From contig JABUTN010000007.1 of assembly GCA_021443665.1 (NCBI GenBank), positions 1-42,359 of the forward strand: DNA of 42,359 nucleotides, given 5' to 3'. The translations under genes were made by a program, and so were the position numbers. Source of the DNA: Bacteroidales bacterium (GTDB lineage: Bacteria > Bacteroidota > Bacteroidia > Bacteroidales > UBA932). The notes beneath the pieces were generated by a model that worked only from the letters and a program-made list of their open reading frames with translations, made no database searches and was not told the DNA's origin. Of the stretch, positions 1 to 42,359 are shown piece after piece (within the stretch, counting starts at the first letter, position 1; each line of letters begins with the position of its first letter).

Positions 1-2660
1 CGCAGATTCATGATGCCGTTGAGGGTGGATATATTGGTGTAGTCGCTGTAATAGTCCTTGCCGAAGGAATCCCACTTATATACATTCATCACCTTGTCAT
101 ACATCTGCTCGGGCACTATCTGGCCTATGCTGGTCTGAGTAGTCTTGCTCTTGATGGGAACAAGCTTGTAGATGAATCCGTCGAACTGGAGCCAGCTCTG
201 CAGGCCGAAATCCAGGTCTCCGCCCTGGGTCACGAAGTAAATGGGTCTGTCCCACTGGTAGGTGGAGAGATAGTCCAGAATCATCAGTTCCGTCTTGTCT
301 ATGTTTCTCTTGGAGCCAAGGTCGAAGACCACTGTGTCCACCACCTTGTGCATATCCTTTTCAGTGATGATTCCGGCCTTGAGGGCGTTCTCCTTGTTGA
401 CAGGCAGCAACAACTTGTTGGCGCAGATATAGTCTTCCTTCTCGCCCGTGCCGTAGAAGTCCCTCCTGTAACGGGGGTCGTTGAAGATTCTGAAAGCCTC
501 ACTCAGCAGCACGCCCTTCCCGTTGGTCACATCATAGACGTGCGGGAAATCGTTGGTGCCGTAAAGGTACTGCTCCCTCTTGGTGGTGAAACGTATGGGC
601 TCGGCCTCATACTGCTTACACTGCATCTGGTCGATGTACCAGTCTATGCCAAGCAGGGAAGTGTTCATAATGCGCACGTCGTGGCGTTCCCCCTCCACTT
701 CCTGGCTGTACCAGAGAGGGAAGGTGTCATTGTCGCCGTGGGTCACTATTATGGCATTGGCGTCTGCGGAATTAAGGTAGTTGTAGGCGAGGTCGCGGCA
801 GGTGTAGCGGTTGGACCTGTCGTGGTCATCCCAGCTCTGCGACACCATCTGAAGGGGGACACACAGAAGCAAAAGGCTTGTGACAAGCGAAGAGGCGAGG
901 CGGAATTTCCCCTTGAACAGGACGTTCAGCCATTTTCCGACCGCCATCACGGCAAGTCCTATCCAGATGCAGAACATATAGAAGGAACCGGCGTATGCGT
1001 AATCCCTTTCGCGCACCTGGTAAGGCGACTGGTTGAGATAGACTATAATCGCCACTCCCGTGAGCAGGAAGAGCAGCATCACCACCCACCAGTTCTGCCT
1101 GTCGCGGTTGAGCTGGAAGAACAGGCCTATCAGACCCAGCAGCAGAGGCAACATATAGTAGTGGTTCTTCGCCTTGTTGTGAACAAAGATGTCGGGGCCG
1201 ACGCTCTGGTCGCCCAGACGCATACGGTCTATAAAGTCTATTCCACATTCCCAGTTGCCCTGCACCACATCTGCGGGGGTCTGGCCGTGGAGATCGTTCT
1301 GACGGCCGGCAAAGTTCCACATAAAGTAGCGCAGATACATATAGCCGAGCTGGTAATCGAAAAAGAATGCGAGGTTCTCGGCCATCGTGGGTATCTTATA
1401 ATCGGTGCCGGGGACCTTCCTGCCACCGCGTCCGTTGTGCATATACTGCTGGTAGAGGGCTATATGGCCTGACTGGCGCGAGTGCATGCGGGGGAACAGC
1501 ATTTTCCCCTCTGAAGGCCATTCGTACTCCAGCGGACCGTTGACATACTCATACTTGTCACCCATCTTGGTCCAGTACTTGGGGGTATTATAGGCCACCG
1601 GCTTGGTGGCGAAGGTCTCGCCGTAGATGATGGGCACGCTGCCATACTGCTCGCGTCCGAGATATTTGACCAGGGCAAAGGGGTTGTCGGGACCGCCTTC
1701 ATTGGTAGGCGTATTCACTACAGAACGGATGACCACCACCGCAAAGACGGAATAGCCTATCACTATCATAGTATAGCACAGAAGCACCAGGTCAAGTATG
1801 GGCTTTTCATATTTTCTGGCAAGCCATATTCCCACAAAGCAAAGAGCCATCAGCAGTATCACGAACAGTGCTGCACCGACATTGAAGGGAGCGCCGAGCA
1901 CGTTCACGAAGAAGAGGTCGAAATAGCAGGCAATCTTGGGCAGGACGGGTATTATGCCCCAAAGCACGAAGCCGAGCACCACCCCTGACAGGCAGAGCAC
2001 TCCGAAGCCTTTCCAGAAAGAGAACTTCTTGGCCTTTTTATAATATATGATGAAGGCGATGCCGGGAATGACCAAAAGGTTCAGAAGGTGTACACCTATG
2101 GAAAGTCCCATCAGCAGGCTGATGAGTACTATCCATCTGTTGGCATATTCGGTATCGGCCTCTTCCTCCCATTTGAGAATGGCCCAGAACACAACCGCCG
2201 TGAAAAGCGAGGACATCGCATATACTTCTCCCTCCACTGCGGAGAACCAGAAGGTGTCGCTCCAGCAATATGCGAGGGAACCGACCACTCCCGCACCATA
2301 AATGAGTATTGCCGTGGAAAGTGAAGGTTCATTGTCCCTTCCCGCAATGCAGCGGCCGAGATGCACTATGGTAAGGTATAGGAAGAATATCGTAAAGGCC
2401 GAGCAGAGGGCGCTCATCACATTGATGGCCGCCGCCACATTCTCCGCCGCCACAAACATCGAGAAGAACCTGCCGATAAGCTGGAACACGGGGTTGCCGG
2501 GGGCGTGACCCACCTCAAGTTTATAAGACGAGGCTATGAACTCGCCGCAGTCCCAGAAACTGACTGTGGGCTCTATGGTGAGCAAGTAAGTGAGTGAGGC
2601 TATCGCCAAAACCACAAAGCCGGTGATGCGGTTCCAAAGTATAAATTGCTTTTGATTCAT
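1..2660 (-). CDS. DUF2723 family polytopic membrane protein (C-terminus beyond window)
   Basis: I read this open frame by reverse complement, because the ORF track omits it (no stop inside the window). It starts at the ATG at 2660 and stays open to base 1, giving about 886 residues. The N-terminal part (TVSFWDCGEFIAS, then GHAPGNPVFQLIGRFFSMF) is the hallmark of DUF2723 proteins, which are large Bacteroidetes membrane proteins thought to be related to GT-C/protein O-mannosyltransferase-like enzymes. Many hydrophobic helices fill the first ~330 residues and the region around 450-560; after that comes a soluble part with THGDNDTFPLWY and a C-terminal region that continues off the left edge. The enzymatic role is unproven in general, though lipid-linked sugar transfer in the inner membrane is the usual guess. 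Start choice is supported by a -7 box at 2683-2690. The long plus-strand ORF at 348-1472 is its antisense shadow. Confidence 0.9.
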   Translation of the reverse strand, partial: MNQKQFILWNRITGFVVLAIASLTYLLTIEPTVSFWDCGEFIASSYKLEVGHAPGNPVFQLIGRFFSMFVAAENVAAAINVMSALCSAFTIFFLYLTIVHLGRCIAGRDNEPSLSTAILIYGAGVVGSLAYCWSDTFWFSAVEGEVYAMSSLFTAVVFWAILKWEEEADTEYANRWIVLISLLMGLSIGVHLLNLLVIPGIAFIIYYKKAKKFSFWKGFGVLCLSGVVLGFVLWGIIPVLPKIACYFDLFFVNVLGAPFNVGAALFVILLMALCFVGIWLARKYEKPILDLVLLCYTMIVIGYSVFAVVVIRSVVNTPTNEGGPDNPFALVKYLGREQYGSVPIIYGETFATKPVAYNTPKYWTKMGDKYEYVNGPLEYEWPSEGKMLFPRMHSRQSGHIALYQQYMHNGRGGRKVPGTDYKIPTMAENLAFFFDYQLGYMYLRYFMWNFAGRQNDLHGQTPADVVQGNWECGIDFIDRMRLGDQSVGPDIFVHNKAKNHYYMLPLLLGLIGLFFQLNRDRQNWWVVMLLFLLTGVAIIVYLNQSPYQVRERDYAYAGSFYMFCIWIGLAVMAVGKWLNVLFKGKFRLASSLVTSLLLLCVPLQMVSQSWDDHDRSNRYTCRDLAYNYLNSADANAIIVTHGDNDTFPLWYSQEVEGERHDVRIMNTSLLGIDWYIDQMQCKQYEAEPIRFTTKREQYLYGTNDFPHVYDVTNGKGVLLSEAFRIFNDPRYRRDFYGTGEKEDYICANKLLLPVNKENALKAGIITEKDMHKVVDTVVFDLGSKRNIDKTELMILDYLSTYQWDRPIYFVTQGGDLDFGLQSWLQFDGFIYKLVPIKSKTTQTSIGQIVPEQMYDKVMNVYKWDSFGKDYYSDYTNISTLNGIMNL

Positions 2661-2682
2661 ATCTTTTTCATTACACAAACCG

Positions 2683-2690
2683 CAAAGATA
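2683..2690 (-). promoter_or_regulatory. -7 promoter box for the DUF2723 gene
   Basis: On the minus strand the sequence reads TATCTTTG, a match to the Bacteroidetes -7 consensus TAnnTTTG, followed by CGG. It ends 22 nt before the ATG. It sits back-to-back with the plus-strand box of the SUI1 gene, 20 bp apart. Confidence 0.7.
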
Positions 2691-2710
2691 CGATTTTAGG
2701 CTTTTATACC

Positions 2711-2718
2711 TAACTTTG
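2711..2718 (+). promoter_or_regulatory. -7 promoter box for the SUI1/YciH gene
   Basis: TAACTTTG followed by TGCCC matches TAnnTTTG. The TTG used by the ORF track as a start codon (2716) is part of this box, so it cannot be a translated start from this promoter; that fixes the start at the ATG at 2737, 18 nt downstream. Confidence 0.7.
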
Positions 2719-2736
2719 TGCCCAAATTTTACTCCT

Positions 2737-3054
2737 ATGGGACTCGTATATTCAACAAACCCCAATGTCAAAATCGGGGAGGACATTCCGGAGGTGGAAA
2801 CCCTTGCTCCGGGCTCCCAGAAACTCATCGTGGCTATCGACCGCTCCGGCCGTGCCGGCAAACAGGTGACCCTGGTCAAAGGATTTGTGGGCAGGGACAG
2901 TGACCTGAGCGAACTCGGCAAGCGGCTCAAGACGCGCCTCGGCGTGGGTGGCAGCGCAAAGGACGGCCTCATAATCATCCAGGGCGACTGGCGCGACAAG
3001 ACCGTCGCATTTCTCAAGGAACTCGGCTACACGCTTGCGAAACGCGGAAATTAA
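2737..3054 (+). CDS. yciH: SUI1/eIF1-like translation initiation factor (YciH family)
   Basis: A 105-residue protein of the SUI1/eIF1 fold. The family core is visible: a basic strand-loop region (DRSGRAGKQVTLVKGFVG), then LGKRLKTRLGVGGSAKDG, which is the conserved SUI1 signature, then IIIQGDWRDKTVAFLKELGY at the C-terminus. In E. coli the homologue YciH can bind the small ribosomal subunit and influence start-codon discrimination; its role in Bacteroidetes is not established. I moved the start from the TTG at 2716 to the ATG at 2737, because the TTG lies inside the promoter box. The gene is monocistronic, divergent from the DUF2723 gene, and ends in a strong bidirectional terminator shared with secDF. 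Confidence 0.9.
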   Translation: MGLVYSTNPNVKIGEDIPEVETLAPGSQKLIVAIDRSGRAGKQVTLVKGFVGRDSDLSELGKRLKTRLGVGGSAKDGLIIIQGDWRDKTVAFLKELGYTLAKRGN

Positions 3055-3090
3055 AAAAAGCCCCACGGAAAACCCGCGGGGCCTTTTTTG
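3053..3090. terminator. Bidirectional intrinsic terminator between SUI1 gene and secDF
   Basis: An A-run (seven A) leads into GCCCCACGG, a short A-rich loop, and CCGCGGGGC, then a run of six T. The stem is GC-rich with one mismatch, and A/T tracts flank both sides, so it can terminate transcripts arriving from either direction. It lies exactly between the two convergent genes. Confidence 0.85.
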
Positions 3091-3105
3091 CACTTCGTGG
3101 CGCCC

Positions 3106-6100
3106 TTATTTCTGAAGTTTCTTCCTGTTGAGGGTGTACATCAGAGGTGAGCTTACGAAGATTGATGAGAAGGTACCTGCGATGATACCTACTACCAATG
3201 CCACTGCGAGACCGCGGATGACCTCACCGCCGAAGATTGCGATGGCGAGCATCACCACGAGGGTGGACATTGATGAGTTGAATGAACGGGCAAGGGTGCT
3301 GTTGATTGCATCGTTGATGTTTTCAGTGAGCTCGCGCTTGGGATACAGGCCGATGTTTTCACGCAGACGGTCAAAGATGACCACGGTATTGTTGATTGAA
3401 TAACCGATGATGGTCAGCACTGCCGCGATGAAGGTCTGATCGACATCGAGGGTGAAAGGCAGGATGCCCGTGAAGAGTGAGAAAAATCCGATGGTAATCA
3501 AGGCATCGTGGGTAAGGCCGAGCACGCCGCCAAGACCCCAGGTCCAGCCTTTGAAACGGACTGCGATGTAGGCGAAGATTACGAAGAGGGCCACAATCAC
3601 GGCGATGATGGCATCACGGCGTATGTCGTTCGCGATAGTGGGACCTACCTTGTCGGATGATATGATACCGTTGGGATTTTCAAGGGTGGAAGTGAACTCG
3701 TCGAAGCTCAGAGGGGTGGCGAAGAAGTCTTTGAGGGCGTTGTAAAGTTTGCCGTCCACCTCGGCGTCAACGCTTGTTGACTGATCCTCGATCTTGTAGG
3801 AAGTGGTCACCTTCATCTGGCTGTTTCCACCGAACTCCTTGACCTCGGCAGAACCATCAAACTCATCGAGAACGGCTGCACGCACATCCTCGGCAGTGAC
3901 TTCCTTGTCGAAGCGTACCACGTATGTACGGCCGCCGGTGAAGTCAACACCATAGGTGAAGCCCTTGATTCCGATGGAGAGCACGCAAATCACTACGGCC
4001 ACGATGGCGATGCTGAAACCAATCTTGCGTTTGCCGACGAAGTCGAACTTGGTGTTCTTGAGGAAGTTTTCTGAGAACTTGTTGGAGAAGCTGATGTTCT
4101 TGCCACGGGCGATACGGCCTTCAAATACAAGGCGGGTAACGAAGATGGATGTGAACATTGAGGTGATGATACCTACAACGAGGGTGGTGGCGAAGCCCTG
4201 GATGGGGCCTGAACCGAAGACGAAGAGAACGATACCGGTGAGGATGGTGGTAAGGTTACCGTCGATGATGGCTGAGTAGGCGTTCTTGTAACCGTCAGTC
4301 ACGGCAAGACGCAGGGACTTGCCGGCTTTGAGCTCCTCTTTGATACGCTCGTAGATAATCACGTTGGAGTCAACCGCCATACCGAGGGTCAAGACCAGAC
4401 CGGCGATACCGGGGAGGGTCAGAACCGCGCCGAAGCTGGCAAGCGAGCCGAAGAGGAAGAGCACATTGCACAGGAGGGCGATGTTGGCGGCCACACCTGC
4501 ACCGGCGTAGAAGAACAGCATATACAGCAGCACGAGCACGAAGGCGATCACGAACGAAATGAAACCGGCCTTGATGGACTCGCTACCCAGTGAAGGACCT
4601 ACCACCTGCTCCTGAACGATGGAGGCGGGGGCGGGAAGTTTACCGGACTTGAGCACGTTGGCAAGGTCTTCAGCCTCTTCGATGGTGAAGTTGCCGGTGA
4701 TGTTCGAACGGCCGCCGGTAATCTCAGTATTCACTCTCGGGTATGAATAAACCATATCGTCGAGCACGATGGCAATGCACTTGCCGATGTTGTCGGCTGT
4801 CAGGCGGGCCCATATACGGGCACCCTCTGCGTTCATCGCCATATCCACCTCGGGAGCGCCGCCGGTGTTGGCGTATGAAAGGCGTGCGTCGGTCACGACT
4901 CCGCCGTCAAGGGGAGCCTTGCCGTCACGGGTGTCTGCCTTGATGGCTATCAACTCGAAGAAGGTGTCGCCCTTATACATCTCTGAAGGCTTCACTGTCC
5001 ACATCAGACGGAGGTCCATAGGGAAGAGGGAAGCCACCTGGGCGTCCTTGAGGTATGAGTTGATCTTGGCGGTATCCTTGTAGTGGGCGATACCTACGCA
5101 AGGGCCGGGAGTGGGCTGTCCATTATATAAAGAGGGACTCAGGAGAGCGAAGAGGGGATTGGTCTTGGCGTAGTCGGCAAGAGCGGCATCCTCATCCTCT
5201 GCGGCCTGGAGGTCGGCCTCTATGCCTTCAGCCTTGGGTTTTTCCTCATTCTCTGATTCATCGCTTGCGTTTATCTGGGCGAGCAGGTTGTCTGCCTCCA
5301 CCAGGTACTGGAATACATCGGTATTCTCATAGGTTGTCCAGAACTCGAGGGATGCTGTACCCTGGAGGAGTTTGCGGACACGCTCGGGCTCCTTCACGCC
5401 GGGTAGCTCCACGAGGATGCGGCCGGTGTTGCCGATGCGCTGGATATTGGGGGAAGCGACTCCGAAACGGTCAATACGGTTGCGCAGCACGTTGAAGGAA
5501 TTGGCTATTGCGCTCTCTGCCTCCGAACGGATGACGCTGATGACTTGGGCGTTGGTGCTCTCGGGCTGAATCTTCTCGCGCATCTCATATGTGCCGAAAA
5601 TCTGGGAGAGACGCTCGCCAGGAGCCACTTCGTTCCAAGCCTCCTCAAAGAGGGTGATGAAGTCCTTGCGCTCCACGAGTTCCTTCTGTTTGGCAAGTTC
5701 GAGAGCCTTCTGGAAGTTTTCGGAGCTGTTCTGGTCTGAAAGGGCCTTCACGAGATCGACTAGCTCGACCTGAAGCATCACGTTCATACCTCCCTTGAGG
5801 TCGAGACCGAGGTTGATTTCTTTCTCCTTCACCTCTTTGAAGGTATAGCCGAGATAAACCTTCTCTGAAGAAATGGAATCAAGATAATATCTGTTTTTTT
5901 CTTTGGAAAGGGAATCAAGGTAGAACGCCTTGTCCAAATCCGATACCTGCGCGAAGGCAGGAGTTTGCTGCACCGCCTCAACTGCAGCCTGAGCATACTG
6001 CTCAGCTTTGTTTTCCTGAATCTTGGTCACAAGAGTGAACAGCAGCTGATACAGGCAGGCGATTCCGATTAAAATTGCCACTAATCTGATGGCACCTTTG

Positions 6101-6108
6101 CTTTGCAT
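3106..6108 (-). CDS. secDF: Protein translocase subunit SecDF (fused SecD-SecF)
   Basis: A 1000-residue fusion of SecD and SecF, an inner-membrane RND-type partner of SecYEG that uses the proton gradient to help pull proteins out on the periplasmic side. The SecD half shows an N-terminal membrane helix (~8-27), the family motif LGLDLKGGMNVML (~99-111), a long periplasmic P1 region and the TM block that follows QEQVVGPSLG (~505-685). The SecF half begins near FSNKFSENFLKNTKFDFVGKR and repeats the plan with YGVDFTGGRTY and a C-terminal TM block containing NNTVVIFDRLREN. Fusion is normal for Bacteroidetes. There is an extended acidic stretch (~280-310, SDESENEEKPKAEG) in P1 that looks like a lineage-specific insertion. 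The gene is transcribed alone and convergently with the SUI1 gene. Confidence 0.97.
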   Translation of the reverse strand: MQSKGAIRLVAILIGIACLYQLLFTLVTKIQENKAEQYAQAAVEAVQQTPAFAQVSDLDKAFYLDSLSKEKNRYYLDSISSEKVYLGYTFKEVKEKEINLGLDLKGGMNVMLQVELVDLVKALSDQNSSENFQKALELAKQKELVERKDFITLFEEAWNEVAPGERLSQIFGTYEMREKIQPESTNAQVISVIRSEAESAIANSFNVLRNRIDRFGVASPNIQRIGNTGRILVELPGVKEPERVRKLLQGTASLEFWTTYENTDVFQYLVEADNLLAQINASDESENEEKPKAEGIEADLQAAEDEDAALADYAKTNPLFALLSPSLYNGQPTPGPCVGIAHYKDTAKINSYLKDAQVASLFPMDLRLMWTVKPSEMYKGDTFFELIAIKADTRDGKAPLDGGVVTDARLSYANTGGAPEVDMAMNAEGARIWARLTADNIGKCIAIVLDDMVYSYPRVNTEITGGRSNITGNFTIEEAEDLANVLKSGKLPAPASIVQEQVVGPSLGSESIKAGFISFVIAFVLVLLYMLFFYAGAGVAANIALLCNVLFLFGSLASFGAVLTLPGIAGLVLTLGMAVDSNVIIYERIKEELKAGKSLRLAVTDGYKNAYSAIIDGNLTTILTGIVLFVFGSGPIQGFATTLVVGIITSMFTSIFVTRLVFEGRIARGKNISFSNKFSENFLKNTKFDFVGKRKIGFSIAIVAVVICVLSIGIKGFTYGVDFTGGRTYVVRFDKEVTAEDVRAAVLDEFDGSAEVKEFGGNSQMKVTTSYKIEDQSTSVDAEVDGKLYNALKDFFATPLSFDEFTSTLENPNGIISSDKVGPTIANDIRRDAIIAVIVALFVIFAYIAVRFKGWTWGLGGVLGLTHDALITIGFFSLFTGILPFTLDVDQTFIAAVLTIIGYSINNTVVIFDRLRENIGLYPKRELTENINDAINSTLARSFNSSMSTLVVMLAIAIFGGEVIRGLAVALVVGIIAGTFSSIFVSSPLMYTLNRKKLQK

Positions 6109-6148
6109 ACTATTTGGTTTAAAAATTAAATTTCAAAATTTGGGGCTA

Positions 6149-6156
6149 CAAAAGTA
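6149..6156 (-). promoter_or_regulatory. -7 promoter box for secDF
   Basis: Minus strand reads TACTTTTG (TAnnTTTG), leaving an AT-rich 40-nt stretch before the secDF ATG. The mirror-image box at 6187-6194 is identical on the plus strand, so AGTACTTTTG occurs as an inverted repeat across this intergenic region. Confidence 0.65.
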
Positions 6157-6186
6157 CTATTTTTTTCCGATATATAAAGTATTTAG

Positions 6187-6194
6187 TACTTTTG
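6187..6194 (+). promoter_or_regulatory. -7 promoter box abutting the start codon of the PD40-SPOR gene
   Basis: TACTTTTG ends only 4 nt before the ATG at 6199. The usual distance from this box to the transcription start is a few nucleotides, so the predicted mRNA begins at or next to the start codon (see findings). Confidence 0.65.
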
Positions 6195-6198
6195 TTGC

Positions 6199-8040
6199 AT
6201 GAAACGTTGCCTTTTTGCGCTGATTCTACCGCTTTTCAGCATATTTACGGCCCAATCCCAGAGCCTGTCCCAGTACGACAAGGCCTGTGAACTGTACCGC
6301 CAGTACAATTTCGCGGGCGCACTGGAGAAATTCAGGGCCATCACGGACACGGATTCCGCAATCGTAGCCAAGACCCAGGAAATGATTTCCACCTGTGAAA
6401 ACGGCATCAATATGCTCAAATTCGCCCTGGAGCCCAAGGTCCTGAATTCAAGATTCTTCCCCATAGACCGCTTCGTGCTGAGCATGCCCGAATTCGAAAC
6501 CGGCAGTTGGATTCCCTTCCCCAACTCTTTCTGTCAGAACACGGAACACAGGTTTATGAAAGCCACCCTGGTGACGAAGGATTCCACCCTCGTCTTTTCG
6601 GCCCCCGACGAGAATGGCAGCTGGAACCTTTACTCCTGCAAACACGTCAGCGACACCCTCTGGACCGAAGTGATGCCTCTTGAAGGCCCCCTGCGCTCCG
6701 AAGGTGACGAAATACTGCCCCACCTCTCCCCTGACGGCAGGAAACTCTACTTTGCATCCAACGGAATGGCGGGTATGGGCGGATATGACCTTTATGTCAG
6801 CACCTGGGATAGCGCCAATAACTGCTGGGGGGCCCCCGAAAATCTCGGCTTCCCTTATTCCAGCGTTGACAACGACCTTTTCTACATCGAGAACCCCGAC
6901 GGCAGGCACACCACCCTGTATTCCGACAGGAACTCCCAGAGGGGAACTGTGCAGGCATTCGTGCTTGAAACCATTTCCACTCCCATAAAGACTTCCATAA
7001 ACAGCGTCACCAAGGCCGCCAGGATAGCCTCCCTCGCCATCACTGACTCTAAAATCTCCGGGAACGGACAGGAGGAGACAGAACTTGTTTCCGGCACCTT
7101 CAACGAATACTATTCCCTGATAAAGCAGGCAAGGGCGGCCAAACAGGAATATGACCGCAAGAACAGCGAGGTGGAGGAGGCCCGCCTGAAATACTCCACA
7201 GCATCAGAAGAGGAGCGTTCCGCTCTCAAAGAAAAGATTGAGACAGACGAAATTGCCTGCCTTGCTCTGCGCAGCAAATATGAAAGCGCAAAGGCCGCCG
7301 TCCACAAGGCGGAAAGTGATTTCCTGAGTAAGGGCATAATCCCTGAAAGGGAGCCCGAGGAGGAAGATGCCCCGCAGGAGGGTGCTGCCGGGGTCGATGA
7401 CTACAGTTTCGCTGTGGCAAACATCTATGGCACCGACATCAAGGCCTCCTTCCATCAGAGCGCCGCCGCGTTCAACTACAGTTTCCGCGTGGAAAAGGAG
7501 TCGCTTCTGGCACCCGACCAGAGCCTTCCCTCCGGGCTGTGCTACCAGATTCAGCTCATAGTGGCCTCCAAGCAGCTGCCTATGAGCACCTTCAAGGGCC
7601 TTACCCCCATCTACGAAACGGCTATGACAAAACAGAAGGGGAAATGGCTGTATGCGGTGGGAATATTCAAGGAACACGCGGAAGCCCTCAAGGCCCTCAA
7701 GACCGTCCGCAGCAGGAAAGGCTATGAGAAAGCCTATATAATAGCATGGAACAACAGGAAAAGCATCTCCGTGAAGGACGCCGTGCCGCTCGAGAAGAAA
7801 CTCAAGGCCCAGGCCACGTATCAAGTCTGCCTGAGCGGTTACGGGGATTCGCTGCCTTCAAGCGTGATGACTGCCATAAAGGGGGCAAGTTCCAAGGATC
7901 TGGCGAAAGTCTCAATGAACGGAAGCACGGTCTTCGTAATCGGACCTTTCTCAAAAAAGGCGGATGCGGACAAACTGGCATCAGTTTTGAGCAGTCTCGA
8001 CATAACGGGCGTAAGCGTTGAAAAAATAGACAAAAAATAA
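6199..8040 (+). CDS. Exported PD40 (propeller) protein with C-terminal SPOR-like repeats
   Basis: 613 residues with a signal peptide (about 1-21, ending near AQS). Next comes a short TPR-like helical part (~25-75) and then PD40/WD40-like propeller repeats around residues 120-260, with the characteristic LSPDGRKLYFASNGMAGMGG. A charged coiled-coil segment follows (~300-370, rich in E/K/R). The C-terminus carries two SPOR-like alpha/beta units (~440-520 and ~535-610), seen in GLCYQIQLIVAS and VFVIGPFSKKADADKLASVL. SPOR domains generally bind denuded peptidoglycan, and the PD40 motif occurs in Bacteroidetes envelope proteins such as gliding/secretion accessory factors. I infer a periplasmic cell-envelope protein, exact role unknown. 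It leads an operon with nfeD (1-nt gap) and floA. Confidence 0.75.
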   Translation: MKRCLFALILPLFSIFTAQSQSLSQYDKACELYRQYNFAGALEKFRAITDTDSAIVAKTQEMISTCENGINMLKFALEPKVLNSRFFPIDRFVLSMPEFETGSWIPFPNSFCQNTEHRFMKATLVTKDSTLVFSAPDENGSWNLYSCKHVSDTLWTEVMPLEGPLRSEGDEILPHLSPDGRKLYFASNGMAGMGGYDLYVSTWDSANNCWGAPENLGFPYSSVDNDLFYIENPDGRHTTLYSDRNSQRGTVQAFVLETISTPIKTSINSVTKAARIASLAITDSKISGNGQEETELVSGTFNEYYSLIKQARAAKQEYDRKNSEVEEARLKYSTASEEERSALKEKIETDEIACLALRSKYESAKAAVHKAESDFLSKGIIPEREPEEEDAPQEGAAGVDDYSFAVANIYGTDIKASFHQSAAAFNYSFRVEKESLLAPDQSLPSGLCYQIQLIVASKQLPMSTFKGLTPIYETAMTKQKGKWLYAVGIFKEHAEALKALKTVRSRKGYEKAYIIAWNNRKSISVKDAVPLEKKLKAQATYQVCLSGYGDSLPSSVMTAIKGASSKDLAKVSMNGSTVFVIGPFSKKADADKLASVLSSLDITGVSVEKIDKK

Positions 8041-8041
8041 T

Positions 8042-8506
8042 ATGGGACTCATTCTTATTCTATCTGTTGTCGGCATTCTGCTGATTCTGGCTGAAATTCT
8101 CATCACTCCCGGCACCTTCTTTTCAGGTGTATGCGGGCTTGCGTGCCTGGCCACAGCCTGCTACTTCTCCTACACGGAATTCGGGGTTGTCGGACTTGTG
8201 GTGTCCGTAATCATAACCGTGGCCCTGATGGTGACTCTTGTGGTGCTTTCCCTGAGGGCAAACACCTGGAAGAAACTGGCCCTCAACGACAATATAGATT
8301 CGAAGGCCGATTCCGATCCGAGCGCCAAAGGCATTTCCGTCGGAATGGAAGGAGTCTCCAAAACCCGCCTTGCACCTATGGGCAATGTGATAATCAACGG
8401 CATCACCGTAGAGGCCACCTCCGACAAGGGCCAGATGATTGATGCCGCAAGCCCCGTCAGGGTCACAATGGTGGAGGACAACAAAATATACGTCACATCT
8501 ATCTAA
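8042..8506 (+). CDS. NfeD-family membrane protein
   Basis: A 154-residue short NfeD-type protein. Hydrophobic helices cover roughly residues 1-18, 25-45 and 50-73, and a soluble C-terminal OB-fold-like domain follows (~85-154; GMEGVSKTRLAPMGNVIINGITVEATSD), ending in the typical VVEVDGNRIYV-like pattern (MVEDNKIYVTSI). Family knowledge: NfeD proteins are encoded next to SPFH/flotillin genes and are thought to act with them in membrane domains. Here nfeD sits 1 nt after the PD40-SPOR gene and 9 nt before floA, so the three are almost certainly one transcript. This is the short form without the ClpP-like protease domain. Confidence 0.9.
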   Translation: MGLILILSVVGILLILAEILITPGTFFSGVCGLACLATACYFSYTEFGVVGLVVSVIITVALMVTLVVLSLRANTWKKLALNDNIDSKADSDPSAKGISVGMEGVSKTRLAPMGNVIINGITVEATSDKGQMIDAASPVRVTMVEDNKIYVTSI

Positions 8507-8515
8507 TCCATAATC

Positions 8516-9526
8516 ATGAACTTCTTTTCCCTACTTTCCATTCTGCCCCTGCAGTTTGATATGGCAGACTCTTCCCCCGTTTCCTTTATCCTCTGGATAG
8601 CCATCGGTTTCGTAGGACTTGTGGTCTTGCTGTGGTTCTTCCCCGTCACCCTTTGGTTCCAGGCCCTGATTTCAGGCGTGCACATCTCCCTGCTCCAGCT
8701 GGTGCTGATGCGCTGGAGGAAGGTTCCGCCCACCACCATAGTGATGGCGATGGTCACAGGCACAAAGGCCGGACTCAAACTTGACCCCAACGCCCTTGAG
8801 GCCCATTATCTTGCGAGAGGAAATGTGTCAAGGGTTGTGATGGCCCTCATTTCCGCCGACAAGGCGAACATCCCCCTCGATTTCAAGATGGCCGCCGCCA
8901 TCGACCTCGCGGGCCGCGATGTGTTTGAGGCCGTGCAGATGTCCGTCAACCCCAAGGTCATCAACACCCCTCCAGTGACGGCTGTGGCCAAAGACGGTAT
9001 CCAGCTTATTGCCAAGGCCCGTGTGACTGTGAGAGCCAACATCAAGCAGCTGGTCGGAGGAGCGGGAGAGGAGACCGTTCTCGCCCGCGTGGGTGAAGGC
9101 ATTGTGTCCAGCATCGGTTCCGCCGAATCCCACAAGTCAGTGCTCGAGAATCCTGATTCCATTTCCAAGGTGGTGCTTGTGAAAGGCCTTGACGCCGGCA
9201 CCGCGTTCGAAATTCTCTCCATCGACATCGCGGACATAGACATAGGCAAGAATATCGGAGCCGTGCTGCAGATTGACCAGGCCAATGCCGACAAGAGCAT
9301 AGCCCAGGCCCGCGCTGAAGAGAAGAGGGCAATGGCCGTCGCCCTCGAGCAGGAGATGAAGGCCCGCGCCCAGGAAGCCCGCGCCAAAGTGATAGAGGCC
9401 GAAAAGGAGGTTCCCCTCGCTATGGCGGACGCTTTCCGCAAAGGAAATCTCGGCATTATGGACTACTATCGCATGAACAATATGAAGGCCGATACACAAA
9501 TGCGGGAAAGTATCGCAGAAAAATAG
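8516..9526 (+). CDS. floA: Flotillin-like protein FloA (SPFH domain)
   Basis: 336 residues, matching the usual FloA length (~330). An N-terminal membrane-associated hydrophobic segment (~12-45) is followed by the SPFH domain ([22 protein letters not shown] around 155-175, then [19 protein letters not shown]). A helical EA-repeat coiled-coil region follows ([19 protein letters not shown] and [18 protein letters not shown]), and then the conserved C-terminal [21 protein letters not shown]. In Bacillus, FloA scaffolds functional membrane microdomains and affects membrane fluidity and secretion. Pairing with NfeD is conserved and supports the call. The stop codon is immediately followed by the promoter of glyS. 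Confidence 0.95.
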
Positions 9527-9534
9527 TATTTTTG
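9527..9534 (+). promoter_or_regulatory. -7 promoter box for glyS
   Basis: TATTTTTG followed by CGCCCC begins directly after the floA stop codon and ends 22 nt before the glyS ATG. Confidence 0.7.
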
Positions 9535-9556
9535 CGCCCCGTAAAAATTTACTGAA

Positions 9557-11098
9557 ATGACACAAGAGGAAGTTTTCAAAAACCTTACCGCCCACTGCAA
9601 GGAGTACGGTTTCATTTTCCAGTCCAGCGAGATTTATGATGGACTCAGCGCCGTGTATGACTATGGTCAGCTCGGTTCGGAACTCAAGAACAACATCAAG
9701 AAATACTGGTGGGAGGCTATGGTCCGCCTCCACGAGAACATCGTGGGCATCGACGCGGCCATCTTTATGCACCCCCGCACTTGGGAGGCTTCGGGCCATG
9801 TGGGAGCCTTCAACGACCCCCTGATTGACAACAAAGATTCCAAGAAAAGGTATCGCGCCGATGTCCTGCTTGAGGAATATATCGCCAAACTCGAGGAGAA
9901 GAACAACAAGGAGGTGGAGAAAGGCAGGCGCAAATGGGGCGAGAGTTTCAACGAGGAGCAGTTCCGCGCCACCAATCCCAATGTCCTGCGCAATCAGGCC
10001 AAGATTGAGGATGTGAAGGCCAAGATGGTGGCCGCCCTCAACGCCAACGACCTCAAAGCGCTCCGCGACCTCATCATCGAGTGCGAGATTGTGTGCCCCA
10101 TTTCAGGCACCAAGAACTGGACCGATGTCCGCCAGTTCAACCTGATGTTCAGCACCCAGCTCGGCAACATCTCCGGAGAGGACGGCACCATTTACCTGCG
10201 TCCCGAGACCGCCCAGGGCATTTTCGTGAACTTCCTCAATGTACAGAAGACCGGCCGTATGAAGATTCCCTTCGGCATCGCACAGATAGGCAAGGCCTTC
10301 CGCAACGAGATTGTGGCCCGTCAGTTCATCTTCCGTATGAGGGAGTTTGAGCAGATGGAGATGCAGTTTTTCGTGAAGCCCGGCACCGAACTCGAGTGGT
10401 TCAAGGCCTGGAAACAGACCCGTCTCGCCTGGCACAAGGCTCTTGGACTCGGCGACCAGAAATACCGTTTCCACGACCACGACAAGCTCGCCCACTACGC
10501 AAACGCCGCCACGGACATAGAGTTCGAGTTCCCCTTCGGATTTAAAGAGCTTGAGGGCATACACTCACGCACCAACTACGACCTCTCACGCCATCAGGAA
10601 TACTCCGGCCGCAAGATTCAGTATTTCGACCCCGAGACCAACGAAAGTTATGTGCCTTACGTAATCGAGACCTCAATCGGTCTGGACCGTATGTTCCTCG
10701 CCATTATGAGCTCGGCATACAAGGAGGAGACCCTCGAAAACGGTGAGACCCGTGTGGTTCTGGGCATCCCCGCCCCCCTTGCCCCTGTCAAGCTCGCAGT
10801 GCTTCCCCTCATCAAGAAGGACGGTCTGCCCGAACTCGCCCATAAAATCATGAACGAACTCAAGCTGGAATTCAACTGCCAGTACGACGAGAAGGACTCC
10901 ATAGGCAAACGCTACCGCCGTCAGGATGCCATCGGCACTCCCTTCTGCATCACCGTTGACCACCAGAGTCTCCAGGACAACACCGTAACCATACGCTACC
11001 GCGACACAATGACCCAGGAGCGCATCAGCATAGACAGTCTCCACGACCTGATTTCAAGTAAGGTGGACTACAAAAATTTGTTTGCAAAGATTATTTAA
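9557..11098 (+). CDS. glyS: Glycyl-tRNA synthetase, homodimeric (alpha2) type
   Basis: 513 residues of the single-chain class II GlyRS found in eukaryotes, archaea and many bacteria, distinct from the two-subunit glyQ/glyS enzyme. It charges tRNA-Gly with glycine in the cytosol. The N-terminal part shows YGFIFQSSEIYDGLSAVYDYG. Motif 2 lies near TGRMKIPFGIAQIGKAFRNEI, followed by REFEQMEMQFF, and motif 3 is ETSIGLDRMFLA. The C-terminal anticodon-binding domain begins around PVKLAVLPLIKKDG. It has its own promoter, 30 bp after floA, and is followed 21 bp later by tRNA-Ser, which also has its own promoter box. Confidence 0.97.
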   Translation: MTQEEVFKNLTAHCKEYGFIFQSSEIYDGLSAVYDYGQLGSELKNNIKKYWWEAMVRLHENIVGIDAAIFMHPRTWEASGHVGAFNDPLIDNKDSKKRYRADVLLEEYIAKLEEKNNKEVEKGRRKWGESFNEEQFRATNPNVLRNQAKIEDVKAKMVAALNANDLKALRDLIIECEIVCPISGTKNWTDVRQFNLMFSTQLGNISGEDGTIYLRPETAQGIFVNFLNVQKTGRMKIPFGIAQIGKAFRNEIVARQFIFRMREFEQMEMQFFVKPGTELEWFKAWKQTRLAWHKALGLGDQKYRFHDHDKLAHYANAATDIEFEFPFGFKELEGIHSRTNYDLSRHQEYSGRKIQYFDPETNESYVPYVIETSIGLDRMFLAIMSSAYKEETLENGETRVVLGIPAPLAPVKLAVLPLIKKDGLPELAHKIMNELKLEFNCQYDEKDSIGKRYRRQDAIGTPFCITVDHQSLQDNTVTIRYRDTMTQERISIDSLHDLISSKVDYKNLFAKII

Positions 11099-11099
11099 C

Positions 11100-11107
11100 T
11101 ACCTTTG
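11100..11107 (+). promoter_or_regulatory. -7 promoter box for tRNA-Ser
   Basis: TACCTTTG lies 12 nt upstream of the tRNA 5' end, starting 1 nt after the glyS stop. Since a tRNA precursor must start at or before its 5' end, this limits the box-to-transcription-start distance to 12 nt or less. Confidence 0.7.
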
Positions 11108-11119
11108 CACTCCCGCAAC

Positions 11120-11209
11120 GGTGAGGTGGGTGAGTGGCTTAAACCACCAGTTTGCTAAACTGACGTACGGGTAACCGTACCGGGGGTTCGAATCCCCCCC
11201 TCACCGCCA
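11120..11209 (+). tRNA. serX-GCT: tRNA-Ser (anticodon GCT)
   Basis: The acceptor arms GGTGAGG and CCTCACC pair fully. The anticodon loop TTGCTAA gives GCT, reading AGC/AGU serine codons. The long class II variable arm is visible (GTACGG-GTAA-CCGTAC), and the T arm has GGGGGTTCGAATCCCCC. The discriminator is G and the 3' CCA is encoded. A clear terminator hairpin follows. The gene symbol is a placeholder for the isoacceptor only. Confidence 0.96.
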
Positions 11210-11210
11210 A

Positions 11211-11266
11211 TGGAAAACTAAAAACAGGGAAAGAACTTGCTCTTTCCTTGTTTTTTTTGTTTTCCA
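11211..11266 (+). terminator. Intrinsic terminator after tRNA-Ser, nested in a longer hairpin
   Basis: Core hairpin GGAAAGA-ACTTGC-TCTTTCC followed by TTG and a run of eight T. An outer pair TGGAAAAC (11211-11218) and GTTTTCCA (11259-11266) extends the stem around the core, so the whole 56 nt can fold as one long imperfect hairpin that could also work in the reverse direction. Confidence 0.8.
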
Positions 11267-11275
11267 ATTGGCACA

Positions 11276-11326
11276 CCTCCGCCACAGGCGGAGGGGGATC
11301 GCTCGCGAATGCGAGCAATCCCATGA
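11276..11326. repeat. Tandem palindromic intergenic element (REP/MITE-like)
   Basis: Two strong hairpins in tandem: CCTCCGCC-ACA-GGCGGAGG (11276-11294), then a GGGAT(c)GCTCGC arm, GAAT loop, and GCGAGC(a)ATCCC arm to about 11322. A run of G follows. The sequence does not code and differs in composition from its surroundings. It lies between the tRNA-Ser terminator and the promoter of the beta-galactosidase operon. Such palindromic units are often dispersed genome-wide, but I see only this one copy in the window. Confidence 0.6.
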
Positions 11327-11347
11327 GGGGGGGGAGAAAAATTTTCT

Positions 11348-11355
11348 TACCTTTG
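11348..11355 (+). promoter_or_regulatory. -7 promoter box for the lectin-galactosidase operon
   Basis: TACCTTTG followed by TCCC, 27 nt upstream of the lipoprotein ATG at 11383. No further box fits in the short gaps (21, -4 and 11 nt) between the next three genes, so this is the likely single promoter of all four. Confidence 0.65.
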
Positions 11356-11382
11356 TCCCTATCAACCATCTAACTACTATTT

Positions 11383-11835
11383 ATGAAAAAGTTCCTTACC
11401 CTCCTCGCTATGTCTCTCATAGCCCTCTCCTCTCTTGTTTCCTGCATCAAGGTCACTCCCCAATCCGCAGCCGGAACCTACAACTACTACAGCTTCGATG
11501 TTGAATTCAGCCCTAACACCATTGAACTTGAAGCTTGTGCAAGTGAATTGAAATCTGCTGCAAAAGAAGCTTTCACGGGTTCGTCCTTTGTCCTTAATGC
11601 AGACAATACATGCACTATGGTATTGGACGGGTTCTCTGTCCCCGGCACCTATATCCTCACAGAATCAGGCGAGATTTCTTTTCTCCTGAGTGACGACAAC
11701 CCTATCATCGGCGGAAAAATCAACAACGACACCCTGACTTTAAGCGTCGATCTTCTGCAGATAGATACTTTCAAGGATACACTCAAGGCCTTTGGCGCGG
11801 AAACCTTCAATATGAAGGTGACTTTCAAGAAATAA
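11383..11835 (+). CDS. Small lipoprotein, function unknown
   Basis: 150 residues. It has a lipoprotein signal peptide with lipobox LVSC, the lipidated cysteine being residue 21. The mature part is rich in beta-strand and T/N/S, and a lipocalin-like pattern can be seen (SAAGTYNYYSFDVEFS at its start; later SFVLNADNTCTMVLDG and GTYILTESGEISFLL), resembling small Bacteroidetes META/lipocalin-like lipoproteins. No catalytic motif is visible. Position 21 nt upstream of the secreted beta-galactosidase and behind the only promoter suggests that it belongs to the same envelope-associated sugar-handling or surface operon. I do not recognise the exact family. Confidence 0.75.
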   Translation: MKKFLTLLAMSLIALSSLVSCIKVTPQSAAGTYNYYSFDVEFSPNTIELEACASELKSAAKEAFTGSSFVLNADNTCTMVLDGFSVPGTYILTESGEISFLLSDDNPIIGGKINNDTLTLSVDLLQIDTFKDTLKAFGAETFNMKVTFKK

Positions 11836-16658
<4,823 letters not shown>

Positions 16659-16669
16659 TTCCTCATCCT

Positions 16670-18199
16670 ATGAAAAAAACTTTTCTTGGAGTCCTTGCAA
16701 TGGCGCTTATTGTACTCGCCGCCTGCAGCAAGGAAAAACCCGGCGCCGGTGAATCCGAAAGGCAGGAGCCTACGGAAATAGTCACTCTGACCGCCTCCCT
16801 GCCCGACGAGGAGGCCACAAAGACAGCATACGAATACGATTCAGCAAGCAAGAAACTGAAGGTCACCTGGGCTGAAGGGGATCAGATTGCCCTCTATGCC
16901 ACAAACGGCTCAGGCACGGAAGCCGATGTGATTCTGGCTCTTTCCCAAGGTGCAGGCACCAAGACTGCCACCTTCACTGTCACCCGGGGAGAAATTGAGA
17001 GCAATCTCAACTATACTGCAGTATATCCTTACAACGCCGGCAAGGATGCCGCAGCCTGGAACAGTTTCATTGCCACAGCCCAGACCCAGGATATGACTGA
17101 AGGCAGGCAGACCGACCACATCGGGAATAATGCCGTTATGAGTGCCGACCTGGCTGCAGGAGAGACAACTATGGATTTCGGATACCGCTTTGCCGTTTTC
17201 AAGGTCAGCTATGACTTCGCAAATCAGAAAAACGGGAATCTTTTCATCTATGATGGAAATGCCCCCACCTCTGTAAGTGTAGCCGGCGCCTGGGGAGACC
17301 GGGCTTATACTGTCCTGCTCACGAATGTCCCGAAAATCGGGCAGGGCCGGCGAAAAATCACCGCCTTCATTGTCACCCCCCTTGCAGAAGAAGCGAGCAT
17401 AGGCCTTTCTGCGGGCTTCAATTTCCATACAGATTCCCTCGCCGCCTTCAAGTTTGCAAAAAAGAGCAGGAACATCGAGGCGAAACTCTACAATGCCGAT
17501 TTCAGCACCGGCGCCACTCAGATTGCCGGCGTTTCCGTCTCTGAGGGCAGCGCCCACTGCTGGGTACAGCTTTGGACAGACGGTCCCAAATGGGCAAGCA
17601 CCAACGTAGGAGCCACATCCCCGAGCGACACCGGTTACTATTTCCGTTGGGGTGAACAAATGGGATGGAGAGTGAAAGACAACAGCACGGCTCTCAGTAG
17701 CACCAACTGCATCCAATACGACAAGACCGGAATACAAACAGGGTCTGTCTGGAAAGATACTACTTTTACAGATAAAAGTTGGCCGCTTTATGGAAAAGAC
17801 ATTGCCGATTTTGGCGGAACAATAAACAATACATACGGCAATATCACTTATGGGGATGCCGCCACCTACAACTGGGGTGCAGGCTGGCGTATGCCCAATT
17901 CTTCAGAAGCCGGAAAATTGGAAAGCAGCTGTGATTGGAGAAGGGAAGGAGAAATAGCCGTATTTACGGGGCGTATCTCCCACTCCGTCTGCAGCATCAG
18001 AATCCGGAGCAACGGCTACTGCGAATCCACAAGCCGCAATGAAGCCGATAAGTGTTACTACTGGACCTCTTCTCCTTATTATGATGAGGAGAAGAAAAAT
18101 ATATATGCCAAATACCTTTGGATAACCAATGGGACACGTACTGTTTACTACGATGGACTGAAGTACGCAGGCCACGGCATACGCCCTGTCATGAAATAA
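16670..18199 (+). CDS. Paralogous lipoprotein with fimbrillin-like and Fib_succ_major-like domains
   Basis: 509 residues with lipobox VLAAC (Cys19). The domain order matches the previous gene. N-terminal signature: TASLPDEEATKTAYEYDS, LKVTWAEGDQIALYATN, AVYPYNAGK, GAWGDRAY. C-terminal signature: WVQLWTDGPKWASTNVGA, a FRWGEQ segment, YNWGAGWRMPNSSEAGKL, and a final GHGIRPVMK, the classic end of Fib_succ_major domains. The tandem pair clearly arose by duplication and then diverged. Its 3' end overlaps the 3' end of uvrC on the other strand by 11 bp, and no terminator is visible between them. Confidence 0.78.
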   Translation: MKKTFLGVLAMALIVLAACSKEKPGAGESERQEPTEIVTLTASLPDEEATKTAYEYDSASKKLKVTWAEGDQIALYATNGSGTEADVILALSQGAGTKTATFTVTRGEIESNLNYTAVYPYNAGKDAAAWNSFIATAQTQDMTEGRQTDHIGNNAVMSADLAAGETTMDFGYRFAVFKVSYDFANQKNGNLFIYDGNAPTSVSVAGAWGDRAYTVLLTNVPKIGQGRRKITAFIVTPLAEEASIGLSAGFNFHTDSLAAFKFAKKSRNIEAKLYNADFSTGATQIAGVSVSEGSAHCWVQLWTDGPKWASTNVGATSPSDTGYYFRWGEQMGWRVKDNSTALSSTNCIQYDKTGIQTGSVWKDTTFTDKSWPLYGKDIADFGGTINNTYGNITYGDAATYNWGAGWRMPNSSEAGKLESSCDWRREGEIAVFTGRISHSVCSIRIRSNGYCESTSRNEADKCYYWTSSPYYDEEKKNIYAKYLWITNGTRTVYYDGLKYAGHGIRPVMK

Positions 18200-19997
18200 T
18201 AGGAAGCTCTTGATGAAAATGCTCCCACAGCAGCTTTGCTGCCCGGGTGCCGAGCAGCTGCTTCAACTCCTCGTAAGGGGCTTTCCTGATTTTTGAGATG
18301 GTGGCATAGGCCCCGTTGAGTTTTTCAACTGACACCTTTCCGAGTCCCGGTATGCCATCAAGTTCGCTGACAAGGGCGGCGGCACTGCGTCTGTTGCGGT
18401 GATGGGTGATGCCGAAACGGTGGGCCTCGTCACGCAGCTGCATTATGAGACGCAGGGAGGTGGAGTTCTTGTCGAGGAACAGGGGATAGGGGTCGCCCGG
18501 GACTATCAGTTCCTCCATCCTTTTAGCTATGCCTATCAGTTTTATCCTCTCCAGCAGACCAAGTTCGCCGAGGGCTTCCCAGGCCGCGTGGACCTGTCCC
18601 TTTCCGCCATCGACCACCACCAGCTGCGGCAAGGGTTCCCCCTGGGCCAGAAGCCGTGAATAGCGGCGGTTCACAACCTCCTTCATCGAGGCGAAATCGT
18701 CCGGCCCGACCACCGTCCTGATATTGAAATGGCGGTAGTCCTTTTTGCTCGGGGCGGCGTCCCTGAACACCACGCAGGAGGCCACGGGATTCGTGCCCTG
18801 CGTGTTGGAGTTGTCGAAACATTCTATATGCTCGGGCAACTCGGACATACCCAGATCGCGACGCAGGTTTTCGAGGATTTTCCGGCTGTGTTCCACAGGT
18901 GAGGTAAAAGCCTCCTGTTTCAACGACTCACTCTTGAGGGCGGCAGCATTCTTGCGGCTGAGTTCGAGCAGGGACAGCCTGTCGCCCTTCTGCGGAACGA
19001 CAAGGCCGGGATAGTCGCTCTCGGGCATAAAGGGAACTATGATCACGCTTGAGGGACTTCCACCTATACGCTCGTAAATCCCCCTCATCAGCGCATCCAG
19101 CACCACGGGCGGCTCCTCGTCCACCCTGCACTGCAGGGAAAGGTTTAGAGACTGCACTATGCAACCCTGGCGTAGCCGCAGGTAGTTGCCGTAGGCATCG
19201 CTTCCGTCTGAGACGAGGTTGAACACATCCGCATCGAGACGGCTTGTGCCCGCCACAAGGGATTTGGAATAATGCTCCTCCAAGAGGGTCTTGCGCTGTT
19301 TCCAGACCTGGGCCGACTCGAAATCGAGCCTTGCCGCCGCTTCCGCCATATTCTTTTCGAAACGGGCGATGACACCGGCCGAGTTGCCCTTCAGAATCTG
19401 TATGATCTGCTCTATCTGCTGTTCGTAGTCGGAGGCGGAAATGTCCCCCGTGCAGGGGGCGAGGCATTTCCCGAGATGGAAGTTGAGACAACGGCGAAAC
19501 TTCCCCTCGGCTATCGCCTTCTCGTTGAGGGAGAACTTGCAGGTCCTGAGGCTGAACATCGCCTCAAAGAGGTCAACGAGCGACTTGGCGTGGCAGGCGC
19601 TGCTGTAGGGCCCGAAATAGAGCGAGCCATCCCGCACGAAACGCCTTGTCGTGAACACGCGGGGAAAGGGCTCCCTGCGGACGCACACCCAGGGATAGGT
19701 CTTGCCGTCCTTGAGCAGAATGTTGTATTTGGGCTGAAACTCCTTGATGAGGTTGTTCTCGAGCAGGAAGGCATCGTGTTCGCTGTCAACCACGGCGGTG
19801 ATTATGTCGTCAATCTTGGCCACCAGCGCCGCCGTCTTGCGGCCGAGGGTGTGAGGGGGCCTGAAGTATGAACTCACCCTTTTCTTGAGGTCCTTCGCCT
19901 TGCCCACATAGATTACCTTTCCCTCCTTGTCGAGGAAACGATAGACTCCCGGACTGTGGGGCAGTAATTTGAGTTTGTCTGTAATGTCATTGGACAT
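18189..19997 (-). CDS. uvrC: Excinuclease ABC subunit C
   Basis: 602 residues, the normal length. UvrC makes both incisions in nucleotide excision repair. Domain order: N-terminal GIY-YIG nuclease (SPGVYRFLDKEGKVIYVGKA at ~14-33), cysteine-rich part (~160-190, KFRRCLNFHLGKCLAPC), UVR/UvrB-binding helix (~205-240, NMAEAAARLDFESAQVWKQ), the RNase H-like second nuclease domain (~350-520, starting at HIECFDNSNTQGTNPVASC, with VVDGGKGQ), and a C-terminal helix-hairpin-helix (ELDGIPGLGKVSVEKL). The ATG at 19997 is the only sensible start. A -7 box lies at 20043-20050, inside the 5' coding end of the divergent acyltransferase gene. Confidence 0.97.
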   Translation of the reverse strand: MSNDITDKLKLLPHSPGVYRFLDKEGKVIYVGKAKDLKKRVSSYFRPPHTLGRKTAALVAKIDDIITAVVDSEHDAFLLENNLIKEFQPKYNILLKDGKTYPWVCVRREPFPRVFTTRRFVRDGSLYFGPYSSACHAKSLVDLFEAMFSLRTCKFSLNEKAIAEGKFRRCLNFHLGKCLAPCTGDISASDYEQQIEQIIQILKGNSAGVIARFEKNMAEAAARLDFESAQVWKQRKTLLEEHYSKSLVAGTSRLDADVFNLVSDGSDAYGNYLRLRQGCIVQSLNLSLQCRVDEEPPVVLDALMRGIYERIGGSPSSVIIVPFMPESDYPGLVVPQKGDRLSLLELSRKNAAALKSESLKQEAFTSPVEHSRKILENLRRDLGMSELPEHIECFDNSNTQGTNPVASCVVFRDAAPSKKDYRHFNIRTVVGPDDFASMKEVVNRRYSRLLAQGEPLPQLVVVDGGKGQVHAAWEALGELGLLERIKLIGIAKRMEELIVPGDPYPLFLDKNSTSLRLIMQLRDEAHRFGITHHRNRRSAAALVSELDGIPGLGKVSVEKLNGAYATISKIRKAPYEELKQLLGTRAAKLLWEHFHQELPIIS

Positions 19998-20004
19998 ATT
20001 TGAC

Positions 20005-20012
20005 TATATTTG
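20005..20012 (+). promoter_or_regulatory. -7 promoter box for the OlsF-like gene
   Basis: TATATTTG followed by CG, ending 8 nt before the ATG at 20021. The ORF track's TTG start at 20000 precedes this box, so it is excluded as a start for a transcript from here. Confidence 0.65.
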
Positions 20013-20020
20013 CGTTCGCT

Positions 20021-21829
20021 ATGGAAAATTCAGAACCCAAGGCAAATTTAATCAAACTTTCCGACATAAAAAAAGCGCTCGGAATCAAGGGTTTCTTAGG
20101 TGATGCCCTCGGCTCCTGCGCCATGTCTGCCTTAGGTCTCAACAGCATCAACAAAATTTACCCGACTTTCAGTATGTACGAGGGCACGGAATTCACCCAC
20201 GAAGTGCTGAAAACATACAGAATCGGGACTGACATTGTTGAAAAAGAGCTTGCCAACATCCCCAAGAGCGGCCCCTTCGTTGTCGTCTCAAATCATCCTT
20301 TCGGAGGCTGGGACGGCATTGTGCTCTTCGACACCATTTCAAGCCTGAGGCCCGATTTCAAGATTCTGACCAACTATATCCTTTCCCTGATACCCAATCT
20401 CAAGGACTACTTCCTGGCCGTCAACCCCTTTTCAGACAAAAAGGAACTGCACAGCAGCACGGCAAGCCTCAAGGCAGCGATGCAGTTTGTGAAGGATGGG
20501 GGAGGTTTGGGCATTTTCCCCGCAGGGGAAGTCTCCACACGCCGCAAGGGCGAGAAATATGTCAGCGACTGCGAGTGGAACAAGAATATGATCAGGCTCA
20601 TACGCAGCCTCGGTTGTACCGTGGTTCCCGTCTATTTTGACGGGCAGAACAGCCTGAAATTCCACCTGCTCGGCCGCATCCACCCTATGCTCCGCACCAT
20701 AAATCTCCCCAACGAGCTTATCAGGCGCAGCGGATCGACCGTCACTATGCGCATAGGCAAGCCAATACTTCCCGCGGAAATCACCTCATACGGGGACAAC
20801 AGGAGCCTCGGCTTGTACCTGCGGCAGCGTTGTTACGCACTTGAAGCCAATATGCCCCGCAACGACTCTCCCGAAGAGCCTCTCGCCGGGGGGAAGGAAC
20901 TGGCGGCGCCTCAGGACAGGGCCGCGCTCGAAGCCGAGATTTCCTCCCTTGAAAGGGACTGCAAACTCTATGAACTGGCTTCCTACAAATGTTTCCTGAC
21001 CGACTCATACCGCATCCCCCATCTCCTTCAGGAACTCGGCCGGAAAAGGGAGGAGGCCTTCCGCGAAGTGGGCGAGGGCACGGGCAAAAGTTCGGACATA
21101 GACCGCTATGACGAGTATTATCGTCATCTCATATTGTGGGATGAGGGCAAGAAGGCCATAGTGGGAGCCTACAGGCTGGGCATAGGCAGCGAAATATATC
21201 CCAGAATGGGATTGAAGGGCTTCTACACCGGCACTCTCTTCGAATTCTCGCCCGAATTCGCCGAACAGATGGGCAAGTGCATAGAGCTCGGACGCTCCTT
21301 CGTCAGCACGGAATACCAGAAGGAGGCCCTGCCGCTTATGCTTCTTTTCAAGGGCCTGATGTATTCCGTGATGAAATTCCCTGAATGTGACCATATGATA
21401 GGCCCAGCGAGCATCAGCAGCTGGTATCCTCCCTTCTACCGCAGCCTGATGAGATATTATATGGCCTCGCGCTGCTGCCTGAAGTCCTATTCGAACTATG
21501 TGAAAGGCAAATGCCCCCCGAAGGATGATTTCCTGAGAGTGGACCCTTCAGCCCTGCTTGACAACAGCGTCTTGAGCGTGGAACAGTTTGACAGGATGCT
21601 GCTGAAACTTTCAAACGGCAAATACCGTCTCCCGACCCTTGTCAAGAAATACATCAAACTCGGGGCTGATATCCTCTCCTTCAATGTGGACCACGACTTC
21701 AACGACGATATGGATGCCTTCATCTATATGAACCTGAGGAAAGTCCCCCGTGAAGAACTCCTTATGCTGGTCAAGGGAGACCCTGAGCCGGACAAGGTTC
21801 TCGACTACTTCCTGAATAACAATCATTAG
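20021..21829 (+). CDS. Bifunctional aminolipid acyltransferase: PlsC-like + OlsB-like (OlsF/GlsF type)
   Basis: 602 residues from the ATG at 20021. The N-terminal half (~60-290) is a PlsC-like O-acyltransferase with SNHPFGGWDG (His92, Asp98) and FPAGEVSTRRKG as the substrate motif. The His-Asp spacing is five residues rather than the canonical four; I recall similar spacing in other Bacteroidetes PlsC-like proteins. The C-terminal half (~300-480) is an OlsB/GNAT-type N-acyltransferase: a conserved ILWDEGKKAIVGAYRLG strand, then GFYTGTLFEFSPEF, CIELGRSFV and DHMIGPASISSWYPP. Known bifunctional OlsF proteins have this order and make ornithine lipids, while Bacteroides uses separate GlsA and GlsB for glycine lipids. 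I therefore infer N-acylation of an amino acid followed by O-acylation, making a phosphorus-free membrane lipid. metY follows after 3 nt. Confidence 0.82.
   Translation: MENSEPKANLIKLSDIKKALGIKGFLGDALGSCAMSALGLNSINKIYPTFSMYEGTEFTHEVLKTYRIGTDIVEKELANIPKSGPFVVVSNHPFGGWDGIVLFDTISSLRPDFKILTNYILSLIPNLKDYFLAVNPFSDKKELHSSTASLKAAMQFVKDGGGLGIFPAGEVSTRRKGEKYVSDCEWNKNMIRLIRSLGCTVVPVYFDGQNSLKFHLLGRIHPMLRTINLPNELIRRSGSTVTMRIGKPILPAEITSYGDNRSLGLYLRQRCYALEANMPRNDSPEEPLAGGKELAAPQDRAALEAEISSLERDCKLYELASYKCFLTDSYRIPHLLQELGRKREEAFREVGEGTGKSSDIDRYDEYYRHLILWDEGKKAIVGAYRLGIGSEIYPRMGLKGFYTGTLFEFSPEFAEQMGKCIELGRSFVSTEYQKEALPLMLLFKGLMYSVMKFPECDHMIGPASISSWYPPFYRSLMRYYMASRCCLKSYSNYVKGKCPPKDDFLRVDPSALLDNSVLSVEQFDRMLLKLSNGKYRLPTLVKKYIKLGADILSFNVDHDFNDDMDAFIYMNLRKVPREELLMLVKGDPEPDKVLDYFLNNNH
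20043..20050 (-). promoter_or_regulatory. Candidate -7 box for uvrC inside the adjacent gene
   Basis: Minus strand reads TAAATTTG, followed by CC. It lies within the first codons of the plus-strand acyltransferase gene and 45 nt upstream of uvrC, so the two 5' ends would overlap head-on. No other box fits in the 23-bp gap. Confidence 0.45.
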
Positions 21830-21832
21830 ATT

Positions 21833-23101
21833 ATGCATATAGACACCACTTGCGTCCAGGCCGGCTATACCCCTGGAAATGGTGAACCGAGACAGGTTCC
21901 CATCATTCAGTCCACCACCTTCAAGTATGACACTTCGGAGGATATGGGCAAACTTTTTGACCTTGAAGCCCCCGGCTATTTCTATACACGCCTACAGAAT
22001 CCCACCAACGATTTCGTGGCGGCAAAGATTGCCGCGATGGAGGGTGGCACGGCCGCAATGCTGACCAGCAGCGGACAGGCCGCAAGTTTCTTCTCCCTGT
22101 TCAATCTCTGCGAGAACGGAGGCCATATCGTATCCTCAAGCAGCATTTACGGCGGCACCTTCAACCTGATAGCCGTGACTATGGCGAAGATGGGCATCAG
22201 CGTGACTTTCGTCCCCCCCACAGCCACTGAGGAGGAACTCCACGCCGCCTTCAGGCCCAACACTCGTGTCGTTTTCGGAGAGACCATCGCCAATCCCGCA
22301 CTCACGGTGCTTGACATCGAAATGTACGCAAGGGTCGCCCACGAGCACGGAGTGCCTCTGGTTGTGGACAACACTTTTCCCACTCCCGTCAACTGCAGAC
22401 CCTTCGAATGGGGCGCCGATATCGTGACCCACGCCACCACGAAATATATGGACGGCCACGGTTCCGCCGTGGGCGGGGCCATTGTGGACTCGGGCAAATT
22501 CGACTGGAGGGCCCACGCCGACAAGTTCCCCGGACTCTGCACCCCCGATGAAAGCTACCACGGCATCACCTATGTGGACAGGTTCGGCCTGGAAGGCGCC
22601 TTCATCACAAAATGCACCGCCCAGCTGATGAGAGACCTTGGCAGCATACAGTCGCCCCAGCACGCATTCCTGCTCAATCTCGGACTCGAATCCCTGCATG
22701 TGCGTATGCCCAAGCACGTGGAAAACGGGCAGGCAGTGGCTGAATTCCTTGAGCAGCACCCCAAGGTTGAGAGCGTGAGATACTCCGGACTTCCTTCAGA
22801 CCCCTATTACAAGCTGGCTCAGAAATACCTGCCGAACGGAGGCTGCGGTGTTGTCAGCTTCGTGATAAAGGGCAAGCGCCAGGATGCTCTGGACTTTATG
22901 AGAAGACTTAAGCTGATTGCCATAGAAACCCACGTGGCAGACGCCCGTTCCTGCTGCCTGAACCCTGCTACGGCCACACACCGCCAGTTGAGCGATGCCC
23001 AACTTGAAGCCGCAGGCATTCCTGTAGGACTCGTGCGCCTCAGCTGCGGTCTCGAAAACAAGGCCGACCTGATAGCTGACCTCGCCCAGGCCCTGGGTTA
23101 A
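21833..23101 (+). CDS. metY: O-acetylhomoserine aminocarboxypropyltransferase / sulfhydrylase
   Basis: 422 residues, normal for MetY (~425-430). It is a PLP enzyme of the Cys/Met metabolism class that joins O-acetylhomoserine and sulfide to make homocysteine. The start HIDTTCVQAGYTP and PIIQSTTFKYDTSEDM are typical of the family, as are YFYTRLQNPTND and AAMLTSSGQAA. The PLP aspartate is in VVDNTFPTP and the Schiff-base lysine is in HATTKYMDGHG. The C-terminus has LIAIETHVADARSCCLNPA and VGLVRLSCGLE. It completes, with MetX at the other end of the window, the direct sulfhydrylation route. It lies 3 nt downstream of the acyltransferase, so probably co-transcribed, and converges on yidD with a 12-bp gap. 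Confidence 0.95.
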   Translation: MHIDTTCVQAGYTPGNGEPRQVPIIQSTTFKYDTSEDMGKLFDLEAPGYFYTRLQNPTNDFVAAKIAAMEGGTAAMLTSSGQAASFFSLFNLCENGGHIVSSSSIYGGTFNLIAVTMAKMGISVTFVPPTATEEELHAAFRPNTRVVFGETIANPALTVLDIEMYARVAHEHGVPLVVDNTFPTPVNCRPFEWGADIVTHATTKYMDGHGSAVGGAIVDSGKFDWRAHADKFPGLCTPDESYHGITYVDRFGLEGAFITKCTAQLMRDLGSIQSPQHAFLLNLGLESLHVRMPKHVENGQAVAEFLEQHPKVESVRYSGLPSDPYYKLAQKYLPNGGCGVVSFVIKGKRQDALDFMRRLKLIAIETHVADARSCCLNPATATHRQLSDAQLEAAGIPVGLVRLSCGLENKADLIADLAQALG

Positions 23102-23113
23102 TTTATCCGGATA

Positions 23114-23347
23114 TTACGGAACAGGATCGTAGCCGCTGCCTCCCCAGGGATGGCAGCGCAGGATGCGTTTGGCACTCAGATAAAAGCCTTTGAACACTCC
23201 GTGCTTGCGGAAGGCCTCCAAGGCATACTGGGAGCAGGTGGGGGTGAACCTGCAGGCGGGGGGCGTAAAGGGTGAGATGCACTTCCGATAGAAGAGAATC
23301 AGAAATACAAAGGGGAAAATGAATATTTTCCTCAGGACTTCTTTCAT
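23114..23347 (-). CDS. yidD: Membrane protein insertion efficiency factor YidD
   Basis: 77 residues, normal length. The N-terminal amphipathic/hydrophobic segment (~5-22, [14 protein letters not shown]) is followed by the family signature: [20 protein letters not shown], then [18 protein letters not shown] and GYDPVP at the end. The three cysteine motifs are intact. YidD assists YidC-dependent insertion of inner-membrane proteins. Its start overlaps the rnpA stop by 4 nt, and it is the last gene of the hemD-lipoprotein-rnpA-yidD operon; rnpA-yidD linkage is common across bacteria. Confidence 0.96.
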
Positions 23348-23649
23348 AACTTGCCGAGGGCTTCCTTGAGAGAGTTGTCTATCTGATGGAAATCACAAAG
23401 TTTTGTGCTGATATAGATTATCAGAAGGTGCCTGTGCTCCAAAACGGGGAATTCTCCCTTTGAAAGGCGCAGCGACTCTCGGATGCGGCGGCGGATATAA
23501 TTGCGCTTCACCGCCCTCTTGAACATTTTCTTGGGCACGGAGATGATGACCCGCGGCTCTTCCCCCTCAGCTGCATCCGCAGACAAAATCTTGTAGGGGA
23601 AACTCACGAGCGAAACACCGCTCTTGTATAGTTTTTCGGCAAATTTCAT
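23344..23649 (-). CDS. rnpA: Ribonuclease P protein component
   Basis: 101 residues, somewhat short but typical of Bacteroidetes. The RNR signature is present as [17 protein letters not shown], preceded by [12 protein letters not shown]; the C-terminal helix contains [11 protein letters not shown]. RnpA is the protein cofactor of RNase P, which removes tRNA 5' leaders, and so it acts on the three tRNAs found in this window. It starts 6 nt after the stop of the lipoprotein gene and overlaps yidD by 4 nt. The genome context is unlike the rpmH-rnpA arrangement of most bacteria, as is usual in this phylum. Confidence 0.94.
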
Positions 23650-23655
23650 AGGGGA

Positions 23656-24456
23656 CTACATACTTGACGCCACATATGAAAGAATGTACTCGTGTCCCCT
23701 GCTGTAGAGAATCATTTTCGAGATTTTGGGACAGGCATAGTCTATGCGGAAATGGACGCCCTGGGTCCTGCCCGCCTCTCCGAAAACCGCATTGTCCGCA
23801 AGGTTCATAACCATAAAGCCCCCATAGAGATAATATTTGTCGGTGGTGGACATCGGAATCCACTCATTTTCCGCCACTTCCTCATATATTATCACCGTTC
23901 CGCTGCTGTTGAAGCTGAAGCGGTAGTTTTCATCCATCTCCTCCAGGTCCCTGAAATTGAGCTGCCAGACACCGAGTATGGAATCCGTCTTGGAGTAGGT
24001 GGAGGGGAGCCTGCGCTGGCTGCGGAGTTTGAACACATCCTCAACCTCTATCTCGTTGATGAGGTATTTCTTGGTCCTGAGCACCACGAGGGAGTCCTGG
24101 CTGGTGGCAAAATCATATTCCTGCTCCGTGTAAACCTGGCTGACTATGCCGTCGACGCCGCTTACGGTGCCGTTGATCTTCACGTCACAACAGTAGATTT
24201 CGTAATAGACCTTGTTGCTGCCCCACACTTCATCCCCGTTTTCCCTGCTCAGAAGGCTCCACATCTCAAGGCCGTTGGAATTGTCGTAGGTATGCACTTC
24301 CCATTCTTCCATCGGAAGCTCCTCGTCATCATATTTGTCAACCACCCATGTTCCCTTCATGTTTTCCCTGTTGTAGGAGGGACCGTGTTCGTTGCAGGAC
24401 ACGGCAATGGCTGCTGAAAGGCCTAAGAGGATGAGTATGCGTGAGCCCCTGCCCAT
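23656..24456 (-). CDS. Lipoprotein of unknown function with two lipocalin-like halves
   Basis: 266 residues with lipobox AIAVSC (Cys21). Two segments begin with similar motifs, MKGTWVVDKYDDEELP (~34-49) and ILGVWQLNFRDLEEMD (~161-176), each followed by beta-strands. This suggests two lipocalin-like domains, which I infer only from the GxW starts. No catalytic residues are visible. It lies between hemD (4-nt gap) and rnpA (6-nt gap) on the same strand, where I would have expected another small membrane protein gene in related genomes. Its presence inside a housekeeping operon is unexplained. It is transcribed from the promoter upstream of hemD. Confidence 0.7.
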   Translation of the reverse strand: MGRGSRILILLGLSAAIAVSCNEHGPSYNRENMKGTWVVDKYDDEELPMEEWEVHTYDNSNGLEMWSLLSRENGDEVWGSNKVYYEIYCCDVKINGTVSGVDGIVSQVYTEQEYDFATSQDSLVVLRTKKYLINEIEVEDVFKLRSQRRLPSTYSKTDSILGVWQLNFRDLEEMDENYRFSFNSSGTVIIYEEVAENEWIPMSTTDKYYLYGGFMVMNLADNAVFGEAGRTQGVHFRIDYACPKISKMILYSRGHEYILSYVASSM

Positions 24457-24460
24457 CAGA

Positions 24461-25207
24461 CTATTTGCCTGCTGATGATTCGAGATACTGCGCGAGAGCC
24501 TGAGACATGGAGGGTGCCGCTGCAGTGGGAGCCTCGATCTCTATGTTGAGCTTGGCGGCCTTTACCGCCTTTGCGGTAAGGGGGCCGAAAGTGGAAATGA
24601 GAAGTTTGCCCTGGGAAAAGTCGGGCTTGCTCTCCTTGAGGGAATTGAGGTCCTGGGGACTGAAGCATACAAGCATATCATACTGCTCCAGATTCAGGTC
24701 CTTCAGGTCGCTGTAAACGGTCTTGCTGAAAACCACATTTATGAATTCAAGCTTGGACTTCTTGAAAAGGTTCACCATCTCGGGCTTGGCGTTGTCAGTT
24801 GTCGCAAGGAGGAATTTCTCGGATGAATGCTTGCTGCCTATCATTGAAATCACAGAAGCGAGGGAACCGTCACCGGCGTGTATCTTGCGCTTGCGATAGA
24901 CAATGTATTTCTGCAGATAGTTGGCAACAGCCTGGGAAGTGCAGAAATAGCGCATATCGTCCGGAATGGTGACGCGGACCTGCTCACAAATGCGGAAGAA
25001 TGAGTCTATTATGCTTCGGGAGGTGAAAACTATAGCCGTATAATCCAGGATATTCACTTTTTGGAGGCGGAACTCCTTAACGGATACCGGCTCCACCTTG
25101 AAAAAGGTCTTGAAGGTGAACTCAACGCCATATTTCTTTGCAATTTCGTCATAGGGCGAACCGGCAGAAGGAGCCGGCTGACAAACAAGAATCTTCTTAA
25201 CGCTCAT
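24461..25207 (-). CDS. hemD: Uroporphyrinogen-III synthase family protein (HemD-like)
   Basis: 248 residues from the ATG at 25207; the ORF track's TTG start three codons upstream is less likely. It shows the two-lobe HemD pattern: KKILVCQPAPSAGSPYDEIAKKYG at the start, DYTAIVFTSRSIIDSFF in lobe one, YFCTSQAVANYLQKY, then YDMLVCFSPQDLNSLKE and STFGPLTAKAVKAAKLNIEIEAPT in lobe two. The enzyme would cyclise hydroxymethylbilane to uroporphyrinogen III. No other tetrapyrrole gene is nearby, and many Bacteroidetes lack a full heme pathway, so a different role is possible. It heads the rnpA-yidD operon. Confidence 0.8.
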   Translation of the reverse strand: MSVKKILVCQPAPSAGSPYDEIAKKYGVEFTFKTFFKVEPVSVKEFRLQKVNILDYTAIVFTSRSIIDSFFRICEQVRVTIPDDMRYFCTSQAVANYLQKYIVYRKRKIHAGDGSLASVISMIGSKHSSEKFLLATTDNAKPEMVNLFKKSKLEFINVVFSKTVYSDLKDLNLEQYDMLVCFSPQDLNSLKESKPDFSQGKLLISTFGPLTAKAVKAAKLNIEIEAPTAAAPSMSQALAQYLESSAGK

Positions 25208-25230
25208 TTTTACCAAAATTGTTCGGGGCG

Positions 25231-25238
25231 CAAAGATA
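25231..25238 (-). promoter_or_regulatory. -7 promoter box for hemD-lipoprotein-rnpA-yidD
   Basis: Minus strand reads TATCTTTG followed by CGCCCCG, ending 23 nt before the hemD ATG. It overlaps the T-rich tail of the groEL terminator just upstream. Confidence 0.7.
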
Positions 25239-25239
25239 G

Positions 25240-25290
25240 GTCTTTTTTTATTAAAAAGAAAATGCGCTTCGGGATTGAACCGGAGCGCAT
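25240..25290 (-). terminator. Intrinsic terminator of groES-groEL
   Basis: Read on the minus strand: ATGCGCTCCGG, a 7-nt loop, and CCGAAGCGCAT (11 pairs with one G-T), followed by TTTTCTTTTTAATAAAAAAAG. It is 29 bp beyond the groEL stop and directly precedes the hemD promoter. Confidence 0.8.
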
Positions 25291-25318
25291 CTTCATCACA
25301 AACTTTGTCTGCGGCCTG

Positions 25319-26959
<1,641 letters not shown>

Positions 26960-26967
26960 TTAAATGA

Positions 26968-27237
26968 TTAGAGGGTTGCAAGCACGTCACTCTGACGCAT
27001 CATAAGATATTTGACACCGTCAAGTTCTATCTCTGTGCCTGAATATTTGCCGTAAAGCACTGTGTCGCCCACTTTGAGTTCCATAGGCTCGTCTTTCTTG
27101 CCGTTTCCAACGGCGACGATTTTGCCCTGCTGGGGTTTTTCTTTTGCTGTGTCGGGAATGAAAAGTCCCGCTGCTGTCTTGGTCTCAGCCTCTTTGGGCT
27201 CAACCAGTACTCTGTCTGCTAAAGGTTTGATCTTCAT
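26968..27237 (-). CDS. groS: Co-chaperonin GroES (10 kDa)
   Basis: 89 residues. It caps the GroEL ring. Family motifs seen are [12 protein letters not shown] at the start, the mobile loop [20 protein letters not shown], then [33 protein letters not shown]. It is first in the groES-groEL operon. Upstream (27238-27320) there is an AT-rich leader, a weak -7-like box and a short palindrome. I see no CIRCE element (the HrcA operator). Confidence 0.98.
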
Positions 27238-27285
27238 ACTTTATATTTTTTGTTGTTTTGTTTTTCTGTGTCGCCGAGGATAGCG

Positions 27286-27293
27286 CAAAGGCT
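27286..27293 (-). promoter_or_regulatory. Weak -7-like box upstream of groES
   Basis: Minus strand reads AGCCTTTG followed by CGC. The TTTGCGC part matches the other promoters in this window but the TA dinucleotide is missing. It is 48 nt before the groES start. No perfect TAnnTTTG exists in this 83-bp gap, so groES may use a different or activated promoter. Confidence 0.35.
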
Positions 27294-27309
27294 GTGCCAT
27301 TGATGTATT

Positions 27310-27324
27310 GTGACATTTTGTCAC
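27310..27324. promoter_or_regulatory. Perfect short palindrome between the peptidase-barrel gene and groES
   Basis: GTGACATTTTGTCAC is a 6-bp inverted repeat with a 3-nt centre. It overlaps the stop codon of the upstream minus-strand gene and lies upstream of the groES promoter region. It could be an operator or just a 3'-end hairpin; no T-run follows on either strand. Confidence 0.35.
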
Positions 27325-30260
27325 GGCAAGGATATGCTGAAGACAAAATCCACCCAGTTCACCTTGTCAGTATGAGGCTGGAGACCGGTGCGGCTGTAGC
27401 GGATTCCGGCCGTAATGGGGATTACGTATCTGAACAGGTTGAAGTCTATGGAAAATTCAAATCCGTATGACAGCATATCCACAGTCTTGTACATATAGTT
27501 TCGGGCATAGTCCACAAAAGGTATCAGACGCGCTCTCTTCAAGTATAGGAAATAGGGAATCGCCACGTCTCCAAGCCAGATGGGTATGGCATAATCGGCC
27601 GAAACTTTGAAATACTGGAAGCCCGGCCTTTGCTGCGGAAGCATCACATAGCCTCTGGGCAGGGAGGCCGCTGAACTCAGGAAATAGGAATCAGACCATT
27701 CCCTCTGGTACTGGGCCCTGAGCAGCAAGCCCTGACGGCGCAGGATTCCGGGCAGATAGCCGTAAACCTGGGCGAACACCTGGCTTCCGAAGAGCCTTCC
27801 CGGGGCGTATGCCCCCCTTACTGCCATACCAAGACCCCAGCGCGGGAAAAGCTGCCCCTTTGCAACGGGACGCCCCATATAGTATTGCAGGGAAGCCACC
27901 ATTTCGTGGCGCTGTATGAACTCGCCGGCTACCGGATCGAAATAGCGGTCGTTGCTGAAATGGTAGCCGAAGGCCGGAGTGAGCGTTTTGCTTGTGCCTC
28001 CACGGTAAAAGGAGATGGGCCGCGAGAGCGTGAGCGTAAGGTCCGAATTCACCACACCCTTGGTGACTGACCCGTATGGGAGTTCCCTGCGGTCGTCGCT
28101 GAGCCTGAAATAATCATACGAACTTTTCGCATTCAGGTCGTAGGCGGCGTGCAGGTCCACGCCCAGGACATTCCAGTTGAGGTCGAAATGCCCCGCGTGA
28201 TAGCCTCCGGGGTGGCCCGATTCCCAACTCTTGTGCCAGGCATATCCTGCCATAAAGGAAACCGTTTCCATTGTGTTCTGCGAATACACGACCACGCCGG
28301 GAGCGGCTATGGACTCGATTGAGGAGAAGTTCCCGTTCATCACCTCCGCCACATTGAAATAAACCGGCGCCCAGGTGTGGATATTGAAGGCCCCGAGAAA
28401 CTTGCTGTACCTGCCGCTCCTGTACGAAGACACATCCACCGTGTCATTTTGCGACAATTCCGGCAGTTTTGAGGAAAATCTGCGCTGGCTGTCCAACATT
28501 TCCATCACGGGCCACTTGTAGGGCTTGTCAAAGTGTGCTGGCATCCAGCGAAGGGATTCCACCGCGGATTTTGCCACCCGGAAGCCCATTTTGTCATACT
28601 CGCAGTAATACAGCGTGCCGTTTTCGTCAAAAGAGGGGTCCGTCACCCCAAAGGCGGAGTTTGTCATAGAGAGCAGCACATTGGTTTCGGGATAGTAGCG
28701 GTAAATGTTCTCCACCCCGTCAAGGTCGCTCACGAAGTAAAGGCTCTCCTCGTCCGCGTCAAAGTTTTCTATGCTCTGGTGCTGCGGGGCCACCACCGGC
28801 TCCCATTTCGGGCCGGAGGCATCAAGTCTGTAGATGCCCAGACCTTCCGGATTCACGATTGTATTGTAAATTTCTCCCTTATAGTATGCCGTCTGGACTA
28901 TCTGCCAGCCCTTGGGGGCCTCAATGCGGGAAACCGGCTTGCCTTTTTTGCCGTCCAGGAATACCAGGAAAGTGTTGCCGTCAATGGAGTATTCGGCCAC
29001 GGCTATGGTGTCGGCCGTGGGGGAAAAGGTAGGATTGAAATAGCGCGTGTTCCCGCCGAAACTGCGGATGCGGCCCGTTTTCAAGTCCATTTTCCTGACA
29101 ATGGAACGGTCCCTCTGGATTTTCTGGTATCCGTCCAATTCAGACCACACAATCTGTCCGCTCTCCTGATGGTAGGACAGGCTGCTGGTGACAGAGCCGA
29201 AGAAATGCACGAATCTTTCCCTTGACAGGCTGTCTATGGCCACCATATCGTAAGCGTGCTGGATGCCCGATTTAATGGCCAATACCTTGCCGTGGTATTT
29301 CGAGTCCGGGTTGTTGATGTAAATGGGATTATGATATTCCGTATAGAGATTCTCCTTGCGGGACAAAACGGTGTCGGGCTTGAGCGGCTCCCCTCTTTCC
29401 TCAAGGTCCTTCTTCCAGACCTCTGTCCACATCTGATTGGCGTAGTCAAGCATTCTCGACCTTGAAGGGGTGCCTGTCAGTTCCTTTTTCTTTCCTATGG
29501 TCACGGGACAATACACCTGGGTTCCAGACCATTTGAAGGTCTTGCCCGTATGAAAATAGTCCATCGACATTTTGCGGTTGGCTGACATCATGAAATAGCC
29601 GAATTCGTATGCGTTGGGGGCCTTGCGGTAGAAGGACCCCTGACGCATCCTCTCCCAAATGGGATATTCCCCCGTCAGAAACAGGGAGCGGGTATAGCGC
29701 ATCAGCGCGGCGCTGCGGCCGCGTCCTCCAAGCGTGAGTTCGCTTTCGGCAAACACGGCATCCCCCTCCATAATGAAATCCGCCCCGAAAATTCCCATAA
29801 TGAGTCCGGGTGCGGCCTGTCCGATGATATATGATGCGACCCCGGGAAATCCCTTGGTGAAATGCTCGCACTGTCCCACGTGGCGGCTCTCGTGTATGGC
29901 CAGATCCCAGGCCCAGGGCACTGAATTGGAGCCGTAAGCGTCCGGAGTGGGATAAAGCACCATCCTTTTGGGAGCCCACACCACCATACCGTTGCTGACG
30001 GTTTCGTAGGGCTGGAGTATGACATCTATCCTTTTGGGGTCTATCTTCAAGGCTTCCATCACCCAGGGACGCACTGTCTCAAGATTGCGCAGATATACCC
30101 TCGCCAAAGAATCTGTCTCTGTGGGATAAATGAGGTTATAGTGGTCTGTCTTTATGTGGCTCCATTTCTTCAGGCTTGGAGACGTGCCAGCCGAATAAAA
30201 CTGCGCCGAAATTCCGAGAGCCGGCAGTAAGCAGATGAATATCAACGCAATTCTTCTCAT
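27321..30260 (-). CDS. Outer-membrane protein: HExxH peptidase-like domain, propeller-like middle, C-terminal beta-barrel
   Basis: 979 residues with a signal peptide (~1-19, LGISAQ). The N-terminal ~250 residues look like a gluzincin/peptidase-MA-like domain: AIHESRHVGQ supplies HExxH (His123, Glu124, His127), and MEGDAVFAES 38 residues later offers the third zinc ligand (Glu165). The middle (~330-600) has repeated YW-motif blades typical of TolB/PD40 propellers, such as NPTFSPTADTIAVAEYS, LYFVSDLDGVENIYRY and DPSFDENGTLYYCEYD. The last ~330 residues alternate polar and aromatic residues and end in VDFVFSISLP, as expected for a Bam-inserted outer-membrane barrel. I infer an outer-membrane-anchored metallopeptidase with the catalytic part in the periplasm or at the surface. 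Substrate unknown. It is monocistronic, with a promoter 16 nt upstream. Confidence 0.8.
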   Translation of the reverse strand: MRRIALIFICLLPALGISAQFYSAGTSPSLKKWSHIKTDHYNLIYPTETDSLARVYLRNLETVRPWVMEALKIDPKRIDVILQPYETVSNGMVVWAPKRMVLYPTPDAYGSNSVPWAWDLAIHESRHVGQCEHFTKGFPGVASYIIGQAAPGLIMGIFGADFIMEGDAVFAESELTLGGRGRSAALMRYTRSLFLTGEYPIWERMRQGSFYRKAPNAYEFGYFMMSANRKMSMDYFHTGKTFKWSGTQVYCPVTIGKKKELTGTPSRSRMLDYANQMWTEVWKKDLEERGEPLKPDTVLSRKENLYTEYHNPIYINNPDSKYHGKVLAIKSGIQHAYDMVAIDSLSRERFVHFFGSVTSSLSYHQESGQIVWSELDGYQKIQRDRSIVRKMDLKTGRIRSFGGNTRYFNPTFSPTADTIAVAEYSIDGNTFLVFLDGKKGKPVSRIEAPKGWQIVQTAYYKGEIYNTIVNPEGLGIYRLDASGPKWEPVVAPQHQSIENFDADEESLYFVSDLDGVENIYRYYPETNVLLSMTNSAFGVTDPSFDENGTLYYCEYDKMGFRVAKSAVESLRWMPAHFDKPYKWPVMEMLDSQRRFSSKLPELSQNDTVDVSSYRSGRYSKFLGAFNIHTWAPVYFNVAEVMNGNFSSIESIAAPGVVVYSQNTMETVSFMAGYAWHKSWESGHPGGYHAGHFDLNWNVLGVDLHAAYDLNAKSSYDYFRLSDDRRELPYGSVTKGVVNSDLTLTLSRPISFYRGGTSKTLTPAFGYHFSNDRYFDPVAGEFIQRHEMVASLQYYMGRPVAKGQLFPRWGLGMAVRGAYAPGRLFGSQVFAQVYGYLPGILRRQGLLLRAQYQREWSDSYFLSSAASLPRGYVMLPQQRPGFQYFKVSADYAIPIWLGDVAIPYFLYLKRARLIPFVDYARNYMYKTVDMLSYGFEFSIDFNLFRYVIPITAGIRYSRTGLQPHTDKVNWVDFVFSISLP

Positions 30261-30276
30261 TTTTTAAAAATCTTGG

Positions 30277-30284
30277 CAAAGATA
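30277..30284 (-). promoter_or_regulatory. -7 promoter box for the peptidase-barrel gene
   Basis: Minus strand reads TATCTTTG, ending 16 nt before the ATG at 30260. It stands back-to-back with the tRNA-Gln box, with only 12 bp between them. Confidence 0.7.
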
Positions 30285-30296
30285 TAATAAAAATAG

Positions 30297-30304
30297 TACC
30301 TTTG
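30297..30304 (+). promoter_or_regulatory. -7 promoter box for tRNA-Gln and the following lipoprotein gene
   Basis: TACCTTTG followed by CGCCCG, ending 10 nt before the tRNA 5' end. It is the only recognisable promoter for the thioredoxin-like lipoprotein gene that begins 4 nt after the tRNA. Confidence 0.75.
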
Positions 30305-30314
30305 CGCCCGGAAT

Positions 30315-30385
30315 TGACCAATGGTGTAATGGCAGCACTAGAGATTTTGGTTCTCTCAGTCCAGGTTCGAATCCTGGTTGGTCAA
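30315..30385 (+). tRNA. glnX-TTG: tRNA-Gln (anticodon TTG)
   Basis: The acceptor arms TGACCAA and TTGGTCA pair fully, with A as discriminator. The anticodon stem AGAGA/TCTCT encloses loop TTTTGGT, giving TTG (reads CAA, and CAG by wobble). The T arm CCAGG-TTCGAAT-CCTGG is clean. The encoded 3' end continues CAAA, so CCA is added enzymatically. The next gene's ATG is at 30390. The gene symbol is a placeholder. Confidence 0.95.
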
Positions 30386-30389
30386 CAAA

Positions 30390-31361
30390 ATGGAAAGGCA
30401 TATCGAAAAAGCGGTAATTTGCACTCTGCTCTGCGGGTGCATTTTTAGTTTTATCAGTTGTGGATCCCGCAGCAGACAGACAAAATCTGCAGCGCAGGAT
30501 TTCCCTTTCATCAAGGTACCTGCGATGATGACGGAGCCGGGGCAGATTGCCGAGTATATGGCCGGAAGATTTTGGGCCCCATACTGCGACTCAGCGGCCG
30601 TATGGACCAGGGACACCCTCTATGTGGGCGGTATCTGGAGGGATGATTTTGTGGCGGCCTACCGGCAGTGGGCGACTTTGCTCTGGATGCTGAACCCTCT
30701 GATTGCCCAAAAATCCGTGGAACAGAATCTCAGGTATTTTCAGGCACTGCACGACTCTATTCCCGATACCGGAGCCTATCCCCTGTTCCTTGATTTGTGT
30801 GAAGAATACTTCTACGGTGTCAATTCCACTTTCCGCAACGAGCAGCTGTATCTTCCCGTGGTGAGGCTGAGAGTGAAGGAAATGCGCAAGGATTCCGTCC
30901 TGCACGACAAGTACGCCAAACAGCTCGAGTGCTGCTCCCTCAACCAGATCGGAACCGTGGCTTCTGATTTCGATTTCACGGACAAAAGGGGCAGGAGAGG
31001 CAGTCTGCACAAAATCCGGGCTCCTTACACCCTTCTGTTCTTCTCCAATCCCGGTTGCAATGCCTGCAAACAGATTATAGACAAACTGAACGCCAGCCAG
31101 AAAGTGGCCGAGCTGACCGGCAAGGGCCGGCTTGCCGTGCTCAATGTGTATATAGACGAGAATCCGGATGAATGGTACAAATATATGCCCATTTACCCGG
31201 ATTCGTGGACCAACGCCTATGACGAGGACCTGGAAATCAGAACCAACACTCTCTACGATGTGCGTGCCATTCCCTCCCTCTATCTTCTGGATGCCGACAA
31301 GAAGGTCATTTTCAAGGACCTTCCGGACAACAGACTCATAGATCTGCTGGAAATGCTCTGA
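30390..31361 (+). CDS. Thioredoxin-like lipoprotein (DUF5106-like N-terminus)
   Basis: 323 residues from the ATG at 30390; the ORF track's TTG lies in the tRNA acceptor stem and is excluded. Lipobox FISC (Cys24) predicts a lipoprotein. The N-terminal part (~45-185, with FWAPYCDSAAVW and LDLCEEYFYGVNS) resembles the DUF5106 region found in Bacteroidetes redox lipoproteins. The C-terminal part (~190-323) is a thioredoxin fold: ASDFDFTDKRGRRGSL, then LLFFSNPGCNACKQI with the CxxC pair Cys223-Cys226, and AIPSLYLLDADKKVI with the cis-proline. I infer a periplasmic thiol-disulfide reductase or redox sensor. Its stop codon directly abuts the gcvH stop on the other strand. Confidence 0.85.
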   Translation: MERHIEKAVICTLLCGCIFSFISCGSRSRQTKSAAQDFPFIKVPAMMTEPGQIAEYMAGRFWAPYCDSAAVWTRDTLYVGGIWRDDFVAAYRQWATLLWMLNPLIAQKSVEQNLRYFQALHDSIPDTGAYPLFLDLCEEYFYGVNSTFRNEQLYLPVVRLRVKEMRKDSVLHDKYAKQLECCSLNQIGTVASDFDFTDKRGRRGSLHKIRAPYTLLFFSNPGCNACKQIIDKLNASQKVAELTGKGRLAVLNVYIDENPDEWYKYMPIYPDSWTNAYDEDLEIRTNTLYDVRAIPSLYLLDADKKVIFKDLPDNRLIDLLEML

Positions 31362-31739
31362 TTACTTGCAGATGGCCTGATATGCGGCGGAGTCAAGAAG
31401 GGTGTCGATTTCGGAAGCGTCAGAATACTTCACTTTGATCATCCAGCCTTCTCCGTAAGGATCCTTGTTGACAAGTTCGGGAGCGCCTTCGAGAGCGGCA
31501 TTGAGCTCCACAACCTCTCCGCTGAGGGGCATATAGGCTTCGGCCACGGTCTTGACGGCCTCGATGTCGCCGAATTTCTCCTCTTTGGCAAGGTTTTCCC
31601 CTTCTGTGGGGATGTCAACGAATACGATGTCTCCGAGCTCGCTCTGTGCGAAATCAGTGATACCAACTACGGCGAGTTCGCCCTCGATGCGGACCCATTC
31701 GTGGTCCTTGGTGTACTTGAGATTGTCAGGTGTGTTCAT
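31362..31739 (-). CDS. gcvH: Glycine cleavage system H protein
   Basis: 125 residues, normal length. It carries the lipoyl arm that shuttles the aminomethyl group between the P, T and L proteins in glycine breakdown. The conserved [19 protein letters not shown] is present, and the lipoylated lysine is Lys63 in [14 protein letters not shown], followed by SGEVVELN and [11 protein letters not shown]. It lies 1 nt downstream of ruvA on the same strand, so is probably co-transcribed, though the two functions are unrelated. No other gcv gene is in the window. It abuts the thioredoxin-like lipoprotein gene tail to tail with no gap. Confidence 0.97.
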
Positions 31740-31740
31740 T

Positions 31741-32325
31741 TTATAGAAGTTTTAGTGATTTTTTAATAATGTCTTCGATTTCAAGGGCGGGATCTGCCTT
31801 GAGTACCTGATCCACAGCCTTTTCCGATGCGGCCTTGGCAAAGCCGAGCATCACCAGCGCGGTCACCGCACTGCCGCGAGATGCGTTTGAGGCGCTGCCC
31901 GCCAGACTGATTTCCGCACCCTTCTCCTTCGATACCTTGTCCTTCAGTTCGATGATGATTTTCTGGGCGGTCTTGAGTCCTATGCCTTTCACGGCCTTGA
32001 TTTTCGCCACATCCCCGGCCACAATGGCGGCCGTGAACTCCTCGCTTGAAAGGGCGGACAGAACCAGGCGGGCAGTCCCTGCGCCCACTCCGGACACGCC
32101 TATCAGCAGTTCGAACAGCCTTCTCTCCTCCCTGTCATAAAAACCGTAAAGGGCCTCGTCATCCTCACGCAGATGGTGGTAGGCATATACCTTCACCTCT
32201 TTCATGGAACGCAGCTTGTCATAGGTCTGCAGGCTTATCAGCAGCCTCCAGCCTATGCCGGCAGCCTCCACGATTGCTTCGGTGGGAGTGATTTCCACAA
32301 GGCTTCCTTTGATATATTCGTACAT
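31741..32325 (-). CDS. ruvA: Holliday junction branch migration protein RuvA
   Basis: 194 residues from the ATG at 32325. The ORF track starts seven codons earlier, but [14 protein letters not shown] is the typical RuvA beginning and the upstream part lies in the leader. The OB-fold domain I covers ~1-64, then helix-hairpin-helix domain II ([20 protein letters not shown] and [19 protein letters not shown]), a flexible linker, and domain III (from ~145, [20 protein letters not shown]) that contacts RuvB. RuvA binds four-way junctions and recruits the RuvB motor. It is divergent from sufS with fully overlapping promoters. Confidence 0.97.
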
Positions 32326-32343
32326 CGTGTGCAGTATTTGGTG

Positions 32344-32351
32344 CAAAATTA
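32344..32351 (-). promoter_or_regulatory. -7 promoter box for ruvA-gcvH
   Basis: Minus strand reads TAATTTTG followed by CACC, 18 nt before the ruvA ATG. Only 2 bp separate it from the sufS box on the other strand. Confidence 0.65.
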
Positions 32352-32353
32352 AC

Positions 32354-32361
32354 TATTTTTG
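32354..32361 (+). promoter_or_regulatory. -7 promoter box for the sufS operon
   Basis: TATTTTTG followed by CAGACCC, 20 nt before the sufS ATG at 32382. Its upstream promoter half necessarily lies in the ruvA leader. Confidence 0.65.
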
Positions 32362-32381
32362 CAGACCCTTTCCAAATAGAA

Positions 32382-33611
32382 ATGACATATTTCGAAAATA
32401 TTCGCTCACAGGTCCCCGCACTTAGCGCAAAAGTGAAGGGCAAGGACCTTGTCTATTTGGACAATGCCGCCACTGCACAGCGCCCGGAGTCCGTCATCAG
32501 ACTCTTTGACCGCTGCTGCTTGGAAGCAAACGCGAATATCCACAGGGCTGTCCATACACTGAGCGCGGAGGCCACCCGGCTGTACGAGGAAGGCCGACGG
32601 GCCGTGGCTGAATTCATCAACGCGCCCTGCCGCGAATGCGTGGTCTTCACATCCGGCACAACAGCCTCCGTCAACCTCGTCGCAAACTCAATGGCCCGCG
32701 GCGGGATGCTCGGCAAAGGGGATGTTGTTCTGCTCAGCGAGGCGGAACACCACTCAAACCTTGTTCCCTGGCAGATGGCAGCCCAGTTTACCGGCGCCCG
32801 CATAGAATATGTCCCGGTGGATGATTCCGGCCGGCTTCGGATGGATGTCCTGGACGCACTTTTGGCCAAGGGCGGAGTGAAACTGCTTGCCCTTGCCCAT
32901 ATCAGCAATGTTCTCGGCATAGTCAACCCAATCGCGGAAGTGACGGCAAAGGCCCATAAGGTCGGGGCACTGGTGCTTATAGACGGAGCTCAGGGCATAG
33001 TCCACGAGAAGGTGGACGTGCAGGAAATCGACTGCGATTTTTACGTCTTTTCCGGCCATAAGGTCTATACCGTTCCAGGCACGGGAATACTGTACGGCAA
33101 GCCTGAGATTCTTGAAGCCCTGCCGCCCTTTATGGGTGGAGGCGATATGGTCGAAACGGTGAGTTACGGCGGTTTTTCGGCCACGGCCCTGCCCCTGAAG
33201 TTTGAGGCCGGCACCCCAAATTTCGCAGCCGTGGCCACATACGTCCCCGCCCTGGAGTTTGCCCGCAGCCTTGAAGGGAATCAAGTGAAGACCTATATGA
33301 AGGGAATGACGGATTACCTCTTTGACGAACTTGGAAAACTTGGAGGTTGCAGGATTTACGGCAGCAACGGGGAGGACAAGGCCCCCCTCATTTCATTTGT
33401 GACTGAAGGAGCCCACCACGCCGATATAGCCCAGCTTCTGGATGCCCAGGGAGTAGCCGTAAGATCGGGGCTGATGTGTGCCGAGCCCCTGATTACAGAG
33501 CGTTTCGGACAAAGCGGCATGCTCCGTGTGTCACTTGCTCCCTACAACAATCCGGAGGAATGTCAGAAATTCATCAAGGCGCTGGAAAAGGCCCTTGCAA
33601 TGCTGAGATAA
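32382..33611 (+). CDS. sufS: Cysteine desulfurase SufS
   Basis: 409 residues, normal for group II cysteine desulfurases. It takes sulfur from cysteine with PLP and hands it on for Fe-S assembly. Visible are YLDNAATAQRPESVI, FTSGTTASVNLVA, EAEHHSNLVPWQ, the PLP aspartate in LIDGAQGIVHE, and the Schiff-base Lys227 in SGHKVYTVPGTG. The persulfide-forming Cys366 is in RSGLMCAEPL, where the usual RSGHHCAQPL has HH and Q. The conserved GGGDMV is intact. It heads a sufS-sufE-DUF59-folK operon; the sufBCD scaffold genes are not in this window. Confidence 0.96.
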   Translation: MTYFENIRSQVPALSAKVKGKDLVYLDNAATAQRPESVIRLFDRCCLEANANIHRAVHTLSAEATRLYEEGRRAVAEFINAPCRECVVFTSGTTASVNLVANSMARGGMLGKGDVVLLSEAEHHSNLVPWQMAAQFTGARIEYVPVDDSGRLRMDVLDALLAKGGVKLLALAHISNVLGIVNPIAEVTAKAHKVGALVLIDGAQGIVHEKVDVQEIDCDFYVFSGHKVYTVPGTGILYGKPEILEALPPFMGGGDMVETVSYGGFSATALPLKFEAGTPNFAAVATYVPALEFARSLEGNQVKTYMKGMTDYLFDELGKLGGCRIYGSNGEDKAPLISFVTEGAHHADIAQLLDAQGVAVRSGLMCAEPLITERFGQSGMLRVSLAPYNNPEECQKFIKALEKALAMLR

Positions 33612-33614
33612 AAA

Positions 33615-34028
33615 ATGACAATAGAGGAAACAGAAAAAAAGATTGTGGATGAGTTCTCCGCCTTTGAGGACTGGATGGACAAATACGAATATCTGATTGA
33701 GTTAGGCTCCGAACTGGAAATCATCGCCCCGGAACTCAAAACCCCCGAACGCCTGATCAAGGGCTGCCAATCCCGTGTATGGCTTGGCGCGGAGAACAGG
33801 AACGGTGCCATACACCTGAGCGCAGACAGTGACGCAATCATCACAAAAGGCATTATCTCACTCCTAATCAGAGTGTTCCAAGACAGGACTCCGGAAGAGA
33901 TCCTGTCGGCAAAACTCGATTTCATCGACCAAATTGGACTGAGGCAGAACCTTTCCCCCACCCGGGCAAACGGACTTGTCTCCATGATAGAACAAATCAG
34001 GGCCTATGCCTTGTCCTGGGCAAAATAA
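33615..34028 (+). CDS. sufE: Sulfur acceptor protein SufE
   Basis: 137 residues, normal length. SufE accepts persulfide sulfur from SufS on Cys51, which is present in LIKGCQSRVWLG at the same number as in E. coli SufE. The start (IVDEFSAFEDWMDKYEYLIELG) and the C-terminal GLRQNLSPTRANGLVSMIEQIR are family signatures. It follows sufS after 3 nt and precedes the DUF59 gene by 4 nt, which makes a functional transfer pair within one operon. Confidence 0.97.
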   Translation: MTIEETEKKIVDEFSAFEDWMDKYEYLIELGSELEIIAPELKTPERLIKGCQSRVWLGAENRNGAIHLSADSDAIITKGIISLLIRVFQDRTPEEILSAKLDFIDQIGLRQNLSPTRANGLVSMIEQIRAYALSWAK

Positions 34029-34032
34029 AGAT

Positions 34033-34347
34033 ATGGCAGAAAAAAGTGCAATAGAAAGGGATGTGGTAAGGGCCTTGCGACAGGTCTATGATCCCGAAAT
34101 ACCCGTGAACATCTATGATTTGGGACTGATTTACGCCATTGACATAGATGAAGACTTCAAGGCATCCATCACTATGACAATGACCGCCCCAAACTGCCCT
34201 ATGGCGGACCAGCTCGTGGAAATGGTCAATGACGCCGTGATTGACGTGCCGGGCATCACCGGATGCTCCATCAATCTTGTCTTCGAGCCCGAATGGACCA
34301 AAGACCGTATGAGCGAGGAGGCTATGCTGGAACTCGGACTGCTGTAA
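34033..34347 (+). CDS. DUF59/MIP18-family Fe-S assembly protein (SufT-like)
   Basis: 104 residues from the ATG at 34033; the ORF track's start at 34006 overlaps sufE and is less likely. The MIP18/DUF59 core is clear: VVRALRQVYDPEIPVNIYDLGLIY, then MTMTAPNCPMADQL with the conserved cysteine, and a C-terminal FEPEWTKDRMSEEAMLELGL. Family members assist maturation of Fe-S proteins, and many suf operons carry one. Here it sits directly after sufE, which supports that role; I cannot tell which target proteins it serves. Its stop overlaps the folK start by 1 nt (TAATG). Confidence 0.92.
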   Translation: MAEKSAIERDVVRALRQVYDPEIPVNIYDLGLIYAIDIDEDFKASITMTMTAPNCPMADQLVEMVNDAVIDVPGITGCSINLVFEPEWTKDRMSEEAMLELGLL

Positions 34348-34793
34348 TGGACGATATTCGGACAGTCAGACTTCTGCTGGGCTCGAACCTTGGAAACAGG
34401 GAACGCGCCCTGTCCGCTGCCATCTCGCTTCTGGTAACGGAACTGGCCCCCTATCTTTGCTCCGACATCAGGGAAAGTTCCGTAATGCACACAAAAGCCG
34501 TGGGTTTCGAAAGCGAAAACGAGTTCCTGAACCAGGCTATCGCCTTCGAGTTGAGGGGAGTATCCCCAGAGCAGTTGCTCTCCGTCTGCAAATACGTGGA
34601 ACAGAAATTGGGCCGTCCGGTCCACAATGCGGAATATGATGCCGCCGGCAGACGCATCTACAGGGACCGTGTCATAGACATCGACATCCTGACCTTCGGG
34701 GACCTCACACTCGACATCCCGGAACTGACCATACCCCACAAGGGACTTGCGGACAGGGATTTCGAAAGGGTGTTGCTTGAGGAACTATCCTAA
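34347..34793 (+). CDS. folK: 2-amino-4-hydroxy-6-hydroxymethyldihydropteridine pyrophosphokinase
   Basis: 148 residues from the ATG at 34347, chosen because [18 protein letters not shown] is the standard HPPK start and the ORF track's upstream extension lies in the DUF59 gene. The enzyme transfers pyrophosphate from ATP to the pterin in folate synthesis. The ATP/Mg motif [14 protein letters not shown] and the C-terminal [18 protein letters not shown] are present. It is the last gene of the suf operon. The 3' end overlaps that of asd by 9 bp, tail to tail. Confidence 0.94.
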
Positions 34794-35783
34794 GAGATAT
34801 TCAGCTATCTGGACGGCATTCAGGGCCGCCCCTTTTTTTATCTGGTCGCCGGAGAGCCACAGGGTGATGCCGTTCTCATTAGCAAGGTCCTTGCGCACAC
34901 GACCGACATAGATGTCGTCTTTTCCTCCTGTATAAAGGGGCATAGGATAAGTTTTTGTGGCGGGGTCGTCCTGGAGTGTCACGCCGGGCGCAGCCGCAAG
35001 TGCCTCCTGCACCTGTTTCACGGAAAGAGGCTTTTCCGTTTCCACCCACACAGCCTCGCTGTGCGAGCGAAGGGCTGAAATGCGCACGCACATTGCCGAG
35101 CAGCGCACATCCGAATGCATAATCTTGCGTGTCTCGTTGAACATCTTCATTTCCTCCTTGGTGTAGCCGTTGTCCACGAACACATCTATCTGAGGGATGA
35201 CATTGTAGGCAAGCTGGTAAGCGAATTTCTCCACCGTGGGCTCCTTCCCCTCCACAAGTTCCTTATATTGGTTCTTAAGCTCGGCCATTGCCTGCGCCCC
35301 TGCCCCTGACGCGCTCTGGTAGCTCGCCACGTGGATGCTCCTGATATGGGACAACTTCTCTATGGGCATAAGAGCCACAACCATCATAATCGTGGTGCAG
35401 TTGGGGTTGGCTATGATGCCGCGGGGATGCACGAGGGCATCCGCCGCATTGCACTCGGGCACGACCAGGGGCACGTCCTCATCCATCCTGAAGGCGCTGG
35501 AATTGTCTATCATAAGCGCCCCGTATTTGGTGATGGTCTCCGCAAACTCCCTTGAGGTGCCGGCACCCGCGGAAACGAAGGCTATGTCTATATCCTTGAA
35601 ATCGTCATTGTGCTGAAGGAGTTTTACCTCGTACTCTTTCCCCTTGAAGGAATATTTCCTGCCCGCACTCCTTTGGGAGCCGAAAAGATGAAGATTTTCT
35701 ACAGGAAAATCCCTTTCCTCGAGAACGCGGAGAAACTCCTGCCCCACTGCGCCGCTGGCGCCCACTATTGCAACATTTGCCAT
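34785..35783 (-). CDS. asd: Aspartate-semialdehyde dehydrogenase
   Basis: 332 residues, normal length. It reduces aspartyl phosphate to aspartate semialdehyde, the branch point for lysine/diaminopimelate, threonine and methionine. The NADP-binding [20 protein letters not shown] is at the start, the active-site cysteine is in [14 protein letters not shown], and [16 protein letters not shown] and [14 protein letters not shown] carry the substrate and catalytic His motifs. It begins 0 nt after the thrA stop, an operon linking the first and second pathway steps. It converges with folK with a 9-bp overlap. Confidence 0.97.
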
Positions 35784-38216
35784 TTATACTGTCTTTAAGA
35801 TGTCTGAAAATATGCCTGATGCCGTCACATCGGCCCCGGCACCGTAGCCGCGGATTATCAGCGGATAGGGACTGTAGCGCGCACTTGTTATCATCGCTAT
35901 GTTGTTCGAGCCTTCAAGGCTGTGGAAAGGATGGTCGGGACTTATGCTCTGCAGCGACAGGTCGAGCCGGCCCTCATCCATCGTGGCGATGAAGCGCCAG
36001 CGTTTGTTTTCCCTTTCAAGGGCTTGTCTCTGCCGCTCGAACTGCTCATCGAGGGAAGGCAGAAGCGCCCAGAACTCCTCTATGCTGCAGGTAAAGAAGT
36101 TTTCGGGAAGAAACAGCTGTGTCCTGACATCATTCATACTGCTTGTATAGCCCGCCTCACGGGAAAGGATGACTATTTTGCGCATAACATCCTTGCCGCT
36201 GAGGTCTATGCGCGGGTCAGGCTCCGTATATCCCTGCTCCTGCGCCATCCTGACCGCTTTGCTGAAAGGAATTTGGGCGGACATTGTGTTGAGAATGAAG
36301 TTAATGCTGCCGCTCAGCACCGCCTCTATCTTCAGGATGCGGTCACCGCTGTCGCGCATATCGTTGATGGTGCCTATGAGAGGAAGCGCAGCCCCCACAT
36401 TGGTCTCATACCTGAACGAAACGCCGTGTTTCTGGGCAATGGCCTTCAGATGATTGTAATTCCCGTATTCGGAGGATGCCGCCACCTTATTGGCGGCCAC
36501 CACGCTGATTCCTTTCTTGAACAACTCTCCGTAAATCGCCGCCACATCTTCGCTTGCCGTGCAGTCCACAAAGACGGTGTTGAAAAGGTTCATATTCAGT
36601 ATCTGCTCCTTGAGGCTTTCCAGGCTTGTGGGAGCGGCCCCGTCAAGCTGTTCCCTATAATTGTCGGAATCTATGCCGGAAGGATTGAAGAGGGCACGGG
36701 TGCTGCGTGCTATTCCGACCACGTTTATTTTGAGATTCTTGCTCTTGAGCAGGTATTCCCGCTGGGCGGCAATCTGTTCCATAAGTTTGGAACCCACTGT
36801 TCCCACACCGCAGACCACGAGATTGATTTCCCTGTGCTCCGAGAGGAAGAAGCCGTCGTGGATTATTGTCAGGGCCTTTCTCAAGTGTGCCCTGTCCACC
36901 ACGAAGGAAATGTTCGACTCGAACGCACCCTGGGCGAGGGAAACCACACTGATGCCGTTGCGACCGAGCAGTGAGAACAATTTTCCCGCAACACCCTCGT
37001 GGCCCTTCATATTCTCACCCACCACGGTTATCGCGGCAAGGTTGCTCTTCACGAAGATGGGAAAGTTTATGCCGGAGGCAATTTCGTGCTGGAATTCGTC
37101 ATTTAGGGCCTCCGCCGCAAGTTCGGAGTCACGGCGGCTCACACCGATGGTAATGCTCGTCTCCGAGGCGGACTGGGTGACAAGGAAGGCGCTGATGTTT
37201 TCTTTGGCCAGACGGGAAAAAATGCGGCCGTCCACTCCGACCACTCCGACCATCGAGGTTCCTGAAAGCGTGATGAGGCTTATGTCGTCTATGGAAGAGA
37301 TTCCCTTGATGAGCTGGGGGCCTTCCTGGGCCTTCTCACAGATGAGCGTACCGGGAGCTGAAGGGTTGAAGGTATTCTTTATCAGGATGGGAATGCCTTT
37401 CTGGCAGACAGGGTAGAGTGTGGGGGAATACACCACCTTGGCTCCGAAGGTGCACAGTTCCATAGCCTCCTGATAACTCATCTGGTCTATCAGGCAGGAG
37501 GTCTTTATGATTCTGGGGTCTGCGGTCATGAAACCATCCACATCCGTCCAGATTTCGAGCATTTCGGCATCCAGCGCAGCCGCTATGAGGCTGGCCGTGT
37601 AGTCCGAGCCGCCACGCCCGAGGTTGCTGATGTCGCCGCTACGGGAATCTGTGGAGATGAAGCCAGGCACTATTGCTATCGCTTCCCCTAAATTATTGCT
37701 GTCCAATGCCTTGCGTATAAGTTCAAAGGTTTTGGGCTTATCCGCGACCACCCTGCCCTCGTGGACTTTGGTCTTTATGAATTCAAGGGAATCACAGACT
37801 TTCGAGCCCGGTATGGCGGCAGACACTATGCGTGAGGACATCCTCTCGCCGAAACTGACGATTTCGTCCTGGATTCGGGAAGGAAGGACCTTGAGCAGGA
37901 ACACGCCTTCGCAAATGCTCTCAAGACGGTCCAGAATGACGGATATCTCCTCCTTGAGTGCCTCAGCCACCTGCTCAGTGACCCCGACATTGTCTATGAC
38001 ATCATAGTGCCTGTTCCTGATCTGTGTAAGGATTTCACGGAAAGAGACATCCCCGGCCGCAGCAAGGGAGGCTGTCCTGATAAGCTGGTCCGTAATTCCG
38101 CCAAGGGCTGAAACCACTACAATGCAAGGCCTTTCCTGGGTGGAAACAATGCTTTTTACCGCTTTTATGCTTTCCGGCGTGCCCACTGATGTGCCGCCAA
38201 ACTTTAAAACTTTCAT
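35784..38216 (-). CDS. thrA: Bifunctional aspartokinase / homoserine dehydrogenase
   Basis: 810 residues from the ATG at 38216. The ORF track adds 29 residues upstream, but these span the promoter and the divergent metX start, and MKVLKFGGTSVGTPESI is the true aspartokinase N-terminus. The kinase domain covers ~1-290, then ACT-like regulatory repeats (~300-445, with VGVDGRIFSRLAKENISAFL). Homoserine dehydrogenase follows from ~455 (NLVVCGVGTVGSKLM), with TASEDVAAIY, AANKVAAS and YETNVGAALPLIGT. It phosphorylates aspartate and reduces aspartate semialdehyde to homoserine; feedback control by threonine or other end products is usual via the ACT repeats. It is divergent from metX, 61 bp apart. 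Confidence 0.97.
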   Translation of the reverse strand: MKVLKFGGTSVGTPESIKAVKSIVSTQERPCIVVVSALGGITDQLIRTASLAAAGDVSFREILTQIRNRHYDVIDNVGVTEQVAEALKEEISVILDRLESICEGVFLLKVLPSRIQDEIVSFGERMSSRIVSAAIPGSKVCDSLEFIKTKVHEGRVVADKPKTFELIRKALDSNNLGEAIAIVPGFISTDSRSGDISNLGRGGSDYTASLIAAALDAEMLEIWTDVDGFMTADPRIIKTSCLIDQMSYQEAMELCTFGAKVVYSPTLYPVCQKGIPILIKNTFNPSAPGTLICEKAQEGPQLIKGISSIDDISLITLSGTSMVGVVGVDGRIFSRLAKENISAFLVTQSASETSITIGVSRRDSELAAEALNDEFQHEIASGINFPIFVKSNLAAITVVGENMKGHEGVAGKLFSLLGRNGISVVSLAQGAFESNISFVVDRAHLRKALTIIHDGFFLSEHREINLVVCGVGTVGSKLMEQIAAQREYLLKSKNLKINVVGIARSTRALFNPSGIDSDNYREQLDGAAPTSLESLKEQILNMNLFNTVFVDCTASEDVAAIYGELFKKGISVVAANKVAASSEYGNYNHLKAIAQKHGVSFRYETNVGAALPLIGTINDMRDSGDRILKIEAVLSGSINFILNTMSAQIPFSKAVRMAQEQGYTEPDPRIDLSGKDVMRKIVILSREAGYTSSMNDVRTQLFLPENFFTCSIEEFWALLPSLDEQFERQRQALERENKRWRFIATMDEGRLDLSLQSISPDHPFHSLEGSNNIAMITSARYSPYPLIIRGYGAGADVTASGIFSDILKTV

Positions 38217-38221
38217 ATGCC

Positions 38222-38229
38222 CAAAGGTA
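38222..38229 (-). promoter_or_regulatory. -7 promoter box abutting the thrA start
   Basis: Minus strand reads TACCTTTG followed by GGCAT; it ends 5 nt before the thrA ATG, so the mRNA would start at or next to the initiation codon. This also supports rejecting the longer N-terminus in the ORF track. Confidence 0.65.
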
Positions 38230-38261
38230 TCCATTTTGACCCAATTCAGAAAAAATAATGG

Positions 38262-38269
38262 TACATTTG
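38262..38269 (+). promoter_or_regulatory. -7 promoter box for metX
   Basis: TACATTTG followed by CCGCC, 8 nt before the metX ATG at 38278. The 32 bp between this and the thrA box leave no room for a riboswitch in either leader. Confidence 0.65.
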
Positions 38270-38277
38270 CCGCCAAT

Positions 38278-39312
38278 ATGCAGCGACACAAGATAATAAT
38301 CAAGGACAGATTCTGTTTTGAGGCCGGCGGTCACCTCGATGAGTTGGAACTGGTATATCACACTTCACCACGCCCATACCGCCCCGGAGACAAGGTCGTG
38401 TGGATCTGCCACGCATTTACGGGCAATTCCGACCCCGAGGACTGGTGGGCTCAGCTCGTGGGCAAAGGGCAGCTCATAGACCCCGAAAAATACTTCGTGG
38501 TCTGCCACAATATCCTGTGTTCCCCCTACGGCTCCTCCTGTCCCGTTTCCATCAATCAGGCCACCGGACAGCCCTTCTATTTTGATTTTCCGGACACCAC
38601 GATAAGGGACATCGTGAATGCCGGAATCCTTGTGCGCAAACATCTCGGCATAGAGAAAATCGACCTGATGTTAGGCCCTTCCGTGGGCGGATTCCAGGTG
38701 TTCGAATGGTGTCTTGCCGAACCTGATGTAATCAGCAATGCAGTATTTTTGGCCACAGATGCGCGGGTTACGCCCTATCTGAATGCCTTCAACGAATGTC
38801 AGTTGATGGCCCTGGAGGCTGACGCATCCTTTAGGGAAGCGGCCTCCGCGTCCGGCGGTGAGGCCGGTCTGCGTTGTGCCCGCACCATAGGGGTAATCTC
38901 ATACAGAAGCTTCGACGCTTTCTGCATCACCCAGAAAGAGGCGGATTCCGACTGTCTCTTCTCAGACCACGCGGCTGCCTACCAGCGCCACCAGGGGGAG
39001 AAATTCATACGCAGAAACTTTGACGCCTACAGCTACTGGTATCTTATCCGTTCCATAAACAGCCACAATCTGGGCAGGGGACGCGGAGGCGTCCAGGCGG
39101 CTCTCGGACAAATAAAGTCACGCTGTCTTATGGTGAATATGAGCAATGACGGCTATTTTCCTCCCAAATCGGGGGCTGAAATAGTTTCCGCCATCCCCGA
39201 TGCCCGGCAAGTTGTGGTGGAGACCGTCTATGGACACGACGGCTTTCTGATAGAGAACGACAAACTGGTGGCCGTCCTCAAGCCCTTTTTATCGGAAAAC
39301 GGACTTTTATAG
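38278..39312 (+). CDS. metX: Homoserine O-acetyltransferase
   Basis: 344 residues from the ATG at 38278 (MQRHKIIIKDRFCFE); the 52 extra residues in the ORF track lie across the thrA promoter and N-terminus and are rejected. It is an alpha/beta hydrolase that acetylates homoserine with acetyl-CoA. The nucleophile is Ser135 in LGPSVGGFQVFEW, and the likely triad partners are Asp291 in MSNDGYFPP and His320 in GHDGFL. YHTSPRPYRPGDKVVWICHAFTGNSD at the start is typical of the family. MetX enzymes can also prefer succinyl-CoA, so the acyl donor is an inference, supported by MetY in the same window. The stop directly abuts the tRNA-Pro 3' end. Confidence 0.93.
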   Translation: MQRHKIIIKDRFCFEAGGHLDELELVYHTSPRPYRPGDKVVWICHAFTGNSDPEDWWAQLVGKGQLIDPEKYFVVCHNILCSPYGSSCPVSINQATGQPFYFDFPDTTIRDIVNAGILVRKHLGIEKIDLMLGPSVGGFQVFEWCLAEPDVISNAVFLATDARVTPYLNAFNECQLMALEADASFREAASASGGEAGLRCARTIGVISYRSFDAFCITQKEADSDCLFSDHAAAYQRHQGEKFIRRNFDAYSYWYLIRSINSHNLGRGRGGVQAALGQIKSRCLMVNMSNDGYFPPKSGAEIVSAIPDARQVVVETVYGHDGFLIENDKLVAVLKPFLSENGLL

Positions 39313-39386
39313 TCGGGATGAAGTGACTCGAACACTCGACCCCCTGGTCCCAAACCAGGTGCGCTAGCCAACTGCGCCACATCCCG
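39313..39386 (-). tRNA. proX-TGG: tRNA-Pro (anticodon TGG)
   Basis: On the minus strand the acceptor arms CGGGATG and CATCCCG pair fully, discriminator A. The anticodon stem CCTGG/CCAGG encloses TTTGGGA, giving TGG (reads CCA). The T arm has GTTCGAG. CCA is not encoded. The 3' end touches the metX stop codon, and the 5' end lies 21 bp after the stop of the acyl-CoA synthetase gene on the same strand. No TAnnTTTG is visible in that gap, so it may be co-transcribed with that gene. Symbol is a placeholder. Confidence 0.95.
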
Positions 39387-39390
39387 TTTT

Positions 39391-39416
39391 GGAGAAAGCC
39401 TGAGGGCTTATTCTCC
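39391..39416 (-). other. Stem-loop between the acyl-CoA synthetase stop and tRNA-Pro
   Basis: GGAGAA, a 2-nt bulge, AGCC, a 4-nt loop, GGCT, TTCTCC forms a stable hairpin that covers the stop codon (39408-39410). No T-run follows on the minus strand, so it looks more like a processing or stability element than a terminator. Confidence 0.45.
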
Positions 39417-41183
39417 CTTGTAGATTTCGCCTATGATGTCCTTGTACTTGGCGTGCAGTTTTGCCCTTTTGAGCTTGAGCGTCATAGACATAAGACCGTT
39501 GGTGGGCGACCATTCGTCAAGCACGTAATGGGGCCTCTTCACATTCTCGTGGGGGGCAAGCCTCTTGTTGACCGTCTCTATCTCGCTGTGCAGCAATTCC
39601 GTCACCTTGGGGTTTGCCAATATATCCTTCGCATCGATTTCCACCTTGTTGTCGGATGCCCATTCCTTGATTTTGTCAACATTGGGAACCACAATCGCTG
39701 AGGCGAATTTGTGGTTTTCCCCGATAACCATACAGTTCTCAATGTAGGGAGATTCGCGGAGAAGCGTCTCTATGACCTGAGGTGCCACATATTTGCCTGC
39801 GGAGAGCTTGAAAATCTCCTTCTTGCGGTCGGTGATTTTGAGGTATTTGCCGTCCACGAGACAGCCTATGTCTCCGGTGTGCAGCCAGCCGTCCTTGTCT
39901 ATGATCATCGCGGTCTGCTCGGGATCCTTGTAGTAACCCTTCATTACGTGCGGGCCTCTGGTCAGAATCTCTCCGTCCTCGGCAAACGAAAGTTCCGTGC
40001 CACTCAGGGCGGGACCCACCGTGCCGGCAACATTGATGCCCTGAACGGGGCTGTTGACGGCTATTACGGGTGATGTTTCCGTCATTCCGTAACCCTCGTA
40101 AATCTCCATCCTTGCCGCATTGAAGGTGCGGACAATCTTGGCATTGATGGAAGAACCGCCCGAAACCACAATCATATTGTGTCCTCCGAGGGCATCCCTC
40201 CACTTCTTGTAAATTAGCTTGTCAAAGATATTCCTTTTAAGCTTGTACCAGGGACTGTGGTTATAGTAGTCGTAATTGTTGGCAAAATCCCAGGCCTCAG
40301 AATAGAGCTTTTTCTTGAAGCCGGTCAAGGTCCTGCCAGCAGCCTCAAACTTGTTGTAGGTCATCTCTATCACGCGGGGAACAGCACAGAAACCGTCCGG
40401 ATGGCAGCTGAGCATATCGCGAGCGATTGTGCCTATGCTTTCGGCGTAATAGATAGAGATGCCGATGTACTGGTACTCATAGTTCATGCTGCGCTCATAA
40501 ATATGGCAGAGAGGCAGGAAGGAGAGCATTTTCTGCTTGCAGGTGACAGCCTGCTCCTTTACGTGTCCATAGGCATTGAACATCAGGTTGCCGTGGGAAA
40601 GCATAACGCCCTTGGGAGTGCCTGTGGTGCCGGAAGTATAGACTATCGTGGTGATATCATCCCTTGTGATGCTGTTCTTTATGGTTTCTATGGCATCCTT
40701 CACCTCCGCTTCGTGCTGACGTCCAATTTCAAACAGATTTTTGAGACAATCCATCTCCGGATCATCATCCATCAGATACACCTTTATAGGACGCTCAAGG
40801 GCCTCAATGGCAGGTAACACTTTGTTATACAGGGCCTTACCTCCCAAAAAGATTATCTTGGCGTCACTATGGTTGAAAATGTACTTGTACTCGTCAGTGC
40901 TGAGGGTCGGATATACGGGAACGTGAACCATTCCGTTAAGCGCAAGTCCCATATCGATAAAGTTCCATTCGGGACGGTTGCTGCAGATGGTAATGGCCTT
41001 GTCTCCTTTGCCATATCCTTGATAATTAAAGGCGTATGCCAATAAATAGGAATTCTCGCGATACTGCTTGACGCTGTATTTTGTCCACTTGCCGCCTATG
41101 CTGTGGGCAAGAATGTCTTCCTTGTCGCCGTGCTCCCTTTCAAGGGAATCCAACAAATCAAAAATCCTGGGTAGTTCCTGCAT
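39408..41183 (-). CDS. Long-chain acyl-CoA synthetase (AMP-binding enzyme)
   Basis: 591 residues from the ATG at 41183 (MQELPRIFDLLDSLE); the ORF track's start at 41210 falls in the promoter box. The AMP-binding P-loop is TIVYTSGTTGTPKGVMLSHGN, followed by the acyl-binding region, YEGYGMTETSPVIAVN, the WLHTGDIG motif, and the C-terminal hinge ITDRKKEIFKLSAGKYVAP. This is the FadD/long-chain family of Bacteroidetes and activates fatty acids as CoA (or AMP) esters for lipid synthesis or breakdown. It could feed acyl groups to the OlsF-like enzyme, though those enzymes usually take acyl-ACP. It is divergent from tadA, and tRNA-Pro lies downstream on the same strand. Confidence 0.93.
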   Translation of the reverse strand: MQELPRIFDLLDSLEREHGDKEDILAHSIGGKWTKYSVKQYRENSYLLAYAFNYQGYGKGDKAITICSNRPEWNFIDMGLALNGMVHVPVYPTLSTDEYKYIFNHSDAKIIFLGGKALYNKVLPAIEALERPIKVYLMDDDPEMDCLKNLFEIGRQHEAEVKDAIETIKNSITRDDITTIVYTSGTTGTPKGVMLSHGNLMFNAYGHVKEQAVTCKQKMLSFLPLCHIYERSMNYEYQYIGISIYYAESIGTIARDMLSCHPDGFCAVPRVIEMTYNKFEAAGRTLTGFKKKLYSEAWDFANNYDYYNHSPWYKLKRNIFDKLIYKKWRDALGGHNMIVVSGGSSINAKIVRTFNAARMEIYEGYGMTETSPVIAVNSPVQGINVAGTVGPALSGTELSFAEDGEILTRGPHVMKGYYKDPEQTAMIIDKDGWLHTGDIGCLVDGKYLKITDRKKEIFKLSAGKYVAPQVIETLLRESPYIENCMVIGENHKFASAIVVPNVDKIKEWASDNKVEIDAKDILANPKVTELLHSEIETVNKRLAPHENVKRPHYVLDEWSPTNGLMSMTLKLKRAKLHAKYKDIIGEIYKGE

Positions 41184-41207
41184 ATTAAGTATGTTTTTTA
41201 GCGAACG

Positions 41208-41215
41208 CAAATATA
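41208..41215 (-). promoter_or_regulatory. -7 promoter box for the acyl-CoA synthetase gene
   Basis: Minus strand reads TATATTTG followed by CG, 24 nt before the ATG at 41183. It is 14 bp from the tadA box, which has the same sequence on the other strand. Confidence 0.65.
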
Positions 41216-41229
41216 GTCTAATTTTTCAA

Positions 41230-41237
41230 TATATTTG
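41230..41237 (+). promoter_or_regulatory. -7 promoter box for tadA
   Basis: TATATTTG followed by CG, 20 nt before the tadA ATG at 41258. Confidence 0.65.
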
Positions 41238-41257
41238 CGAAAATCAAATAATTGGAA

Positions 41258-41692
41258 ATGACACACGAAGATTATATGAGGGAGGCTTTGAAACAGGCCC
41301 GGCAGAGTGCTGAAAGGGGTGAAATCCCCATCGGCGCCGTCATCGTATGCAAGGGGCGCATCATAGCCAGAGCGCACAATCTCAACGAAACTCTCCACGA
41401 TCCGACAGCCCACGCGGAGATGCAGGCAATCACTATGGCCACCGAAAGCCTCGGCGGAAAATACCTTGAAGACTGCACAATATATGTGACGGTGGAGCCC
41501 TGCCCTATGTGTGCCGCCGCCCTAAACTGGGCACAAGTTGACACGATAGTCTATGGGGCGGCAGATCCGAAAAGGGGATACAGCCTATTCCAACCTTCGC
41601 TTCTGCATCCGAAAACAAAGGTTGTTCCGGGTATTCTCGAATCGGAATGTTCAGAGTTGATGACAGAGTTTTTCAAGTCTATCAGAAGATAG
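41258..41692 (+). CDS. tadA: tRNA-specific adenosine deaminase
   Basis: 144 residues from the ATG at 41258; the TTG two codons earlier in the ORF track is not needed. It is a zinc cytidine-deaminase-fold enzyme that converts adenosine 34 of tRNA-Arg(ACG) to inosine in the wobble position. The zinc and catalytic residues are intact: His52 and Glu54 in TAHAEMQAI, and Cys82 and Cys85 in EPCPMCAAAL. EIPIGAVIVCKGRIIARAHN and DPKRGYSLFQP are also typical. Some nearby families are cytosine/guanine deaminases, but the match to TadA is better. It ends 1 nt before the mnmG stop on the opposite strand. Confidence 0.93.
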   Translation: MTHEDYMREALKQARQSAERGEIPIGAVIVCKGRIIARAHNLNETLHDPTAHAEMQAITMATESLGGKYLEDCTIYVTVEPCPMCAAALNWAQVDTIVYGAADPKRGYSLFQPSLLHPKTKVVPGILESECSELMTEFFKSIRR

Positions 41693-41693
41693 A

Positions 41694-42359
41694 TTATCTC
41701 CCGAAATACACCAAAAGGACTGAAACATCCGCAGGGGAAACTCCGGGAATTCTTGATGCCTGGGCAATGGTGCGCGGACGATGTTTGTTGAGTTTCATCC
41801 GGGATTCTATGGAGAGGGATTTTACTTTTGAATAGTCGAAATCCTCGGGAATTGACAGCATTTCAAGATGTTTTATCTTGTCCGCCATAGCCCTTTCCCT
41901 TTCTATATAGCCGGCATATTTGATCTTTATCTGTGTCGATTCGACTATTTCTTCGTATAAAGAAGTCTTGCCGAGTTCCTTGATTTTCCTGAAAGGAAGA
42001 CCTTCATAAATAGCCATAGCATCATCCTTCTTGTGTTTTTTATGGCCATTTGCCCGTCTTTTCAGCGATGAAACTGTTCCACGTGGAACAAATTTGAGAA
42101 GCTCAGAAAGCTCAACATCGGGTCTGCTCAGCAAATTGGAAACAGACTTTCGTGAGTCAAGAGCTGCTGAATTAATAGAAGAAAGATAAATATTCACAGC
42201 CTCAGGCTCAAGTTTTGTTTCATCGGAAAAGGCTGCAAGATCCTTGCAAAGAGAGTGCTTTTTCTCCCACAACCTGTATCTGTATTCATCACAAAGACCG
42301 AGTTTGTAAGACAAAGGTGTGAGCCTGTCATCGGCATTGTCCTGGCGGAGGAGAATGCG
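41694..42359 (-). CDS. mnmG: tRNA uridine-5-carboxymethylaminomethyl modification enzyme MnmG, C-terminal part
   Basis: The gene enters from the right edge; the reading frame continues to base 42359 (RQDNADDRLTPLSYKLG), so the ORF track's M at 42314 is an internal TTG. About 221 C-terminal residues are visible of a family of ~620. Signatures are AGYIERERAMADKIK, SIPEDFDYSKVKSLSIESRMKL and RPRTIAQASRIPGVSPADVSVLLVYFGR at the end. MnmG works with MnmE in wobble-uridine modification of several tRNAs, including tRNA-Gln(TTG), which this window encodes. An unusual basic stretch (KRRANGHKKHKKDD, ~ midway) looks like an insertion in a loop. The flavin domain is outside the window. Confidence 0.95.
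   Translation of the reverse strand, partial: RILLRQDNADDRLTPLSYKLGLCDEYRYRLWEKKHSLCKDLAAFSDETKLEPEAVNIYLSSINSAALDSRKSVSNLLSRPDVELSELLKFVPRGTVSSLKRRANGHKKHKKDDAMAIYEGLPFRKIKELGKTSLYEEIVESTQIKIKYAGYIERERAMADKIKHLEMLSIPEDFDYSKVKSLSIESRMKLNKHRPRTIAQASRIPGVSPADVSVLLVYFGR

Follow-up and report, generated by a model that had tools for sequence, protein, structure and literature searches.

The window, that is, the whole stretch of 42,359 nucleotides that was analysed, carries on its minus strand an open reading frame at 27321..30260 (read from 30260 to 27321) that encodes a protein of 979 amino acids. The original prediction, whose gene call carried no strand, read this protein as a peptidase-like domain, a propeller and a beta-barrel joined in one chain, and homology, AlphaFold2 modelling and Foldseek comparison show that reading to be right. 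The features of the gene, with the evidence for each in brackets, are as follows.

27321..30260, minus strand: whole gene, an outer-membrane protein with peptidase, propeller and Omp85-like barrel (ORF call, homologue search, AlphaFold2 model)
30277..30284, minus strand: -7 promoter box of the Bacteroidetes type, TATCTTTG, some 16 nt ahead of the ATG (sequence against consensus)
30204..30260, minus strand: type I signal peptide, residues 1-19, the mature protein starting at Q20 (sequence, Q20 conservation, Q-rule)
29361..30200, minus strand: N-terminal gluzincin-like domain, residues 21-300 (model; DUF2268 in 23 of 65 members; 17 invariant columns)
29880..29894, minus strand: HESRH, residues 123-127, two candidate zinc ligands and the putative catalytic Glu124, on helix 116-135 (alignment, model)
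29766..29768, minus strand: Glu165, invariant candidate third zinc ligand, on helix 161-175 (69 of 69 aligned rows, model)
28536..29342, minus strand: six-bladed TolB-like propeller, 24 strands between residues 307 and 575 (profile matches, model, Foldseek)
27324..28463, minus strand: C-terminal segment with a 16-strand Omp85-like barrel, residues 600-979, strands 627-976 (C-terminal model, Foldseek, hhalign)
28365..28379, minus strand: HTWAP (HSWxP in the family), residues 628-632, near-invariant, on barrel strand 1 (alignment, model)
27648..27659, minus strand: PRGY, residues 868-871, loop joining barrel strands 11 and 12 (model, alignment counts)

The gene and its surroundings

The consensus of the Bacteroidetes -7 box is TAnnTTTG. 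With the box TATCTTTG at 30284-30277 and a tRNA-Gln gene running divergently (30315-30386, plus strand), the earlier claim of a solitary gene with its own promoter is plausible. The signal peptide, which had also been predicted, reads MRRIALIFICLLPALGISA, with the cleavage site between ALGISA and the following Q; since Q20 is kept in 97% of the homologues in a 69-row alignment, it fits the Bacteroidetes Q-rule (PMC10653852).

The gene had further been placed just upstream of groES. This holds here, groES lying on the same strand with a gap of 84 nt, but the arrangement already varies within the genus: it is absent in the same-genus genome G589, and a functional link to groES/GroEL was therefore rejected. 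In some members of the family groESL lies within a few kb of the homologue. The thioredoxin-like gene that diverges from the 979-aa gene (window 30390-31361, plus strand) is a more frequent neighbour of the homologues than groES: it lies near them in several genomes of the family (L033, L251, L254, L260). Elsewhere in the window, at 11857-18199 on the plus strand, three consecutive large ORFs of secreted type encode 1156, 444 and 509 aa, two of them with lipoprotein-like starts. Across the order no conserved operon was found around the homologues, whose neighbours are clade-specific and give no conserved pointer to outer-membrane biogenesis.

Peptidase, propeller and barrel

An AlphaFold2 model built on 68 homologues (pLDDT 86.6, pTM 0.88) contains the helices bearing HESRH and E165, the propeller strands and, at the C-terminus, the barrel, so that the three-domain architecture is well supported. 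HESRH and Glu165, the latter within MEGDA, lie at the residues originally named. In the order-level alignment, whose overall identity is about 25-30%, H123, E124 and H127 are kept in 68 of 69 rows and E165 in every one; G166, A168, G179, G181 and G221 are invariant as well, and E172, R180 and Y218 nearly so. The lone exception to HExxH is a second, tandem copy in one genome (G008), which sits beside an intact copy. A phylum-wide search, other classes included, also returned HExxH in all 39 loci. The N-terminal domain is moreover the most conserved part of the protein, with 23 of 280 positions conserved at 95% or above, against 2 of 290 in the propeller and 11 of 370 in the barrel.

In gluzincins, strands are typically followed by the HExxH helix and then by the helix that carries the glutamate. 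The model has this order, with strands 78-82, 90-95 and 98-103, the active-site helix 116-135 and the Glu165 helix 161-175; HExxH on a helix and a downstream glutamate on a second helix are the marks of clan MA peptidases of the gluzincin type, and Glu165 remains a good candidate for the third ligand. Profile searches gave a mixed answer. The window protein alone has no match in Pfam, the peptidase_MA profiles suggested earlier included, but DUF2268 (PF10026, "predicted Zn-dependent protease") matches 23 of 65 members (best 1.7e-5), and Peptidase_MA_2 (PF13485) passes its cut-off in a distant relative, L180 (34.4 bits against 32.4). With these two families the protein thus shares the HExxH...E gluzincin motif and, through its homologues, weak to moderate profile matches, whereas GRGR, EGDA and Y218 are motifs of its own family. 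PF01435 (M48) matched nothing in the whole genome, and membership of the M48 or BepA family was rejected on this ground; the genome's lack of M48 is only weak evidence for the quality-control role proposed below, as a control Bacteroides likewise gave no M48 match. The N-terminal domain is probably an active gluzincin, which would bind zinc and cleave protein substrates.

Within the window's family the zinc motif is intact in every first copy examined, and only three second copies are degenerate. These zinc-less paralogues (L033:3911-6874, minus strand; L252 and L253, from genomes G603 and G602) have NMSRR, SGNFL and AKSRQ in place of HExxH, and each of their genomes also holds an intact copy; they are possible pseudoprotease partners.

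The strands of the propeller form six blades of four by manual count, within the six to eight that had been predicted. The single protein has only a weak TolB-propeller match, at residues 499-571; a profile of the homologues finds TolB structures at E 5e-18, and TolB is also the first Foldseek hit for the whole model. It is not the TolB of the Tol-Pal system, an identity rejected because TIGR02800 scored 20 bits against a cut-off of 343. TolB, BamB (described in PMC13067283) and BamI are likewise propellers of the periplasm or of the outer-membrane assembly machinery, TolB being the closest by sequence and fold, but here the propeller is fused into one chain with the other domains.

Because the propeller dominated the Foldseek search of the whole model, the barrel was modelled separately (pLDDT 87.5). 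Sixteen strands were counted by hand, in agreement with the even number expected. Foldseek against the PDB returned BamA of Deinococcus radiodurans (3.0e-5), FhaC, TamA, BamA of Bacteroides thetaiotaomicron and CdiB, with E-values from 3e-5 to 7e-5 and moderate TM-scores of about 0.34-0.45 on query length. Strands 11 and 12 of Omp85 proteins are joined by a loop with the motif (V/I)RG(F/Y). PRGY lies in the corresponding long loop; its R is found in 57 of 68 rows, G in 63 of 68 and Y or F in 42 of 68, and its first position is P, not V or I. The near-invariant HSWxP stands on strand 1, which in Omp85 proteins forms the seam, and D917 is conserved too. Aligned by hhalign with Omp85 barrels of related genomes, the last strands gave E 6e-5 at 64% probability; a BamA-only Omp85 sub-profile gave no alignment. 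The Pfam Omp85 profile (PF01103, Bac_surface_Ag), which the original prediction had named as a check, failed to recognise the barrel, matching 1 of 66 members at E 0.04. With the strand number and the RG(Y) position of Omp85 proteins but not their profile, the barrel is best called Omp85-like, and homology to Omp85 is probable.

This nature of the barrel, seen in its 16 strands, in RGY between strands 11 and 12 and in the matches to BamA, TamA and FhaC, had been missed by the original prediction, which took it for a generic anchor, and it shifts the likely role of the protein from anchoring to something tied to outer-membrane protein biogenesis. In the C-terminal model the long loops lie on the side of the barrel opposite the N-terminus, which by the usual rule for barrels would place the soluble domains in the periplasm; a periplasmic orientation of peptidase and propeller is, on this model, most likely.

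Distribution and relation to described proteins

Of the 294 genomes surveyed in the order, 180 contain relatives, most of them full length at about 950-1000 aa, which excludes a chance ORF, and a profile of the N-terminal domain found relatives in 179 of the 294. The gene is present in 57 of 60 genomes of the window's own family; about 39% of the sampled genomes of the order do without it, and it is therefore no essential gene of the order as a whole. The phylum-wide profile search recovered full-length relatives from beyond the order and the class, so the gene is widespread in Bacteroidota. A pattern-based scan of contigs gathered 557 relatives, the best named carriers being mostly Marinilabiliaceae, Prolixibacteraceae and similar Bacteroidales, from many environments and no single niche; its patterns contained HExRH and WFLEGDA, for which reason it was excluded from the evidence on motif conservation, as was a further 90-row homologue table with the same bias. 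The single 979-aa protein as query found no match in a scan of genome contigs, nor did a phage search give one, and the PDB sequence search returned no direct match for the single protein, the N-terminal domain or the barrel.

Some relatives depart from the common form. In two homologues (L157 and L045) the ORF begins roughly 170-320 residues further upstream than usual, with HExxH at residue 450 in the former and a total of 1133 aa in the latter; the extensions are either a real extra domain or merely an upstream open frame. Three records titled Wenzhouxiangella, Alphaproteobacteria and Chlorobiota (L125, L135 and L086) hold Bacteroidales-like copies, 34-40% to a Natronoflexus protein, and their titles therefore probably misname the organism. 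The Salinibacter ruber plasmid pSR116 (L261, 2875-4776) encodes a protein with the annotation "basic secretory protein-like protein". It matches the distant relative L180 over the part that comprises peptidase and propeller and, being shorter at about 630 aa, is too small to include a barrel as well.

The closest described architecture is the "WD40-Omp85" subfamily named by Heinz and Lithgow in 2014 (PMC4104836), in which a TolB-like propeller replaces the POTRA domains and is followed by an Omp85-type barrel. A TolB-like propeller N-terminal to the barrel is present here by profile, model and Foldseek. In the excerpted text of that paper the subfamily has no known function and no peptidase is mentioned for it, whereas the 979-aa protein has a gluzincin-like domain; the subfamily was moreover gathered there by a search with barrel sequences, and the present barrel is barely detected by Pfam Omp85. 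This makes the architecture a new and fuller form of a kind described but uncharacterised in that text. The earlier statement that no functional description was known stands for the open-access literature searched, where none was found, but the union of propeller and Omp85 barrel had already been described.

Proposed role at the outer membrane

The reading we favour, tentatively, is that of a divergent Omp85-like outer-membrane protein in which propeller and gluzincin have taken the place of POTRA and which could well serve the processing or quality control of outer-membrane proteins in the periplasm. The propeller, being TolB/BamB-like, would offer substrates or partner lipoproteins a docking site close to the seam of the barrel. 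Outer-membrane proteins that are stalled, misfolded or immature would be cut by the peptidase, much as BepA works on BAM, but all within one chain. BepA, an M48 zinc peptidase of Escherichia coli whose target at the BAM complex is LptD (PMC8423444), serves here as a working analogy: it is a zinc peptidase of the periplasm engaged in the quality control of outer-membrane proteins, as is proposed for the 979-aa protein; however, BepA is a separate soluble M48 protein, whereas the 979-aa protein is non-M48 and fused to its own propeller and barrel.

Conservation is much higher in the zinc site and the N-terminal domain than in propeller and barrel, as one would expect if catalysis outweighs barrel function. 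The protein might then be a protease devoted to processing a single class of cargo, such as maturing lipoproteins or a secreted protein, with the barrel as its anchor only. This reading is possible but unlikely, since HSWxP, RG(Y) and D917 suggest that the barrel does more than anchor and no cargo gene is linked in the neighbourhood. A type-Vd-like translocator, which would export its own peptidase and propeller to the cell surface as a protease for nutrition or defence, seems improbable. Enzyme-bearing Omp85-like barrels do exist, and PMC4104836 describes the proposed export of PlpD, a patatin-Omp85 protein of type Vd whose enzyme domain is likewise N-terminal to an Omp85-type barrel. PlpD, however, is a patatin lipase, whereas here a metallopeptidase is followed by an intervening propeller; the two soluble domains, some 570 residues, are joined directly to strand 1, the modelled loop lengths would put the N-terminus in the periplasm, and the range of environments points to no single niche. 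A structural or assembly factor, in which the peptidase fold serves as scaffold and catalyses little or nothing, is highly improbable: although the second copies in three family genomes show that a zinc-less form can be retained, they coexist with an intact copy, and every first copy examined in the family, like all the phylum-search loci, retains HExxH.

To return to outer-membrane protein quality control, the window's genome encodes a separate BamA of 842 aa, and the 979-aa protein would therefore be an additional machine. Against the favoured reading, a published study of BAM in B. thetaiotaomicron and Porphyromonas gingivalis names no peptidase subunit, though those species may lack the gene. 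A component of type IX secretion was also considered and rejected, because SprA is absent from all five sampled genomes of the family, each of which has the gene. SprA is found in 276 of the 294 genomes of the order, and its absence in these five suggests a family-wide loss of type IX secretion.

A bolder and more doubtful extension is that these proteins form a phylum-wide, undescribed Omp85-like class, in which barrel, substrate-docking propeller and zinc protease would unite the jobs of BamA, BamB and BepA in one self-contained chain for assembly and quality control. If the protein is active, Bacteroidota would possess a widespread outer-membrane protease whose catalytic domain is physically tied to an Omp85-like barrel. 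It would offer a testable route to the clearance or maturation of barrel proteins in a phylum where published BAM structures show no BepA-like subunit, and the zinc-less paralogues, together with the single residues E124, H628 and R869, would make the protease and barrel roles easily separable.
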